The position numbers were made by a program, and so were the translations under genes. Below are positions 1 to 64,000 of a DNA stretch of 64,000 nucleotides, piece by piece. The first letter of the stretch is position 1, and each line of letters starts with the position of its first letter. Under the pieces are notes generated by a model. It was not told the origin of the DNA. It saw nothing but the letters and a program-made list of their open reading frames with translations, and did no database searches. Origin of the DNA: Gammaproteobacteria bacterium (GTDB taxonomy: Bacteria; Pseudomonadota; Gammaproteobacteria; Natronospirales; REEB76); NCBI GenBank assembly GCA_035279405.1, contig DATEHU010000011.1, forward strand, positions 62,001 through 126,000, in the 5' to 3' direction.

Positions 1-1515
1 ATAGGTCAGCCGGCCCGCATTCACCAGCTGCTTGTCGAGCTGCGTGCTTGGTTGCACCAGGTCAAAGGCTTTAACCGCGTCTGCACCGCGCTGCATCTCG
101 ACATACGCGAACGCCAGACCAAACGCAGCGTCAATATCGTGTGGCGAGAGCTTGGTCACCGTCTGTGAAACCGCCACCATCTGCGGCCAGTCGCCCAGGT
201 CCTGATACTGCACAGCAAGATTGTTCTGTGCATTCACATTATCGGGATCGAGCAATGCAGCTTCCTGATACTGGGCCAGCCCTGGCTTGAGCGGCAGCAC
301 ATTGCCGTAATTCACGTGCGCAGGCGCATTGCTCGGATCCAGCGCAAGTGCCTGTTCATATTTTGCCTTGGCCTCGGCGATGCGGTTGTTGTTCAAATCC
401 GCATTGCCCAGCTCCACCAGTGCGTTAACGTTGTGCGGGTCCAATAGCAACGCCTTGTCCGCTGCCGCTCGGCTTTTGCGCTCGGCTTCCTTGAGCGGGA
501 GCGTCGAAAGTTCCGCCAACAGATTGTAGCTGTGCGCGAGCCAGGCCCATGCGTCGGCGTAATTTGGATCGAGCTTCAAGGCCTGCTGAAAATCTTGTTG
601 AGCGGCCTTTACATCCGCCGCCGTGTGACGATTCATGGCCGCGAGACCCCTGAGATAGAATTCGTGTGCCCGCGGGTTCTGCGTGGGCACCGCCTGCAGG
701 CCGGCAAACTTGATTTGGAGCGCACCGGCGATGGCCGCGGAAATCTGGTCCTGCACCGCGAAAATGTTTTTGAGCGTATCGTCGTAGTGTGCCGACCACA
801 GTTGATAGCCGGTCACGGTGCTGACCAGTTCCGCCGACACCCGCACCTCGTTGCCTTCGCGCTGGATGCTGCCGTCGAGAATGTGCGCGACGTTCAGCGC
901 CTTGCCAATTTCGGCGGGCGTTTGCGTGCTGCCGCGAAAGTGGGCTGCAGTATTCCAGGCGATTACGCGCAGCGCGGTATTCTCGCCGAGCGCGTTGGTC
1001 AACTCTTTGGTGATGCCGTCGCTGAAGTATTGCTGCTTGGGATCGCCACCGAGGTTGGCGAATGGCAGCACCACGATGGTATCGGCGGGTGGATTGAAGG
1101 TGGATACAGCGGGATTGACCGTATTTTTGGCCACGGCCTGCTCTGCCGCCATACGTTGCGCATGACGTTCAGCCGCCCGCCACATGAAGGCGCCGGAGAT
1201 GACCACCAGGATCAGCACCACCATGGCCAGCACGGAGCCGAGTTTCCAGTGCAGCTTCTGCCAGCGGGTGTATTTGGCCGGGTCCTTCGGCTTGATGAGC
1301 ATCCAGGTAAGCACCAGCACCACAGGAAACAGAAGCAGCAGCACCAAGATCAGATAGCGCACGTCGTCGCGCGGCAGCCCGAAATCCAGGAATAGGCTGT
1401 TGCCGAGTTGCAGCAGCACCCAGCTGACCACCGCATACACCACCACTACGCGGTAGATGTGGTGCTGTTTAAGGCGGGCGAAAAAACCCTGCGAAGTATT
1501 CTCAGCGTCGGTCAT
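1..1515 (-). CDS. Membrane-anchored FlgO-like/TPR protein (C-terminus beyond window)
   Basis: The frame is open from the ATG at 1515 to the window edge, so at least 505 residues are present and the stop lies outside. The N-terminal 110 residues hold about three hydrophobic segments (the first near residues 22-42, then 55-75 and 92-112). A domain of the type often found next to TPR repeats and cyclase or CadC-like sensors follows, with the phrases VVLPFANLGGD, YFSDGITKEL and LDGSIQREGNEVRVSAELV. From about residue 260 onward there are TPR-like helices (for example LDPNYADAWAWLAHSYN and LDPSNAPAHVNYGNV). The likely role is a protein-interaction scaffold or sensor facing the periplasm, but no enzymatic domain is visible. 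It follows ribBX by 64 bases on the same strand and may be co-transcribed, with no obvious functional link. Confidence 0.8.
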   Translation of the reverse strand, partial: MTDAENTSQGFFARLKQHHIYRVVVVYAVVSWVLLQLGNSLFLDFGLPRDDVRYLILVLLLLFPVVLVLTWMLIKPKDPAKYTRWQKLHWKLGSVLAMVVLILVVISGAFMWRAAERHAQRMAAEQAVAKNTVNPAVSTFNPPADTIVVLPFANLGGDPKQQYFSDGITKELTNALGENTALRVIAWNTAAHFRGSTQTPAEIGKALNVAHILDGSIQREGNEVRVSAELVSTVTGYQLWSAHYDDTLKNIFAVQDQISAAIAGALQIKFAGLQAVPTQNPRAHEFYLRGLAAMNRHTAADVKAAQQDFQQALKLDPNYADAWAWLAHSYNLLAELSTLPLKEAERKSRAAADKALLLDPHNVNALVELGNADLNNNRIAEAKAKYEQALALDPSNAPAHVNYGNVLPLKPGLAQYQEAALLDPDNVNAQNNLAVQYQDLGDWPQMVAVSQTVTKLSPHDIDAAFGLAFAYVEMQRGADAVKAFDLVQPSTQLDKQLVNAGRLTY

Positions 1516-1579
1516 GCGACCCTCCGCCGCAGAATTATGCGCTACTTCCCTATAGCCCAGTACGCCGCCGGCCAGGACC

Positions 1580-2710
1580 TCAGTCGCAGTTCACGTACTC
1601 CACGACTTCCAGGCCGAAACCCGACAGGCCGTGCATTTTCTTCGGCTGGCTCAGTACCCGCATGCGCTTGACGCCGAGGTCCAGCAGAATCTGCGCGCCG
1701 ATGCCATAGGTGCGCAATACACTCGCGGTTGGTGCAGCTTCTTCCACCGCGCTGGTGGCATGGCCGCGCAGACGCTCCACCAGCAGTGCCGGATCTTCCG
1801 TCTGACGCAGGATGACCAGCACGCCGCCCTCCCGGGCGATGCGGCTCATGGCATGACGCAGCGGCCAGCCGAGTTCCTCCCAGTGCACGCCCACCACGTC
1901 CGACAGCGTGTTCTGCAAGTGCACGCGTACCAGCGTCGCGTTGTCCGGCTGCACCTCGCCGCGCAGCAGTGCCAGATGCACGGTGTGATTGATGCGATCT
2001 TCGTACGCCAGCAACCGGAACTCGCCGAACTCCGTGGGCACGCTGCGCTCGGCGATGCGCTCCACGGTTTTTTCCTTGGCGAGCCGATAACGGATGAGGT
2101 CGGCGATGGTACCGATGCGCAGCTGGTGCAGGCGCGCGAACTTCTCCAGATCCGGGCGGCGCGCCATGCTGCCGTCTTCATTCAGGATCTCCACGATGGC
2201 TGCCGCCGGCTCCAGCCCGGCGAGCCGCATGAGATCGCAGCCCGCCTCGGTATGGCCGGCGCGAGTCAGCACGCCGCCCGGTTGCGCCATGAGCGGAAAA
2301 ATGTGGCCGGGCTGTTTCAGGTTTTCCGGTCTGGCGTCCGGTTTGACGCCGGTGCGGATCGTATGTGCACGGTCGTAAGCGGAAATGCCGGTGGTCACAC
2401 CCTCGGCCGCCTCGATCGAAACCGTGAAGTTGGTGGTGCGCTTGTGATCGGTATCGTTGACCATCAGCGGCAGGCGCAATTGTGCGCAACGCTCGCGTGT
2501 GAGAGTCAGACAAATCAGGCCACGGCCATAGCGCGCCATGAAGTTCACGTCCTCGGGACGTACTTTCTCGGCCGCCATGATGAGATCGCCCTCGTTTTCA
2601 CGATCGGCGTCGTCCATCATCACCACCATGCGGCCGGCACGCAGATCGTCGAGGATGGTCTCGATGGAATCGAGACCCGCCTGGGAAAGTCGCGTGACTG
2701 TACTGTTCAT
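1580..2710 (-). CDS. ribB: 3,4-dihydroxy-2-butanone-4-phosphate synthase with degenerate GTP cyclohydrolase II domain (RibBX)
   Basis: The protein has 376 residues. Residues 1 to about 205 are a complete RibB domain, which makes 3,4-dihydroxy-2-butanone 4-phosphate from ribulose 5-phosphate for riboflavin synthesis. The acidic DDADRENEGDLI motif and HTEAGCDLMRLAGL are present. The C-terminal half keeps the RibA fold outline (LALLRGE, LVRVH) but none of the cysteines of the zinc site (normally a GDVFGSLRCDCG-type stretch). Its LSDVVGVHWEELGWPLRHA segment sits where those ligands should be. GTP cyclohydrolase II activity is therefore not expected, and a separate RibA should exist elsewhere. This bifunctional-looking but RibA-dead form is known in proteobacteria as RibBX. 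The start overlaps the ribE stop by 4 bases, implying translational coupling. Confidence 0.9.
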   Translation of the reverse strand: MNSTVTRLSQAGLDSIETILDDLRAGRMVVMMDDADRENEGDLIMAAEKVRPEDVNFMARYGRGLICLTLTRERCAQLRLPLMVNDTDHKRTTNFTVSIEAAEGVTTGISAYDRAHTIRTGVKPDARPENLKQPGHIFPLMAQPGGVLTRAGHTEAGCDLMRLAGLEPAAAIVEILNEDGSMARRPDLEKFARLHQLRIGTIADLIRYRLAKEKTVERIAERSVPTEFGEFRLLAYEDRINHTVHLALLRGEVQPDNATLVRVHLQNTLSDVVGVHWEELGWPLRHAMSRIAREGGVLVILRQTEDPALLVERLRGHATSAVEEAAPTASVLRTYGIGAQILLDLGVKRMRVLSQPKKMHGLSGFGLEVVEYVNCD

Positions 2711-3309
2711 GGCTGGGTATCCGCTTGCGTCAGGCGCTCAAGATAGCGCGCCAGCAGGTCCACTTCCAGGTTCACGCGCGCGCCCTCCCGCCAGTGCTTG
2801 AGAACGGTGTGCTCCAGGGTGTACGGGATGATGTTCACGTCGAACCGGTCGGCGTTAACCTGGTTCACCGTGAGACTCACGCCGTCCACACACACCGATC
2901 CTTTGCGCGCGATATAGCAGCTGAGTTCCGTCGGCGCCTCGATTTCAAAGCGCACCGAGCGTGCATCCTCGCGGCGGCCGGTCACGGTGCCCACTCCGTC
3001 CACATGCCCCAGGACCAGGTGGCCCCCGAGCGGTGTGCCAAGCGTCAGCGCTATTTCCAGATTCACCGGAGCACCCGCGGCGAGAGCGCCCAAGGTGGTC
3101 AGCGCCAGAGTCTCGCGCGAAGCATCCGCGGCAAAGCCCTGCGCATGCTTTTCGATCACGGTGAGGCAGCAACCGTTTACGGCGATGCTGTCGCCCACCT
3201 GAAATCCATCCGGCCGCAATCCGGCTGCATCAATTTCAACACGCACGTCGCCGCCGCGCTTTTCGAGCGATTTGATTTTTCCGACAGCCTGCACAATTCC
3301 GGTGAACAT
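2707..3309 (-). CDS. ribE: Riboflavin synthase, alpha subunit
   Basis: The 200-residue protein begins with the family-typical MFTGIVQAVG and has two tandem lumazine-binding barrels (about residues 1-95 and 96-190). The second opens with LVLGHVDGVGTV. It dismutates two molecules of 6,7-dimethyl-8-ribityllumazine into riboflavin and the pyrimidinedione that is recycled. VNGCCLTV in the first half and VDGVSLTVN in the second are the paired ligand-binding loops. It lies between ribD (29-base gap carrying a REP-like palindrome) and ribBX (4-base overlap). Length is normal for the family. Confidence 0.93.
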   Translation of the reverse strand: MFTGIVQAVGKIKSLEKRGGDVRVEIDAAGLRPDGFQVGDSIAVNGCCLTVIEKHAQGFAADASRETLALTTLGALAAGAPVNLEIALTLGTPLGGHLVLGHVDGVGTVTGRREDARSVRFEIEAPTELSCYIARKGSVCVDGVSLTVNQVNADRFDVNIIPYTLEHTVLKHWREGARVNLEVDLLARYLERLTQADTQP

Positions 3310-3325
3310 CCATCCATTCCTGTTT

Positions 3326-3349
3326 TGTAGGAGCGGCTTCAGCCGCGAT
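3326..3349. repeat. REP-like palindrome at the ribD 3' end
   Basis: A half-element GGAGCGGCTTCAGCCGCGA with a GTA prefix. The same unit occurs at 42185-42247 and, diverged, at 44084-44146 and inside lpdA at 41678-41752. The ribD stop codon (3339-3341) lies inside it, so the last residues of RibD (DHRG) are read from the repeat. Confidence 0.75.
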
Positions 3350-4448
3350 GATCTTTACCCTCTGCCGGCACCGCGATCAGGCGCAAATCATCGCCCAGCA
3401 TGCGCACATCCGTAATCCCCAATTCAATGCGCTCCTGCATGCTCTTCAAGGCCGGCAGGCTGAACATGCCGCGCGCGGAATCACCCAGCAGGCAGGGCGC
3501 CATATAGATAATGAGTTCATCCAATAATCCAGCCGCGAGCAGCGCGCCGTTCAGTTTGACGCCCGCCTCTACCAGCACTTCGTTGCATTCCATCTGTGCC
3601 AGCCGTTGCATGAGCACTCCGAGATCCACGTGCCCGCCGTTCGCCGGCAGAGTCATGAGTTGGACGCCGGCAGCCGCAAGCGCCGCATGCTGCGCACCCC
3701 CGGACACGAGCGTGGCAATATGGGTTTCACCCGGCGGTTTCAACACCTTGGCGGCAGGTAACACGCGCAAAGCGCTGTCCACGACAATGCGCCGCGGCTG
3801 CCGCCACTCGCCTGGCAGGCGCACCGTGAGTGCGGGGTCGTCCGCCAGCACCGTGCCGCTGCCGGTGAGAATCGCGGAACTGCGTGCCCGCCAGTGCTGC
3901 GCATCCGCACGCGCGGCTTCGCCGCTGATCCATTTGCTTTCCCCATTACCCAGCGCCGTGCGTCCGTCGAGGCTCACGGCAAGTTTGCTCCGCACCCACG
4001 GCCGGCCGCGCGTCATGCGGCTGATGAAACCGGGGTTGAGCGCCCGCGCCTGCTCCTCCAGCAGACCGCCCGTGATTTCGATGCCTGCGAACTGCAACTT
4101 CGCAAACCCCTTGCCGGCCACCAGCGGATTGGGGTCCTGCATGGCGGCGATGACGCGCGCCACACCGGCTTCGATGAGTGCGTCAGCACAGGGTGGCGTG
4201 CGCCCGAAGTGTACGCACGGCTCGAGCGTGACGTACACCGTCGCGTCGCGTGCCTGCGCACCTGCCGCTTGCAATGCCAGCGCCTCGGCGTGCAACTCGC
4301 CGGCCCGGTGATGAAAACCGCGGCTGATGACCCTGCCGTCCTTCACTATCGCGCAACCCACGCGTGGATTGGGGTCGGTGGTGTACAGCCCCTGCTCGGC
4401 AAGACGCAGGGCTTCGGCCATGAATTCATGATCGGCAGCGGTGAACAT
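3339..4448 (-). CDS. ribD: Bifunctional diaminohydroxyphosphoribosylaminopyrimidine deaminase / 5-amino-6-(5-phosphoribosylamino)uracil reductase
   Basis: This is a 369-residue two-domain enzyme for the second and third steps of riboflavin synthesis. Residues 1 to about 145 form the zinc cytidine-deaminase-like domain, with HAEALAL (zinc His and catalytic Glu) and PCVHFGRTPPCADAL (two zinc cysteines). Residues about 150-360 form the NADPH-dependent reductase domain, with RPWVRSKLAVSLDGRTA at its start and GAQLMTLP- and EVLVEAG-type strands. Length is normal. The gene lies between nrdR and ribE, a frequent order in gammaproteobacteria. Its extreme C-terminus is encoded by a repeat element. Confidence 0.94.
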   Translation of the reverse strand: MFTAADHEFMAEALRLAEQGLYTTDPNPRVGCAIVKDGRVISRGFHHRAGELHAEALALQAAGAQARDATVYVTLEPCVHFGRTPPCADALIEAGVARVIAAMQDPNPLVAGKGFAKLQFAGIEITGGLLEEQARALNPGFISRMTRGRPWVRSKLAVSLDGRTALGNGESKWISGEAARADAQHWRARSSAILTGSGTVLADDPALTVRLPGEWRQPRRIVVDSALRVLPAAKVLKPPGETHIATLVSGGAQHAALAAAGVQLMTLPANGGHVDLGVLMQRLAQMECNEVLVEAGVKLNGALLAAGLLDELIIYMAPCLLGDSARGMFSLPALKSMQERIELGITDVRMLGDDLRLIAVPAEGKDHRG

Positions 4449-4467
4449 TCAGGGCCGTAGAAGATCG

Positions 4468-4549
4468 TGCTGAGTGCTATGTGCTGCGTGCATGTCCGCG
4501 CGCATGCTGATTCCGAACGCAGCACTCCGCACGCAGTACGCAGCACTCC
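4468..4549. repeat. Imperfect inverted repeat between nrdR and ribD
   Basis: The left arm GTGCTGAGTGCTATGTGCTG at 4468 and the right arm near 4518-4549, built of GCAGCACTCC and CGCAGCACTCC units, can fold back on each other with mismatches. It fills most of the 101-base gap upstream of ribD on the minus strand. It could be a dispersed element or a transcript-stabilising hairpin. No riboswitch signature is visible. Confidence 0.5.
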
Positions 4550-5062
4550 TCATTGCTTGTCTTCATCCGGCAATAACGGCATCTGTTCGCGCTTGAGCGC
4601 ATCGCGCGCCACTTCGTCCTGCAGGCGCTGAATTTCATCACGGAAGGCATTCACGTCCTGAAAGCGGCGATACACCGAAGCGAAGCGTACATAGGCGACT
4701 TCATCCAGCGCCTTGAGCTCTTCCATCACCCACTCGCCCAGTTGCCGTGACTTGACTTCGCGCTCACCCGTGACCTGTAGCTTGTGTTCGATGCGCGCCA
4801 GCGCCTCCTCCATGGCCTCGGTGCTGACCGGGCGCTTTTCCAGCGCGCGCAGCATGCCGGCGCGCAGTTTCTTCTCATCGAAGGGTTCACGGATACCGTC
4901 ATTCTTCACGATGCGCGGCATGACGAGTTCGGCGCTCTCGAAGGTGGTGAAACGCTCACCGCACTTCTCGCATTCGCGCCGGCGGCGCACCTGCGTGCCC
5001 TCGCTCGCCAGACGCGAGTCAATGACCTTCGTGTCTTGGTGATTGCAAAATGGGCAATACAT
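4550..5062 (-). CDS. nrdR: Transcriptional repressor NrdR
   Basis: The protein has 170 residues, with an N-terminal zinc ribbon (CPFC near residue 3 and [12 protein letters not shown] near residue 31) and an arginine-rich RRRRECE stretch. An ATP-cone follows from about residue 49 ([20 protein letters not shown]). NrdR senses ATP/dATP and represses ribonucleotide reductase operons at NrdR boxes. The position between glyA and ribD is the conserved gammaproteobacterial neighbourhood. The 15-base gap from glyA suggests co-transcription. Confidence 0.96.
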
Positions 5063-5077
5063 ACCGGGGCCGGTAGT

Positions 5078-6346
5078 TCAAAATTTCAAATCAGGCGGAT
5101 ACACCGGGAACTTCCTGCACAACGCCAGTACTTGATCCTTGACGCGGGCGATGGTCTGCTGATTTCCGAGATCGTCAAGGATGTCCGCCATCCAGCCCGC
5201 AAGTTCACGGATCTCGCCTTCTTTCAGGCCGCGGGTGGTGGCCGCGGGCGTGCCGATGCGCAGGCCGGAGGTCACCATGGGCGGACGCGGGTCGTTGGGC
5301 ACCGCATTTTTGTTGACGGTGATATTGGCCTGGTGCAGCGCCGCGTCCGCATCCTTGCCGGTGATATTGCGGGAAATCAGGTCCATGAGGAACAGGTGAT
5401 CGTCGGTACCGCCGGACACGATGTTGTAGCCGCGTTGGATGAAAGCCTCGGCCATGGCGCGCGCGTTGTTCAGGATCTGCTGCTGGTAGCCCTTGAACTC
5501 CGGCTGCAACGCTTCAAGCAGCGCCACCGCCTTGGCGGCGATCACGTGCATCAGCGGTCCGCCCTGGGTGCCGGGAAACACCAGCGAATTGAGTTTCTTT
5601 TCGATTTCCGGATTGGCTTTCGCCAGAATCAGCCCGCCGCGCGGGCCGCGCAAAGTCTTGTGCGTCGTGGTGGTGGTCACGTCCGCGACGTTGACCGGAT
5701 CGGGATACAGGCCGGCGGCCACCAGCCCCGCCACGTGCGCCATGTCCACCACCAGAAAGGCACCCACGCTGTCGGCAATCTCGCGGAATTTCTGCCAGTC
5801 AATGCGGCGCGAATACGCCGAGAATCCCGCCACGATCACCTTGGGTCGGTGTTCCTCGGCAAGCGTGCGTACCTGCGCGTAGTCGAGCAAACCGGTGGCC
5901 GTGTCCACGCCGTACTGGTGCACGTTGAAATGCTTGCCGGAGAAATTCACCTTGGCGCCGTGCGTGAGGTGCCCGCCATGAGCCAGCGCCATGCCGAGCA
6001 TGCTGTCGCCCGGCTGCATGAGCGCGTAATACACCGCGGCGTTGGCCTGCGAACCGGAATGCGGCTGCACGTTGGCGTAGGCCGCGTTGAAGAGCTTCTT
6101 GGCGCGCTCGATGGCGAGCCGTTCCGCCACGTCCACGTACTCGCAGCCGCCATAGTAGCGTTTTCCCGGATAACCCTCGGCATATTTATTGGTGAGCACC
6201 GAACCCTGCGCCGCCAGCACTCGCGGGCTCACGTAATTTTCGGAAGCGATGAGTTCGACGTTTTCTTCCTGGCGGCGGCGCTCCGCGCACAAGGCGTCGT
6301 AGAGTTCATTGTCGAACCCCTGAATGGTCATGGACTGGCTGAACAT
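5078..6346 (-). CDS. glyA: Serine hydroxymethyltransferase
   Basis: The 422-residue PLP enzyme converts serine and tetrahydrofolate to glycine and methylene-tetrahydrofolate, the main source of one-carbon units in the cytoplasm. The PLP lysine is in [15 protein letters not shown] at about residue 228. [11 protein letters not shown] near the N-terminus and [11 protein letters not shown] are family signatures. Length matches the family. It is the first gene of the glyA-nrdR-rib run and is separated by 58 bases from the HDAC-family gene on the same strand. Confidence 0.97.
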
Positions 6347-6404
6347 GGAATGCTCCGGCGGGCGTTATTTTCCGCCGCTCATTGTACCTTAGGCACCACA
6401 GCAC

Positions 6405-7364
6405 TCAGGCGCGGAGAAAGGCTTCGACCACACCGCTCCAGGCCTGTGCCAGATTGCGCCGGTTGTATCCGCCGCCACCCAATCCGACGATGCGGCCGTC
6501 ACATGTTTCTTCCGCCAGCATGCACAAACGCGCCGCCGCGTGTGCGTGCGCGGCCACTGTATAACGCAGATGCGTGATGGGATCTCCCCGGATGCTGTCC
6601 GCACCGCACTGGAACAGGATGAACTCGGGCCGACCCCGACGCACATATGCTTCTACCTTTTCCCAGGCGGCACGGAATGCAGCGTCGTCCGCGCCGGGCG
6701 GCATGGGTATATTGAGCTTGGTGCCGCGCGCCGCACCCTTGCCGGTTTCCTCGCTGCCCCCGGTGCCGGGATACAGAAACCGGCCGTCCTCGTGCAGATC
6801 GGCAAACAGAAGATCCGCATCGTCTTCGAAAGCGTAGAACACGCCGTCGCCGTGATGCGCGTCAATGTCCACGTAAGCAATGCGTTTCAGGCCATGCGCG
6901 CGCCGCAGATGTTCAACGGCGGCGCCGATGTCGTTGAGCACGCAGAAACCCGCGGCATGCTTGCGACCGGCGTGATGCAGTCCCGCAATCGGCACGAACG
7001 CGTGCCGCCAGGTGCCGCGCATCACGCCATCCACCGCGTTGAGCGTGGCGCCCACCACCCATTCGGCCGCTTCCAGAATATGCGGAGCCGCGGGCGTGTC
7101 GCCGTCATCCAGAAAACCCTCACCCATCGCACATTTTTCACGCACGTAATCGAGATAGCGTGCATCGTGAAAGGCTTCGAGTTCCGCGTGGCTCGCGGCG
7201 CGCGCCGCGATTGGCTGTACACGCGTGTCCAGCTCACGCGCCCGCATTTCATCCCAGAAAGCCGCAAAACGGTCTGCACCGAACGGATGGCCGTCGCCGA
7301 AGCCATAGCGTGCCTGTGCCGGATCGCTGCACACCCCGACAGGCTGGACGGATTTTGCGGACAT
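6405..7364 (-). CDS. Histone-deacetylase-family (AcuC/acetylpolyamine amidohydrolase-like) zinc hydrolase
   Basis: The 319-residue single-domain protein has the arginase/deacetylase-fold motifs in order: GLHHAGR (catalytic His pair, near residue 132), VDIDAHHGDGV (zinc Asp and His, near 170), FQCGADS (third zinc ligand, near 258) and GLGGGGYN (transition-state Tyr, near 300). Such bacterial enzymes remove acetyl groups from proteins, polyamines or small molecules, and the substrate cannot be read from sequence. It diverges from the RimK-associated protease gene with about 30 bases between starts, so the promoters must overlap. Confidence 0.88.
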   Translation of the reverse strand: MSAKSVQPVGVCSDPAQARYGFGDGHPFGADRFAAFWDEMRARELDTRVQPIAARAASHAELEAFHDARYLDYVREKCAMGEGFLDDGDTPAAPHILEAAEWVVGATLNAVDGVMRGTWRHAFVPIAGLHHAGRKHAAGFCVLNDIGAAVEHLRRAHGLKRIAYVDIDAHHGDGVFYAFEDDADLLFADLHEDGRFLYPGTGGSEETGKGAARGTKLNIPMPPGADDAAFRAAWEKVEAYVRRGRPEFILFQCGADSIRGDPITHLRYTVAAHAHAAARLCMLAEETCDGRIVGLGGGGYNRRNLAQAWSGVVEAFLRA

Positions 7365-7394
7365 GCAAGACTCCCGGCGGACCGGCGATAGACG

Positions 7395-7898
7395 ATGATA
7401 TTATGGCAGCCCGCGCCGCGACCCATGTATCGCATGCAAGCACGGACAGAATCGCAATTACTTCCGGTCGGCTGGCGCGAATGGGCGGCATTGCCGGAAC
7501 TCGGCATTGCGCGCATCAAGGCCAAGATTGACACTGGCGCGCGCACCTCGGCGCTGCACACCTTCGCGTTGGAACTGCTGCAGCACGACGGTCAGACTTG
7601 GGCACGCTTCGGCGTGCACCCGCTGCAGCGCCGCACCAAGCCCGAGATTTACTGCGAAGCGCCGGTTGCCGACGAACGCTGGGTCACGGACTCCGGCGGG
7701 CATCGCGAACGCCGACCGGTGATCGTGACGCCGATATGCGTCGGATCGTACACCTGGCCGGTGGAACTGACGCTCACGCGCCGCGACAGCCTGCGCTTTC
7801 GCCTGCTCATCGGCCGCAGCGCGATGCGCGCGCGGCTCACCGTGGACCCAACCGCTTCCTATCTGACCGGAAAGCGGCGCGTGCGTTCCCCAGCTTGA
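7395..7898 (+). CDS. RimK-associated ATP-dependent zinc protease-like protein (retropepsin-like fold)
   Basis: The protein has up to 167 residues. [20 protein letters not shown] leads into [10 protein letters not shown], the aspartic-type DTGA motif of this family. [12 protein letters not shown] and LLIGRSAM complete the core. Homologues sit next to rimK or gshA-like ATP-grasp genes and are annotated as putative ATP-dependent zinc proteases, although the fold resembles retropepsins. The rimK-like gene starts 10 bases downstream, so they form an operon. Alternative starts at 7425 or 7434 would drop a tail not typical of the family, and no strong ribosome site separates the choices. Confidence 0.85.
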
Positions 7899-7908
7899 GA
7901 GATCCAGC

Positions 7909-8838
7909 ATGAAGACCACGAAAAAGAAACGTCTCAAGATCGCCGTGCTGTCGCGCAACACGCGCCTGTATTCCACCAAACGTCTGGTGGAAGCCGGGCT
8001 GAAGCGCGGCCACGACGTGTACGTGATTGACCCGCTGCGCTGTTACATGAACATCGCGGCGCACCGGCCGGAAATCCATTACAAGGGGCGCAAGCTCGAG
8101 GACTTCGACGCCATCATCCCGCGCATCGGCAAGTCCGTGACCTTTTACGCCACGGCGGTGCTGCGCCAGTTCGAAATGCTCGGGGTGTTCCCGCTCAACG
8201 AGTCGCTGGCCATCGGCCGGGCGCGCGACAAGCTGCGTTCGCTGCAACTTCTGGCGCGCAAGGGTATCGGCATGCCGCTCACCGGGTTTGCGCATTCGCC
8301 CGACGACACCGAAGACCTGATGGCGCTGGTGGGCGAAGCACCGGTCATCATCAAATTGGTAGAAGGCACACAGGGCAAGGGCGTGGTGCTTACCGAAACC
8401 CGCCAAGCCGCCGAGAGCGTGATTGACGCGTTCCGCGGCCTGGATGCGCATTTCCTCGTGCAGCAATTCATCCGCGAATCCCGCGGCACCGACATCCGCT
8501 GTTTCGTGATCGGCGGCAAAGTGGTCGCCGCCATGAAGCGGCAGGCGCGCAAGGGTGAGTTCCGCGCCAACCTGCACCAGGGTGGCAGTGCCGAGGCGGT
8601 ACGCATGACACCGCGCGAACGCCAGATTGCGCTCAAGGCCACCAAGATCATCGGCCTGAACGTCGCAGGCGTGGACATCATCCGCTCCAGCAACGGGCCG
8701 CTGGTGCTGGAAGTGAACTCCACACCGGGCCTCGAAGGCATCGAAGCGGCCACCAAGACCGACATTGCCGGCGAAATCGTGCGCTTCATCGAACAACGCT
8801 GCCGAAAATCCAACGACTTGCCGCCGCCGCACGGCTGA
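7909..8838 (+). CDS. rimK: RimK family ATP-grasp alpha-L-glutamate ligase
   Basis: The 309-residue ATP-grasp enzyme has [16 protein letters not shown] (ATP-binding lysine and glycine loop), [20 protein letters not shown] and [15 protein letters not shown] (metal-binding Glu/Asn). E. coli RimK adds glutamates to the C-terminus of ribosomal protein S6 and can make poly-glutamate. The basic N-terminus ([10 protein letters not shown]) is slightly longer than usual. It is coupled to the upstream protease-like gene. A decayed second copy of its last 36 codons lies about 1.2 kb downstream (10019-10126). Confidence 0.9.
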
Positions 8839-8922
8839 TCCTTCTATACACGTGGATCAATTCTGACCCTTGGACCGCGAGTGGCTTTGACAAAGTAGCA
8901 TCAGGAGTTCGCGGAGGTACCC

Positions 8923-9984
8923 ATGACCACGTCCAGCCTATTCGCCAGCGCAATCGTCGCACTCTCGCTCGTTATTGGTCCGGGTGCGCTGGCCGCACCA
9001 CATTCCGCGCCCGGCCAGTCGCCACCTGGAATACAAATCCTCTTCCTCGGCACCGCCGGCGGGCCGCCCTTGCGTGCCGCTCGCTCCGAGCCGGCGACGC
9101 TGCTCATCGTTGACGGCCGGCGCTACCTGATTGATTGCGGCATCGGTACCGCGCGACGACTCGTTGAGGCCGGCATCCGCTCAGAAACGATCGGCACCAT
9201 CTTTCTCACTCATCTGCACCCCGACCACGATCTGGGGCTTGTCGGTGTGCTGGCAAACGATTTCCAGAATCGGGATCTGGCCGGCCCACAACACACAATT
9301 AGCATCTACGGACCACTGCAGACGAAAGAACTCGTTGACGCAGCCTACCGTTTCATCAGCATTCCGTACGCGGTGTTTGCGGCCGAAGGCGGTGGACCGA
9401 GGGGCGGCGTGCCCCCGGCACCGCCATTTTCGGTTCATGAGTTCCGCGCGGGCGTCGTGTACCAAGACGACAAAATTCGCGTCATTGCGGTGGAGAACTC
9501 GCACTACGCCCTGATGCCGCAAAAATTCCGCGCGACCATGAAGTCGTATAGTCTGCGGTTTGAGACACCGCACGGAACGATTGTATTCACCGGCGACACA
9601 GGACCGAACGATGCCGTCCTCCGGCTTGCCGAGGGCGCCGACGTGCTCATCTCGGAGGTAGAGGACTTCGCGGCGATCAGGACATTCGCTGACCGCATGG
9701 CGCAGCAGAATCACTGGTCAACCGAACGCCGGAGTCGGTTCTACGCACATATGACGAAAGAACACCTCGACATCAAGGACGTGGGACAGATAGCGGCACG
9801 GGCACACGTGAAATCCGTCGTGTTGTACCACTGGGACCCGGCTGATCCAGCAGCCTATGTGGCAGGCGTGGCGAAATATTTCTCCGGTCCGGTGTTTGCC
9901 AGCGCTGACCTGCAGCGGTATTGCTTGCTGTCTGCGTCACTGCATAACCAATCGAGCCGACCGCCACTGCACCTTTGCGAATAG
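8923..9984 (+). CDS. Secreted MBL-fold metallo-hydrolase
   Basis: The 353-residue protein has an apparent signal peptide (residues 1 to about 24, ending GALAAP) and a metallo-beta-lactamase fold. THLHPDHDLGL near residue 95 carries the HxHxDH zinc motif, and IVFTGDTGPND near residue 220 and the C-terminal YHWDP histidine supply the rest. It is closest in layout to RNase Z/arylsulfatase-type hydrolases that are exported, and the substrate is unknown. A good ribosome site (GGAGGT) is 5 bases before the ATG. The gene sits between rimK and a degraded rimK tail, which suggests it was inserted at the rimK 3' end. Confidence 0.85.
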   Translation: MTTSSLFASAIVALSLVIGPGALAAPHSAPGQSPPGIQILFLGTAGGPPLRAARSEPATLLIVDGRRYLIDCGIGTARRLVEAGIRSETIGTIFLTHLHPDHDLGLVGVLANDFQNRDLAGPQHTISIYGPLQTKELVDAAYRFISIPYAVFAAEGGGPRGGVPPAPPFSVHEFRAGVVYQDDKIRVIAVENSHYALMPQKFRATMKSYSLRFETPHGTIVFTGDTGPNDAVLRLAEGADVLISEVEDFAAIRTFADRMAQQNHWSTERRSRFYAHMTKEHLDIKDVGQIAARAHVKSVVLYHWDPADPAAYVAGVAKYFSGPVFASADLQRYCLLSASLHNQSSRPPLHLCE

Positions 9985-10018
9985 ATCACCGATATAAAGA
10001 GGGGCGGTGCCCTTAACC

Positions 10019-10126
10019 GTTGAGAGCGTAGAGACCACCACCAGAACAGACAAGCCCGGCAAGCTCATCGCGTGCATCGAACGGCGCTGCCGCAACTCCA
10101 ACATCTTGGCGCCACCGCACGGCTGA
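10019..10126 (+). pseudogene. Decayed duplicate of the rimK 3' end
   Basis: Read in frame from 10019 this gives a 35-residue tail ending CRNSNILAPPHG and a stop. It aligns without gaps to the RimK C-terminus, which ends [12 protein letters not shown]. Matches also run upstream (TTTRTDKPGK against [10 protein letters not shown]). No start codon or upstream body is present. It is best explained as a relic of a duplication or of an insertion event at the rimK 3' end that carried the metallo-hydrolase gene. Confidence 0.7.
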
Positions 10127-10177
10127 TTCTTGCCGTAAAATCGGAATCCCGGAATTCAGGTATCTGAACCGCAACCT

Positions 10178-10468
10178 ATGAACAAATCCATTTTTGCGAA
10201 GCCCAGTGCACTGATACCGCTCGCAATGTCTCTTGCAGCTCTGGCCGTCGTGCTTGTCCACATTGTCATGTTCGGCACAGCTCGCGAAGCTGACGAGGGA
10301 ACAGCCGCGCACCTGTGGCAAATACTCATGGTCGCTCAGCTTCCGGTCATTGCGTTTTTTGCCATCAAATGGTTGCCACGGGTGCCGAAGCAGGCAATCG
10401 GGGTATTGGCGCTCCAAACCGCAGTGCTCTTTGCGGCGCTGGCTCCAGTCTTCTTGCTTGGCCTCTGA
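10178..10468 (+). CDS. Small integral membrane protein, unknown
   Basis: The 96-residue protein has three predicted hydrophobic segments: about residues 11-32 (LIPLAMSLAALAVVLVHIVM), 46-66 (WQILMVAQLPVIAFFAIKW) and 73-95 (IGVLALQTAVLFAALAPVFL). Such DoxX- or SdpI-like small proteins are common, but I recognise no specific family. It lies alone on the plus strand, downstream of the rimK relic and about 100 bases before an acetyltransferase gene. Confidence 0.65.
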   Translation: MNKSIFAKPSALIPLAMSLAALAVVLVHIVMFGTAREADEGTAAHLWQILMVAQLPVIAFFAIKWLPRVPKQAIGVLALQTAVLFAALAPVFLLGL

Positions 10469-10564
10469 TGCCGGAGCTGCCTGACAATTCATTTCAGCAC
10501 ACTCTCAACCGCTACACGGATTGCCGACGTTAAATTCGGGTTTTAAGGACCAAAACCACATCCC

Positions 10565-11152
10565 ATGAAGATAAATGTGTTCCCTGTCACGCCGGCTCGC
10601 TGGCCGGATCTCGAAGCGGTCTTCAACGCCAGAGGCTGCTCGGTAGCCCGTAGCTGCTGGTGCATGGCGTATCGCCGCAGCGGATCCCAATATCCTTCCT
10701 GGCCGGATCGGAGTTGTGCCAAAGCCAACCGCGCCGACCTCAAGGCCCTGGTGAACAAAGGCAAGACACCCGGCCTCATCGCGTATCAAGGCAAGGTTCC
10801 GGTCGGCTGGATTTCGCTCGCACCGCGCGAGGAGTTCGCCCGGTTGCAGCGCTCGCCGGTGATGAAGCCCGTGGATGACAAACCCGTCTGGTCCATCATC
10901 TGCTTCGTCGTGCCGTTGGCGTATCGGGGCCAGGGTGTAGGCCACGCCCTGCTGCAAGGCGCAATCGATTACGCTCGAAAGCACGGCGCCACGCTGATCG
11001 AGGCCTATCCCGTGGACAAGGCAGGACGATCCAGGGACGATGCTATGTGGTTCGGCGCCAGATCCATGTACGACCGCGCTGGCTTCAAGGAAGTAGCACG
11101 CCGCAAACCTGCACGGCCAGTCGTTCGGCTTAAAGTGCAAAAGAGTGCGTGA
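10565..11152 (+). CDS. GNAT family N-acetyltransferase
   Basis: The protein has 195 residues. The acetyl-CoA pyrophosphate loop is YRGQGVGHALLQGAIDYA near residue 120, preceded by the strand SIICFVVPLA. WCMAYRRSG near residue 38 resembles a subgroup of GNAT proteins with a conserved CWC-type N-terminus. The substrate is unknown. A start at the ATG of MKINVFPVT gives a standard GNAT length. It belongs to a series of small plus-strand accessory genes. Confidence 0.82.
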   Translation: MKINVFPVTPARWPDLEAVFNARGCSVARSCWCMAYRRSGSQYPSWPDRSCAKANRADLKALVNKGKTPGLIAYQGKVPVGWISLAPREEFARLQRSPVMKPVDDKPVWSIICFVVPLAYRGQGVGHALLQGAIDYARKHGATLIEAYPVDKAGRSRDDAMWFGARSMYDRAGFKEVARRKPARPVVRLKVQKSA

Positions 11153-11303
11153 CCGCGATCCTCGACGATCGTGACGTCGCCATCGCATTGAATATGCGAT
11201 GCAAGATGGCCTGACAACCGTACCTGCACTGGCAAGCCACGAATTAAATTCGACAGCACTACAATATAGACCTTCGTTCGTCTTATTCTAGTTGGAACAC
11301 TCT

Positions 11304-11666
11304 ATGCACTCCGTCGTTGGGGTCAAAAGGCAAAACTTTTTTCGGCGGTGTTGGTCCGGCACTGCACGCCTGTGGCAAGCGTACTGGCTCGTCGGCGTAC
11401 TGGGCCAAATTGTTGTTCTCTTTGTTACCTTTGCAATCACCTATCCATTCCGATCGGGTTTTCAGGAAAACTTGTGGACGGACATCGTCAATTTAATGCT
11501 CATACTTATCAATTTAGTCCTCGTGCTCATCTATGTTGTTTATGCCAGCGTTAGCATTTGGCGTTGTGCGCCCAACGCCAACAATCAGGTTTGGGGCGGC
11601 TTGGCGCGTGTGACGATCTTAATGTCGTGGGCTTACGGAGTGGTCGAAGTTTGGCGAGCACTGTAA
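11304..11666 (+). CDS. Small membrane protein, unknown
   Basis: The 120-residue protein has hydrophobic segments near residues 28-48 (LVGVLGQIVVLFVTFAITYP), 61-82 (NLMLILINLVLVLIYVVYAS) and 100-118. It has the character of DUF805-like small membrane proteins but no clear signature. A TTG four codons upstream (11292) is an alternative start. Base composition is noticeably more AT-rich than the neighbouring housekeeping genes, consistent with an acquired gene. Confidence 0.6.
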   Translation: MHSVVGVKRQNFFRRCWSGTARLWQAYWLVGVLGQIVVLFVTFAITYPFRSGFQENLWTDIVNLMLILINLVLVLIYVVYASVSIWRCAPNANNQVWGGLARVTILMSWAYGVVEVWRAL

Positions 11667-11820
11667 CTACCCATTGCGGCTGGGGCTCTACCGCCGTCCA
11701 GTTCGGCGCCACTAAGCTCAAACGCATGGAGGCGGAAAATTGAATACAGCTGGCGAGTCAATGCGCTCTCGACGAGTCCACGTACTGACAGTTGAGCGCA
11801 GGAGGCAGGCACGGAACATC

Positions 11821-12120
11821 ATGGCCAGAGCCGAATACAAAGTGCGCGCCAAGGTGTGGCTCTACCCTGGAAAGGCCGCCTGGCACTTTGCAAACCTGTC
11901 GTCGAAGCAATCGAGCCACATCCGGAAACTGTTCGGCACCGAGGCCGCAGCTTGGGGCTCTTTGCCGGTCACCGTGCGCATCGGGGACACGGCATGGAAG
12001 ACTTCCATCTTTCCCGACAGCAAATCTTCGAGCTATCTCTTCGCGATCAAGGCAGAGGTGCGGAAGAAGGAACACATCCGTGCGGGCGACACCATCACGG
12101 CAACCGTGCAGATCAGGTAG
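11821..12120 (+). CDS. DUF1905 domain protein
   Basis: The 99-residue protein is essentially one DUF1905 beta-barrel-like domain: VRAKVWLYPGKAAWHFANL, WGSLPVTVRIGDTAWKTSIF, and a C-terminal GDTITATV. The family is widespread in soil bacteria, sometimes fused to a YdeI-type domain, and has no assigned reaction. I chose the ATG at 11821 because homologous DUF1905 proteins begin close to this motif. A TTG at 11740 in the same frame would add 27 basic residues with no family match. Confidence 0.8.
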   Translation: MARAEYKVRAKVWLYPGKAAWHFANLSSKQSSHIRKLFGTEAAAWGSLPVTVRIGDTAWKTSIFPDSKSSSYLFAIKAEVRKKEHIRAGDTITATVQIR

Positions 12121-12187
12121 GCACGCTGATGCCCACCTCGAGACAGGCAATGCAAAGCGTTTTGAAGAGCTCTAAGCTGCTACTCAT

Positions 12188-12316
12188 TCGCCCTGAGCAT
12201 AGCGAAGCGCAGTCGAAGGGCAGGTGCAAAAACTTTGAATTGCAAGCATCAATTCGGTATGCACCCTTCGTCGGGCTCAGGATGTACTTCGACAGGCTCA
12301 GTACGAACGGAATTGG
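12188..12316. repeat. Dispersed inverted repeat (TTCGCCCTGAGC type)
   Basis: Two arms, TTCGCCCTGAGCATAGCGAA at 12189 and the CCTTCGTCGGGCTCAGG / TTCGACAGGCTCAGTACGAA stretch at 12265-12310, form a long imperfect hairpin. The same building blocks recur at 16459-16584. This is the common intergenic element with CTGAGC and TTCGAC cores seen in many environmental proteobacteria. No coding is seen between 12121 and 12404. Confidence 0.7.
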
Positions 12317-12404
12317 TCGAATGTTCCTTGGCTTGCCTGCGACGTCCACAAACGGTAGCTTAGACGCGCTGTGTTAAGCGCCACAACAGGCTCGGAGGCT
12401 GACT

Positions 12405-12785
12405 GTGAGCAAGGACACCAAGCTCTCCTCGATCCGCCAGATTGCCGTCACCGTCAGCAGCGTGGATGCCGCCTTGAAGTTCTATCGTGACGTTCTCGGC
12501 ATCCCCTTTCTTTTCATCGCCGGCCCCAATCTGGCATTCCTGGATGCGGGTGGTACTCGCCTGATGCTCAGCACGCCGCAGGGTGCGGGTTCCGTCGGTC
12601 ACAATTCCATTCTTTATTTCACGGTTTCGGACATAGTCGCTGCGCACGCCGTCCTGGTTACGCGTGGCGCCACAAGCGAACGTGCGCCCGAACTTACCGC
12701 CAGGTTGCCGGACTATGAACTCTGGACCGGCTTCCTGAAAGATCCAGACGGCAACCTGGTGGGCTTGATGGAGGAAAAGCGATGA
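12405..12785 (+). CDS. VOC (glyoxalase/dioxygenase-fold) family protein
   Basis: The 126-residue single-domain protein starts at GTG. The vicinal-oxygen-chelate pattern is visible as QIAVTVSSVDAALKFYRDVL at the start, LYFTVSDIVAAHAVL in the middle and GFLKDPDGNLVGLMEE at the end with the typical metal-ligand Glu. The function could be a lyase, a dioxygenase or resistance by binding, and it cannot be fixed from sequence. It sits directly downstream of the dispersed repeat. Confidence 0.8.
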   Translation: MSKDTKLSSIRQIAVTVSSVDAALKFYRDVLGIPFLFIAGPNLAFLDAGGTRLMLSTPQGAGSVGHNSILYFTVSDIVAAHAVLVTRGATSERAPELTARLPDYELWTGFLKDPDGNLVGLMEEKR

Positions 12786-12872
12786 TCCGGCGTCCTTGCG
12801 TGGCACGTGCCTGTTCATTCAAGCCGAAAGCATTTCGCGGCGCGGCGTAGTTCAGGTGTCAGGCCGAATCAC

Positions 12873-13322
12873 ATGAGTCTCTCCAACGATCTCCCGGGAA
12901 CCTGGTTGCTTCAGTCGCGCATTGACGTTACGCCAACCGGGGAACGCCATCCCGATTCGCTGCTCGGAGAGGACCCCGTGGCACTTCTGATCTACGACCG
13001 CACGGGGCATTTCTCCGCCCAGTTCATGAAAACGGATCGCTCCAACCTCGCGCCATCGGGCCCAAGCAATGCCAGGAACAACACGCAGGCACAAGGCGGC
13101 TACGACGCGTACTTTGGAACCTACAGCATTGACGACGCTACCGGCGTGGTTACGCAGCAGCTCATGGGCTCCCTATCGCCGGGGAACGTGGGCATGGTGC
13201 TGTCCCGGGCGATGGAGGTTCGTGGCGATACGCTGCTGATCAATCTCGAGACCACGGCGGCGGATGGAACGCCCGTGGTCCGCACACTTACCTGGCGACG
13301 CTTGAGGAACGCAACCCGATAG
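12873..13322 (+). CDS. Lipocalin-like domain protein
   Basis: The 149-residue protein has the motifs LPGTWLLQS near the start, ALLIYDRTGHFSAQFM, a GGYDAYFGTYSID strand and a C-terminal TLTWRRL. This matches the bacterial lipocalin_5-type family, with small beta-barrels that bind hydrophobic ligands. The family is often found near secondary-metabolism or stress genes, without a known reaction here. The ATG at 12873 fits the domain start better than the GTG at 12807. No signal peptide is visible, so a cytoplasmic location is likely. Confidence 0.72.
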   Translation: MSLSNDLPGTWLLQSRIDVTPTGERHPDSLLGEDPVALLIYDRTGHFSAQFMKTDRSNLAPSGPSNARNNTQAQGGYDAYFGTYSIDDATGVVTQQLMGSLSPGNVGMVLSRAMEVRGDTLLINLETTAADGTPVVRTLTWRRLRNATR

Positions 13323-13364
13323 GCAACCTTACAGACCATCCGCGAGTGTCTGAATTAGGAGGTT

Positions 13365-13481
13365 GTGCTGGGTAATGACCATTTCAGGGAATACACCCAA
13401 AATGAGCTTGCGCGTCGGATTAATACTGGTCGTCGAGGACGACCGGCAAAACAAAGAAAACCGGCTATGAATTTTGAGTGA
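13365..13481 (+). pseudogene. C-terminal remnant of a REP-associated (Y1/IS200-like) transposase
   Basis: In frame from about 13365 the sequence reads VLGNDHFREYTQNELARRI, then a TGRRGRPAKQ tail and a stop at 13479-13481. The LG..xF......RR......GRP pattern is the usual C-terminus of REP-associated tyrosine transposases. No catalytic HUH domain is present upstream. A GCTCTGACCCC box, often seen near such elements, follows at 13508. Confidence 0.45.
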
Positions 13482-13559
13482 TAGACTTTAGCTGATGCCG
13501 GTATTCGCTCTGACCCCATTTTTCATTTAGTGAGCCACGGAAAGAGAGATTAGGAAACC

Positions 13560-14294
13560 ATGAGCCTCGCAATCACCGTGTATGTACGTGAGGGAATAGT
13601 AATGGCGGCGGATAGCCGCTTGACCCTGAATCAAACGGTTTCACAGGTGGATGCCCAGGTCGTCCATTTAGCCGTAGGTCAAAGCGATAACGTTCAGAAA
13701 CTATTTCTTTCGCCAAACCGCGTTGGAATATCAACTTTCGGGGATGCCGACATCAAGGGCGTACCAATTGCAGGGTTCGTTGACTCTTTCTTGGCCACCA
13801 AACTACCGGATAACGGCCAAGTAGAAGAGACCGCTAAAGCACTCCTGGCCTTCTTTCGGAGCAACGATCCGATGCCAAGCACAACCTTTCATGTCGCCGG
13901 ATACACATCTTCTGGCGCCATAGCGCAACAAGAGGTCTGGCTAGTGGATATACGCACGAATTGCTGTGAGCGGAAGAATCCACCAGAAGAGCAAGGAGCC
14001 ACTTGGGGTGGTGAAATAGATATCCTTTCACGGCTCGTTAATCCTGTCGCTAGAGTGGACGCTAGTGGCAAAATACTAATGAATTTACCCGATTATCCAA
14101 TTCCGTGGGGCTTCTTCACTCTGCAGGACGCAATAGATTTTGCAATCTTTGCGACACGATCGACCATTGACGCAATCCGTTTCCAACCGAGAGCAAAAAC
14201 TGTTGGCGGTCCAATTGATGTTTTGGTTCTTCAACAGAACGGTTGCAAGTGGATTCAACGCAAACAGCTACGCGGAGAGTCGAAAGAGAGCTGA
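13560..14294 (+). CDS. Proteasome-like Ntn-hydrolase-fold protein with Ser at the nucleophile position
   Basis: The 244-residue protein begins MSLAITVYVREGIVMAADSR, which aligns gap-free to the start of proteasome beta subunits and HslV. If Met is removed, Ser2 falls at the position of the catalytic Thr1, Asp18 at Asp17, and the SRLT stretch at SRAT. Lys47 in QKLFLSPNRVGISTFGDADI corresponds in context to the catalytic Lys33 region, with a longer insertion before it. The family uses the N-terminal residue as a nucleophile for peptide or amide hydrolysis, and Ser nucleophiles occur in other Ntn hydrolases. The actual activity is unknown. The gene is more AT-rich than its surroundings and has no unfoldase neighbour, consistent with transfer. 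Confidence 0.65.
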   Translation: MSLAITVYVREGIVMAADSRLTLNQTVSQVDAQVVHLAVGQSDNVQKLFLSPNRVGISTFGDADIKGVPIAGFVDSFLATKLPDNGQVEETAKALLAFFRSNDPMPSTTFHVAGYTSSGAIAQQEVWLVDIRTNCCERKNPPEEQGATWGGEIDILSRLVNPVARVDASGKILMNLPDYPIPWGFFTLQDAIDFAIFATRSTIDAIRFQPRAKTVGGPIDVLVLQQNGCKWIQRKQLRGESKES

Positions 14295-14601
14295 CAGTGC
14301 GCCCCCTTGGATAATGGAGCCAGCACCACTACCCGCCACGCCTGATCCGGCTCGCGCCATTCCTGAGAATGCCGGGAACCATATGTGGGAAGCTTCAAAT
14401 TACCTGTCACCATTACGAGGCCTGTCCTCGATGAACCTGCGAGCGGTGACCCAGATGTTTAACTTTTTTCCACTGCCGCTGTTGCGGGATTAACGGAGGG
14501 CCATTTATGCGAAGCACCCCTAAATGAGCTCATGCGGCAAGAAATTCATCGCGGCTAGCTTATAATCCGCATCCTTTCCCAATCTCCGAACGATTAACTC
14601 C
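14295..14601 (+). promoter_or_regulatory. Intergenic stretch with probable ettA promoter
   Basis: No convincing gene is seen in these 307 bases. A perfect TATAAT at 14561-14566, 36 bases before the ettA ATG, is the likely -10 box. The -35 position (about 14538-14543, CAAGAA) is weak. Confidence 0.4.
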
Positions 14602-16272
<1,671 letters not shown>

Positions 16273-16454
16273 TCGGCCCGTACAGGGATGTACGGTCGCG
16301 CGCAGCGTGAAGCGCATCCCGGACATGCGCCGGGATGCGCGTGCGCCGGGCGGGCAGGATGCCCGCTCCGGCGTCAATTCAGTCTAGCCGCATCGCATCA
16401 AATACCGGCGCTTGAAAGAATAGACCAAGGCAATTGATTAAATCCTATGCCTAA

Positions 16455-16586
16455 GTTTCGAACCGTTCGTGTTGAGCGTAGCGGGCCCTGGCTCCGCGGA
16501 GTCGAAACACTGACGAGTCCGGAATTTGGTACCCTTCGACTTCGCGTCTTCGACGCTACGCTCAGGGCGAACGGAATTTTGAGATA
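16455..16586. repeat. Dispersed inverted repeat (second copy of the 12.2-kb type)
   Basis: The arms CGTTCGTGTTGAGCGTAGCG at 16464 and CTACGCTCAGGGCGAACGGA at 16556 are mutually complementary with mismatches. An internal CCTTCGACTTCGCG lies between them. It shares the TTCGAC/CTGAGC cores with 12188-12316. Confidence 0.7.
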
Positions 16587-16616
16587 GCTTGCACTCGCTT
16601 GACCGCCGGGCACGCC

Positions 16617-16752
16617 TAAAATCCCCCCTCTTTCGGGCTTCGCAATCCTGCTTCGCCCGAAAGTCCAGGGCAGCCATCAGTGGCTGCCCGCTCGGAGCTA
16701 TGCTCCTTGCCCCCTTTGACAAAGGGGGCGCGTTTCGCGCGGGGGGATTTGT
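16617..16752. repeat. Dispersed repeat bounded by AAATCCCCCC / GGGGGGATTT
   Basis: It begins AAAATCCCCCCTCTTTCGGG and ends GCGCGGGGGGATTT, with the internal hairpin CCCCCTTTGACAAAGGGGGC. Its inner part (CTGCTTCG...AAGTCCAGGGC...GCCCGCTCGG) is clearly homologous to the stretch at 41771-41902 inside lpdA. The outer frame matches 18268-18333. Confidence 0.75.
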
Positions 16753-16918
16753 CAAAATGTTCAATTTGTTGGATGCCCTTAGGAATCTAATCCGATAGTG
16801 CTAATCTTCATGTGGGCGCCCTCTCTCATGTGATGTGGAACCAAACGACTTTCCGCTCTGGCACATTACGATGCCGTATTGAGCGGGGGCGTCCATATCA
16901 TCTGATTTACTCGCCACA

Positions 16919-17029
16919 TTCGTCACACCGGCGTGGTCCCGGCTCTCGCCGGGAGGTGTCCGGGTTCTTGAAGAGGCTGGATTCCGGCTCTACACCTTCG
17001 CGGGGGCAAGCTTCACCGGAATGACTGAA
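16919..17029. repeat. Dispersed repeat of the GTCATTCCGG/CTGGATTCCGG type
   Basis: The stretch runs from CGTCACACCGGCGTGGTCCC to CTTCACCGGAATGACTGAAA with CTGGATTCCGGCT inside. This is a degenerate form of the widespread intergenic element with CTGGATTCCGGCTT and CCGGAATGAC ends. With the neighbouring elements it fills the 878-base gap between ettA and the S41 gene, in which I see no gene. Confidence 0.6.
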
Positions 17030-17150
17030 AGCGAAACATTCAGAGCTTCCTCGGCGCGGTAGCAGCTGCGCTTATTTTCGTCCCGTTCGACTGCGACGGA
17101 ACTTGCTGCATTTTGTACGGCCTTATCAGAAACCTTATGCTAGGCACACG

Positions 17151-18224
17151 ATGAGCGCGGCCAAGGTAATAGCAATTGCGGCATTGTTCGCGGCGCTGGC
17201 ACTCGCCGGTTGCACACCGAACATCGCGCCGGGCCATCCGATCCCCAGGAACCCGTACGCCTACCAGTTCGAGGAATACTGGTACAAGTTCGACCACCTG
17301 TATCCGTATTTCGAGTACAAGCACGTGGACTGGCAGGCCGCGTACAACCAATACCGGCCGCTCGCCGACCAGGTGCACAACGAATCGGAACTCGTGCATC
17401 TGCTGATGCGCATGACCACAAAGCTCAAGGACGTTCACGTGTGGTTCAAGTCGCCCGAGGGTGAATACCTCAACACTTACGATTCCAAGCGCGCCGATGA
17501 TCCCAACTGGAGCCCGGGACCGCTCAGCGTCTATGTTCCCGATCTGGCCTACTACGGCGGCGCGGACTGGGGCTACGGCCACGTGCAGGGCTTTCCCTAT
17601 ATCTTCATTGCCGACTGGAAAAAGCACGCGCTGTCGCTGGACGATTTCGCGACCGCTTTGGAGCAATTCCAGTCGAGTCCTGGCCTGATCCTGGACGTGC
17701 GCATGAACAGCGGCGGCAATGACCAGTTGGCCTACAAGATCGCCGAATATTTCGCCGCCAAACCGCACCTCAGTGAGTATTACCGTTACCGCAACGGGCC
17801 GCGTCCGGGCGATCTGGGTAAACCCCGACCACGGTACCTGTACCCGGCAATCGGCGTGCACTACCCCGGCTTGTTGATGCTGCTGATCGGACCCGACAGC
17901 TTCAGCAGCACCGAGAATTTCATCGCAGCCATGCAGACTCTGCCCAACGTCACCACCCTCGGTGCAACGACGGGCGGCGCCTCCGGCTGTCCGGAAACCT
18001 TCGCACTCGGAGACGGCTGGATCTACAGCGTGCCGGTCTGCTACGACATGACCGCGGATCACAAGGTTATCGAATGGAACGGCATCCAGCCGGAAGTGCC
18101 TGTGTCCGCCACGCAAGCCGATTTCGGGCGTGGCGACGATCCGGTGCTGGATGCCGCCCTGCAACTGCTCAAGGAAAAGCTCAAGGCACAGGGTGATCAG
18201 CAATTACCCGGCACGCCCCGCTGA
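17151..18224 (+). CDS. S41-family peptidase-like lipoprotein
   Basis: The protein has 357 residues. Residues 1-21 form a lipoprotein signal peptide ending in the lipobox LAGC, so it is likely anchored in the envelope. The C-terminal-processing-peptidase/tricorn core is visible: GLILDVRMNSGGNDQLAYKI near residue 180 and LLIGPDSFSSTENFIAAMQ near residue 245, which carries the candidate nucleophile Ser. The N-terminal domain has helices rich in Tyr and Trp and no PDZ signature that I can point to. The ATG at 17151 is preferred over an upstream TTG because it directly precedes the signal peptide. Confidence 0.82.
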   Translation: MSAAKVIAIAALFAALALAGCTPNIAPGHPIPRNPYAYQFEEYWYKFDHLYPYFEYKHVDWQAAYNQYRPLADQVHNESELVHLLMRMTTKLKDVHVWFKSPEGEYLNTYDSKRADDPNWSPGPLSVYVPDLAYYGGADWGYGHVQGFPYIFIADWKKHALSLDDFATALEQFQSSPGLILDVRMNSGGNDQLAYKIAEYFAAKPHLSEYYRYRNGPRPGDLGKPRPRYLYPAIGVHYPGLLMLLIGPDSFSSTENFIAAMQTLPNVTTLGATTGGASGCPETFALGDGWIYSVPVCYDMTADHKVIEWNGIQPEVPVSATQADFGRGDDPVLDAALQLLKEKLKAQGDQQLPGTPR

Positions 18225-18267
18225 GATCGTCTAACAAAATTGGCGAGAGGAACCGCTCCGCACAACT

Positions 18268-18333
18268 GAAATCCCCCCCTCGCCCCCCTTTGCAAAGGGG
18301 GGAGCGCGCTTGGCGCGCAGGGAGATTTGTCAC
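18268..18333. repeat. Dispersed repeat bounded by AAATCCCCCC / GGAGATTTGTC
   Basis: This compact element has a near-perfect hairpin CCCCCCTTTGCAAAGGGGGG and a nested GCGCGCTTGGCGCGC. It lies between the convergent S41 and CLC genes and could act as a bidirectional transcript end. Its outer frame matches 16617-16752. Confidence 0.75.
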
Positions 18334-18371
18334 GGGTGCTCATATTGTTAGGTGCTCTAAGTAACGCAGAG

Positions 18372-20324
18372 TCAATCGCGTTTGGAGGCGTCGCGCTTGG
18401 TGCCGGCGTCCGGCTTTTGTCCCACGGTCCTGACGTCGGAGTGGAGCGCCTTCCCCGCGTCGGCGTGTGCCGGTGCGAGGTTGCGCAGCCAATGTGGCAG
18501 ATGCACGTGCAGATCAATGATGCGCTCACGTATGTGCTCTTCACCCAAGGCCATGGCGCGCGCGCGCAGCACGTCATGGCGCGTCACCAGGCTAATCAGA
18601 GTGCCGGACTGCGGATCAACGATCGGCACGCAATCCATGTCGGATTCGGCCATGCGGTCTGCCACCCGGCTGAGCGGCTCGTCCGGATAACCAGTGGCAC
18701 GCGCCTTGGGGGTCACATCGGCAATGCGAACCGTGGGCAGATAGTTGCCGCTGCGCAGCTTGCCGACGTCCGTGCGCAACAGCATGCCCAGCAGCTTGAG
18801 CCGGTCATCCACGACCGGCAAGCCGTGCTTGTAGCTCTCCGGATCGCGTTCATCCGCGTGCGGCGGCAACTGCATGTGCTCGTCGAAGAATTTCACGGCA
18901 TCGCCCACCGTCATGTTGCCGGCGAGCGTGCGCACGTCGCGCGTCATGTGGTCCTCGACGAACATGGTCTCGAACGGATCGGTTGAATACTCGCGGGTCA
19001 CGTGATGCCCACGCCGGGAAATCTTTTCGGTGAGCACCGAACGCTTGAGCATCAGCACCGTGCAACCCGCTGCCACGAAGGTGGCGATGGTCAGTGGCAG
19101 TACCGCGTTCATGTCGTGCGTCAACTCGAGCGCAAACACGATGCAGGTGAACGGCGAGCGCATGGTGCCGCCGAGCACCGCGGTCATGCCCACCAGCGCC
19201 CACAGTGTCGGTTCACCGACCGGAATGATGCGCGCCTCGAGCGCGCCCATGGCGCCGCCCATGATGAGCAGCGGCGCGAGCACGCCGCCCGAAGTGCCGG
19301 AGCCGAGCGTCGAAGCCCAGAGCAGCGATTTCACGATCAACAGCGCCAGCACCACGGAAAACACCAGATTGCCCGCGAGCAGATCGCGGATCACATCGTA
19401 GCCGACGCCCAACGCCCGCGGTTCGATCATCGCGGCGATGCCGATGAGCACGCCGCCAATCGCCGGCCACCACATCCAGTGCACCGGCAGTTTTCCGAAG
19501 CCATCCTCGAAGCGGTAAGTGAGCCAGGTGAGCAAGCCGGACAGCAGTCCGGCGGTAATTCCGACCGGGATGCAGATGAACAATCCCGCGAGCGGCATGA
19601 GCGCCGAGTGATAGGCGAACAGCGGGCCCGCTCCAAGCAGCGGCTCGCGCACGATGGTGGCGGCGGCGGCGGCTATCGCGACCGGGATGAAACTGCGCGG
19701 CCGCCATTCGAACAACAGCAGTTCAACGGCAATCAGCGTCGCGGCCACCGGCGTCGCGAAAATCCCGGCCATGCCCGCCGAAGCGCCGGCGATCATCAGC
19801 GTCTTGCGCTCCATGGCGGAGAGCTTGAACAGTTGCGCAAACAGCGAGCCGAACGCGCCGCCGGTCATGATGATCGGGCCCTCCGCACCGAACGGTCCGC
19901 CGGTACCGATCGCGATCGCAGAAGCAACAGGTTTGATTACCGCCACCTTCGGCTCGATGACACTACGGTTCAGGAGAATCGCCTCGATAGCCTCGGGGAT
20001 GCCGTGGCCGCGGATTTTCTCCGAGCCGTAACGCGCCATCAGCCCGATCAACAAGCCACCGACGATGGGCGGAATGAACGCCATCCAGCCGACCGTCTCA
20101 TGCGATGGGAAATTGAAGGCAAAGGAAACCGTGTGATAAAAGGAAATGTTGGTAATGAAGCCGATCAGCCGCACGAGTATCCAGGCGATACCCGCGCCGG
20201 CCCCGCCGATCGGCACCGCCATGAGCGACAGCACCACCAGCCGCCAGTTCGCCGTCGTGTAGTCGCCCAGGGCCGGGCGCTTGCGACGCGGTGTTGGAAC
20301 CCCAGATTTGGGATGCGGGCTCAT
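18372..20324 (-). CDS. CLC-family chloride channel/antiporter with C-terminal CBS domains
   Basis: The 650-residue protein has about ten to twelve hydrophobic helices followed by a cytoplasmic CBS pair. CLC signatures are KIRGHGIPEAIE (the GSGIP site with His for Ser), GGPFGAEGPIIM (with the external gating glutamate retained) and GSGTSGGVLAPLLIMGG. The Glu retention leaves both channel and H+/Cl- exchange possible. The CBS domains span about residues 460-620 (MTRDVRTLAGNMTVGDAV; DCVPIVDPQSGTLISLVTR) and probably sense nucleotides. I chose the ATG at 20324, because an upstream in-frame extension lacks family similarity. Confidence 0.88.
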   Translation of the reverse strand: MSPHPKSGVPTPRRKRPALGDYTTANWRLVVLSLMAVPIGGAGAGIAWILVRLIGFITNISFYHTVSFAFNFPSHETVGWMAFIPPIVGGLLIGLMARYGSEKIRGHGIPEAIEAILLNRSVIEPKVAVIKPVASAIAIGTGGPFGAEGPIIMTGGAFGSLFAQLFKLSAMERKTLMIAGASAGMAGIFATPVAATLIAVELLLFEWRPRSFIPVAIAAAAATIVREPLLGAGPLFAYHSALMPLAGLFICIPVGITAGLLSGLLTWLTYRFEDGFGKLPVHWMWWPAIGGVLIGIAAMIEPRALGVGYDVIRDLLAGNLVFSVVLALLIVKSLLWASTLGSGTSGGVLAPLLIMGGAMGALEARIIPVGEPTLWALVGMTAVLGGTMRSPFTCIVFALELTHDMNAVLPLTIATFVAAGCTVLMLKRSVLTEKISRRGHHVTREYSTDPFETMFVEDHMTRDVRTLAGNMTVGDAVKFFDEHMQLPPHADERDPESYKHGLPVVDDRLKLLGMLLRTDVGKLRSGNYLPTVRIADVTPKARATGYPDEPLSRVADRMAESDMDCVPIVDPQSGTLISLVTRHDVLRARAMALGEEHIRERIIDLHVHLPHWLRNLAPAHADAGKALHSDVRTVGQKPDAGTKRDASKRD

Positions 20325-20666
20325 GGAAAATCCGCGCCCCGGCGTGAGCGGGTGCCCGGAATCGTGTTGGCTGTTGGAATTAAAACCACGGAGTGCAAGG
20401 TTAGCACTCTGTCGCGAAGATATCAGGTCGGCCGACCCCACCTTGAACCTGCCGAAGCCTGCCCTGCCCGGCCAAAGTACCGGGTCGAATCGGATTGGCC
20501 CGCGCGACGCGGTGCTGCGCAATTCCGGCGGCGGAAGGCAATCACCGCGACCGAAAGGGCGACGCCGAACACTCCGACCAGCGGATAAAAAGAAGCGACA
20601 AGCTACGGATCGTCTATCGGGTACAGCCGCGGCTGCGCAGGCAGAAACCAGCGCTTGCGGGTTGTG
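20325..20666. other. Gene-less stretch between CLC and ferredoxin reductase genes
   Basis: These 342 bases lie upstream of the CLC gene and downstream of the reductase gene, both on the minus strand. On the minus strand a short hydrophobic run followed by FRRRN can be read near 20525-20590, but it has no start codon and I do not call it. The stretch probably contains the CLC promoter, though no clear boxes are seen. Confidence 0.4.
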
Positions 20667-21401
20667 TCAGTTCGAAGACACGAACTTCTCGCGGCGCAGG
20701 TTGTGAGTCTGAAAACCCACGGCCTTGAGCTTGGCTACCGCGTCGTCAATCATGCCGGGATTGCCGCACAGGTACACGATGTCGCGCGCCGGATCGGGAT
20801 TCAGCTCCATCAAGTGGTCCTGCACGTAGCCCTTGCGTTCGTGTGCCACCGCGGGTTCCGAGAGCCGCCGGCTGTAGCTGGTGATGAACTGGAAGCGCGG
20901 ATTCTCGCGCGCCAGTTGCAGCATGTCCTCGCCGTACAGGAGTTCGTCGGGTCCGCGCACGCCCATCAACAGCACCGCCTCGTGGCCGCCGCCGTTCAGG
21001 CGTTTGCGCAGTTGCGGCAGCATGGCACGGAACGGCGCAATGCCGGTGCCCGTGGCCACCAGCAGATCGCGCTGCAGTGAGTCCTCGCGCAACTGGAACT
21101 TGCCGAACGGACCGGTCGCCTGCACGCGCGCGCCCGGCTCCATGGCAAACAGCAAACCGGTGCCGCGGCCGCCGTCCACGTAGGTGATTGCGAGTTCCAC
21201 GTCCCCCGAATGCTCCGGGCTGGCGGCAATGCTGTAGCTGCGGCGCAACTCCTTGTCTGTGAAGGGCATGTGCAGGGTAACGAACTGCCCCGCCGCCCAG
21301 CGAAACGGCACACCGTCCTCACGCCGGAAATTGAACTGGCGCACGCGCGGCGTCACCATGCGGGTGGACTGCAAAACGAAATTGAATCGCTCGTGGGGCA
21401 T
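20667..21401 (-). CDS. Ferredoxin-NADP(+) reductase-like FAD oxidoreductase
   Basis: The 244-residue protein has an N-terminal FAD barrel with RRSYSIAASPEH near residue 54 (FAD-binding RxYS) and a C-terminal NAD(P) domain. That domain carries LLVATGTGIAPFRAMLPQL near residue 113 and IVYLCGNPGMIDDAV near residue 215. The overall length and the KFVSSN end fit the Fpr group, which passes electrons between NADPH and ferredoxin or flavodoxin. No ferredoxin domain is fused. It diverges from an exported methyltransferase gene. Confidence 0.88.
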   Translation of the reverse strand: MPHERFNFVLQSTRMVTPRVRQFNFRREDGVPFRWAAGQFVTLHMPFTDKELRRSYSIAASPEHSGDVELAITYVDGGRGTGLLFAMEPGARVQATGPFGKFQLREDSLQRDLLVATGTGIAPFRAMLPQLRKRLNGGGHEAVLLMGVRGPDELLYGEDMLQLARENPRFQFITSYSRRLSEPAVAHERKGYVQDHLMELNPDPARDIVYLCGNPGMIDDAVAKLKAVGFQTHNLRREKFVSSN

Positions 21402-21535
21402 GCTCTTTTACCAATACATTCAACAGGAATGGAATTCACAGTGAAACGCGGGCACAGGTTACCGGGCATAATCCTGCGTTAACCCGGCGGCTCTGCGCTA
21501 TAGTTACGCTCGCCTATTTTAAGGAGGATTGAGTC

Positions 21536-22384
21536 ATGTTGCATCGCCCCGCCAATATTTTGTGTTTGCTGGCCGGCAGCCTGATGGCGTTCGCCACCGC
21601 CCATGCCGGCCCGATCGCGCCATCCGACAATGCTCACATGCTGCTGCAGGAAGCCGTGAACGGCAGTTGGCGCTCCGCCGCCAACAAGGCCCGCGACCAG
21701 TACCGCCATCCCATCGAGACGCTGGAGTTTTTCGGCATTCGTCCGGACATGACGGTGATCGAGCTGGATCCGGGCGGCGGATGGTACACGGAAATTCTCG
21801 CGCCTTTCCTCTACGACCACGGACATCTGATCGAAGCATCGGCGCCCATGGACAGCTCCAGTAAATTCATGCGCCGCATGGCCGACGCCTATGCGCAGAA
21901 ACTCAAAAGCGACCCGGCGGTGTACGGACACGTCGAGAAAATCATCCCGTTCGCGCCGCCCGAGCAGGTGAACCTGGGACCGGACGATTCCGCCGACATG
22001 GTGCTCACCTTCCGCAACGCGCATGACTGGCTGAACCACAGTCCGGAAACATTGGAGGCCGTATTCCAGTCCGCCTACAAGGTGCTCAAGCCGGGCGGAG
22101 TGTTCGGCGTTACCGAGCATCGCGCCAGGCCGTTCGCCGATGCCGTGCAAAGCTCCAAGGAACTGCACCGCATTCCCGAGGACTACATGATCGAAGCGGG
22201 CCTGAAGGCCGGATTCCGGCTCGCCGGCGTATCGGAAATCAACGCGAATCCCAAGGATCCGGAGGACATCAACGTGCACCACTTACCGCCGAATCTGATG
22301 GGCGCCAAGACCCCGGCCGAAAAGGCCAAGATGGAAGCCATCGGCGAATCCGACCGCATGACGCTCAAGTTCGTCAAACCCTGA
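21536..22384 (+). CDS. Exported class I SAM-dependent methyltransferase-like protein
   Basis: The 282-residue protein has a signal peptide (residues 1-24, cleavage near AHAG). The Rossmann methyltransferase core has VIELDPGGGWYTEILAPFL (motif I) near residue 80, SADMVLTFRNAHDWL near 155 and KVLKPGGVFGVTEHRA near 183. Such predicted exported methyltransferases are common in proteobacteria although SAM is normally cytoplasmic, so the true role is unclear. A strong ribosome site (AAGGAGG) precedes the ATG, and a terminator follows 14 bases after the stop. Confidence 0.85.
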   Translation: MLHRPANILCLLAGSLMAFATAHAGPIAPSDNAHMLLQEAVNGSWRSAANKARDQYRHPIETLEFFGIRPDMTVIELDPGGGWYTEILAPFLYDHGHLIEASAPMDSSSKFMRRMADAYAQKLKSDPAVYGHVEKIIPFAPPEQVNLGPDDSADMVLTFRNAHDWLNHSPETLEAVFQSAYKVLKPGGVFGVTEHRARPFADAVQSSKELHRIPEDYMIEAGLKAGFRLAGVSEINANPKDPEDINVHHLPPNLMGAKTPAEKAKMEAIGESDRMTLKFVKP

Positions 22385-22397
22385 TCCCGGCACGATG

Positions 22398-22432
22398 AAA
22401 GCGGGCAGCGCGCAGGCGTTGCCCGCTTTTTT
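22398..22432 (+). terminator. Rho-independent terminator
   Basis: A 10-bp stem AAAGCGGGCA (22398-22407) pairs with TGCCCGCTTT (22420-22429), is closed by a 12-base loop and is followed by a T run. It ends the methyltransferase transcript. Confidence 0.9.
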
Positions 22433-22505
22433 GTGCCCGCGCTTTGGTTGCGGGCCCACTGCCGCGCCCGCGCTATACGCAAAGAGCGTAAATCCGGCGC
22501 AAAAG

Positions 22506-23345
22506 CTAACTGTCGGTAGCGTGCCTCCAGCCGGACGAGCGCCTGACGGTTTCGTCACTCACCGCCTGAAGCACGCTCTGGATCTGCTTCTTGGCAGGTA
22601 CGAATCCCCGATACATCAACGCGCCAGCCGGATCCTGTTCGTCCATGTACACGCGTTCGCACATCTCGATCTGCAGCGCCTCGACCGTGTCCTGCTTGCC
22701 GTAGTGGTCGGTGATGTAGCCGCCCTTGTAGGGGCGGTTGCGTGCCACGCGGAATCCCTGCGCGCGAAACGCAGCCTCGGCGACCTCCGTGAGCCAGCCG
22801 GAATTGCTGCGCCCGTCGCGGTCACCGAGGAAGATATCGTCGGTCAGAGGGCCGTGCAACAAATTGGCCCGCGAAGCCACGCTGTGGACATCGATGAGCA
22901 CGGCACGGCCGAATTTCCGGATTTTCATCTGCAGGAGTTCCCGCAGCTTCCTGTGATAGGGCGCATGCACCAGTTGGCGCCGGCGCTCGATTTCCCGCGC
23001 GTCGGGCATTGTGCGGTAAATTTCCTCGCCCCAGAAAGTCTTGAGCGCAACAAAGCCGGTCTCGAAACGGCCGGGATAGAGCGGCGCATCGTCGGGCGCA
23101 CGGTTGAGATCCGCAACAAAGCGGCTGTAGGTAGCGTAAATCGTGGTGGCGCCAAGGTCCGGAAGATAATCGTACAGATGATGCAGATGCCAGTCGGTCA
23201 TCGGCAAGCCGCGAATGTAGGCGGACGCAAACTGCGCTTCAATGCCGGGCGGCACATAAGTGCCGGTGTGCGGAATGCTCACCAGCAGCGGCGTTTCCTG
23301 CACCGCGGGCACGCGTATTTCGTACGGTTCCGCCGGAACGCTCAT
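22506..23345 (-). CDS. hutG: N-formylglutamate deformylase
   Basis: The 279-residue zinc amidohydrolase hydrolyses N-formyl-L-glutamate to glutamate and formate, the last step of the five-step histidine pathway. It shows LLVSIPHTGTYVPPGIE at the N-terminus, TDWHLHHLYDYLPDL, ATYSRFVADLNRAP and ILIDVHSVASR-type metal-site motifs typical of FGase proteins. Its start overlaps the hutF stop by 4 bases, so translation is coupled. The pairing with hutF shows that formiminoglutamate is handled by the deiminase-deformylase route, not by formiminoglutamase. Confidence 0.92.
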   Translation of the reverse strand: MSVPAEPYEIRVPAVQETPLLVSIPHTGTYVPPGIEAQFASAYIRGLPMTDWHLHHLYDYLPDLGATTIYATYSRFVADLNRAPDDAPLYPGRFETGFVALKTFWGEEIYRTMPDAREIERRRQLVHAPYHRKLRELLQMKIRKFGRAVLIDVHSVASRANLLHGPLTDDIFLGDRDGRSNSGWLTEVAEAAFRAQGFRVARNRPYKGGYITDHYGKQDTVEALQIEMCERVYMDEQDPAGALMYRGFVPAKKQIQSVLQAVSDETVRRSSGWRHATDS

Positions 23346-24673
23346 GCCTGATTGAGCCGTGCCACGGTGGCGGCAAACTCGCGCGTCCCGGCCTCTTCAC
23401 CCGCAATTGCGCCGTGATCCGCAACGCGTTTCCCGCCCACGTACACCGCAGCGAGGTCCGCCCGGCTGCCACCCACAATCAATGCATCGAGTAACGAGTC
23501 CGGTCCGTGGCCGAGCCAGGGCGCCGTGTACTCGTCGAGCACCACGATATCGGCGCGCTTGCCGGGCACGAGTTCGCCGAGCGGTTCACCGAGCGCACGC
23601 GCGCCACCGCGGCAGGTCTGTTGCCACAGCACCGCGCCGAGACCGTCCGCATTTGCAAGGCGCGCACGCTGTTCGCGGCGCAGACGCTGGCCGTATTCCA
23701 GCAGCCGCAGTTCTTCTACCGCATCAATGCGGCCGTTGCTGTCGGAACCGATGGCGAATCGCCCGCCGGCGCGCACGTATTCCTCCGCTTCGAACAGGCC
23801 ATCGCCCAAACCGGCTTCGGTGAGCGGGCACAGCACTACGGTGGCGTCGCGCTGCACGATGAGCGCGCGCTCGGCCGCACTGGCGTGCGTGGCATGCACC
23901 AAGTTCCAGCGCGCATCGAGTTGCACCGTGTGCGCCAGCAGTTCAATCGGCGTGCGGCCGAATGCCGCCTGACACTCCTCAACCTCCCGCCGCTGTTCGC
24001 TGATATGGATGTGTATGGGTCGGCGAGCGCCGATTGCGGCATCGGCCTGCACCAGCAACTGTGCCAATGTGAGCGGCGGCACCGCGCGCAGAGAATGCGG
24101 CGCGATGCCGAGCGGCACACCACGCAACTCCTGCAACAGCCGGCAATAGTCCTCTATACTGGCGTGCACGAAACGCCGCTGGCGCTCGGCCGGCGGCGTG
24201 TTGAATCCGCCCAGTTGGTAAAACACCGGCAACAACACCAGATGAATACCCGCCGTGCGCGCCGCTTCGATCACCGCCTGTGCCATCTCCAGGCCGAATC
24301 GGCCTCCAGGCAGCTGATGCAGATAGTGAAATTCGGCGACGCTGGTGAACCCGGCGCGCAGCATTTCGCGGAACGCCTGGCGCGCGATCACCAGCAGGTC
24401 CTGGGGCGTAATGCGCCCGGCCAGACGGTACATGGCCTCACGCCAGCTCCAGAACGAATCCTGCCCCCGCGCCTGCTCGCCAAAACCCGAGAGCGCGCGC
24501 TGGAAAGCATGACTGTGGGCGTTGGGCATGCCGGGAAGCGCGAAAAAACCGTGGCTCCCCTGCCCGCTGGATTCTATGGCTGCGATTATTCCGTCGCTGC
24601 CCACAACCAGGGTTTGGTCGGCACGCAAACCGTCGGGGGTCAGCAGGTATTTGAAACTCAACCGCGTAGGCAT
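23342..24673 (-). CDS. hutF: Formimidoylglutamate deiminase
   Basis: The 443-residue amidohydrolase-superfamily enzyme converts N-formimino-L-glutamate to N-formyl-L-glutamate plus ammonia. The metal-binding motif is PNAHSHAFQRALSG near residue 50. FTSVAEFHYLHQLPGG, HIHISEQRREVEEC and FAIGSDSNGRIDAVEELR supply further ligands. Length is normal. It diverges from hutI with only 45 bases between start codons. Confidence 0.93.
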   Translation of the reverse strand: MPTRLSFKYLLTPDGLRADQTLVVGSDGIIAAIESSGQGSHGFFALPGMPNAHSHAFQRALSGFGEQARGQDSFWSWREAMYRLAGRITPQDLLVIARQAFREMLRAGFTSVAEFHYLHQLPGGRFGLEMAQAVIEAARTAGIHLVLLPVFYQLGGFNTPPAERQRRFVHASIEDYCRLLQELRGVPLGIAPHSLRAVPPLTLAQLLVQADAAIGARRPIHIHISEQRREVEECQAAFGRTPIELLAHTVQLDARWNLVHATHASAAERALIVQRDATVVLCPLTEAGLGDGLFEAEEYVRAGGRFAIGSDSNGRIDAVEELRLLEYGQRLRREQRARLANADGLGAVLWQQTCRGGARALGEPLGELVPGKRADIVVLDEYTAPWLGHGPDSLLDALIVGGSRADLAAVYVGGKRVADHGAIAGEEAGTREFAATVARLNQA

Positions 24674-24718
24674 ACGCCTATGCTCTCAAATTCACGCTCG
24701 GGCGGCTAGGAGATCCGG

Positions 24719-25903
24719 GTGTACGACCTGTTGGTCAAAAACGCACGCATCTACCCCATGGAATCGGACGCCGCGGTATCGCCCGCCCGCACTCTGGCGG
24801 TAAGCGACAGTCGCATCGTGGCACTCGACGTGCCCGATGATGCTGCAGCTAAGGAAGTCTTTGATGCCGATGACCGCGTCGTATTGCCAGGTTTTGTGGA
24901 CTGCCACACACATGCACTGTATGCCGGCAACCGGGTCGCGGAACACACGTACAAATTACGCGGTGCCAGTTATGCGGAGATCACCGGCGCCGGCGGAGGC
25001 ATTCAGACCACGGTGCGCGCCGTGCGTACCGCCGACGAAGCCCAACTGGTAAAGGAAACCCTGCCGCGCCTGCAGGCACTGGCGGCCGAAGGTGTGACCA
25101 CGGTCGAAATCAAGAGCGGCTACGGTCTCAGCACCGAACAGGAACTCAAGATGCTGCACGCCATCCAGCGGCTGCGCCTGCATCTCAACATGGACATCGC
25201 GGCCACGTTTCTGGGCGCGCATGCGATTCCGCCGGAAAAATCCCGTGAGGAATATTTCCAGGAGGTCCTCGATGTCATGCTGCCGGCCGTGGCCAAGCAA
25301 AAACTCGCGGAGAGCGTGGACATCTTCGCGGAATCGTTCGCGTTCACAACCGAGGAGGTGCGTCAACTGTTCACGGCAGCCTCCGGGCTCGGCCTGCATT
25401 GCCGCATCCACAGCGACCAGCTCAGTCATATGGGTGCGACCGAAGCCGCGGCCACGCTCGGCGCCCTCTCCTGCGATCATCTGGAACACGCCAGCGAAAC
25501 AGACGTACAAGCCATGGCGCGCGCGGGCAGCGTGGCGGTATTGCTGCCGGGCGCGTTCTATTTCCTGCGCGAAACCCGCAAACCGCCGGTCGAACTCTTG
25601 CGCCGTCACCGGGTGCCAATAGCCGTGTCCACGGATCTCAATCCGGGCACCTCGCCGATCGCGAGCCTGCTCACGGTCATGCACATGGCGGCATTGTTGT
25701 ACGGCCTCACGCCCGACGAGATCCTGCTGGGCGTGACGCGGCATGCGGCGCGCGCGCTGGGACGCGAACAGCGGGTCGGCAGCCTCGCGCCTGGACGCCA
25801 CGCGGATTTCACCGTCTGGGACATCCCGTCGCCTGAATTCCTCCTGTATCAGCTCGGCGGCCTGAAACCGGCCGCGGTGTTTTACAAGGGCAAGCAAACA
25901 TGA
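24719..25903 (+). CDS. hutI: Imidazolonepropionase
   Basis: The 394-residue amidohydrolase opens imidazolonepropionate to formiminoglutamate. It has FVDCHTHALYAGNRVAEHT near residue 58, IKSGYGLSTEQELKML, FLGAHAIPPE and VSTDLNPGTSPIASLLTVMH. The start is GTG at 24719, 7 bases after an AGGAG ribosome site. The stop overlaps the hutH ATG by 4 bases. Confidence 0.94.
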   Translation: MYDLLVKNARIYPMESDAAVSPARTLAVSDSRIVALDVPDDAAAKEVFDADDRVVLPGFVDCHTHALYAGNRVAEHTYKLRGASYAEITGAGGGIQTTVRAVRTADEAQLVKETLPRLQALAAEGVTTVEIKSGYGLSTEQELKMLHAIQRLRLHLNMDIAATFLGAHAIPPEKSREEYFQEVLDVMLPAVAKQKLAESVDIFAESFAFTTEEVRQLFTAASGLGLHCRIHSDQLSHMGATEAAATLGALSCDHLEHASETDVQAMARAGSVAVLLPGAFYFLRETRKPPVELLRRHRVPIAVSTDLNPGTSPIASLLTVMHMAALLYGLTPDEILLGVTRHAARALGREQRVGSLAPGRHADFTVWDIPSPEFLLYQLGGLKPAAVFYKGKQT

Positions 25904-27429
25904 GCGATTTGGCGTTGACCGGACATGATTTGACGCTCAAGGACTTGGCGGAATTCGAAGTACACCGCCCGCGCGTGACACTTGCCAGGACGGCGCGCGG
26001 CCGCATGCAGGCGAGTGTGGAAGTCGTGCGTGAAGTCGTGCGCACCGGGCGGGTGTGTTACGGCATCAATACCGGCTTCGGCGCGCTTGCACGCCAGCAT
26101 ATTTCCCATGACCAGCTCGTGCAGCTGCAATACAACCTGGTGCGCAGCCACGCCTGCGGCGTGGGCGAACCATTGGCACCCGTCGTCACGCGCCGCATAT
26201 TGCTGCTCAAGGCCAACAGCTTGGCCATCGGCAACTCCGGCATCCGTCCGGAAGTCGTGGAGGCGCTGCTGGCGTTCCTGAATCGCGACGTACTGCCGGT
26301 AATTCCCGCAAAGGGTTCGGTAGGGGCCTCCGGGGATCTCGCGCCGCTCGCGCATCTGGCGCTGGCCCTGATCGGCGAGGGCGAGGCCGAGCACGGAGGC
26401 AAGCGGCTTGAGGGAAAGGCGGTGCTCGATGCCGCGCATGTGCCGCAGATACAGCTCCAGGCCAAGGAAGGCTTGGCGTTGCTGAACGGCACGCAGATGA
26501 GCGCAGCCTTGGCCATCGAGGGTCTGCTGCAGACACGCAACGCCCTGCTTTCCGCCATAGTGATCGGCGCGCTGACGCTCGAAGGACTGGCCGGCAGTTA
26601 CAGCCCGTTCGACGCCCGCATCCACGCGGTTCGCAATCTGCCCGGCCAGATCAAGGTGGCCGAGTGGTTCCGCAGCCTGCTGACCGGCAGCGGGATCTGG
26701 CGGTCGCATCAGGACTGCGACCGGGTACAGGACCCCTATGCCGTGCGCTGCATGCCCCAGGTGTTCGGCGCGGTGTGCGACACGCTCGCGCATGCGGCCG
26801 GCGTACTGGCACGCGAATGCAACAGCGTATCGGATAACCCCCTGATTTTCGGTGAGGACGTGCTCTCCGGCGGGAACTTCCACGCCGAGCCCTTGGCCTT
26901 CGTCGCGGATTTTCTGGCGATAGCCGCCACGGAACTGGGCACCATGTCGGAGCGGCGTACCGACCTGATGCTGCGCAAGATCAATCCGCGCCTGGAGATG
27001 TTCCTGGCGCGCACGCCGGGGGTGGAGTCGGGCTTCATGCTGGCGCACGTGACCGCCGCCGCCCTGGCCTCAGAGAACAAGACGCTGGCGCATCCGGCCT
27101 CCGTGGACACCATCCCCACCTCGGCCGGGCAGGAGGACCATGTGAGCATGGCGCCCTGGGCCGGCATCAAATTGCTGCAAATCCTGGAAAACCTGCACCA
27201 TATCCTGGCCATCGAGGCACTGGCCGCGGGAGCGGCCATCGAAGCCCAACGCCCATTGCACAGCACGCCCCAACTGGAAAAGGCCCTGGTCCATATTCGC
27301 GGGGTCGCAGCCGCGCATACCGGCGACCGGCGCCTCGACAAGGACATCAACCAGCTTGCCGCGCAACTGAGCCGGGGCTTGCTGACGGGCTGCCTGCCGC
27401 CGGACGCAAATCAGTCACTGCTGGTGTGA
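25900..27429 (+). CDS. hutH: Histidine ammonia-lyase
   Basis: The 509-residue enzyme deaminates histidine to urocanate. The Ala-Ser-Gly triplet that cyclises to the MIO electrophile lies in KGSVGASGDLAPLAHLAL near residue 143, and the catalytic YGINTGFG is near residue 54. Downstream motifs NGTQMSAAL and CNSVSDNPLIF are present. Length matches bacterial HutH. It is co-transcribed with hutI, and no terminator is seen directly after it. Confidence 0.96.
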   Translation: MSDLALTGHDLTLKDLAEFEVHRPRVTLARTARGRMQASVEVVREVVRTGRVCYGINTGFGALARQHISHDQLVQLQYNLVRSHACGVGEPLAPVVTRRILLLKANSLAIGNSGIRPEVVEALLAFLNRDVLPVIPAKGSVGASGDLAPLAHLALALIGEGEAEHGGKRLEGKAVLDAAHVPQIQLQAKEGLALLNGTQMSAALAIEGLLQTRNALLSAIVIGALTLEGLAGSYSPFDARIHAVRNLPGQIKVAEWFRSLLTGSGIWRSHQDCDRVQDPYAVRCMPQVFGAVCDTLAHAAGVLARECNSVSDNPLIFGEDVLSGGNFHAEPLAFVADFLAIAATELGTMSERRTDLMLRKINPRLEMFLARTPGVESGFMLAHVTAAALASENKTLAHPASVDTIPTSAGQEDHVSMAPWAGIKLLQILENLHHILAIEALAAGAAIEAQRPLHSTPQLEKALVHIRGVAAAHTGDRRLDKDINQLAAQLSRGLLTGCLPPDANQSLLV

Positions 27430-27495
27430 CCTAAGCCGGGCATCAGGTGCCCCGCGGTCCGCGTCAATCTCCTGCAATTCAGATATGTCACACAA

Positions 27496-27525
27496 ACGAC
27501 ATATTTTCCAACTATTGGCTATAAT
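27496..27525 (+). promoter_or_regulatory. Candidate promoter of the structured RNA
   Basis: A perfect TATAAT lies at 27520-27525. A partial -35 (ACGACA, 27496-27501) lies 18 bases upstream. It is located 6-7 bases before the proposed RNA 5' end. Confidence 0.5.
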
Positions 27526-27531
27526 CACGCT

Positions 27532-27659
27532 GCGTCCCAGTCGGACACCGGACGATGGCTGAGGCCATCGGCAGAAAAGCATGGTTATGACGGCCCCGCG
27601 CAACGTGGGGAAGTCCGGGGCCTCTCGTTTTCCCCCTTTGACGAGAGGCCCCTCTTTTT
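27532..27659 (+). ncRNA. Candidate structured, terminated small RNA or leader
   Basis: About 128 nt lie between a TATAAT box and an intrinsic terminator. A closing helix CCGGAC (27548-27553)/GUCCGG (27613-27618) encloses two hairpins. The first is GAUGGC (27554-27559)/GCCAUC (27564-27569) with loop UGAG. The second is CCCCGC (27594-27599)/GUGGGG (27605-27610) with loop GCAAC and one G-U pair. The purine-rich linker GGCAGAAAAGCAUGGUUAUG joins them. It matches none of the riboswitch cores I know (TPP, FMN, c-di-GMP, cobalamin, glycine, fluoride). It is either a stand-alone sRNA or an attenuating leader of the DUF4382 gene 127 bases on. Confidence 0.5.
27617..27659 (+). terminator. Strong intrinsic terminator
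   Basis: A perfect 12-bp stem, GGGGCCTCTCGT (27617-27628) with ACGAGAGGCCCC (27641-27652), is followed by a T run. Its first two bases are shared with the closing helix of the upstream structured RNA, so the two helices compete slightly. It also ends any transcript reading through from hutH. Confidence 0.9.
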
Positions 27660-27785
27660 TTCACCTGTAATTGCCTGGGCAGTCCTCCCCCTATGAGGCG
27701 AACGCACCAGACGGTAAACTGCGCGTCTGCGAGCCTGCCGCCTGTAGCTGGCCGTCTTCGTTCCCAAGCCCGATCCGGAGTTCCG

Positions 27786-28670
27786 ATGTCCAGACTGATT
27801 GCCCGGTCCGCCGCCGCCCTGTGCGCGTTGCTGCTGCTCACCAGCTGTGGCGGCAGCGGCGGCAACAACAACAATTTGAATATCTATGTTGCGGACGCGC
27901 CCATAGACAATGCCCGCAGTGTGATCGTGTCGCTTACCGGAATTACTGTGACCGGAGATCAAGGTACTCAGACCTTCACGTTCCCGGCATCCACCCCGAT
28001 AAATTTTTACCAGCTGCAGGGCGGACTTTCGCAATTCCTGATCAGCACCACTCTGCCGGCTGGACATTACTTTTCCATCACGCTGGACTTTGACGCTGCG
28101 CCCGGCACGCTCGATTCCAACATCACGCTGATCGGCAACGGCAACACCTATCCGCTGGTGATCCCCGCCGGTCAGCCGACGTCGTACACGGTACCGGTGA
28201 ATTTCATCGTGTTCCAGAACATCACCGCGAATTACACACTCGACCTGGATCTGCGCAAGTCCGTCATTACAGACCCATCCAATCCCAATCAGTATCTGCT
28301 GCAGCCGTCGCTACGCGCCGTCAGCAACAATGATTACGGTCTTATTTCCGGCACGGTGGCCAACACCCTGGTCAGCTCGGGCTGCAACCCCGCCGTATAC
28401 ATATACAGCGGCAACGTGACTCCCACCGACGTCAACATCAACGCCCCGGCCGGCAGCGTACAGCCGATCACCAGCGCGCTGGTGGGAGTCAACGGCACCA
28501 TTTCGCAATTCGCGTTCAGTGCCGGCTTCCTGCCACCCGGCCAGTACACCGCGGCTTTCACCTGCCAGGCCAACCTCGACGACCCGACCAAGACCGACAA
28601 CATTCAATTCCTCGCCACCACCACCACCACCGTGGCCGCGGGAAACACTACCTACATCAATCTGCAATAG
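27786..28670 (+). CDS. DUF4382-type lipoprotein
   Basis: The 294-residue protein has a lipoprotein signal peptide with lipobox LTSC at residues 18-21, followed by a Gly/Asn-rich spacer. The mature part starts LNIYVADAPIDNARSVIVSL, the typical DUF4382 opening (xxDAPxDxAxxVxVxxxxIxV). A beta-rich body and a second beta domain ending TTVAAGNTTYINLQ follow. It is likely an outer-membrane surface lipoprotein of unknown role. The ATG at 27786 is preceded by CGGAG. It is paralogous to the next gene. Confidence 0.8.
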   Translation: MSRLIARSAAALCALLLLTSCGGSGGNNNNLNIYVADAPIDNARSVIVSLTGITVTGDQGTQTFTFPASTPINFYQLQGGLSQFLISTTLPAGHYFSITLDFDAAPGTLDSNITLIGNGNTYPLVIPAGQPTSYTVPVNFIVFQNITANYTLDLDLRKSVITDPSNPNQYLLQPSLRAVSNNDYGLISGTVANTLVSSGCNPAVYIYSGNVTPTDVNINAPAGSVQPITSALVGVNGTISQFAFSAGFLPPGQYTAAFTCQANLDDPTKTDNIQFLATTTTTVAAGNTTYINLQ

Positions 28671-28755
28671 GCGTGGCGCTCAAATCCCGCGTGACGCGGA
28701 TAAGCTATACTTTGTCCACGTTGCAGGTTGTCTCCCTGACTTGGGGAGGTGTCTT

Positions 28756-29685
28756 ATGTTGCGATATGCGCGCATCCTTGTGCCCTTGTCATTCCTGTTG
28801 CTGATCGCCGGCTGCAATTCTTCCTCTGACAATGGCCTGCTCAGCCTTTCGCTGACCGATGCTCCGGTGGACAACGCCGCCAACGTGGTGGTGGATATCA
28901 CGGCCATCCAGGCGATACCCCAAAACGGCAGCCCGATTACCTATACGTTCCCGCAGCCACAGCAGATTGACCTGCTGCAATTGCAGCAGGGTGTATCCAC
29001 CCCACTGGTAAATGACTGGAGTCTGCCACCGGGGCAATACATCGGCCTGAATGTGTTCGTCAGCGCAGACCCAAGTGTTCCGGATTCCTACATCGTCCTG
29101 AATGACGGCAATCAGTACCCACTGGTGGCGCTGCAGCCCGTGAATTCAACGGCCTGCGGCCTGCCCTGCGCCAATACCGCGGTACTCGCGATCCCGCTGA
29201 ATTTCAATGTCGACAGCAACGAAAATGGCGCCTATGTGATCGATTTCGACGCACGCAAATCCGTGCTGCCGCCGGCCACACCCGGGGGTACGCAATACGG
29301 GCTGCAGCCGGAAGGGCGCATGGCTGCCATCCTGGACTCCGGCAACATTATCGGTATCGTGCCCAACTCATTGATTACGCCGGGATGCACACCCGCCGTG
29401 TACATCTTTGCCGGTGCCAACGCGACACCGACCGACATCGACAACAATTCACCGCAGGCCACGCAACCGGTGACCGAAGAAACCGTGACCTTGAACAACA
29501 ATACCGGAGACTACGTGTTCACCGGTGCGTTTTTGCCGGCCGGCACCTACACCCTGGCGTTCACCTGTGAAGCCGCTCTGGACAACCCCGGCACCGCCGA
29601 CAACATCACCTTTACTTTTACCGGCAGCGTACCGGTCGCGGCGCAAACCACTTTCCGCGTGGTGCTGACCAGCCCCAACACCTGA
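28756..29685 (+). CDS. DUF4382-type lipoprotein, paralogue
   Basis: The 309-residue lipoprotein has its lipobox at IAGC (residues 17-20). It shares the domain plan of the preceding gene: LSLTDAPVDNAANVVVDITA, VIDFDARKSVLP, PGCTPAVYIFAGANATPTD and FLPAGTYTLAFTCEAALDNP, each with a counterpart in the neighbour. The two genes arose by tandem duplication and have diverged considerably. The start at 28756 follows GGGGAGG. The function is unknown. An 85-base gap may hold its own promoter (TATACT at 28706). Confidence 0.78.
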   Translation: MLRYARILVPLSFLLLIAGCNSSSDNGLLSLSLTDAPVDNAANVVVDITAIQAIPQNGSPITYTFPQPQQIDLLQLQQGVSTPLVNDWSLPPGQYIGLNVFVSADPSVPDSYIVLNDGNQYPLVALQPVNSTACGLPCANTAVLAIPLNFNVDSNENGAYVIDFDARKSVLPPATPGGTQYGLQPEGRMAAILDSGNIIGIVPNSLITPGCTPAVYIFAGANATPTDIDNNSPQATQPVTEETVTLNNNTGDYVFTGAFLPAGTYTLAFTCEAALDNPGTADNITFTFTGSVPVAAQTTFRVVLTSPNT

Positions 29686-29720
29686 TCCCCGTGCACAGAT
29701 CGTTGCGGTAATGAGCGCGT

Positions 29721-30974
29721 TCAACGGTCGGATGATTTCGTGCCGGCGTGTGCATAGCGGCGGAACACGCGGCCGTAACCAATAACATACAGCACCTGCA
29801 GCGCCGCGGCCACGTAAAACGGAGTGAGAAACATGCCGGCGGCGATCATCGGCCCCGCAACGCCCGGGCCAATGGACTGCGGCACCTGAAATGAAGCCGC
29901 ATTGACGCTGGCCGCCAGGCCACGGCGCTCGTCGCGCACCAGCACCATCACTTGTGCCTGACGCGCGCCGACCGACGCCCCGCTGGTCGCGAGCCGAAAC
30001 ATGTAAACCACTGCTGCCAGCCAGAACCACGGCATCAGCGGCAGGATGCCCAGCAACACGGCGCCAATGGCGCGCGACCAGATCACCGAACTCACCAGTC
30101 CGTGCCGCACCGTGATGCGGCCGGTGACAATGGCGCTCACTCCGGCTAGCAAGAAAGTCACCGCCATCAGCGGGGCGATCTCACCGGGCCCGATGTGATA
30201 GCGCAGCGCAAACCAGTAGGCGATCAATGTGCTGGTCAGTCCGATGGACAGGCCGTTGAGCGTATTCAACTGAAACAGCCGCCAGAGGATGTGATTCTCA
30301 AAGCGCCGGGCCTCGGCATTGCCGGGCGTGGTTCGCGATGCGGCCAAGATCCGCGGGGCCACACGCTGCTCCGGAGCACCGCCCAGCAACCACAAATTCA
30401 CGATTCCGCCCAGCGCAATCACCATGAAAATGGGGCTGTAGGCAAAATGTACGCCCCAGCCGGAAATCAGGAATGACGGCGTGATCGCAAACAGCGCGCC
30501 CAGGGTCATGCCGAAAAATCCCAGCCCCGAATTCAGGCTGTAAATCCAGCCGCGCTGTTCAGGCGGCACGACTTCCGCCAGCCACGCCTGTTCGGCGGGT
30601 GCGAACGGCCCGGCCGATCCGGCACGGCCGCGGCCGAATCCCCCGACAATCACCGCCGCAACCAGCAGCGTCGGGCTGGCACTCAGCAGCGGTGCAAGGC
30701 CGCACAGCACCGTCAGGCCTTCGTTGCAAAGCAGAAACGGCTTGCGCTGCAGTCGGTCGCTGACCACGCCGATCAGCATGCTGAAGGCCGCGGCTACCAA
30801 CCCTCCGGCCATCAGGGTCAGGCCGATTTCAAGTCCGCTCCAATGCAAGGCATGCATGTACAGCGACAAGTCCACCACCAGCGCGCCCTGCGCCACGCTG
30901 CGCACCGCGCGTGCCGCCAGCAGGCGGCGCGTGGCCGGATGCAAGTCAGCGAGCGCCAGTCGCAGACGGAACAT
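29721..30974 (-). CDS. Major facilitator superfamily transporter
   Basis: The 417-residue protein has 12 predicted hydrophobic helices. The loop after helix 2 reads GVVSDRLQRKPFLL, the MFS motif A. The region after helix 4 contains FGRGRAGSAGPFAPAEQAWL. It is probably a drug or metabolite efflux carrier or a small-molecule importer, and the substrate is not deducible. It converges on the DUF4382 pair with 35 bases between ends. Confidence 0.85.
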   Translation of the reverse strand: MFRLRLALADLHPATRRLLAARAVRSVAQGALVVDLSLYMHALHWSGLEIGLTLMAGGLVAAAFSMLIGVVSDRLQRKPFLLCNEGLTVLCGLAPLLSASPTLLVAAVIVGGFGRGRAGSAGPFAPAEQAWLAEVVPPEQRGWIYSLNSGLGFFGMTLGALFAITPSFLISGWGVHFAYSPIFMVIALGGIVNLWLLGGAPEQRVAPRILAASRTTPGNAEARRFENHILWRLFQLNTLNGLSIGLTSTLIAYWFALRYHIGPGEIAPLMAVTFLLAGVSAIVTGRITVRHGLVSSVIWSRAIGAVLLGILPLMPWFWLAAVVYMFRLATSGASVGARQAQVMVLVRDERRGLAASVNAASFQVPQSIGPGVAGPMIAAGMFLTPFYVAAALQVLYVIGYGRVFRRYAHAGTKSSDR

Positions 30975-31033
30975 GATGCTGGCGGTGGAATATCACGCTG
31001 CGGCGGGAAAGGTGCAGCAGAAAGATGGCGGGG

Positions 31034-31097
31034 TGAGGACTAGGGAAGTATGAAGAACGGTATACCGTGAAAGCCAAGCTCACTTCCCTACTCCTCA
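31034..31097. repeat. Inverted repeat upstream of the MFS gene
   Basis: The arms TGAGGACTAGGGAAGT (31034-31049) and ACTTCCCTACTCCTCA (31082-31097) are complementary with one mismatch and separated by 32 bases. It lies between the NlpC/P60 gene end and the MFS start, and could end the former transcript or be a dispersed element. Confidence 0.6.
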
Positions 31098-31187
31098 TCA
31101 GACCCAGCCGCCGCTGGGTTCATCGCGTTGCGCGTTGAATTCTACCGCGCTGCAGGCCGTGCCCAGGATCGCGCGGGATTTAATCGC

Positions 31188-31679
31188 TCAAAACCGCCCG
31201 CCGCCGACGAAACGCGATTTCCAGTAGCGATCATCCAGCCGGGCATAAGACACCGGTTGGCCGGTTTCCGGCGCATGCACGAACACGCCGTTGCCGACGT
31301 AGATGCCGACGTGCATCTGGATATTGCCGACGATCTGGAAAAACACCAGATCGCCGGGCTGCAAATCCCGCAGGCTCACCGGATGCGAGGCGTACAACTG
31401 CTGGTTGGCGGTGCGCGGCACCGCGATGCCCGCATGCCGGAACACGTAATACACCAACCCACTGCAGTCGAAGCCACGCGGCGTATCGCCGCCGTACACA
31501 TACGGCGCGCCGAGTTCGCGGTTCGCGAGCTGTACGATTTCCCGCGCACGCGCGGCTTCGGGGGATGCATACGTTGCCTGCGCGGACGGCCGCTCCGGCC
31601 AGGGCGCACAAGCCGCGAGTGCAGCCGTAAGCAGGCCGGTAATCACAACGATCCGTGGTTGAACACGCATGGGTCTCAT
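31188..31679 (-). CDS. NlpC/P60 family lipoprotein (putative peptidoglycan endopeptidase)
   Basis: The protein has about 163 residues. A signal peptide with lipobox LAAC is followed by the NlpC/P60 catalytic domain. GFDCSGLVYYVF has the nucleophile Cys, MHVGIYVGNGVFVHAP has the catalytic His, and a polar third residue follows. Members cut gamma-D-Glu-diaminopimelate bonds in peptidoglycan peptides. The start may be the ATG at 31679 or three codons later, and no clear ribosome site decides. It follows pxpC by about 30 bases on the same strand and could be co-transcribed. Confidence 0.88.
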   Translation of the reverse strand: MRPMRVQPRIVVITGLLTAALAACAPWPERPSAQATYASPEAARAREIVQLANRELGAPYVYGGDTPRGFDCSGLVYYVFRHAGIAVPRTANQQLYASHPVSLRDLQPGDLVFFQIVGNIQMHVGIYVGNGVFVHAPETGQPVSYARLDDRYWKSRFVGGGRF

Positions 31680-31708
31680 ACAAGCGCAACTCAAGAGAAA
31701 ACTCAAGC

Positions 31709-32731
31709 TCAGCGGCGCATGCGCACGCGCCGGCCGTCCACCTGCAGGTTGGCGGCGCGCAGTTCGGGATGCGACTTGGCGAGCGTCATCAGACTGCGTG
31801 CCGCCAGCAGGCCTTGGTCCGCGGAAACCAGGCCAGTGCGCAAATCCCCGTTGACGATACGCAACTCGGCAATGGCGTGTTCACGACTCACCAGTTGAAA
31901 ACCAAGTGTGGCGCCGGGTCGCAACTGACCGAGACGCGGCAGGTCGGCCGCGATCACCACGGCAATTACGGGATAGCCGCCGATAGTGCCATGATTGCAC
32001 AGCAAAACAATGGGATGACCGTCGCCCGGCACCTGCACCGCTCCGCTTACCATGCCCTGCGAATGCAGTTCCTGCTGGCGGCTGCGCGCCACACGTGCTC
32101 CCGCAAGCCGCAATCCACTGCGGTCGCTGTCGCTGCGTACCTCGTACTCCGAGCCGAGAAATTCTTCGAGTGCGCCGGCGGTGAACCATTCGGAATGCGG
32201 TCCGGCCAGAACCCGCAGGACTGGGCGTGCGCCGAAATCCGGCGATGCACGCCAGTACCAGCCCTGCTGCAGACGCTGCGTCTGAATGGGCAAAATCTCG
32301 CCGCCCCGCAGTATGGCCGGCCCCAGACCGGCGAGCGTGTCGCTACCCGCACTGCCCAAAACCAGCGGCGCGGAAAATCCTCCGGCTATGGCCAGGTAGG
32401 CGCGCATGCCGGTGTGCAGCGCACCGCAGCGCAAAACCTGGCCGGCATGCACCGCGATACTTTGATACATGGCCAGCGGCTTGTCGTCCAGACTCGCATC
32501 CAGTTGGCCGCCGGCAAACGCAATGACTGCGTCCGCCTCGAAACGCAACAGCGGTCCGGTCAGTGTCATTTCCAGCGCCGGAGAATATTCGGGATTGCCC
32601 ACCAGCAGATTCCCCTGGCGCAGGCTGAGCGTATCGGCGGCACCCGCGCGCGGCACGCCCAGATGCGCAAATCCCGTGCGCCCAAAGTCCTGCAGGCTGG
32701 TAAAGCGCCCCGGTTCCAGAACCGCAATCAC
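31709..32731 (-). CDS. pxpC: 5-oxoprolinase subunit C (biotin-dependent carboxyltransferase-like)
   Basis: The 340-residue protein of the KipA/PxpC family starts VIAVLEPGRFTSLQDFGRTG, with the typical PGxxTSxQDxGRxG opening. It carries LEMTLTGPLLRFE and MRAYLAIAGGF. With PxpA and PxpB it forms the prokaryotic ATP-dependent 5-oxoprolinase, turning pyroglutamate into glutamate. The GTG start overlaps the pxpB stop by 4 bases (GTGA), and this overlap decides the start. Confidence 0.9.
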   Translation of the reverse strand: MIAVLEPGRFTSLQDFGRTGFAHLGVPRAGAADTLSLRQGNLLVGNPEYSPALEMTLTGPLLRFEADAVIAFAGGQLDASLDDKPLAMYQSIAVHAGQVLRCGALHTGMRAYLAIAGGFSAPLVLGSAGSDTLAGLGPAILRGGEILPIQTQRLQQGWYWRASPDFGARPVLRVLAGPHSEWFTAGALEEFLGSEYEVRSDSDRSGLRLAGARVARSRQQELHSQGMVSGAVQVPGDGHPIVLLCNHGTIGGYPVIAVVIAADLPRLGQLRPGATLGFQLVSREHAIAELRIVNGDLRTGLVSADQGLLAARSLMTLAKSHPELRAANLQVDGRRVRMRR

Positions 32732-33339
32732 GGCAGCGGCCGAAAGCGGAGCCTGTCGCCCGGCAGCAGCAGCGCCGGCTCGGCACGCAAGGCATCGAAC
32801 AGCATTGCATCGGTGTGGCCAAGCACCCGCCAACCACCGGGCGTGGCCTGCGGGTAGATGCCGGCGAATTCCCCGGCAATGGCGACACTGCCCGCGGGCA
32901 CGCGCGTACGCGGTGATTTCAGCCGCGGTACGCGCAACGCCGGATCCAGGCCGACGAGATAGGGGAAGCCGGGAGCAAAACCGAGAAAGGCCACGCGGTA
33001 ATCCGGCGCGCTGTGTCGCCGGATCACCTCGATGGCCTCCAGTCCCGTCAGGCGTGCAACCTCTTCGAGATCGGCGCCGTCATAACGCACTTCGATTTCA
33101 TGTTCGCGCCCTCGCGATGTGCGCGGCGGGCGTTTCATGAGTCTCGACAGCCGGCCCGCAAGTTTTTCCGCGTCTAGCACCAGAGGATCGAATTCTGCCA
33201 ACAGCGTGTCGTAGCCAGGCACCAACTCGCGCAGGCCTGCGATATGTTCCGCCAGCAGTACGCGGCGCAAATGCTGAGCGGCGGCACTGTCCGGAAGCCT
33301 GACCAGCAGCGCGGAGTCGCCAAAAAAACGCAGGTTCAT
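32728..33339 (-). CDS. pxpB: 5-oxoprolinase subunit B
   Basis: The 203-residue KipI/PxpB-type protein has DSALLVRLPD at the start, VPGYDTLLAEFDPL in the middle, and VAFLGFAPGFPYLVGLDPAL and SVAIAGEFAGIYPQATPGGW near the end. The latter pair is the family hallmark. The ATG at 33339 overlaps the pxpA stop by 4 bases and fits the family start, while an upstream in-frame extension is GC-rich shadow sequence. Confidence 0.92.
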   Translation of the reverse strand: MNLRFFGDSALLVRLPDSAAAQHLRRVLLAEHIAGLRELVPGYDTLLAEFDPLVLDAEKLAGRLSRLMKRPPRTSRGREHEIEVRYDGADLEEVARLTGLEAIEVIRRHSAPDYRVAFLGFAPGFPYLVGLDPALRVPRLKSPRTRVPAGSVAIAGEFAGIYPQATPGGWRVLGHTDAMLFDALRAEPALLLPGDRLRFRPLP

Positions 33340-34076
33340 GCGAAGGCGCGCAGTTCCACGCCCGCCTGCTCCAGCGCCGTGCGCAGCGCACGCGCCAGCG
33401 CCACCGCGCCCGGCGTGTCGCCGTGCACACACAGCGAACGCGCGTGAATGCGCACACTGCGACCGTCAATGCTCTGCACGCGGTGCGCGCAGGCAATGTC
33501 CGTGCCGCGCTGCGCGACGGTTGTTGCATCGGTGATGACCGCGCCCGCCTGATCGCGGGAAACCAATTTGCCGTCCGCGGTATAGGCACGGTCGGCAAAC
33601 GCTTCGCCCACGACCTGGGTGCCGAGGCCGTGCGCCACGGTTTCCGCGGTACTCCCGGGCAAGGTGAGTATGGGCAGTGCACTGTCGAAACTTCGCAAGG
33701 CCGCGATCACCGCTGCGGCAGTTTCTTCATCCTGGGCCATGCGGTTGTACAAAGCGCCGTGCGCCTTCACGTAGCGCACATGCGTGCTGGCGGCGCGGGC
33801 GATGTCGCCCAGTGCGTGCAACTGGCGCAGAACTTCGGCAGTGAGTTTCGCGGGCGACAGCGTGAGATTGCGCCGGCCGAAATGCTCGCGGTCGGGATAG
33901 GCGACATGCGCGCCGACGACGACCTCGTACTGCAGCGCCAGGGCCACAGTGTGCCGCATGCTTGCGGCATCGCCCGCGTGCGCGCCGCAGGCGATGCTCG
34001 CGCTGGTGAGCAGCGGCATGAGTGCGGCATCGTCGCCACAGCCCTCACCGACGTCGGCGTTGAGGTCCATGAGCAT
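33336..34076 (-). CDS. pxpA: 5-oxoprolinase subunit A (LamB/YcsF family)
   Basis: The protein has 246 residues. MDLNADVGEGCGDDAALMPL is the classic LamB/YcsF opening with metal-ligand residues. IACGAHAGDAASM, GAHVAYPDREHFGRR and VKAHGALYNRM follow in order, and the end has LCVHGDTPGAVALA. It is the catalytic scaffold of 5-oxoprolinase. Starts at 34091 (GTG), 34076 or 34070 are possible, and I give 34076. It begins 37 bases after hutU ends, with no terminator between. Confidence 0.92.
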   Translation of the reverse strand: MLMDLNADVGEGCGDDAALMPLLTSASIACGAHAGDAASMRHTVALALQYEVVVGAHVAYPDREHFGRRNLTLSPAKLTAEVLRQLHALGDIARAASTHVRYVKAHGALYNRMAQDEETAAAVIAALRSFDSALPILTLPGSTAETVAHGLGTQVVGEAFADRAYTADGKLVSRDQAGAVITDATTVAQRGTDIACAHRVQSIDGRSVRIHARSLCVHGDTPGAVALARALRTALEQAGVELRAFA

Positions 34077-34112
34077 GGCATTAATGTACACGCCTGGCAG
34101 TGCAACCGTACC

Positions 34113-35783
<1,671 letters not shown>

Positions 35784-35803
35784 GGTTGCTCCCGAAAAAG
35801 AAT

Positions 35804-35823
35804 GGCCGGTATTGTAACCGGCC
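35804..35823. promoter_or_regulatory. Inverted repeat in the hutU leader
   Basis: A perfect 7-bp palindrome, GGCCGGT(35804-35810)-N6-ACCGGCC(35817-35823), lies 20 bases upstream of the hutU ATG. It could be a repressor operator or a leader hairpin. It does not match the HutC consensus that I know. Confidence 0.4.
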
Positions 35824-36188
35824 GTTCATCGGTGTGGCGAAGTTGGGGCAGCGCTTGGTGATTACCCGCACATCATGCGTGACGGTCGGAACTTTCCACT
35901 AGCTGTAAAAGTCCACCGTTGGTTGGCTTTCTGCGGCGCCGTCAAAGCCCGATGTGTGGGGCAGTGATGCTGCTGATCGCCAACAGGTTCAGTGCCAAGA
36001 TCAGAAACGTTAGCGATCTCGCAGCAAGTCCTTACCGCCAATCATTCAACAATCAGCCACGTCCTCGACTGAATCTCTAGTCGCCACGAAAATTGTGGCT
36101 CGCAGCTCGGTGTCGTGATTCTCATCATCCCTTGACGCGCACACATCGGCCGCAATCAGGCATATTTACACCGGCTGCGGACACCCAA
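35824..36188. other. Gene-less stretch upstream of hutU
   Basis: About 365 bases with no convincing gene, RNA or repeat. It must contain the hutU promoter. Composition is slightly more AT-rich around 35990-36120. Confidence 0.5.
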
Positions 36189-36494
36189 TCAAAGACAAGT
36201 GGGATTACACGACCCAGGCCGGCCCTGCAATTCAGCATTGCGCATCGCTTCCTGAGCGGCTTTCTGACGGGCCGCCATCTGCTCCTTGGTCAGACAAATG
36301 CGCTGCGGAATGTGCGATCCCAGGGGAAAACTGTCGGTGCAGATGAGCTGGTCTTTTCCGGTTTCCGGAGTGCCACGGGTAACCGCCACCGCTTCTTGTT
36401 GCGTGGCCGCTGCGGTTTTGGGGCCGGCCCCCGGTGTAGTGGCACAGGCCGCCATCAACAGGGCCGCACCGCCAGCGAGCATGAGTTTGTACAT
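36189..36494 (-). CDS. Small lipoprotein, unknown
   Basis: The 101-residue protein has a lipoprotein signal (lipobox MAAC at residues 14-17), an Ala/Thr-rich spacer and a compact C-terminal part. That part has QLICTDSFPLGSHIPQRICL and ends SCNPTCL. The four non-lipobox cysteines may form disulfides in the periplasm. I recognise no named family. It diverges from the BlaI gene and has a BlaI-like palindrome (36529-36544) 35 bases upstream of its start, which suggests membership in that regulon. Confidence 0.75.
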   Translation of the reverse strand: MYKLMLAGGAALLMAACATTPGAGPKTAAATQQEAVAVTRGTPETGKDQLICTDSFPLGSHIPQRICLTKEQMAARQKAAQEAMRNAELQGRPGSCNPTCL

Positions 36495-36528
36495 GAAAGG
36501 GCTCCTGAAAGTCGTACGATATTAGAAG

Positions 36529-36544
36529 TACTGCTGTGCTAGTA
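36529..36544. promoter_or_regulatory. BlaI/MecI-type operator, site 1
   Basis: TACTGCTGTGCTAGTA has the TACT-N8-AGTA spacing of the BlaI/MecI dyad (consensus TACTACATATGTAGTA). It lies closest to the divergent lipoprotein gene. Confidence 0.6.
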
Positions 36545-36587
36545 TATTGTAAATACCGGCATTTGCAAGCCCAGTGCCGGAAATTCA

Positions 36588-36603
36588 TACTATGAAACCA
36601 GTA
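36588..36603. promoter_or_regulatory. BlaI/MecI-type operator, site 2
   Basis: TACTATGAAACCAGTA has the same TACT-N8-AGTA layout, 59 bases from site 1 and 64 bases before the BlaI-family start. Two matching dyads in one 170-base divergent region fit autoregulation by the adjacent repressor. Confidence 0.6.
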
Positions 36604-36666
36604 GAAAACACTATACTCAAACCGGCCGGGGAACACCAGCCCTGAATTCGTCGATGAGGAATACGC

Positions 36667-37077
36667 ATGTCGTCACCTAGACCCGCAACGGCAAGTAAAG
36701 TTCCCGAGCCCACGCAGAGCGAGCTCGACATCCTGAACGTGCTCTGGCAATTGGGACCGAGCACGGTACGCAACGTGCATGCCGCGCTGCTGGAGCACGA
36801 TGAACTGGCCTACACCACCGTGCTTAGCATGCTGCAGGTCATGTATCAGAAAGGTCTCGTTTCGCGCGACGACTCCGAACGGGCTCACGTCTACAAACCG
36901 GCATTGAGCCGCAATCAAACGCAGCGCCAGATTCTCACCAAACTGTTGCATCGGGTATTCGAGGGATCCACAACCGAGTTGGTCATGCAGGCGCTGGGTT
37001 CCGCACAACCCGCGAGCCTGAGCGAAATCAACAAGATCCGGGCGCGTCTGGATGAACTGGAGGGCAAACGCAAATGA
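36667..37077 (+). CDS. BlaI/MecI/CopY family transcriptional repressor
   Basis: The 136-residue winged-helix protein has PTQSELDILNVLWQLGPSTV near residue 17, YTTVLSMLQVMYQKGLV (recognition helix) near 50 and HVYKPALSRNQTQ near 77, followed by a helical dimerisation part. Members bind TACT-type dyads and are inactivated by proteolysis triggered by a BlaR1/MecR1 sensor. The stop overlaps the start of the M56 gene by 4 bases, the standard arrangement. Confidence 0.93.
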   Translation: MSSPRPATASKVPEPTQSELDILNVLWQLGPSTVRNVHAALLEHDELAYTTVLSMLQVMYQKGLVSRDDSERAHVYKPALSRNQTQRQILTKLLHRVFEGSTTELVMQALGSAQPASLSEINKIRARLDELEGKRK

Positions 37078-38699
37078 GCACGTTTACCACCCTTCTGGAT
37101 TCCGCGCTGCTTTCAACCCTGGGTTGGACCTTGGTGCATTTTCTCTGGCAAGGGGCCGCTGTCGGTCTGCTTTATGCTCTGCTGCGTCATTGGCTGCGCA
37201 ACAAGTCGCCCGTCGCCCGCTACAACCTGGCGATGCTCACGCTGCTGACGCTGGCGCTGCTGCCGATTTTCACCTTTATCCATCTCTATCAGCCCGCCAC
37301 GAGCGCCACTGCCACTGCTGCATGGACCAGCCTCACGATGGTGACTGCAGCGAATACGGACTCAAGTGCGGCTGCATTTCTGCCGTGGCTCAATAACCTG
37401 CACGTGTGGCTGAATCCCTGGTTGTCGTGGGCGGTGCTGCTGTGGTTCTTGGGCGTGGTGATCATGACCTTTCGAGTCGGGCACGGTTGGCAACGCGCGC
37501 ATCATCTGCAGCGCACGGCGAATTTCCCCCCGCTGCCGCAATGGGACAGCATCGTCAAGGACCTGAGCCGGCGGTTGGGTATTCGCAAGGTGGTGCGCCT
37601 GGCGGTATCCGCCCGTATTCTCGTGCCGTCAGTAATAGGCTGGCTCAAGCCCGTGATTCTGCTTCCGCCTTCGGTAATTTCCGGGCTCACACCGTTGCAG
37701 ATCGAGTTGATCCTGGCGCATGAATTGGCGCACGTGCGCCGTCATGACTATGTGTGGAACCTGGTGCAGATTATCGTAGAAACCCTGCTTTTCTACCATC
37801 CGGTAGTGCGCTGGGTTTCGAACCAGGCGCGCATAGAACGCGAGCAATGCTGTGACGACCTGGTCGTGGCCTTGCATGGCGACCCACTCGACTATGCGCG
37901 GGCACTCACAGAATTGGAAGGGCTGCGTCATCCGCGCAGCGCCCTGATGCTTGGCGCGAATGGCGGGCAGGTGCTCGACCGCATTTACCGCCTGCTGGGA
38001 CAGTCGACCGCCAGCATGCCGGCTGCATGGGGTCCGGTTTTGCTTGCGGCATGCATGCTGCTCGCCGGTGGGTTGATATCGTCCAACCAGATAAAAACGC
38101 TGTGGCACAGCGTGGCCGGCGCCAGATATTCGCTTACGGGTCAGCACGTGGAAAACGCGCCGGCCCCCGCAGTCTTGCCGGTCAGCATACAACCCACGCG
38201 CATCCAACAAACAGCGGTAATCCAGACTAACCCACGACAGGTAAGCCTGTCGGCCGGCATGTCTGCACTGCACAACGCACCACTTGCACCATTGCTTGCT
38301 CCGCTTGCGCCCGCGGCGGTACCGCCGGTGGCCGCAGCGACTGCACACCAGGATGCAACGCCCCTACGCCTGGGCGGTGAGCTGATTTCGCGTTACGCGC
38401 CCCAATACCCCGCCTTTGCCCAGGAGCGCGGTGTTGAGGGTACGGCCACAATTGATTTCACGCTCACCGCGGGTGCGGAAATCACGGACGTGCACATAGC
38501 CAAAGTCACGGGATCAGAGCTCTTCGGACAGGCCGCCGTACACGCCATTCAAAGGTGGAAATTCACCCCGGTCACCGTCGGCGGACAGCCTGTCGCTCAA
38601 CATATGAGCGTGGAATTCGTTTTCCGCCTGCACGCGGCAACCAGCGCGAGCGACGGACCCTGCAAAGCCCCGATGGGTTACCACGTCTGCATAAACTAG
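37074..38699 (+). CDS. M56 (BlaR1-like) membrane metallopeptidase fused to a TonB C-terminal domain
   Basis: The 541-residue protein has membrane segments near residues 10-30, 35-60, 105-130 and 300-325. The zinc protease motif HELAHVRRHDY lies near residue 220 in the cytoplasmic loop, preceded by PSVIGWLKPVILLPPSV. The last 100 residues, GELISRYAPQYPAFAQERG to FVFRL, form a TonB/TolA-type C-terminal domain with the P-x-YP-x2-A and W-F-P motifs. The beta-lactam sensor domain of BlaR1 is absent, and an Ala/Pro-rich periplasmic linker carries the TonB domain instead. It presumably cleaves the coupled repressor in response to an envelope signal. Confidence 0.88.
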   Translation: MSTFTTLLDSALLSTLGWTLVHFLWQGAAVGLLYALLRHWLRNKSPVARYNLAMLTLLTLALLPIFTFIHLYQPATSATATAAWTSLTMVTAANTDSSAAAFLPWLNNLHVWLNPWLSWAVLLWFLGVVIMTFRVGHGWQRAHHLQRTANFPPLPQWDSIVKDLSRRLGIRKVVRLAVSARILVPSVIGWLKPVILLPPSVISGLTPLQIELILAHELAHVRRHDYVWNLVQIIVETLLFYHPVVRWVSNQARIEREQCCDDLVVALHGDPLDYARALTELEGLRHPRSALMLGANGGQVLDRIYRLLGQSTASMPAAWGPVLLAACMLLAGGLISSNQIKTLWHSVAGARYSLTGQHVENAPAPAVLPVSIQPTRIQQTAVIQTNPRQVSLSAGMSALHNAPLAPLLAPLAPAAVPPVAAATAHQDATPLRLGGELISRYAPQYPAFAQERGVEGTATIDFTLTAGAEITDVHIAKVTGSELFGQAAVHAIQRWKFTPVTVGGQPVAQHMSVEFVFRLHAATSASDGPCKAPMGYHVCIN

Positions 38700-38738
38700 C
38701 CAGGCCGCGCCCCAACCAATTGACTCCACACCCGGCGG

Positions 38739-39356
38739 TCAGCCCCGGGGTAATTCGTCCGGCCCCGAGACGGTAACGTCCAAGTCGTGCAACAAGCCAT
38801 CCTGCAAGCTGTAAATCCAGCCATGCACCGTAAGCGACTGACCGCGCGCCCACGCTTTCTGCACAATCTCGGCTCGGCAAACGTGAGCGGCTTGTTCCGC
38901 GACATTCAATTCGCACAGCCGCGCCAGCAGTTTCGTCTCGTCTTTGAACGTCTTGAGATCGTCGCGATGCGCCCGGGCAACGTCCTGCACGTGCTTGAGC
39001 CAATTGTCTATCAGTCCCAAATGCGCATCGTGCCAGGCAGCCTGTACGCCGCCGCAGCCGTAATGCCCGCAAACGATGATGTGCTCCACCTTGAGCACGT
39101 CCACGGCATACTGGATCACGGACATGCAATTCAAGTCGGTGTCCAGCACCACGTTGGAAATATTGCGGTGCACGAACACCTCACCCGGCATCAAGCCCAT
39201 GATCTGGTTGGCCGGCACGCGGCTGTCGGAGCAGCCGATCCACAGGTATTTCGGCGCCTGCTGGCGCGCAAGCCGTGGAAAGAAATCCACCTGCTCGCGG
39301 CTGACCTGCTGCGCCCATTTGCGGTTGTTCTCGAAGATTTGCGGCAGCTTTTTCAT
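38739..39356 (-). CDS. can: Beta-class carbonic anhydrase
   Basis: The 205-residue cytoplasmic zinc enzyme interconverts CO2 and bicarbonate. Zinc ligands are the Cys of IGCSDSRVPANQI (near residue 41, with the Asp/Arg dyad) and the His and Cys of HIIVCGHYGCGGV (near residue 97). VHRNISNVV and LTVHGWIYSLQDG are typical. Length and motif spacing resemble E. coli Can. The start overlaps the following GNAT stop by 4 bases. Confidence 0.94.
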   Translation of the reverse strand: MKKLPQIFENNRKWAQQVSREQVDFFPRLARQQAPKYLWIGCSDSRVPANQIMGLMPGEVFVHRNISNVVLDTDLNCMSVIQYAVDVLKVEHIIVCGHYGCGGVQAAWHDAHLGLIDNWLKHVQDVARAHRDDLKTFKDETKLLARLCELNVAEQAAHVCRAEIVQKAWARGQSLTVHGWIYSLQDGLLHDLDVTVSGPDELPRG

Positions 39357-39991
39357 GCGCGGGTACCGGCAGGCATATAGCGAGGATTTAATTTTGCCTG
39401 CAGACGTGCTTTAACGGCAGGCCACTCGTGATCAAGAATACTGAAGTACACCGTATCGCGTACACGACCGGTATCGGTAACCATATGTCGTCTCAAAGTT
39501 CCCTCTTCTTTGGCGCCGAGCCGCAGAATCGCCCGGCGTGAACGTTCATTCAATGCATCAGTTTTAAGCTCAACCCGGAAGCATTCCAACACCTCGAAGG
39601 CGTGGCGCAGCATCAGATATTTGGCCTCGGAATTGACCGCGGTACGCTGCCAAGGCTTGGCAATCCAGGTTGCTCCGATCTCTACACGGCGATTGGCCAA
39701 GTCAATGTTCAAGTAGCGGGTAGAACCGATTACCTGTCCCGTTACCAGGAAAACTGTGGCAAACGGCAAGGACACACCGCGCTTTTGCTCGTCCAGCGCC
39801 TTTTGTACATAAGTCTCCATGTCCTGACGGCTGCGCTTTTGTATTGAGTCCCAGCGCCACAGATCCGAATCCAACCCCACGGCACACAGGCCATCGAGAT
39901 GTCCCAATGTCAGAGGCTCAAGCCGCACATGCGCTCCTTCCAGAATCAAAGCCTGTGTGAGCTGTGCGCTCAAACGGAGGCCCCCGAACAA
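39353..39991 (-). CDS. GNAT acetyltransferase, RimJ/RimL-like
   Basis: The protein has about 212 residues. ILEGAHVRLEPLTLGHLDGL opens the fold, RRVEIGATWIAKPWQRTAVN is the core strand, and a long helix, FEVLECFRVELKTDALNERS, follows. ILRLGAKEEGTLRRHMV near residue 160 is the RimJ/RimL-type pattern. The target is unknown. The annotated TTG start at 39991 overlaps the DUF1272 gene by 22 bases, and a TTG at 39949 would remove the overlap and still keep the whole domain. Confidence 0.82.
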   Translation of the reverse strand: MFGGLRLSAQLTQALILEGAHVRLEPLTLGHLDGLCAVGLDSDLWRWDSIQKRSRQDMETYVQKALDEQKRGVSLPFATVFLVTGQVIGSTRYLNIDLANRRVEIGATWIAKPWQRTAVNSEAKYLMLRHAFEVLECFRVELKTDALNERSRRAILRLGAKEEGTLRRHMVTDTGRVRDTVYFSILDHEWPAVKARLQAKLNPRYMPAGTRA

Positions 39992-40218
39992 TCTGGATGG
40001 TGTACGCGCTTCGTGGAAGCTGGATATTTTGCCAGCAGATCAGCGGGTCGAATCGGCCTGGGTGCAAAGTTGCCGCCACAATTTGGGCATACAAAATGCA
40101 AGCGGCTCGCCACGCAGTCACGGCAAAATGTGCATTCGAAGGTGCAAATCATGGCCTCGACTGAATCCGGTGGCAGATCCTTGTCACAACACTCGCAATT
40201 GGGTCGCAATTCCAGCAT
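39970..40218 (-). CDS. DUF1272 zinc-ribbon protein
   Basis: The 82-residue protein starts MLELRPNCECCDKDLPPDS and has three more cysteine pairs (CTFECTFCRDC and FVCPNCGGNF), a complete DUF1272 treble-clef-like zinc site. The family is small, cytoplasmic and uncharacterised, often next to acetyltransferase genes as here. It ends inside the 5' end of the GNAT gene. Confidence 0.9.
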   Translation of the reverse strand: MLELRPNCECCDKDLPPDSVEAMICTFECTFCRDCVASRLHFVCPNCGGNFAPRPIRPADLLAKYPASTKRVHHPDCSGASV

Positions 40219-40247
40219 GAGTGGCCCAGGCAGATCGTAATTCGCAA

Positions 40248-42170
40248 CTAGCGTTTCTTGGGAATGTACAGGTCGGTTAGCGTGCCTTCGAAGGCCTCGG
40301 CCGCAAACATCACAGTCTCGGAAAGCGTCGGGTGCGGATGGATGGTCAGGCCGATGTCTTCCGCATCGCAGCCCATCTCGATGGCGAGCGTGAGTTCCGC
40401 AATCAGGTCGCCGGCGTTTGAGCCGACGATGCCGGCGCCGAGAATGCGATGCGTCTGGGGATCAAACAGCAGCTTGGTCAAGCCGTCGTCACGGCCAAGC
40501 GAAAGATTGCGGCCGCTCGCCGCCCACGGGAAGCTGCCTTTGCCAATTTCAATGCCCTGCTCTTTCGCCTGCTTCTCGGTGAGGCCGACCCAGGCCACTT
40601 CCGGATCGGTGTAGGCAACCGAAGGAATGGCGCGCGCGTCGTTGGCGACTTTCATGCCGGCCGCCACTTCCGCTGCAACCTTGCCTTCGTGGCTGGCCTT
40701 GTGAGCGAGCATGGGATTGCCGGCGATATCGCCGATGGCAAAGATGTGCGGCACGTTGGTGCGTTGCTGGCGGTCCGCGGGAATGAAGCCGCGCGCGTCC
40801 ACCGCGACTCCGGCCTTGCCTGCGTCAATCAGCTTGCCGTTCGGCCTGCGGCCCACGGCCACCAGTACGCGGCCATAGGTCTGCGGCGCAGGCGCATCTT
40901 TGCCGTCAAAGCTCGCCTTGATACCCGTCTTGGTGGCCTCCAGCTTCGCCACTTTCACACCCAGGAGAATCTTCTCGTAGCGATTCTCGATGCGCTTCTG
41001 CAGTACGCGCACCAGATCGCGGTCGGCTTCCGGAATGAGCATGTCGGTCAATTCCACCACGGTGACCTTCACGCCCAGCGCGTCATACACGCAGGCCATT
41101 TCCAGTCCGATGATGCCGCCACCGATTACCAGCATGCGTTCCGGCAATTCCTCCAGTTCCAGCGCCGAGGTCGAATCGAGAATGCGCGGATCGTCCGGGA
41201 AGTCGGGAATTTTTGCGGCCTGGGAACCGGCCGCGATGATGCACTGCTCGAAGCGCAACACTTGTCCGCCTTTTTCGCCCGTTACACTCAGATAATGCGG
41301 TGAGAGGAATTTGCCCGCGCCCTGTACCACCTGCACCTTGCGCTGTTTCGCCAGGGTCGCCAAACCGCCGGTGAGCTTGCCCACCACGCTGTTTTTCCAG
41401 GTACGCAGTTTGTCGGTATCAATCTTCGGTTTGTCGAAACTGATGCCGCGCTCCGACATCTCCGCCGCGTCTTCGATGACCTTGGCCGCGTGCAACAGAG
41501 CCTTGGACGGAATGCAGCCGACGTTCAGGCACACGCCGCCCAAACTCTGATAACGCTCCACCAGCGCGACTTTCTTGCCGAGATCGGCGGCGCGGAACGC
41601 CGCGGTATAACCGCCGGGGCCCGAACCAAGCACCAGCACTTCACATTCCAGATCCACCTTGCCCGTGTATTCCGAACTTGCGGGAGCGGCCTCCTGGCCG
41701 CGCTTGTCTGCCGATTCGCCATCTTTTCGCTGCCCGAATGCCGCTCCTGCAGAAGCAGCCATACCCGCTGATTTACTCCCCTCACCCTCTTTCGGACTGC
41801 GCATTCCTGCTTCGTCCGCAAGTCCAGGGCGGTCATCCCTGACCGCCCGCTCGGCGGCTCCCGCCTCGCCCTCTCCCCCTGGCGGGGGCGAGGGAGATTT
41901 AAGAGAAGCCGTCGGCTTTTCCGTAGCCCCGGCCACCTCCAAGCTGAGAATCGGCGAGCCTTCGGATACCTTGTCGCCCTGCTTGACCTTCATTGCCTTC
42001 ACGGTGCCCGCTTGGGGTGCCGGCACATCCATCGTGGCCTTGTCGGTTTCGAGCGTGATCAGCCCCTGTTCTTTCTCGATTTTGTCGCCCGGCTTCACCA
42101 GCACTTCTATGACATCCACATCCTTGAAGTTGCCGATGTCGGGGACTTTGATCTCTACGATATTTTCCAT
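40248..42170 (-). CDS. lpdA: Dihydrolipoyl dehydrogenase with N-terminal lipoyl domain (E3 of pyruvate dehydrogenase)
   Basis: The protein has 640 residues. Residues 1-75 are a lipoyl domain with the modifiable Lys in [13 protein letters not shown] near residue 40. The E3 core starts near residue 172: [18 protein letters not shown] (FAD), [15 protein letters not shown] (redox disulfide), [13 protein letters not shown] (NAD) and [10 protein letters not shown] (catalytic His/Glu). It reoxidises dihydrolipoamide with NAD. The linker, residues about 90-164, is unusual because it is read from two dispersed repeat elements (41678-41752 and 41771-41902). I chose [13 protein letters not shown] at 42170 as start, since an upstream in-frame ATG at 42215 lies in a REP-like element. 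Confidence 0.94.
41678..41752. repeat. REP-like palindrome inside the lpdA linker
   Basis: It starts TTGCGGGAGCGGCCTCCTGG and ends CCGCTCCTGCAG, the same frame as the intergenic elements at 42185-42247 and 44084-44146. About 75 bases are read in frame as linker residues around 140-164. Boundaries are approximate. Confidence 0.65.
41771..41902. repeat. Dispersed CCCTC/GAGGG repeat inside the lpdA linker
   Basis: The stretch ATTTACTCCCCTCACCCTCT to GGGGGCGAGGGAGATTT contains CATTCCTGCTTCGTCCGCAA and AAGTCCAGGGCGGTCAT, which match the element at 16617-16752 almost base for base. It is read in frame as about 44 linker residues (near 90-133). Boundaries are approximate. Confidence 0.75.
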
Positions 42171-42184
42171 GATGTCACTCGATA

Positions 42185-42247
42185 TTGTGGGAGCGGCTTC
42201 AGCCGCGATTGGCATCTGGCATCGCGACTGAAGTCGCTCCTACAAAA
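42185..42247. repeat. REP-like paired palindrome upstream of lpdA
   Basis: GTGGGAGCGGCTTCAGCCGC and CGCGACTGAAGTCGCTCCTA face each other across an 11-base spacer, forming a long hairpin. It is the best-preserved copy of this element in the window. Confidence 0.85.
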
Positions 42248-42251
42248 ACAT

Positions 42252-42632
42252 TTAATCCCAGCGGTTCGCGCCCTCGGAAAACCCCGGACGCTGCGCGCGC
42301 ACCACACAGAACACTTGTCCGGTAGGTGCCTGCATGACCACCCAGGTCTTGACATGCCGCACCACCTTGGCGCCCAGTTTTTCCAGACGCGCCACTTCGG
42401 CGGAAATGTCGTCACTTTCAATATCCAGATGCACGCGGCTTTCGTGTTCCACGCGTTGCACTTCGGCGAGCACCTCCCCGACTGGCGTCGCCAGCATGCG
42501 GTAATTGTCGCGGCTGCTGGGATGCTGCATGTCTACCGGGCGGCCAAGCGCAGCGCCCCAGAAGCGCGCGGCTGCGTCCACGTCATCGGTCTTACAATCT
42601 ATGAGTACGGCACACAGGCGGCTGTGATGCAT
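42252..42632 (-). CDS. VOC (glyoxalase-fold) family protein
   Basis: The 126-residue protein has CAVLIDCKTDDVDAAARFWG at the start, VHLDIESDDISAEVARLEKL in the middle and WVVMQAPTGQVFCVVRAQRP at the end. This is the pattern of the glyoxalase-like VOC group with F/W in the first repeat. The function is unknown. It is inserted between lpdA and aceF, flanked on one side by a REP-like element. The ATG at 42632 fits the domain start. Confidence 0.8.
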   Translation of the reverse strand: MHHSRLCAVLIDCKTDDVDAAARFWGAALGRPVDMQHPSSRDNYRMLATPVGEVLAEVQRVEHESRVHLDIESDDISAEVARLEKLGAKVVRHVKTWVVMQAPTGQVFCVVRAQRPGFSEGANRWD

Positions 42633-42725
42633 GGATTCCTCCGCTATGCAGGCCCGGTTGGCGCATTGGGTCCCCACAGGACCGCCGGCTACACGCTAGC
42701 AGCACCCAACCCGGCCGCATGATCT

Positions 42726-44069
42726 TCAAAGTACCAGATTGCGTGCTTCCGACAGCACCTGGCACAGGAAAGTGGTGAAGCGCGCGGCCATGGCGCCGTC
42801 AATCACGCGGTGATCATAGGACAGCGACAGCGGCAGCATCAGCCGCGGCTGGAATTCCTTGCCGTTCCACACCGGTTTCATCTGTGAGCGCGACACGCCG
42901 AGTATCGCCACTTCCGGCGCATTCACGATGGGTGTAAACAAGGTGCCGCCGATGCCGCCCAGGCTCGAAATGCTGAAGGTGCCGCCCTGCATCTCGTCAA
43001 TCTTGAGTTTGCCGTCGCGCGCCTTCTGCGCCAGCTCGCCGAGTTCCTTCGCGATCTCGAATACGTTCTTCCGGTCGGCATTGCGGATCACCGGCACCAT
43101 CAGCCCGTTCGGCGTGTCCGCGGCAAACCCGATGTGAAAGTACTTTTTGTACACCAGATTCTCGCCGGCAGGATCGAGTGAACTGTTGGCTTCCGGAAAC
43201 TGCCTGAGCGTAGCCACGCAGGCCTTGACCAGAAACGCCAGCATCGTGAGTTTGGTGCCGATTTTTTCCGCGTCGGATTTGAGCGCCTTGCGCACGTTAT
43301 CGAGCTCGGTGATATCGGCTTCGTCATGCTGGGTGACATGCGGCACGTTGACCCACGCGGCTTGCAGGCGCGGTCCGGAAATCTTCTTGATGCGCGGCAG
43401 CGGCTTGATTTCGATTGCACCGAACTTCGCGAAATCCACCACCGGCACTCTCGGCAGTCCGCCGCCGGCCGCGCCGCCCTGCATGACGCCCTTTACGAAC
43501 GCCTTTACGTCATCGTGGGTGATGCGCCCCTTGCGCCCGCTGCCCGTGACGCGCGGCAGGTCCACGCCCAGTTCACGCGCCAGCTTGCGCACCGACGGTC
43601 CCGCGTGCGCCTTGCCAAAACCGGACTCATTGATGGGAGCCGCGGGCACAACGGGAGGCGATGCAGGCACCGCAGCCGCCGGGGTTGGCGCAACTTGCCG
43701 GTTACCGCCTTTGTCCGCCCCGGCCGCCGGTGGCGAGGGTACTGGAGCCGCCTTGGGCGCCGCCGCCTGAACGGGCCTGGATTCTTTGGATCTGTTTTGG
43801 CTTTGCCCGGTTGCGCCCGCCCCTGCGCCGGCGAGTTCCAGAGTCAGAATCAACGAACCCTCGGAAACCTTGTCACCCTGCGTGACCTTCATTTCCCTGA
43901 CAGTCCCTGCCTCTGGCGCCGGCACATCCATCGTAGCCTTGTCGGTTTCCAGCGTGATCAACCCCTGCTCTTTCTCGATCCGGTCACCGGCCTTGACCAT
44001 GACTTCAATGACGTCCACGTCCTTGAAGTTGCCGATATCGGGGACTTTGACTTCTATCGTATTGCTCAT
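42726..44069 (-). CDS. aceF: Dihydrolipoyllysine acetyltransferase (E2 of pyruvate dehydrogenase)
   Basis: The protein has 447 residues. It has a single N-terminal lipoyl domain ([16 protein letters not shown] near residue 40), an Ala/Pro-rich linker, a peripheral subunit-binding domain (HAGPSVRKLARELGVDLPRV near 155) and the acetyltransferase core. The core ends LSLSYDHRVIDGAMAARF, with the catalytic His and Asp. E2 transfers the acetyl group to CoA. The lipoyl domain is nearly identical to that of LpdA, so one was copied from the other. The ATG at 44069 is preferred over a GTG two codons upstream. Confidence 0.96.
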   Translation of the reverse strand: MSNTIEVKVPDIGNFKDVDVIEVMVKAGDRIEKEQGLITLETDKATMDVPAPEAGTVREMKVTQGDKVSEGSLILTLELAGAGAGATGQSQNRSKESRPVQAAAPKAAPVPSPPAAGADKGGNRQVAPTPAAAVPASPPVVPAAPINESGFGKAHAGPSVRKLARELGVDLPRVTGSGRKGRITHDDVKAFVKGVMQGGAAGGGLPRVPVVDFAKFGAIEIKPLPRIKKISGPRLQAAWVNVPHVTQHDEADITELDNVRKALKSDAEKIGTKLTMLAFLVKACVATLRQFPEANSSLDPAGENLVYKKYFHIGFAADTPNGLMVPVIRNADRKNVFEIAKELGELAQKARDGKLKIDEMQGGTFSISSLGGIGGTLFTPIVNAPEVAILGVSRSQMKPVWNGKEFQPRLMLPLSLSYDHRVIDGAMAARFTTFLCQVLSEARNLVL

Positions 44070-44083
44070 GCTCACATTTCTTG

Positions 44084-44146
44084 TTGTGGGAGCGGCGTCA
44101 CGCGCCGCGATTCGAATGTCGCGACGGAGACCGTCGCTCCTACAAT
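44084..44146. repeat. REP-like paired palindrome between aceE and aceF
   Basis: GTGGGAGCGGCGTCACGCGC and GCGACGGAGACCGTCGCTCC form two facing palindromes. It is the same element type as 42185-42247, with changed stems that keep complementarity. Confidence 0.8.
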
Positions 44147-44147
44147 T

Positions 44148-46817
44148 TCACACCGTCATGGGGTTCGGTTTTTCGGGATTCAGACCGTACTTCTTGATGG
44201 CCTCGGTCACCCGCTTCGCATCCAGCTGACCGTCATCCGCAAGCGCCTTGAGCGCCGCCACCACAACGTGAAACCGGTCCACCTCGAAGAAATGCCGCAG
44301 ATCCTCGCGCGTGTCGCTGCGGCCGAAGCCATCGGTACCGAGCACCGCGAACCGCCGCGGCACGTACTCGCGAATCTGGTCAGCGAACAGGCGCACGTAA
44401 TCGCTGGCTGCGATCACCGGTCCGGGATGCTTCTCGAGCTGCTGGGCGACATAGGGAACGCGGGGACTCTTCCCGGGATTCAGCAGGTTCCAGCGCGCGC
44501 AATCCTGGCCGTCACGACGCAACAGCGTAAAGCTGGTGGCGCTCCACACATCCGCGGCCACGTTCCAATCCTTCTCCAACAGCTCGGCGGCCGCCAGGAC
44601 TTCACGCAGAATGGTACCGCTGCCCATGAGTTGCACGCGCAGTTTGACGTTGCCGCGGCCCGCGCGCAGCGGATAAAGCCCGCGGCGGATGCCTTCTTCC
44701 ACGCCCTTGGGCATGGCCGGCTGCGGGTAATTTTCATTCATCACCGGGAAATAGAAGTAAACATGTTCCTGTTCCTTGAACATGCGCCGCAGGCCATCCT
44801 GCACAATCACGGCGATCTCGTAGGCATAGCATGGATCATAGGGAATGCAATTGGGAATGTTGGCCGCCATCACCTGGCTATGGCCATCCTGGTGCTGCAG
44901 TCCCTCGCCTTCGAGCGTAGTGCGCCCGGCGATACCGCCCACCAGAAATCCGCGCGCCTGCGAATCCGCCGCCGCCCACGCCAGGTCCATCATGCGATGC
45001 CAGCCGAACAGCGAATAGAAGCAAAAGAATGGAATCAGGGTCACGCCATAATTGCTGTAGGCGGTGCCGGCGGCCAGAAATGAACTCATGGCGCCCGCCT
45101 CGGTGATGCCCTCCTCCAGCAATTGCCCGGTCTTGGATTCCTTGTAGTACATAAGCTGGTCGGCATCTTCCGGCTGGTAAAGCTGGCCCACCGCGGAGTA
45201 GATGCCAATCTGGCGAAACAGCCCTTCCATGCCGAAACTGCGCGCCTCATCGGGAATGATCGGCACCACATATTTGCCGATATTCTTGTCGCGCAGCATC
45301 ACGGCGAGTACGCGCACCATCGCCATGGTAGTGGAAACCTCGCGATCGCCCGTGCCCTCCAGTTCCTTCTGGAAGGCATCCAGCGCAGGTACGTCATGCG
45401 GTTTGGCATTGCCGCCGCGCTGGGGAAGAAACCCGCCCAAGGCCTTGCGCCGTTCCATCAGGTATTGCATTTCCGGGCTATCCGCCGGCAGACGGATGAA
45501 CGGATGTTGGCTGATGTTCTCGTCGCTCACCGGAATATTCAGGTTGTCGCGCAGCTCGCGCATGGACGCTTCATCGAGCTTCTTCACGTTGTGAGCGATG
45601 TTCTGGCCCTGAGCGGCCCGGCCGAGGCCAAAGCCCTTGATGGTCTTGGCAAGAATCACCGTCGGCTGGCCGCTGTGCCCGACTGCCGCCTGGTATGCGG
45701 CATACACCTTGCGCGCGTCGTGTCCGCCGCGGTTGAGGCGCCAGATTTCCTCGTCGCTCATGTTGGCGACCATCTCCAGCAGCTCCGGATACTTGCCGAA
45801 GAACTTCTCGCGCACGAACTTGCCGTCTTTCGACTTGTAATCCTGGTATTCACCGTCTACGCACTCCATCATGAGCTTGGGCAGCAGTCCGTGCTTGTCG
45901 CGCATGAACAGTTCGTCCCAGCGCGATCCCCACAACACCTTGATGACATTCCAGCCCGCGCCCAGGAAATGCGCTTCCAGCTCCTGAATGATCTTGCCGT
46001 TGCCGCGCACCGGTCCGTCGAGCCGCTGCAGATTGCAGTTGATTACAAATACAAGATTGTCCAGGTGCTCGCGCACCGCGAGCGGTGTGGCGGCCAGCGT
46101 TTCCGGTTCGTCCACTTCGCCGTCGCCGATGAAGCACCACACTTTGCGGTCCGAGGGTTTGAGGAACCCGCGGTGCTCCAGGTAACGCATGAGGCGCGCC
46201 TGATACACTGCCATGATCGGACCCAGGCCCATGGATACGCTCGGGAACTGCCAGTAGTCGCGCATCAGCCACGGATGCGGATACGAGGACAATCCGCGCT
46301 TCTCGACCTCGCGCCGGAAATTGAACAATTGCTCTTCGTCGAATCGGCCTTCGAGGTAGGAGCGGGCATAGACGCCGGGTGAGGAATGCCCTTGCAGATA
46401 CACGAGATCGCCCGGCACTCCGTCCTGCGGCGCACGCCAGAAATGGTTGAATCCCACTTCGAACAGGGTGCCGATGGACGCGTAACTCGCCAGATGCCCG
46501 CCGATGCCGCTGTTGGCCTTGTTCGCATGCACTACCATCGCCGCGGCATTCCAGCGCAGGTAGGCTTCGATACGCTTTTCCAGCTCGCGGTTGCCGGGAT
46601 AGGGCGGCTCGTGTGCGAGCGGAATGGTGTTGACGTAAGCGGTATTGGGACTGTAGGGCAGATGCGCGCCGGAGCGGCGCGCCGCGTCAATCAACTGCTC
46701 GATGAGAAAATGTGCGCGCTCCGTGCCCTCGACTTCCAGTACCGAGGTGAGCGCATCCAACCACTCGCGGGTTTCCTGCGGATCGGGATCGCGGGCATTG
46801 GCGGCATCGTTGGCCAT
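44148..46817 (-). CDS. aceE: Pyruvate dehydrogenase E1 component
   Basis: The 889-residue homodimeric-type E1 decarboxylates pyruvate with thiamine diphosphate and acetylates the E2 lipoyl group. It has GIGGHLASYASIGTLFEVGF near the N-terminus, the ThDP motif FIGDGEVDEPETLAATPLA near residue 225 and EGEGLQHQDGHSQVM near residue 640. It is first in the aceE-aceF-lpdA run, with a REP-like element before aceF. The ATG at 46817 (MANDAAN) is preferred. Length is typical. Confidence 0.97.
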   Translation of the reverse strand: MANDAANARDPDPQETREWLDALTSVLEVEGTERAHFLIEQLIDAARRSGAHLPYSPNTAYVNTIPLAHEPPYPGNRELEKRIEAYLRWNAAAMVVHANKANSGIGGHLASYASIGTLFEVGFNHFWRAPQDGVPGDLVYLQGHSSPGVYARSYLEGRFDEEQLFNFRREVEKRGLSSYPHPWLMRDYWQFPSVSMGLGPIMAVYQARLMRYLEHRGFLKPSDRKVWCFIGDGEVDEPETLAATPLAVREHLDNLVFVINCNLQRLDGPVRGNGKIIQELEAHFLGAGWNVIKVLWGSRWDELFMRDKHGLLPKLMMECVDGEYQDYKSKDGKFVREKFFGKYPELLEMVANMSDEEIWRLNRGGHDARKVYAAYQAAVGHSGQPTVILAKTIKGFGLGRAAQGQNIAHNVKKLDEASMRELRDNLNIPVSDENISQHPFIRLPADSPEMQYLMERRKALGGFLPQRGGNAKPHDVPALDAFQKELEGTGDREVSTTMAMVRVLAVMLRDKNIGKYVVPIIPDEARSFGMEGLFRQIGIYSAVGQLYQPEDADQLMYYKESKTGQLLEEGITEAGAMSSFLAAGTAYSNYGVTLIPFFCFYSLFGWHRMMDLAWAAADSQARGFLVGGIAGRTTLEGEGLQHQDGHSQVMAANIPNCIPYDPCYAYEIAVIVQDGLRRMFKEQEHVYFYFPVMNENYPQPAMPKGVEEGIRRGLYPLRAGRGNVKLRVQLMGSGTILREVLAAAELLEKDWNVAADVWSATSFTLLRRDGQDCARWNLLNPGKSPRVPYVAQQLEKHPGPVIAASDYVRLFADQIREYVPRRFAVLGTDGFGRSDTREDLRHFFEVDRFHVVVAALKALADDGQLDAKRVTEAIKKYGLNPEKPNPMTV

Positions 46818-47055
46818 GGAATTTCTCACCACGCTCAAGGTAATGGGCGCTCAGGCGGTCTATTCGCGGCCCGCGCCTTCCGCCCGTGCGGAAAGCCCTA
46901 TATCATCGCGGCGGAACCATCCTGGAACTGCGAATGCCTGCTCTGTCGCGCGTGCATGACCAAGCCACAGACGATTGCCGTGGTCACGCCGGAGCGGGCG
47001 GCGAGCCTGAGCCCGCGTATTATACCGCCCCGTGCAAACCGGAACGACCCACCCA

Positions 47056-48093
47056 ATGAGCGCATCATTCAACATCACGCGGCCGGACGACTGGCATCTG
47101 CACCTGCGCGATGGTTCCATGCTGCGCGACGTCCTGGCGCACAGTGCCCGGCGTTTCGCCCGCGCTATCGTGATGCCGAACCTGAAACCCCCGGTCACGA
47201 CCGCAGCTGCGGCGCTTGCCTATCGCCAGAGGATTCTCGACTCACTCCCAAAGCACGCGCAATTCGAGCCGTTGATGACGCTGTACCTTACTGACGACCT
47301 GCCGCCGGATGAGATCACCCAAGCCAGGGCCAGCGGACATATCCATGGCGTGAAGCTCTACCCCGCGGGCGCCACCACCAATTCCGCTGCCGGCGTCACC
47401 GACATCCGCCGTTGTGACGCGACGCTGGAAAAAATGGCGGAACTGGGCATGCCGCTGCTGGTGCACGGCGAGGTGACCGATCCGGCGGTGGATGTATTCG
47501 ACCGCGAGCCCTTGTTCATCGAGCGCGTGCTCGCACCGCTCTTGCGCCGCCTGCCAGCGCTCAAGATTGTGTTCGAACACATTACCACGCGCGCGGCGGT
47601 GGATTTCGTGTTGGCGCAAGGCAAAAACCTCGCGGCCACGCTCACGCCACACCATCTTCTCTACAACCGCAACGCGCTGTTACGCGATGGGATCCGGCCG
47701 CATTATTACTGCCTGCCGGTACTCAAACGCGAGCGCGACCGAGAATCCCTGATCCAGGTAGCCATCAGTGGCAATCCCAAATTCTTCCTCGGCACCGACA
47801 GCGCACCGCATGCCCGACACCTGAAGGAAAACGCCTGTGGATGCGCCGGAATCTTCAGCGCGCACGCCGCCATCGAGCTGTATGCCGAAGTCTTTGAACA
47901 GGCGGGCGCGCTGGACAAGCTCGAAGCCTTCGCCGGCTTCCACGGTGCGGATTTCTACGGACTGCCGCACAACCGTGACAAAATCACGCTGGTAAAGAAA
48001 TCCTGGACCGTACCGGAAGCCTATCCCTTCGGCGAACACCAAGTCGTGCCAATGCGTGCCGGAGAAGCGGTCAGCTGGTCGCTGGCCAAGTGA
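47056..48093 (+). CDS. pyrC: Dihydroorotase (class II)
   Basis: The 345-residue zinc enzyme of pyrimidine synthesis cyclises carbamoyl aspartate. It has [13 protein letters not shown] (zinc His pair) near residue 12, [12 protein letters not shown] with the carboxylated Lys near 100, [11 protein letters not shown] near 134 and [16 protein letters not shown] near 245. Class II length and motifs match E. coli PyrC. The ATG at 47056 gives the standard N-terminus. Confidence 0.95.
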
Positions 48094-48124
48094 TTCACAC
48101 CCACGCATGCAGGTTGCCGCACCC

Positions 48125-48763
48125 ATGAATGATGCCTCCACTCCGCAGCGCCTGTCACAGCGTTTTCGTGGCTTCCTGCCGGTCGTGGTGGACGTGGAAA
48201 CCGGCGGCTTCGACAATCAGCGCGACGCCTTGCTGGAAATCGCCGCGGTGCTCGTCGAAATGGACGCAGACGGCCGCCTGCGGCGCGGCGCCACCCACGG
48301 CTATCACGTGCAGCCTTTCGAGGGCGCCAACATTGACCCGGCCGCGCTCGAGGTCAACGGCATCGATCCCTGGCATCCACTGCGGCCAGCGATTCCGGAG
48401 CGCGACGCGCTGCAGCGCGTGTTCCGTGCGGTGCGTGAGGCGCTGCAGCAATACGACTGCACGCGCGCCATCCTCGTCGGGCACAATGCATTCTTTGATC
48501 TGGGTTTCCTCAATGTCGCGGTGACGCGCAGCGGGATCAAACGCAATCCCTTTCACCCCTTCTCCAGCTTCGATACCGCCACCCTCGGTGGCGTGGCCGT
48601 CGGCCAGACCGTGCTGGCGCGCGCTGTCGAAGCCCTGAACCTGCCGTGGGATCCATCCGCGGCCCACTCCGCCAGCTACGACGCCGAGAAAACCGCGGAT
48701 TTGTTCTGCGAGATCGTCAACCGGTTCCAACCGATTTACCGGGACAACCTGCCCGGCACTTGA
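48125..48763 (+). CDS. rnt: Ribonuclease T
   Basis: The 212-residue DEDDh 3'-5' exonuclease trims the 3' ends of tRNAs and other small RNAs. [20 protein letters not shown] (first D and E), [14 protein letters not shown] (second D) and [18 protein letters not shown] (H and last D) are in place. The position after pyrC with a gap of about 30 bases is common in gammaproteobacteria. A start at 48107 is also possible. Confidence 0.94.
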
Positions 48764-48801
48764 TCTGCCGGCTGCGTGGCCGAGGATGCCCGCAATTCCC
48801 T

Positions 48802-49125
48802 TCAACTGTGCTTGATGCCCTTCGCGTCCAGCAGTTCCCGCAGCTCACCGGATTCGTACATCTCCGCAGTGATGTCGCAGCCCCCCACCAGTTCCCCCTT
48901 GACGAAGAGCTGCGGGAAGGTCGGCCAGTTGGACAATTTCGGCAGATTGGCCCGGACTTCGGGATCGGCCAGCACATTCACGTGGCCAAATTCCACACCC
49001 AGATTTTTCAGTATCTGAGAGGTACGCGCCGAGAAGCCGCACTGCGGAAACTCCGGAGTGCCTTTCATGAAAAGCAGCACCGGTTGACTATCGAGCTGCC
49101 CCTTGATGCGTGTCATCGTGTCCAT
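48802..49125 (-). CDS. grxD: Monothiol glutaredoxin, Grx4 family
   Basis: The 107-residue protein has the CGFS active site in GTPEFPQCGFSARTSQIL near residue 29. WPTFPQLFVKGELVGGCDI near residue 69 gives the cis-Pro and glutathione-binding residues. These proteins bind [2Fe-2S] clusters and deliver them to apo-proteins, with BolA partners. It is convergent with rnt and followed on the other side by the BON gene. Confidence 0.95.
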   Translation of the reverse strand: MDTMTRIKGQLDSQPVLLFMKGTPEFPQCGFSARTSQILKNLGVEFGHVNVLADPEVRANLPKLSNWPTFPQLFVKGELVGGCDITAEMYESGELRELLDAKGIKHS

Positions 49126-49149
49126 AAAAAGCTGTCCGCCTCCGGTAAG

Positions 49150-49482
49150 TTAACTGCCTGGTCCGATCTGGATATCGTCTATCACGCCCTTGACGCCGCC
49201 CACTCCCTTCGCCACCTGCACCGCTTCGTCGCGCAGCGCCGCAGTAGGCACGGTGCCGGTGAGCGTCACCACCTGAGCTTTGGTGGTGACGTGGATGTGA
49301 AAGGCCTTGAGGCCCGTGTCACCCAGCAGCTTGGCCTTGACCACGCTGGTGAGATAGGAATCATCCGCGAAACTGCCGACGGTCGTACCGACCATGGGCT
49401 TGTTGGTTGAGCAGGCGCTGATCGAGGCCAGCGACAGTCCTGCCAACAACGATAACAGCGCAACATTTAATGCCTTCAACAT
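49150..49482 (-). CDS. BON-domain lipoprotein
   Basis: The 110-residue protein has a lipoprotein signal ending ISAC. One BON domain follows: DSYLTSVVKAKLLGDTGLKA and VVTLTGTVPTAALRDEAVQV, then GVKGVIDDIQI. It is similar to OsmY/DolP-type proteins that attach to membranes or aid envelope integrity. The ATG at 49482 is preferred. It lies between grxD and sodB on the same strand. Confidence 0.85.
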   Translation of the reverse strand: MLKALNVALLSLLAGLSLASISACSTNKPMVGTTVGSFADDSYLTSVVKAKLLGDTGLKAFHIHVTTKAQVVTLTGTVPTAALRDEAVQVAKGVGGVKGVIDDIQIGPGS

Positions 49483-49519
49483 GGTTGACCCTCGTCTTGG
49501 AGCGCTTGCGCGCTGCCAT

Positions 49520-50101
49520 TCAATGCCCAAGATTCTTCGCCGCGAACTCCCAGTTCACCAGCTTCCACCAGGCTTCGATGTATTTCGGCCGGGCGTTGCG
49601 GTAATCAATATAGTACGCGTGCTCCCACACGTCGCAGGTCAGCAACGGCTTGTCACTGCCGGTCAGCGGATTTTCCGCATTGCTGGTCTGGGTCACGGCC
49701 AGCTTGCCATCCGGCCGCCTCACCAGCCAGGCCCAGCCGGAACCGAACAGGCCGGCGGCTTTCTCGCTGAATTCCTTCTGCAGCGCCTCGAATGAGCCGA
49801 AGGATTTCTTCACGGCCTCGGCCAGAGTACCGCCCGGCTGGCCGCCGCCCTTGGGACTCAGGCTGTGCCAGTAAAAGCTGTGGTTCCAGACCTGTGCGGC
49901 TTGATTGAACATCCCGCCCTTGGCCTTTTTCACTATATCTTCGAGCGAGGAGTTCGCAAACTCGGTGCCGGGGATCAGGCTGTTGAGCTTGTCCACGTAG
50001 GCTTTATGGTGCTTGCCGTAATGAAACTCCAGGGTTTCCTTCGAGATATGCGGCGCAAGCGCATCGAGCGCATATGGCAACTTGGGCAATTCATGAGTCA
50101 T
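49520..50101 (-). CDS. sodB: Superoxide dismutase (Fe type)
   Basis: The protein has 193 residues. [20 protein letters not shown] holds the first metal His, [16 protein letters not shown] the second, and [20 protein letters not shown] the Asp and last His. [10 protein letters not shown] is typical of the family. Residue choice (AAQVWNHSF and an early LPYAL) favours the iron form, but metal use cannot be fixed from sequence. It dismutates superoxide in the cytoplasm. It diverges from nadC. Confidence 0.95.
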
Positions 50102-50239
50102 GGCGTTCTCCTTCTTGAGATTTCAGCGGCGGCCGTGGAGGGGCGCGGAAAATCCGGCGCGCGACCGCGAAAACTGGAGTCAGTCTAAACCGCGGCCCGC
50201 AGCCGCGCAACTTGCGGCAGCTGCGTATAATCCGCGCGC

Positions 50240-51091
50240 ATGTCCATCCCTCTGCCCGACGACGTGGTCGAATGCGTGCACCGCGCACTTGCCGAGGACA
50301 TCGGCAACGGCGATCTGACAGCTGCTTTGATTGATCCGCAGGCACGCGCACGCGCACAGGTGATATCGCGCGAAACCGCGGTGTTGTGCGGCTGCGCATG
50401 GTTTGATGAGGTATTCCATCAATTGGACCGGGATGTCCGCGTCACCTGGCACGCGCACGACGGCGACGACCTCCATGCCGACCAGATTGTGTGCAAGCTC
50501 GAAGGCCCGGCGCGTGCGCTGCTCACCGGCGAGCGCACCGCACTCAACTTTCTGCAAACCCTGTCCGGGACCGCCACCGCCGCACGCCGTTATGCCGAAG
50601 CCGTGCGTGGCACGCACGCGGCAATTCTCGACACCCGCAAGACGCTGCCGGGCCTGCGGCGCGCGCAGAAATACGCGGTGCGCGTGGGCGGCTCCCGCAA
50701 CCATCGCCTGGGCCTGTTCGACGGCATGCTCATCAAGGAAAACCACATCGCCGCCGCCGGTGGTATAGCGGCCGCAATTGACGCCGCCCGCCGTCAGGGC
50801 GTGAAAGTACCGGTGGAAATCGAGGTTGAAAATCTGGAGCAGTTGCGTGCGGCCATCGCAGCCGATGCCGACATCGTGCTACTCGACAACTTCGACCTCG
50901 ACGGGCTGCGCAATGCGGTGCGCGCAACCGCGGGGCGCGTCAAACTCGAAGCCTCCGGCGGCGTGGACCTGGAGCGGGTGCGTGCCATCGCCGAAACCGG
51001 CGTGGACTACATCTCGGTAGGCGCGCTCACCAAGCATCTGCATGCCGTGGATCTGTCCATGCGTTTTGACTTCGAGCCGCGACCGAAGTAA
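50240..51091 (+). CDS. nadC: Nicotinate-nucleotide pyrophosphorylase (carboxylating)
   Basis: The 283-residue quinolinate phosphoribosyltransferase makes nicotinate mononucleotide in NAD synthesis. It shows [12 protein letters not shown] near the N-terminus, [39 protein letters not shown] (phosphate and quinolinate-binding Arg/Lys), and [20 protein letters not shown]. Length is standard. The ATG is 139 bases from the divergent sodB start. Confidence 0.96.
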
Positions 51092-51201
51092 CCCGGTTTT
51101 CCGTCGCATGCAATGCGGGACAGCCGTCGGACTGCATTGCTACCCGCGCGCGACCGGCCGATTGCCGCTAGAATGGCCGCGCCCTTACGCTTCCCCACGC
51201 C

Positions 51202-52797
51202 ATGGCCGAGACCTTACCGCTCCTCACACCCGCCCAAGCGCAGGCTCGCCGCCAGCTGCAGCTTGGCCTGCGTTACCTCGAAGCCGGCGACCTGCCGGCC
51301 GCGGGCAATGCCCTGCTGCAGGCGGTCCGGCTCGACGACACACTCGCGCTCGCGCACTATCAGCTGGGCAACTGCCTGCGCCGCTACGGCGATAGCGCGC
51401 GTGCCGAACAGGCGCTGCTGGCCGCCATCGAGCGTGACGCTGTGCTGAACGATGCTTATATCAGCCTGGCCTATCTGTACCACGAGACCGGCCGCGGCCC
51501 TGACGCCGGCCTGATCCTAGAAAAGCTCCTCGCGACGCGACCGGACGATGTCAGCCTCCGCTTCCAGCTCGGAGGCCTGCTCGTCAAGTTCGGACTGTTC
51601 TCCGCAGCCGAAAGTATTTTTGCCAACTGCCCGCCCTCCGATGCACGTCACGCCCAGGCACAGCTCACGCTGGGCAACGCCTACCAAGCGGCCGGACAGT
51701 TCGAACGGGCGCAACAGGCCTTCCTCAAGGCCATAGACCTGAATGCCAATAGCGATGCCGCCTATCTGAGGATCGCACACACCCGGCGTTTTGGCCCGGG
51801 GGACTCCGCACTCATCGGGAAGTTCGAACGGATTCTTGCGCAACCGGATCTGAGCGCGGCGACACACGTTTGCCTGCACTTCAGCCTCGGAAAGATATAC
51901 GACGATCTGGCATCCTACGACCAGGCCTTCGAGCACTATCGGCGCGGCAACGAGTTGCAACACGAACGCGTGAAATTCGACCGCGAGCAGTTGCTGGATT
52001 ACATCGCGCGCGCCAAACAAGTATTCACCGCCGAATTCCTGCGCAGCGCAGCCCCGGCGCCCGCGAACGCGACCCCGCAGCCGATCTTCGTGATCGGCAT
52101 GTTGCGCAGCGGCACCACGCTCGTCGAGCGCATTCTTGCGAGCCACCCCGAGTGCTACGGCCTCGGTGAAACGGAACTCGTGGATGCGCTCACCCGCGAC
52201 CTGGCCGCACAGACCGGCAAAAGTTATCCGGAATGTGCGCGCGCACTCACTCTGGCCTTGTGCACGCGGCACGCGGCGGCACTACGCTCCGCCTGGCCAG
52301 CGCCGGCGCGCGGGCTTGCGCATGTCATTGACAAGAATCCGCTCAATTTCCTGCACCTGGGATTGATCAGCTTGCTGTTTCCGGGTGCGCCGGTCATGCA
52401 TTGCGTGCGCGATCCTCTGGACACCTGCCTGTCCATCTACTTCCAGCACTTTGCCCACCCGCGCAATACTTATGCCTACGCGCTCGACGACATCGCGTTC
52501 TTTTACCGCCAATACCGGGATCTCATGAGCTACTGGCAGCAGGTGCTGCCGGTACCGCCGTACGATGTACGGTATGAACAATTGGTGCGCGAGCCCGACA
52601 GTCAAGTTCGCGCGCTAGTGGCGGCTGCCGGCCTGCGGTGGGATCCGGCATGCCTCGAATCCCACAAGCACAGCGAACGCATAGATACCGCAAGTGCCTG
52701 GCAGGCGCGCCAGCCTATCTACAGCGCATCGGCCGGCCGCTGGCGCCGGTATGCACGCCACCTGGATAGTCTGCGGGAGGCGTTGGGCACAGGCTAG
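51202..52797 (+). CDS. TPR-containing sulfotransferase family protein
   Basis: The protein has 531 residues. Residues 1 to about 250 contain TPR-like repeats (LQLGLRYLEAGDLPAAGNAL, LTLGNAYQAAGQFERAQQAF). Residues about 290-530 form a sulfotransferase domain with the PAPS 5'-phosphosulfate loop FVIGMLRSGTTLVERILASH and a 3'-phosphate region MHCVRDPLDTCLSIYFQHF. It would transfer sulfate from PAPS to an unknown acceptor. Families with this fusion are frequent in gammaproteobacteria rich in TonB receptors, and here it converges on one. Confidence 0.88.
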   Translation: MAETLPLLTPAQAQARRQLQLGLRYLEAGDLPAAGNALLQAVRLDDTLALAHYQLGNCLRRYGDSARAEQALLAAIERDAVLNDAYISLAYLYHETGRGPDAGLILEKLLATRPDDVSLRFQLGGLLVKFGLFSAAESIFANCPPSDARHAQAQLTLGNAYQAAGQFERAQQAFLKAIDLNANSDAAYLRIAHTRRFGPGDSALIGKFERILAQPDLSAATHVCLHFSLGKIYDDLASYDQAFEHYRRGNELQHERVKFDREQLLDYIARAKQVFTAEFLRSAAPAPANATPQPIFVIGMLRSGTTLVERILASHPECYGLGETELVDALTRDLAAQTGKSYPECARALTLALCTRHAAALRSAWPAPARGLAHVIDKNPLNFLHLGLISLLFPGAPVMHCVRDPLDTCLSIYFQHFAHPRNTYAYALDDIAFFYRQYRDLMSYWQQVLPVPPYDVRYEQLVREPDSQVRALVAAAGLRWDPACLESHKHSERIDTASAWQARQPIYSASAGRWRRYARHLDSLREALGTG

Positions 52798-52832
52798 CCC
52801 ACGGCCGACCCACAGCTACGTGCCATTCTGAT

Positions 52833-52862
52833 GCAAAAAAACGGCCCCGTTTCCGGGGCCGC
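52833..52862 (-). terminator. Terminator of the TonB-receptor gene
   Basis: On the minus strand GCGGCCCCG-GAAA-CGGGGCCGT is followed by TTTTTT: a 9-bp stem with a GNRA-like loop. A second hairpin, CACTCAAA-GATTAG-TTTGAGTG, lies between it and the stop. A copy of the main stem survives at 56313-56336. Confidence 0.9.
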
Positions 52863-52892
52863 TTAACACTCAAACTAATCTTTGAGTGATTA

Positions 52893-55793
52893 TCAGAACT
52901 TGACCTGCACGCCGACCTGATAGAAACGGCCCATCGCTCCCTGCTGCGCATACGTCGGGTTGTAGTTGTTGCCCGCATAGTCAATCGGGTCGAACGGCGG
53001 GGCCTTGTCGGTCGCATTCAGGATGCCCGCGGTCAGCGCCCAGTTGTTGTTGATGTTCCATTGGCCCGTCAGGTCCACATACCAGAACGCCGGCATCTCG
53101 CAGTCCGGCGGCACCGGGTTGCCGCTGGGGCCGGTGGAGAAGCACCCGGCAGTCGGTCCAAAGATGTCGGGTACCGACATGTACAACCCGCTCGTCCAAT
53201 AGACTGTGGCGGTGGCGCTGAACTCCTGTCCGAATGCAAGGGTATTGGCCCAGTTCCAGCGGTACTTCGGCGTGCCGGCACCCGAGGACAAGATGTACGG
53301 CCCTTGCGTACCCACCATGGAGACACAGGGACCGCCGGCCGACAGCGTTTCACACCAAGTCTCGATTTTGGTACCGTTGAAATTGCTGGTCCAAGTCAGC
53401 GGGCCAAAATCCTCGTTGTAACGCAAGTTGACATCGAAGCCGCTGGTGCGCAACTCATTCAGGTTGGAATACACGCCGTTGAACTGAATCGGGCGCGGCA
53501 GTGCGGTCGGATGCAGCGGATCGGGCGTGTCCACGATGACCGATCCCGCCGGCATCGGCGAACCGGAGAAGTAGGCGGAAATCAGCGCCGAAGTTGCCGG
53601 CGGCGCAATCACGTTGGTCTTCAGGATGTTGTAGTAGTCCACCGAGCCGCTGAGCTCTGAAATCGGCTGAAACACCATGCCCAGCGTATAGTTGCGAGCC
53701 CGCTCCGGCTGGATAGCCGGATTGGCGCCGGTAAACAGCCCCAAGCCGTATGGCGATGCGTAGAAATCCGGCGTACAGGGCGCAGTCGGTGTTCCCGGCG
53801 GCGATCCCGTGGCGCAGTGCGTGTTCACCCACGCCGGTGCACTCAGGATCGGATTGAAGGTGATGAATCCCAGTACCGAGCTCGAGCCGTTCTCGCCAAA
53901 GGACGGCGCCCGGAAACCGCGCGAGTAGGTGCCGCGGAAGGCTAGTTGCTGGATCGGCGTCCATTTCACACCGAATTTCGGCGAGAAGGCACTGCCGAAG
54001 TCGGAATAGTGGTCCTCGCGCCCGGACAGATCCATCTCCAGAGACGGCAGCACCGGCGCATCCAGCTCCGCAAACAAGGCCGAGACATTGCGGTGGCCGA
54101 TGGTCTGGGTGTTGCCGAGGCCTTGAAAGTTGTCGCCCGGATTCAGCGCCGCATCATCCTGCGCCTCGTAGCGCCACTGCACGCCTACCGCCAAAGCCAA
54201 GGGCCCCCCCGGCAAATTCGTCAGCGGACCGTTGATGGTGAAATCCGCCGAGTCTTCGTCGGTAGTCGAGGTCTTGCCGATGGTGGGCGACAGCGCGTCG
54301 CGCACGGCCTGCGAGTTCTGCGACGGATCCAGGAAATTGTAGGTGCCGTTGGTGACGTCTTGCATCAACTGTGGAAAGTCCAGAAAGCCGTAGTCATTGA
54401 CGTTCAGCCAGGCGTGATTCAGGTTCAGTGCGGCGTCGTAGTTCCAGTTTTCGGTGAGCGCGCCGTTCACGTCGGCGTCCATGCGCATCACATGGTTGAC
54501 ATCGGTTTCCCAACCAAAGCCGGGCAGATCGCCGAAGTTGTACTGGATCAGCGCGTACTGACCTTGAGATGCAAACAGGTCCTGCGGATTAGGGTTGCCA
54601 TTCGGGAGCGTGGGCGGCAGCGCAATGGTATCGGTATTATTGGGAACGCCATTCTGGATTGAAGCACCCTGACCGCTCTGGGACACCATGCGGAACTGGT
54701 TGAAGCTCGCGTTCAGATAGGCCGTGGTGGTGGAATTCAGGTTCACCGTAATACGGCCGTCTACGGAGTAACTCTTGGTTTCGGGTGCAAGCTGGCCGTA
54801 ATTGGCAACCTGGTTGTAGGCACAGCCCGTGCCGGTGCCGCCACCGGTGCCCGGATAGGTCACAGGAGTCGGGCAGGGACGGATGGGCACGAAGCTCGTT
54901 CCGGAAATCTGCACGCCGGTCAACAAGTTGCCCGGCGTTCCAAGGGTGGCCGGCGCCTCAACGCCGTAGATGGAGCCACCGACGCCGGAACCGCCAAATG
55001 CAGGATTGCCGCCGACGCAACCGTCAAAATAGCCAATCGAGCTCAGGTCGCAGGCATCCAGTGGAAATTTGCGATTGTGGTTATAGATCGGCCGCTGGGT
55101 GTGGTACTCGACACTCAGGTATGCGTTGTAGTTGTTGGTATCCAGATTGCCGGTGCCGGTGATGAACGTGTAATCCTGCGAGGCACCGCCACCATGCTGC
55201 GAACCGCCAATCTGCGCGGTAGCGCGTGAACCGGTCCACGAGGGATACAGAATGATGTTTACCACGCCGGCGATGGCGTCCGCGCCATAGATCGACGAGG
55301 CACCGTCTTTCAGCACCTCAATACGCTCGACGGCATTCAACGGAATGGTGTTCAAATCAGTAAAGGAACGCTCGCCGTCGTCAGCCAGCGGATAAGCCGT
55401 GGTGCGTCGGCCATCGATCAGGATCAAGGTGGAATTCACTGTCAGGCCGCGCAGTGCCACGCCTGACGAGCCGTTGGCAAAACCGGCGGTAAATGCCAGC
55501 GGAATGGTGCCGCTATTGTCCGACGACAGGGTACGCACCACATCCGCGATGGTGGTCAAGCCGCTTTGCTGAATCTGTTTGGCCGTGATCACTGTGACCG
55601 GTGCCGGGGTTTCAACGTTGGTCCGTGGAATGGCGGTGCCGGTGACGGTGACCTTGGCAAGTTGAGCCGTGACGGCTTGATTCGACGTGCCGGCTGCCGG
55701 CGCGTTTTGCGCGAAAACCGATGGCACCGCCACCGCCAGCGCGCCGCCCGTCAACAGAGCGTAACGGCAGGCACTTTTCAGGTTGCTGTTCAT
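52893..55793 (-). CDS. TonB-dependent outer-membrane receptor
   Basis: The 966-residue protein has a signal peptide (residues 1 to about 26, cut after VFAQ). A plug domain follows, with VTVTGTAIPRTNVETPAPVT, RIEVLKDGASSIYGADAIAG and GVVNIILYPSW. The long barrel ends with the aromatic signature GRFYQVGVQVKF. It imports a large or scarce ligand with TonB energy. The length and the QSGLTTIADVVRTL plug resemble the group active in carbohydrate or peptide uptake, and the ligand is unknown. The ATG at 55793 has an AAGGAG site 8 bases upstream. Confidence 0.93.
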   Translation of the reverse strand: MNSNLKSACRYALLTGGALAVAVPSVFAQNAPAAGTSNQAVTAQLAKVTVTGTAIPRTNVETPAPVTVITAKQIQQSGLTTIADVVRTLSSDNSGTIPLAFTAGFANGSSGVALRGLTVNSTLILIDGRRTTAYPLADDGERSFTDLNTIPLNAVERIEVLKDGASSIYGADAIAGVVNIILYPSWTGSRATAQIGGSQHGGGASQDYTFITGTGNLDTNNYNAYLSVEYHTQRPIYNHNRKFPLDACDLSSIGYFDGCVGGNPAFGGSGVGGSIYGVEAPATLGTPGNLLTGVQISGTSFVPIRPCPTPVTYPGTGGGTGTGCAYNQVANYGQLAPETKSYSVDGRITVNLNSTTTAYLNASFNQFRMVSQSGQGASIQNGVPNNTDTIALPPTLPNGNPNPQDLFASQGQYALIQYNFGDLPGFGWETDVNHVMRMDADVNGALTENWNYDAALNLNHAWLNVNDYGFLDFPQLMQDVTNGTYNFLDPSQNSQAVRDALSPTIGKTSTTDEDSADFTINGPLTNLPGGPLALAVGVQWRYEAQDDAALNPGDNFQGLGNTQTIGHRNVSALFAELDAPVLPSLEMDLSGREDHYSDFGSAFSPKFGVKWTPIQQLAFRGTYSRGFRAPSFGENGSSSVLGFITFNPILSAPAWVNTHCATGSPPGTPTAPCTPDFYASPYGLGLFTGANPAIQPERARNYTLGMVFQPISELSGSVDYYNILKTNVIAPPATSALISAYFSGSPMPAGSVIVDTPDPLHPTALPRPIQFNGVYSNLNELRTSGFDVNLRYNEDFGPLTWTSNFNGTKIETWCETLSAGGPCVSMVGTQGPYILSSGAGTPKYRWNWANTLAFGQEFSATATVYWTSGLYMSVPDIFGPTAGCFSTGPSGNPVPPDCEMPAFWYVDLTGQWNINNNWALTAGILNATDKAPPFDPIDYAGNNYNPTYAQQGAMGRFYQVGVQVKF

Positions 55794-56366
55794 TCGAGGC
55801 TCCTTAAATTTTATTTGAGAACCGGTGAACCGTGCGCACGGGTATGCGCACAGGTCCCGAATGCATGCATTCGGCTGTGACATCCCTGGTGAGTTCGAAA
55901 ACGTCCCCTAGATCCGTCTCATTCGCACAGCAAGTCTAGTACCAAAAATGCAAATTGCAAGCGACACTGTTTGTTGCCATTTCAATACGTGTTTAAGCTG
56001 AAGCAATCATTTTACGGCCGGATAAACAACGCGTCGGTGTGTTCTGCCGTTCGATTGTTGCTAACTGGCAACAAATTGAATCTGCCGACGTAGTATTATT
56101 GCATCACATCCAAATGTGTTTATGCTGGTATTGGATGTGCATTGTTCAAACTAGCTGGACTTCGAAACTCAGGGTTTGGCACATCAGACCATGAACGGCA
56201 CCTCAACCGGTCGCTCGCCCAGCAATGTGGGCGATCTACATGGATGGCGAGAAGCACTCAGAGGAAAGAGCTGGCCGTAAGTCGATCACCTGCGGCCTCA
56301 CGGCACAAGTAAAGCGGCCCCGTTTCCGGGGCCGCAAGTTTGCACACTGTTGTGTATTTAGCGTTG
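55794..56366. other. Gene-less stretch upstream of the TonB-receptor gene
   Basis: About 573 bases that are AT-rich by local standards (55970-56160) hold the receptor promoter. No start, RNA or repeat is convincing up to 56312. A terminator stem, GCGGCCCCGTTTCCGGGGCC, at 56314-56333 belongs to the receptor relic described next. Confidence 0.55.
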
Positions 56367-56429
56367 TCAGAACTTCCCCGCCACCTGGGCGTAGAAGAAC
56401 CGACCCGCATCGCCGATCCGAGCGGTGTT
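56367..56429 (-). pseudogene. Relic C-terminus of a second TonB-dependent receptor
   Basis: On the minus strand the 20 codons before the stop at 56367-56369 read NTARIGDAGRFFYAQVAGKF, ending in the aromatic outer-membrane signature. The downstream hairpin (56313-56336) has the same stem and loop as the terminator of the intact receptor gene. No further receptor sequence remains, and the adjacent lipoprotein start lies 3 bases away. Confidence 0.6.
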
Positions 56430-56431
56430 TC

Positions 56432-56800
56432 ATGAAAACGGTTTGGTTGATAGTGACGTTGATGCTGTGCACTGGTTGCGCGGCCATGGATCGCCAGCAA
56501 CACGCGCACATGCTGAATCTGGCTGTGCGGGATGATCAGGCCTGCCGCGACCAGGGTTGGCAGTATCCCGAGCCGCGTTATATAAGCTGCCGCATGCAAC
56601 TCGATGACCAGCGCCAGCACCGCGACTGGATGAATCTGCAGATCATGAGCCAGAGCCGGTACCAGAACCCGTCGGCGGTTCCCGCCGTGTTGCCCAAAGA
56701 GACCTATCGGCCCCTGGACCGGGACCGCTACCATTGCCGTTATGTCAGCGAGAACAATCAGGGCTACATTCTCTGCGGCGAAACTCCGAAGCCAAGCTGA
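56432..56800 (+). CDS. Small lipoprotein, unknown
   Basis: The 122-residue protein has a lipoprotein signal, TLMLCTGC, at residues 7-14. The body is rich in Arg, Gln and Tyr and has four cysteines outside the lipobox (DQACRDQGW, YISCRM, YHCRYV and YILCGE), which may pair in the periplasm. I recognise no named family. The ATG lies just beyond the receptor relic, so the gene may use a promoter captured from older sequence. Confidence 0.7.
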   Translation: MKTVWLIVTLMLCTGCAAMDRQQHAHMLNLAVRDDQACRDQGWQYPEPRYISCRMQLDDQRQHRDWMNLQIMSQSRYQNPSAVPAVLPKETYRPLDRDRYHCRYVSENNQGYILCGETPKPS

Positions 56801-56816
56801 GCCGCCGCAGGATTCC

Positions 56817-57203
56817 GTGTATGCGCGCATTTACGCCCAGGTGTGCGCGATTCCGCGCGGGCGCGTCAGCACCTACGGCGGAATCGGAAAATTGGTGGGT
56901 TGTGGCCCGCGCCAAGTCGGTTATGCGATGGCCTCCCTGCCCCACGGCTCCAAGGTTCCCTGGCAGCGGGTGATCAATCACAAGGGGGAAATCAGTTGTC
57001 GCAGCCACGGCTGCGGCTCTGACGGCCAGCGTGCTCGGCTATTGGAAGAAGGCGTGTTTCCCGACCGGAAAGGCCGGATTGATCTCAAACGTTTCGGCTG
57101 GCCAGACGCCAAGTCCGGCCTGACTCACCTGCATGGCGCTACAATTCATGCGTCGGCGCTCAGAAAAAACCGCGGTAAAACTACGGCCAGTCTTCGGCGA
57201 TAA
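56817..57203 (+). CDS. Alkyltransferase-like (ATL/MGMT-fold) DNA-binding protein
   Basis: The 128-residue protein has the C-terminal MGMT fold. IPRGRVSTYGGIGKLVG holds the DNA-binding helix and RQVGYAMASLPHGSKVPWQRV the active-site segment. The acceptor-Cys motif PCHR is replaced by PWQR, so it cannot transfer alkyl groups. Such ATL proteins bind O6-alkylguanine and hand it to nucleotide excision repair. A GTG at 56817 after GCAGGA is chosen, because an ATG at 56742 would overlap the preceding gene by 59 bases. Confidence 0.88.
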   Translation: MYARIYAQVCAIPRGRVSTYGGIGKLVGCGPRQVGYAMASLPHGSKVPWQRVINHKGEISCRSHGCGSDGQRARLLEEGVFPDRKGRIDLKRFGWPDAKSGLTHLHGATIHASALRKNRGKTTASLRR

Positions 57204-57882
57204 CTCTCCGCGTTTCCTCCACGCCCGCGCGCCATACCGCCAGCATGTCCTGATCGGAGCGCTGGTAACGGCCGCCAAAATTCCCGTCGCCCAGGTAGCG
57301 CTTTGCCTCCGCCGGACTTAGTTCGCGGATGCGCGCAACGTCCAGCATGGGTTTCTGATCCTCCGGGTACTGGACGTCATCGAGCCTCGTGAAGGGAAAG
57401 TTTTCCATCCATGAAGCATGCGATGCCACCGGATCGATTTCCATGACTTTCTCCCACGTGGCGGGCGCTTTCCACCAGTTGTGGAATTTCACGCTCACGC
57501 CCGGATGCGTGCCCCGCCACTCATCTATCAAGGTTTGGACCGGGGCATTCCCACCGTGGCCGTTCACCAGCACGATGCGTCCGAACCCGTGCGCCGCGAG
57601 ACTGTCCAGGATGTCGCGGATCAGGCGCACGTAGGTATCCGCGGTCAGGCTGATGGTGCCGGGGTATGCCATGAAATACGGCGTGATGCCGTAGGGCACG
57701 CCCGGAAATACCGGCACCTCCAAGGGTTCCGCGGCCTCGAGCGCCACCCGTTCCGACAATATATGGTCCACGCACAGGCTCAACTGGGCGTGCTGCTCGG
57801 TACTGCCGATCGGCAGCACCGCTCGATCGTCCTTCTTGAGGTATTCTTCAACCTGCATCCAGTTCATGTCGCGGATTTTCAC
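57181..57882 (-). CDS. Creatininase-family amidohydrolase
   Basis: The protein has 233 residues. AVLPIGSTEQHAQLSLCVDH near residue 22 carries the metal Glu, His and Asp, in a variant of the usual EQHGPHLP form. VLVNGHGGNAPVQTLIDEW near residue 107 and SHASWMENFPFTR near 156 complete the site. The family hydrolyses ring or chain amides (creatinine, formamidopyrimidine or peptide-derived substrates). The exact one is unknown. It overlaps the ATL gene tail-to-tail by 23 bases. Confidence 0.88.
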   Translation of the reverse strand: MKIRDMNWMQVEEYLKKDDRAVLPIGSTEQHAQLSLCVDHILSERVALEAAEPLEVPVFPGVPYGITPYFMAYPGTISLTADTYVRLIRDILDSLAAHGFGRIVLVNGHGGNAPVQTLIDEWRGTHPGVSVKFHNWWKAPATWEKVMEIDPVASHASWMENFPFTRLDDVQYPEDQKPMLDVARIRELSPAEAKRYLGDGNFGGRYQRSDQDMLAVWRAGVEETRRVIAEDWP

Positions 57883-57969
57883 GGCGCTTTCTCCAGCGAA
57901 TCCGAATCAAAAATTCCGGGGCAATAACAAGCAAACAAATATGCCTGCGACTCGCAAAGGTGATTATAG

Positions 57970-59478
57970 ATGACGCCTGCAGCCGCCATGCCTCGTCCGC
58001 AGCCGCGCAAAGCCTTCCTGGTCCTGTTCGCCATCGAAATCTGGGAGCGCTTTGGCTACTACGGCATGGCTTCGCTCATGGTGCTCTACATGGTGGAGCG
58101 TCTCGGCATGGGCGATGCCCGGGCCGACCTCATCTGGGGCGCGTTTTCCGCGCTGGTCTATTCCATGCCGATGCTCGGCGGCTACGTGGGTGACCGCATA
58201 TTGGGTGCGCGCCGCACGCTGGTGCTGGGAGCCATTACCCTGGGTCTGGGCTATGTGCTGCTCTCGGTGCCTTTGACCGAAACGTTTTTCCCGGCCATGG
58301 GGCTCATCGCGCTCGGCAATGGCCTGTTCAAGGTAAACCCCAACAACCTGGCTTCCCGTCTTTACGAAGGCGACCGTTCGCGTCTCGATATATTGTTTAC
58401 CCTGTATTACACCTCGCTGAACATCGGTTCGTTTGTCTCGATCCTGCTTACGCCCTGGATCAAGGACCACCCGGCCTGGTCCTTCGACATCGGCGGATTA
58501 CAGTTCGACAGCTGGCATCTCGCCTTTGGTCTGAGCGCCATCGGGCTGACGCTCGGTCTGATCAATTACGGGGCTTTTCAGCACTATCTGCGCCCGTATG
58601 GCACTGCCCCGGACTTTGCAAAACTCAACTGGCGCAAGCTCGGCGCCGTGATCCTGGTGTCGCTGGTCATCGCATTTGTGCTTGCCGAAATCATCCGTTA
58701 TCGCGCCGCCGCACTCGGAGTCGTAAGCCTGCTGTTGCTGCTCACGGCTTTGATCTTCGTGCGCCTGCTGCGCAGCGGCGACGCCGGTAACCGCCGGCGC
58801 ACAGTGGCCTGCATTATTTTCATCTGCATTTCGGCCGTCTGGGCCGTGTACAACCAGCAGATCTACACTTCGCTCACGCTGTTTGCCTTGCGCAATGTCA
58901 GGCATGAGCTATTGGGCGTGCAGGTTTCGGCGGCACAATTCCAGGATCTCAACCAGTTCTGGCTCGTGGTACTGGCCGCGCCCCTGGCCTGGTTCTATCA
59001 GCGCATGAGCCGCAGCGCACGCGGGGATTTTTCCATCGCGACCAAGTACGCAGCCGGCCTGTATCTTCTGGCGCTGGCGTTTTTCCTGTATGCGGGCAGC
59101 AGCTTCAGCGCGCACGCCGGCATCGTGTCTCCCTGGTGGCTGGTCGGCGGTTACGCAGCGCAATCGCTCGGCGAACTGCTGATCAGCGCGCTCGGCTTTT
59201 CCATGGTGTCGCAACTCGTGCCGGAACGCGTGCGCGGCATCATCATGGGTGCGTGGTTCTTGGGGATGGGCGTGAGCAACTACGCAGGCGGCGCGATTGC
59301 CGGGCTGGCGCATGTACAGCCCGGTCATGCAGCAGCCAGCGAGACTCTGCCGGTCTACATGTACCTGTTCGGCGGGTTAGCGGTCGCGGCACTGATTAGT
59401 GCGGTCGCGACAACTGCCGCAATCCCGTGGCTGAAAACACTGTCCGCGCGAGAAGGCGATCGGCCGGCTGCCGGGTGA
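57970..59478 (+). CDS. Proton-dependent oligopeptide transporter (POT/PTR2 family)
   Basis: The 502-residue inner-membrane protein has about 14 hydrophobic helices. IEIWERFGYYGMASLMVLYM near residue 18 carries the POT ExxERFxYY proton-coupling motif. GGYVGDRILGARRTLVLG is the MFS motif A, and GNGLFKVNPNNLAS near 105 matches the POT GxGxxKPN region. It imports di- and tripeptides with protons. It diverges from the creatininase-family gene. Confidence 0.92.
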   Translation: MTPAAAMPRPQPRKAFLVLFAIEIWERFGYYGMASLMVLYMVERLGMGDARADLIWGAFSALVYSMPMLGGYVGDRILGARRTLVLGAITLGLGYVLLSVPLTETFFPAMGLIALGNGLFKVNPNNLASRLYEGDRSRLDILFTLYYTSLNIGSFVSILLTPWIKDHPAWSFDIGGLQFDSWHLAFGLSAIGLTLGLINYGAFQHYLRPYGTAPDFAKLNWRKLGAVILVSLVIAFVLAEIIRYRAAALGVVSLLLLLTALIFVRLLRSGDAGNRRRTVACIIFICISAVWAVYNQQIYTSLTLFALRNVRHELLGVQVSAAQFQDLNQFWLVVLAAPLAWFYQRMSRSARGDFSIATKYAAGLYLLALAFFLYAGSSFSAHAGIVSPWWLVGGYAAQSLGELLISALGFSMVSQLVPERVRGIIMGAWFLGMGVSNYAGGAIAGLAHVQPGHAAASETLPVYMYLFGGLAVAALISAVATTAAIPWLKTLSAREGDRPAAG

Positions 59479-59668
59479 GGACTGTGGCTTTAACGCGAGC
59501 ACCGCTCGCGTCCGTCCGCACGGTCATACATGAGCGAGAAACGAAGTTTCGAGCGGGCGCACATGAATGCGCACCCTGGACCACAAGCGGAGCAGGATTG
59601 CACCGCGCCGTGGTAGACCTGGCCAGCCCACCATGAATGGTTCAGTGAGGAATACGAGTTCAGCAAAG

Positions 59669-59713
59669 TGGTGCCGGCGGAGAGAGTCGAACTCCCGACC
59701 CACGCATTACGAA
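59669..59713 (-). other. 3' half of a tRNA gene, probably Thr(CGU); likely attachment site
   Basis: On the minus strand the segment runs from the anticodon loop TTCGTAA (anticodon CGT at 59709-59711) through a TTCGA-type T loop to the CGCCGGC acceptor strand and an encoded ACCA. The 5' half is missing: upstream bases do not give a D arm or a matching acceptor strand. A truncated tRNA end with changed composition beyond it is the usual mark of an integrated element, with the intact tRNA expected at the other end. Confidence 0.7.
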
Positions 59714-59940
59714 AGTGGGCCGCAAAATGCCGGTGTAATGAAATCAGTCACTTACGGCGCTTGCTTTTTTCATAACGCGGGTAAAAGTGCCAAAACGCAG
59801 GTCAATTTAGAAAAAATTGGCACAAATTTGGCACAGTGAACGTGACGCTGTAGTTATGCGTGCAGTCTGAAATGAAATCAATCCTGCGCGGTTTTGAATT
59901 CACTTAGAAAATTATTCACATCACCTGTGCAGAGAAAATG

Positions 59941-59986
59941 GCTCTGACCCTAATTCCCGCTAATTCCAGACCCTAATTCCCCCTTA
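59941..59986. repeat. Short tandem CTAATTCC motif
   Basis: GACCCTAATTCCC occurs at 59946-59958, and GACCCTAATTCCC again near 59969-59981, separated by GCTAATTCCA. The GGCTCTGACCC start resembles boxes that accompany REP-associated transposases. No gene is seen in 59479-60095. Confidence 0.5.
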
Positions 59987-60095
59987 GGATATCGCCCACT
60001 AGCCGTTCAAAAGCATCCACGCTTATCACCGTCTATAGCAATTAGAAACTTACGAAGGTCCGACCCAATTTATCGTTTAGATGAAGATCCCGCTA

Positions 60096-60383
60096 TTAAT
60101 TTGTCAACCCATACTGTTTCATTTCCGCATAGACTTCCTTGATCTCTCGATTTAGCTGTTTGATGTACTCGTTCGCAACCTGGGTAAATAGGTCATCGCC
60201 TAGATTCTCAAGCTTGATCTGGAACTCGCCGGTTTTCATTCGGAGAATGAGCTTGTTGAACGCGCTCTTGACGTCGTCTGCCTTATCCTCAGACAACGGG
60301 ATCAGTGTGGAACCATCCTTAAGCTCAATGCTGATGAAGTGCTTTTCATCGATCTGCACAACTGTAGACTTAACCGTTTCCAT
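60096..60383 (-). CDS. Small protein coupled to the PHP-ATPase, unknown
   Basis: The 95-residue acidic protein starts METVKSTVVQIDEKHFISIE. Beta strands come first (FISIELKDGSTLIPL), then two helices, VKSAFNKLILRMKTGEFQIK and YIKQLNREIKEVYAEMKQYG. It has no signal peptide, membrane segment or cysteine. Its ATG overlaps the PHP-ATPase stop by 14 bases, which argues for co-translation and joint function. I know no family for it. It could be a subunit or a regulator of the ATPase. Confidence 0.7.
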   Translation of the reverse strand: METVKSTVVQIDEKHFISIELKDGSTLIPLSEDKADDVKSAFNKLILRMKTGEFQIKLENLGDDLFTQVANEYIKQLNREIKEVYAEMKQYGLTN

Positions 60384-62514
60384 AGATGTTTCCCCGTTCC
60401 CCGAACGCGTCCTCGCCACCTTCCAGAGTCCGCATGCTCACTTTCTTCCAGTCCATCTTGTCGGTGGCGTCCTCAGGATTCACCAGGTTGTTGGTGAAAG
60501 GGTTACCGATGTACGTGGAATAGCCCTCTTTACTATGGCACCTGTAGATCGAGCTGTAAGGTAGCGTCCGGACGGCGATGTTTGCATCATGAGTCGATAT
60601 GAAGACCCTCTTGTTCTCCCGGGCGCGCTCCTTGAGGAGCGGCACGATTACATCGCTGATGTACTCATTGCCCAGGCTCATTTCCGGCTCGTCCAGTATG
60701 TAAACGTCCTTATCTGTGCCTAGTTCCTTCTGCAGCATTACCATCGAGGCCTCGCCGCTCGATGGCTCGTACTGCTCGCCGCCAAGGGCGAAATACCTCT
60801 TGAAGAGCAGCACTTCGTATACTGTCGTGATGGCCTCCACATCTTCGATCTCGTTGAGGTCGGAGATGCACTGGAACAGATCGTCCGAGTAAACGTGCGC
60901 GAGCACCTCACGGACTCCATGGACGAACTTCTTTATCGCTGATTTCTTCGCACCCTTGATTGCCCGCAGCGAGCCGTCCGTCACATTTCCGTCCTGAAAC
61001 CTGAACTCCGTCAGCAGTTCCAGCTCGCCCTTTTCCGGCCCGAGGCTTCCGATCGGTTCCCTAAGCGTCGGGATTCCGGTCTCGATGCTCTTCACAATCG
61101 CTGATGCACTCCGTTCGATGGCTATCCGATTCTTAGCGTAGGCGCGGAACCCGGTATTCATCGGCATGGCCGGCTTCCCCGTCTTGCGCTCCACCTCCTT
61201 GCGGAACAACTTGATGGCTGAATTGAGCAGATGGATCTCCTTCCACTCGGAGAAGCTGGACCATCTCCGCCCACCCAGACGGCTCGCGAGAACGGACAGC
61301 AGGGTATCGAGCTGCCCGCGCTCCTTCATGGAAAGCACCTGCTTCACCGAGGCATTCGCAGACAGAAACCCTAGAAATTCCTGCGTCATCTTCAGGGCCT
61401 CGTTGAAGCCCTGGAAGTCCCTCTTGGGACCGCCGTACTCCTCGGGTTCGATGTCCTTCAGCAGTATCTTCTTTGCGTTCTTGTTCGTAATGTCCGACTG
61501 GTAGTATGCCTTGTACTTCGCAAGGCTGGTCACGTCGACCTCGGACGCTTCGTGCAATGCGCTGATCTCGTTTTGGCAATAGTTGATCTGATGGTCATTT
61601 AGGTTGATGCCCAGCTTCGCACCTGCTGTGTCGTAGATCTCATCCAATCGGCCGCTTGCCGACACGTAGACGCTCGCGTCAATCCCGCTCTCCGTGTAGT
61701 GCTTAGCGATGGCCCTAAGGATGCAAGACTTACCTGTGCCCTTAGGGCCGAACACCACGTTGATGTCGTTGTAAGCCCTGACCTCCAGCACTGAGCCGTC
61801 GTCGAACGGCCGTAGCGTCAACTGCTCGGGCGTCTTCCTGTCGAGGACAGTATTGATGGTTGTTGGGTCCTTGTTCAGCAGCAGACAGAAGTGCTCGAAG
61901 CTGTCGACAGGCAACCTCAAGTCTGGGAGTTCAGCGGCACACTCAGCGTATTTCGCCCAGTCATGGAGGTCAGACCCGTATATGGAGCCATAGCCGTGCG
62001 AGATATATATCCCTGCCGAGATCGAGTTGGTGACCTCCTTGAGGACAAAGTTCGGGTTTTTCGTCCCGGTTAGGAGCTTCCCAAGGGCCGCGTCCGGCAA
62101 CCCCGGTTGTTTCTGCTTGTAATGTGCCACATACAGGGGCTTCATTGCATCGAAACCGGAGAGCACCTCCTCAATAGCAACAGTGAAGGTGTCTGGGCTC
62201 TCGTCCTTCGTGAGCGACTTCACCACTTTCGAGAACTTATCGGCGGCCGTGGGAGCTACGATGACCAAGAGGTGGCCTCTAGCACCATCCTCGACGATGT
62301 CGAGTTCTACACCGGGCCAGACCTGGACGTTGCCATTCATACCGACCAGGATTTCCTTGTATTGCGCGAGGTCGAAAACATTGTGGTTGGTGATCGCGAT
62401 GATGCCGACGTCCGTGGAGACGACGGTTTCGCAAAATTTCTTCGGAGCGATCTCCCGAGTGTGGGCGTCTCCTGACTTGCACCTCTTGGTGTGGGTATGA
62501 ATGTCAATCTTCAT
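60370..62514 (-). CDS. PHP phosphoesterase-ABC ATPase fusion protein, TrlF-like
   Basis: The 714-residue protein has an N-terminal PHP metal-phosphoesterase domain. IDIHTHT at 3-9, AITNHN at 40-45, PGVELDI at 67-73 and GSDLH at 180-184 supply metal ligands. An SMC/Rad50-like ATPase follows, with Walker A VVFGPKGTGKS near 253-263, a helical middle, a signature-like PSSGEAS near 585, Walker B VYILDEPEMS near 604-613 and an H-loop FISTHDANIA near 638-646. This layout resembles TrlF-type AAA-like ATPases found by restriction systems and points to a phage-defence nuclease, by inference. Composition is less GC-rich than upstream genes. Confidence 0.8.
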   Translation of the reverse strand: MKIDIHTHTKRCKSGDAHTREIAPKKFCETVVSTDVGIIAITNHNVFDLAQYKEILVGMNGNVQVWPGVELDIVEDGARGHLLVIVAPTAADKFSKVVKSLTKDESPDTFTVAIEEVLSGFDAMKPLYVAHYKQKQPGLPDAALGKLLTGTKNPNFVLKEVTNSISAGIYISHGYGSIYGSDLHDWAKYAECAAELPDLRLPVDSFEHFCLLLNKDPTTINTVLDRKTPEQLTLRPFDDGSVLEVRAYNDINVVFGPKGTGKSCILRAIAKHYTESGIDASVYVSASGRLDEIYDTAGAKLGINLNDHQINYCQNEISALHEASEVDVTSLAKYKAYYQSDITNKNAKKILLKDIEPEEYGGPKRDFQGFNEALKMTQEFLGFLSANASVKQVLSMKERGQLDTLLSVLASRLGGRRWSSFSEWKEIHLLNSAIKLFRKEVERKTGKPAMPMNTGFRAYAKNRIAIERSASAIVKSIETGIPTLREPIGSLGPEKGELELLTEFRFQDGNVTDGSLRAIKGAKKSAIKKFVHGVREVLAHVYSDDLFQCISDLNEIEDVEAITTVYEVLLFKRYFALGGEQYEPSSGEASMVMLQKELGTDKDVYILDEPEMSLGNEYISDVIVPLLKERARENKRVFISTHDANIAVRTLPYSSIYRCHSKEGYSTYIGNPFTNNLVNPEDATDKMDWKKVSMRTLEGGEDAFGERGNIYGNG

Positions 62515-62567
62515 TTACAGTGCCATTAAGCGTTTATAAAAATAAACTTTCCACTCGTGCATATAAG

Positions 62568-62854
62568 CTATTTATGTTTAATGTTTTGCATTGGCTTCTC
62601 CTGCTTGAAGAGATGCTACTCTGCTTTCCTAGCAATTTCGATCGTCTTATTTTGTTGGATATTCACTTTAACTCATGGAATTGGGTCCGGACCATTTCGA
62701 AGGTTTTCTTAAATGCGTTCTCGTACGCGGCTTTTCTTAGTTACCCCTACATAATTTACTTTCCGCTTGGTCTCACTATTGCATAAAGTGTTGGTTTGTC
62801 ATCTGTCAGCTTCGCAATGCTTCTCTTGTTAAATGAAATAGTCTTGTCTGGCAT
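62568..62854 (-). pseudogene. GIY-YIG endonuclease pseudogene
   Basis: On the minus strand the ATG at 62854 (GGAG site upstream) opens 32 codons ending PTLYAIVRPSGK and a TAA. One base restored in the A run at 62760 gives VNYVGVTKKSRVRERI, and reading on through TAA, TGA and TAG gives ENLRNGPDPIP, IEIARKAE and HLFKQEKPMQNIKHK to a final TAG at 62568-62570. The Y(A)I...YVG pair, Arg of RVRER, the Glu helix and the PxxN end match GIY-YIG nucleases. Length plus one base is exactly 96 codons. The gene is dead. Confidence 0.75.
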
Positions 62855-62936
62855 AAATATCTCCATTTACAAATTTTGAGTATCGAAACGTCTTATCCAT
62901 ATCCCCCTTATTTATAAATGATGGCTTTTATGACTA

Positions 62937-64000
62937 TCAGTTCCTCGCGACCACAGTGTCATAGAGCCCATAGTGAACTAGACCCTCGTGACTCTCGATT
63001 CCGGTATAGGCAAGCGAGGCATCTTCGTAGCGGCGGAAGGCGAAAACGGCCTGATTCATCTGCTCAGTATTGAATACCCGCAGACGCACAAGCAGATGAA
63101 AATCCTCTACTGTCAGACCCGTAACAGCAAGAAATAATTCAGGCTCGAGCTTAGTAATGACATCCTGAAGCGTGTTCTCTCGGAAATCGGTCAGGTACAT
63201 GAACGCTGGTATGCGCGTAGCAAACTTGATCAGTTTCTCCTGAACGAGCTTACGCTTGGACTTGTATTCTTTCTCCTCCTCGGTAAGTTGCTTCATCTGC
63301 TTCGCCGTCAGATCGTGATCTTTAGCCTTGTTCTTGAGCTCCTTGACCTTCTCGCTTTTGTTAATAATCGTCTCAATGATATTGTCACCGAGCGCGCGCC
63401 AGCCCTCGATGCGCTCTACGGCAGCCATTGCCTCGGGATTGTCCATGATTCGGCGCAGAGTGTCGTTGTCCACGTTCACGAGCAGCGCGGATTCCCACTT
63501 GCGGGCAAGGAGCGTGGCGGAGGTGCCGGCCATCGCGATGTCGAGAATGCCACCCGCATCAATCTGCGTCATGTTCGCGCCGTCGTAGGCCAGCACTGGC
63601 AAGAATGACACGAGGTCCTTGACGGCGTTCTCGGGGTTCGACTCGTTGGGCGAAAGGCCGATCGCGTAGTCCGAGAGCTGCCGTAGCGCGCGCGTGGGCG
63701 CGAAGTCGAACACAAAACAGGCGGGCTTGAAGATTTCCTCCTCGTTCGGATCGTCGCCGTTGGGATTCTTGATGGACCACGGTGATTGCACACGAAACGC
63801 CGACTGAAAATACGTCTCCGGCGACTTCAGATTTCGCAGCATCAAGATAGATGACCACTGCGGCACGGTGACGCCGGTCGTGAGCTTGCCGCACGAAAGC
63901 ATGATGGTCTTGGTGTCGAAACCGCTGCCGATGGCCTTGCGCACGGGCGGCAGCGCGTCCAACCCGATGCCTGCCGAAGAGCCAGCGGTGACGATTGCAG
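62937..64000 (-). CDS. C-terminal part of a probable SF2 helicase/restriction-type protein (start beyond window)
   Basis: The last 354 codons of a gene run on past the window edge, since the frame is open to position 64000. TIMLSCGKLTTGVTVPQW and SPETYFQSAFRVQSPW resemble SF2 helicase motifs V and VI (the R-rich Q..FR end). These are followed by CFVFDFAPTRALRQLSDYAI, a helical region with Lys/Glu-rich stretches (KSEKVKELKNKAKDHDLTAK) and a C-terminal globular part. Large helicases of this kind occur in restriction and other phage-defence loci. Neither ATP motif I nor a nuclease is within the window, so the exact system stays open. Confidence 0.6.
   Translation of the reverse strand, partial: AIVTAGSSAGIGLDALPPVRKAIGSGFDTKTIMLSCGKLTTGVTVPQWSSILMLRNLKSPETYFQSAFRVQSPWSIKNPNGDDPNEEEIFKPACFVFDFAPTRALRQLSDYAIGLSPNESNPENAVKDLVSFLPVLAYDGANMTQIDAGGILDIAMAGTSATLLARKWESALLVNVDNDTLRRIMDNPEAMAAVERIEGWRALGDNIIETIINKSEKVKELKNKAKDHDLTAKQMKQLTEEEKEYKSKRKLVQEKLIKFATRIPAFMYLTDFRENTLQDVITKLEPELFLAVTGLTVEDFHLLVRLRVFNTEQMNQAVFAFRRYEDASLAYTGIESHEGLVHYGLYDTVVARN

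Follow-up and report, generated by a model that had tools for sequence, protein, structure and literature searches.

A mobile PHP–ATPase gene with an obligate small partner, a candidate two-gene defence module related to PDC-M49

The gene pair and its integrated element

The stretch of DNA analysed here (the window; 64,000 nucleotides, positions 62001-126000 of contig C11, DATEHU010000011.1) comes from a gammaproteobacterial genome of 2.46 Mb in 59 contigs. Close to its end lie two overlapping genes, exactly as described in an earlier note on this sequence, among the following features:

59669-59713, no strand: attachment-site remnant of 45 bp, identical to the 3' end of tRNA-Thr(CGT); distal end of the integrated element
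60096-60383, minus strand: small partner gene, 95 aa from its ATG; predicted fold b-b-b-a-b-a
60370-60383, minus strand: overlap of the large and small genes, 14 nt
60370-62514, minus strand: large gene, a PHP phosphoesterase fused to an SMC/Rad50-type ABC ATPase, 714 aa
62663-62854 (about), minus strand: frameshifted GIY-YIG-type relic (LYAIVRPSGK / VNYVGVTKKSRVRERI), recognised by eye
62937-64000, minus strand: C-terminal part of a helicase, an intact 847-aa gene cut by the window end; a neighbour and not a member of the pair

The pair resides in an integrated element of 18.6 kb (contig 121669-140335, or window 59669 to window-equivalent 78335), and the window stops inside it. The element is inserted in tRNA-Thr(CGT) and bounded by a perfect 45-bp direct repeat, the second copy of which is the tRNA 3' end at contig 140291-140335 (window-equivalent 78291-78335), and it encodes a tyrosine integrase (contig 139228-140268). 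The tRNA scar suspected in the earlier note is therefore a perfect copy of a tRNA end located 18.6 kb away, and the GIY-YIG relic and neighbouring helicase that the note had pointed out were likewise recovered, with the relic separating the pair from the helicase gene. The helicase, the N-terminus of which appears GIY-YIG-like by eye, is followed beyond the window by a separate N6-MTase gene, and the two (contig 124937-129248; window 62937 to equivalent 67248) match the two halves of the REase_MTase_IIG model (2.4e-33 and 4.4e-36), so that together they resemble a split type IIG/ISP-like restriction-modification (RM) system. Fusion of a GIY-YIG domain to a helicase is an uncommon arrangement. 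The element also carries SRAP-like and Y-family polymerase-like genes, both identified by eye.

A PHP domain and an ABC ATPase in one protein

The large protein consists of two domains and a conserved tail, with the following landmarks:

61843-62514, minus strand: PHP domain, residues 1-224, with metal ligands H6, H8, H44, E70, H81, H131 and D182
60373-61830, minus strand: ABC ATPase, residues 229-714, catalytic residues invariant in 50 homologues
61726-61749, minus strand: Walker A, GPKGTGKS
60751-60771, minus strand: ABC signature, YEPSSGE
60682-60705, minus strand: Walker B, YILDEPE
60580-60597, minus strand: H-switch, STHDAN
60373-60426, minus strand: C-terminal tail LEGGEDAFGERGNIYGNG, a candidate interface

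An AlphaFold2 model of the protein (pLDDT 86.8) was searched with Foldseek, which matched the N-terminal part to the PHP domains of RNase AM, Pol III alpha and PolC and the ATPase part to the heads of SMC, RecN, Rad50, JetC and AriA. Across 50 relatives the seven PHP ligands listed above are invariant or nearly so, and the key residues of Walker A (GxKGTGK), the signature (YxPSxGE), Walker B (DExE) and the H-switch (TH) are invariant. Since both sets of residues are conserved across relatives, both active centres look functional. The last PHP ligand position, residue 184 (window 61963-61965), behaves differently, being H in 20 relatives, Q in 14, K in 9 and R in 3, and the claim of full metal motifs consequently holds for the window's own sequence but not for the family. 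A variable residue beside the invariant D182 suggests that the metal site is modified in many members.

The C-terminal tail LEGGEDAFGERGNIYG is also strongly conserved, with E698, G699, F704 and R707 invariant and Y711 nearly so, yet the monomer model leaves residues 705-714 disordered (pLDDT < 50). Invariance in a segment modelled as disordered suggests that the tail may gain order against a partner.

The small gene as a constant companion

Every one of the 67 records in which the 3' end of the large gene is readable, near-duplicates (three Desemzia copies and two NORP200 contigs) and a small number of broken large genes among them, has a small gene that follows on the same strand and overlaps it. 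The pair is conserved together across genomes, a point that the earlier note had proposed to check. Measured from the in-frame ATG nearest to -14, the overlap is exactly 14 nt in 43 of the 67 records and 11 nt in 13, and in the window it likely reflects translational coupling. Purifying selection acts on the small gene (median dN/dS 0.13 over pairs, calculated without the first codons), and this, together with its presence in 67 of 67 records, refutes an accidental downstream open reading frame.

Distances among the large proteins are strongly correlated with those among their partners (r = 0.96; none of 2000 permutations as high), although shared ancestry feeds this figure, which is evidence that the two are inherited as a unit but does not alone demonstrate contact. 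Each of 21 pair-bearing genomes has the partner at the pair locus, and beyond these copies the search gave just two weak matches; among 398 genomes searched with the partner profile the single match was the window's own pair. No orphan copy was confirmed in either set, and the small gene is an obligate companion of the large one. Apart from ABC-transporter ATPase-type genes, no third gene recurs near the pair. A retron-like RNA is unlikely, since the upstream DNA held no element conserved across the family and no Rfam family above threshold.

The 95-aa protein could not be assigned in the earlier note, and our sequence and fold searches matched it to no known family, although its structure is predicted with high confidence (pLDDT 90.5, b-b-b-a-b-a). 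It has no recognisable nuclease motif. Foldseek matches to HIV integrase cores in the PDB were meaningless (TM ~0.33, rmsd 13 A), and Pfam matches to GapR, DbpA and Ybfg_C were weak and inconsistent across the family. A sub-threshold resemblance to LmuC of Lamassu, found in 14 of 49 partner proteins (best 7e-5) and covering partner residues 48-89, is a weak lead only.

Relationship to PDC-M49 and other PHP- or ABC-type systems

The closest named relative was identified by searching defence-system profiles. PADLOC assigned the large protein to PDC-M49A (1.6e-34), with 117.5 bits against 1046.8 bits for a canonical member, and hhalign aligned it with canonical PDC-M49A over essentially its whole length (100%, E = 3.8e-47, 647 columns). 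Both are a PHP domain joined to an ABC ATPase and are of similar size (674-681 positions versus 714 aa here), but they share only about 20% identity. The gene layout is also alike. Canonical PDC-M49 loci (in Rhizobium, Phaeobacter, and on Enterococcus and Staphylococcus plasmids) have a gene of ~95-100 aa directly downstream, on the same strand and with overlapping ends (20 nt or more), and in the three canonical loci tested this gene is PDC-M49B. In contrast, the PADLOC PDC-M49B models did not match the window's partner, and across the partner family they matched one of 49 members, weakly (8e-4). Two hhalign runs likewise detected no homology between the partner and PDC-M49B (probability 0.2% in one of them). 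As the large subunit is homologous over its full length and the layout is the same, while the partner is unmatched, we read the pair as a divergent sister subfamily of the candidate system PDC-M49, with the same architecture, a homologous large subunit and a small subunit of unproven relation. The general kind has thus already been proposed as defence through PDC-M49A, and the partner subfamily is not covered by that proposal. PDCs are defence candidates from a 'guilt-by-embedding' screen, most of them still unvalidated (PMC12988326), and are attributed there to Payne et al. (bioRxiv 2024); our literature search found no paper naming PDC-M49.

The single-chain PHP-ATPases TrlF and Ppl share the same domain order. 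TrlF model NF045780 weakly matches 49 of the 50 relatives, and hhalign aligned the large protein with a Ppl protein (97%) over the PHP domain and Walker A, with the N-terminal PHP and C-terminal ABC-type NTPase arranged as in the large protein. On this basis the gene might be regarded as a plain TrlF or Ppl member followed by an accidental open reading frame, but we consider this extremely improbable. Against the NF045780 model, which has 944 positions, the large protein scores 79.9 bits where the cutoff is 350, and at 714 aa plus a partner it is, as the earlier note had observed, shorter than the single TrlF protein (~900 aa), the range for these single-chain proteins being about 890-940 aa. 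Its match to the PADLOC Ppl model is limited to a C-terminal stretch (17.6 bits), the NCBIfam Ppl model matches 12 of 50 relatives (best 7.4e-8), and Ppl, an E. coli anti-phage protein of about 890-930 aa, is described as single-gene (PMC12904381). The partner, in turn, is present in all records and under selection, whereas no downstream partner was found at the two TrlF genes checked (Cupriavidus and Polaromonas), in keeping with the earlier view that it lies outside the TrlF family, and no overlapping partner was found at the one Ppl locus examined.

Similarly, AriA of PARIS and PtuA of Septu and retron I-A have related ABC ATPase heads and follow a comparable logic of a small ATPase with a second protein, and AriA is the best PDB profile match of the large protein (9e-11). 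In those systems, however, the nuclease or effector is a separate protein; in the present pair the ATPase and the nuclease-like domain form a single chain.

Sporadic distribution and mobility

An alignment-based scan of one genome per species identified 65 further loci in other genomes; a scan of the same genome set with the large protein alone as query returned nothing. In the tree, copies from Pseudomonadota, Planctomycetota and Actinomycetota are intermixed around the query, and an Arthrobacter copy adjoins one from Salinicoccus. Closer to the window's genome, the large protein is absent from all ten same-genus genomes, and 144 relatives yielded no full-length copy, which argues against the ATPase being a single-gene housekeeping family. 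A plasmid search recovered a full-length relative, 50% identical, in Photobacterium damselae, as well as broken large-gene copies on Enterococcus and Staphylococcus plasmids. The pair family is sporadic, crosses phyla and is mobile as a unit. No relatives were found in viral contigs or annotated phage records, so that at the sensitivity of these searches neither collection gives evidence of phage-borne copies.

Some of the plasmid copies are decayed in a particular way. The large gene is frameshifted in E. faecium pKO1 and in an E. faecalis plasmid, and in S. epidermidis SAP105A it is truncated beside IS257; in each of these the partner is still open. Intact copies of the genes disrupted on these E. 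faecium, E. faecalis and S. epidermidis plasmids occur elsewhere. A contig of Desemzia sp. RIT 804 holds three copies of the pair at a spacing of exactly 73,123 bp, representing either a tandem-amplified element or an assembly concatemer.

The distribution bears on whether the pair could be a mobile DNA-repair factor comparable to SbcCD or Mre11-Rad50, in which the PHP domain replaces the Mre11 nuclease and the small protein is an accessory factor. The resemblance of the ATPase head to Rad50, RecN and SMC would fit such a role, and in Pol III and PolX the PHP domain acts as a proofreading or repair nuclease. SbcCD and Mre11-Rad50, however, are inherited vertically and occur in most members of a lineage, while the pair is sporadic, with phyla mixed in its tree, no copy in the ten same-genus genomes, no full-length copy in the 144 relatives and a partner profile found in one of 398 genomes. 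Carriage on plasmids and an integrated element, and a closest named candidate (PDC-M49A) drawn from a defence-only library, also argue against this explanation, which we regard as very unlikely.

Proposed function

We consider it probable that the pair is a mobile two-gene conflict module, combining a PHP nuclease, an ATPase and a small partner, and that it most likely acts in defence against phage or mobile elements. The anti-phage appearance remarked on in the earlier note is supported to this extent, in that the small gene accompanies homologous ATPases and the large protein matches a candidate defence family. The flanks of relatives provide further context, containing genes for type I and II RM systems, DpnII, BsuBI/PstI, AriA, Mad and Dpd. 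A survey of these flanks matched 250 PADLOC families, compared with 38 (mostly broad kinase-type models) in a control of 82 non-island open reading frames from the window's genome, but as this control is crude, being not taxon-matched and counting families and not genes, the comparison gives support but does not settle the question.

The mechanism of Ppl offers the best available model for the PHP-ATPase, used here as an analogy and not as a statement of membership. As reviewed in PMC12904381, bound NTPs restrain the 3'-5' ssDNA exonuclease activity of Ppl until phage deplete nucleotides and create 3' ends. By comparison, the large protein would be effector and sensor in one chain: its PHP part would be a metal-dependent phosphodiesterase, probably an exonuclease, mounted on an ABC ATPase of the SMC/Rad50 type with short arms, and the heads of this ATPase would dimerise around ATP. 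The 95-aa protein, probably produced by coupled translation as an obligatory partner, would bind the ATPase or the conserved C-terminal tail and either assemble the complex or keep the nuclease quiet. By analogy with E. coli Ppl, the PHP nuclease would be held in check while ATP or NTP occupies the heads, and would be set free when phage-made DNA ends appear and nucleotide pools fall. On this analogy the large protein is probably a PHP nuclease that is gated by ATP in the manner of Ppl and has a small regulator of its own; we infer the binding of the two proteins, the nuclease activity, its trigger and protection from phage.

By comparison, it appears unlikely that the pair is a toxin-antitoxin-like unit, with the PHP-ATPase arresting growth as a nuclease, the small protein acting as its antitoxin, and retention of the island or plasmid as the main purpose. 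Such a unit would account for a small, stable, co-evolving partner, for the frequent location of the wider PDC-M49 group on plasmids beside recombinases, and for partners that stay open where the large gene is broken (pKO1, E. faecalis, SAP105A), as expected if the partner is harmless. Antitoxin genes, however, usually precede the toxin gene, a dual enzyme of 714 aa with complete ATPase motifs would be an unusual toxin for addiction, and location on a chromosomal island together with an RM-like pair is just as compatible with defence. Many defence systems act as toxin-antitoxins, and the two readings overlap.

Within the defence reading, a more specific proposal can be made, which we hold tentatively and think somewhat doubtful. 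The 95-aa family, for which no sequence relation to PDC-M49B is detectable, may constitute a new class of dedicated subunit that regulates PHP-ATPase immune nucleases or acts as their sensor, and the compact PHP-ATPases may form a two-subunit class distinct from single-chain Ppl and TrlF that senses a different phage cue.

If the defence reading is correct, the PHP-ATPase immune nucleases would gain a widespread two-protein branch. Lacking a model for the partner, PADLOC would overlook this branch. Dozens of natural pairs, with cultured hosts such as Shewanella, Vibrio, Salinicoccus and Blautia, would then be at hand for studying the control of an ATP-gated PHP nuclease by a small protein, and for asking whether extra domains took the place of such a partner in single-chain Ppl. 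Pairs are also present in Saccharibacteria (TM7), including Candidatus Nanosyncoccus alces, which has a small genome, suggesting that they are of value in reduced genomes.
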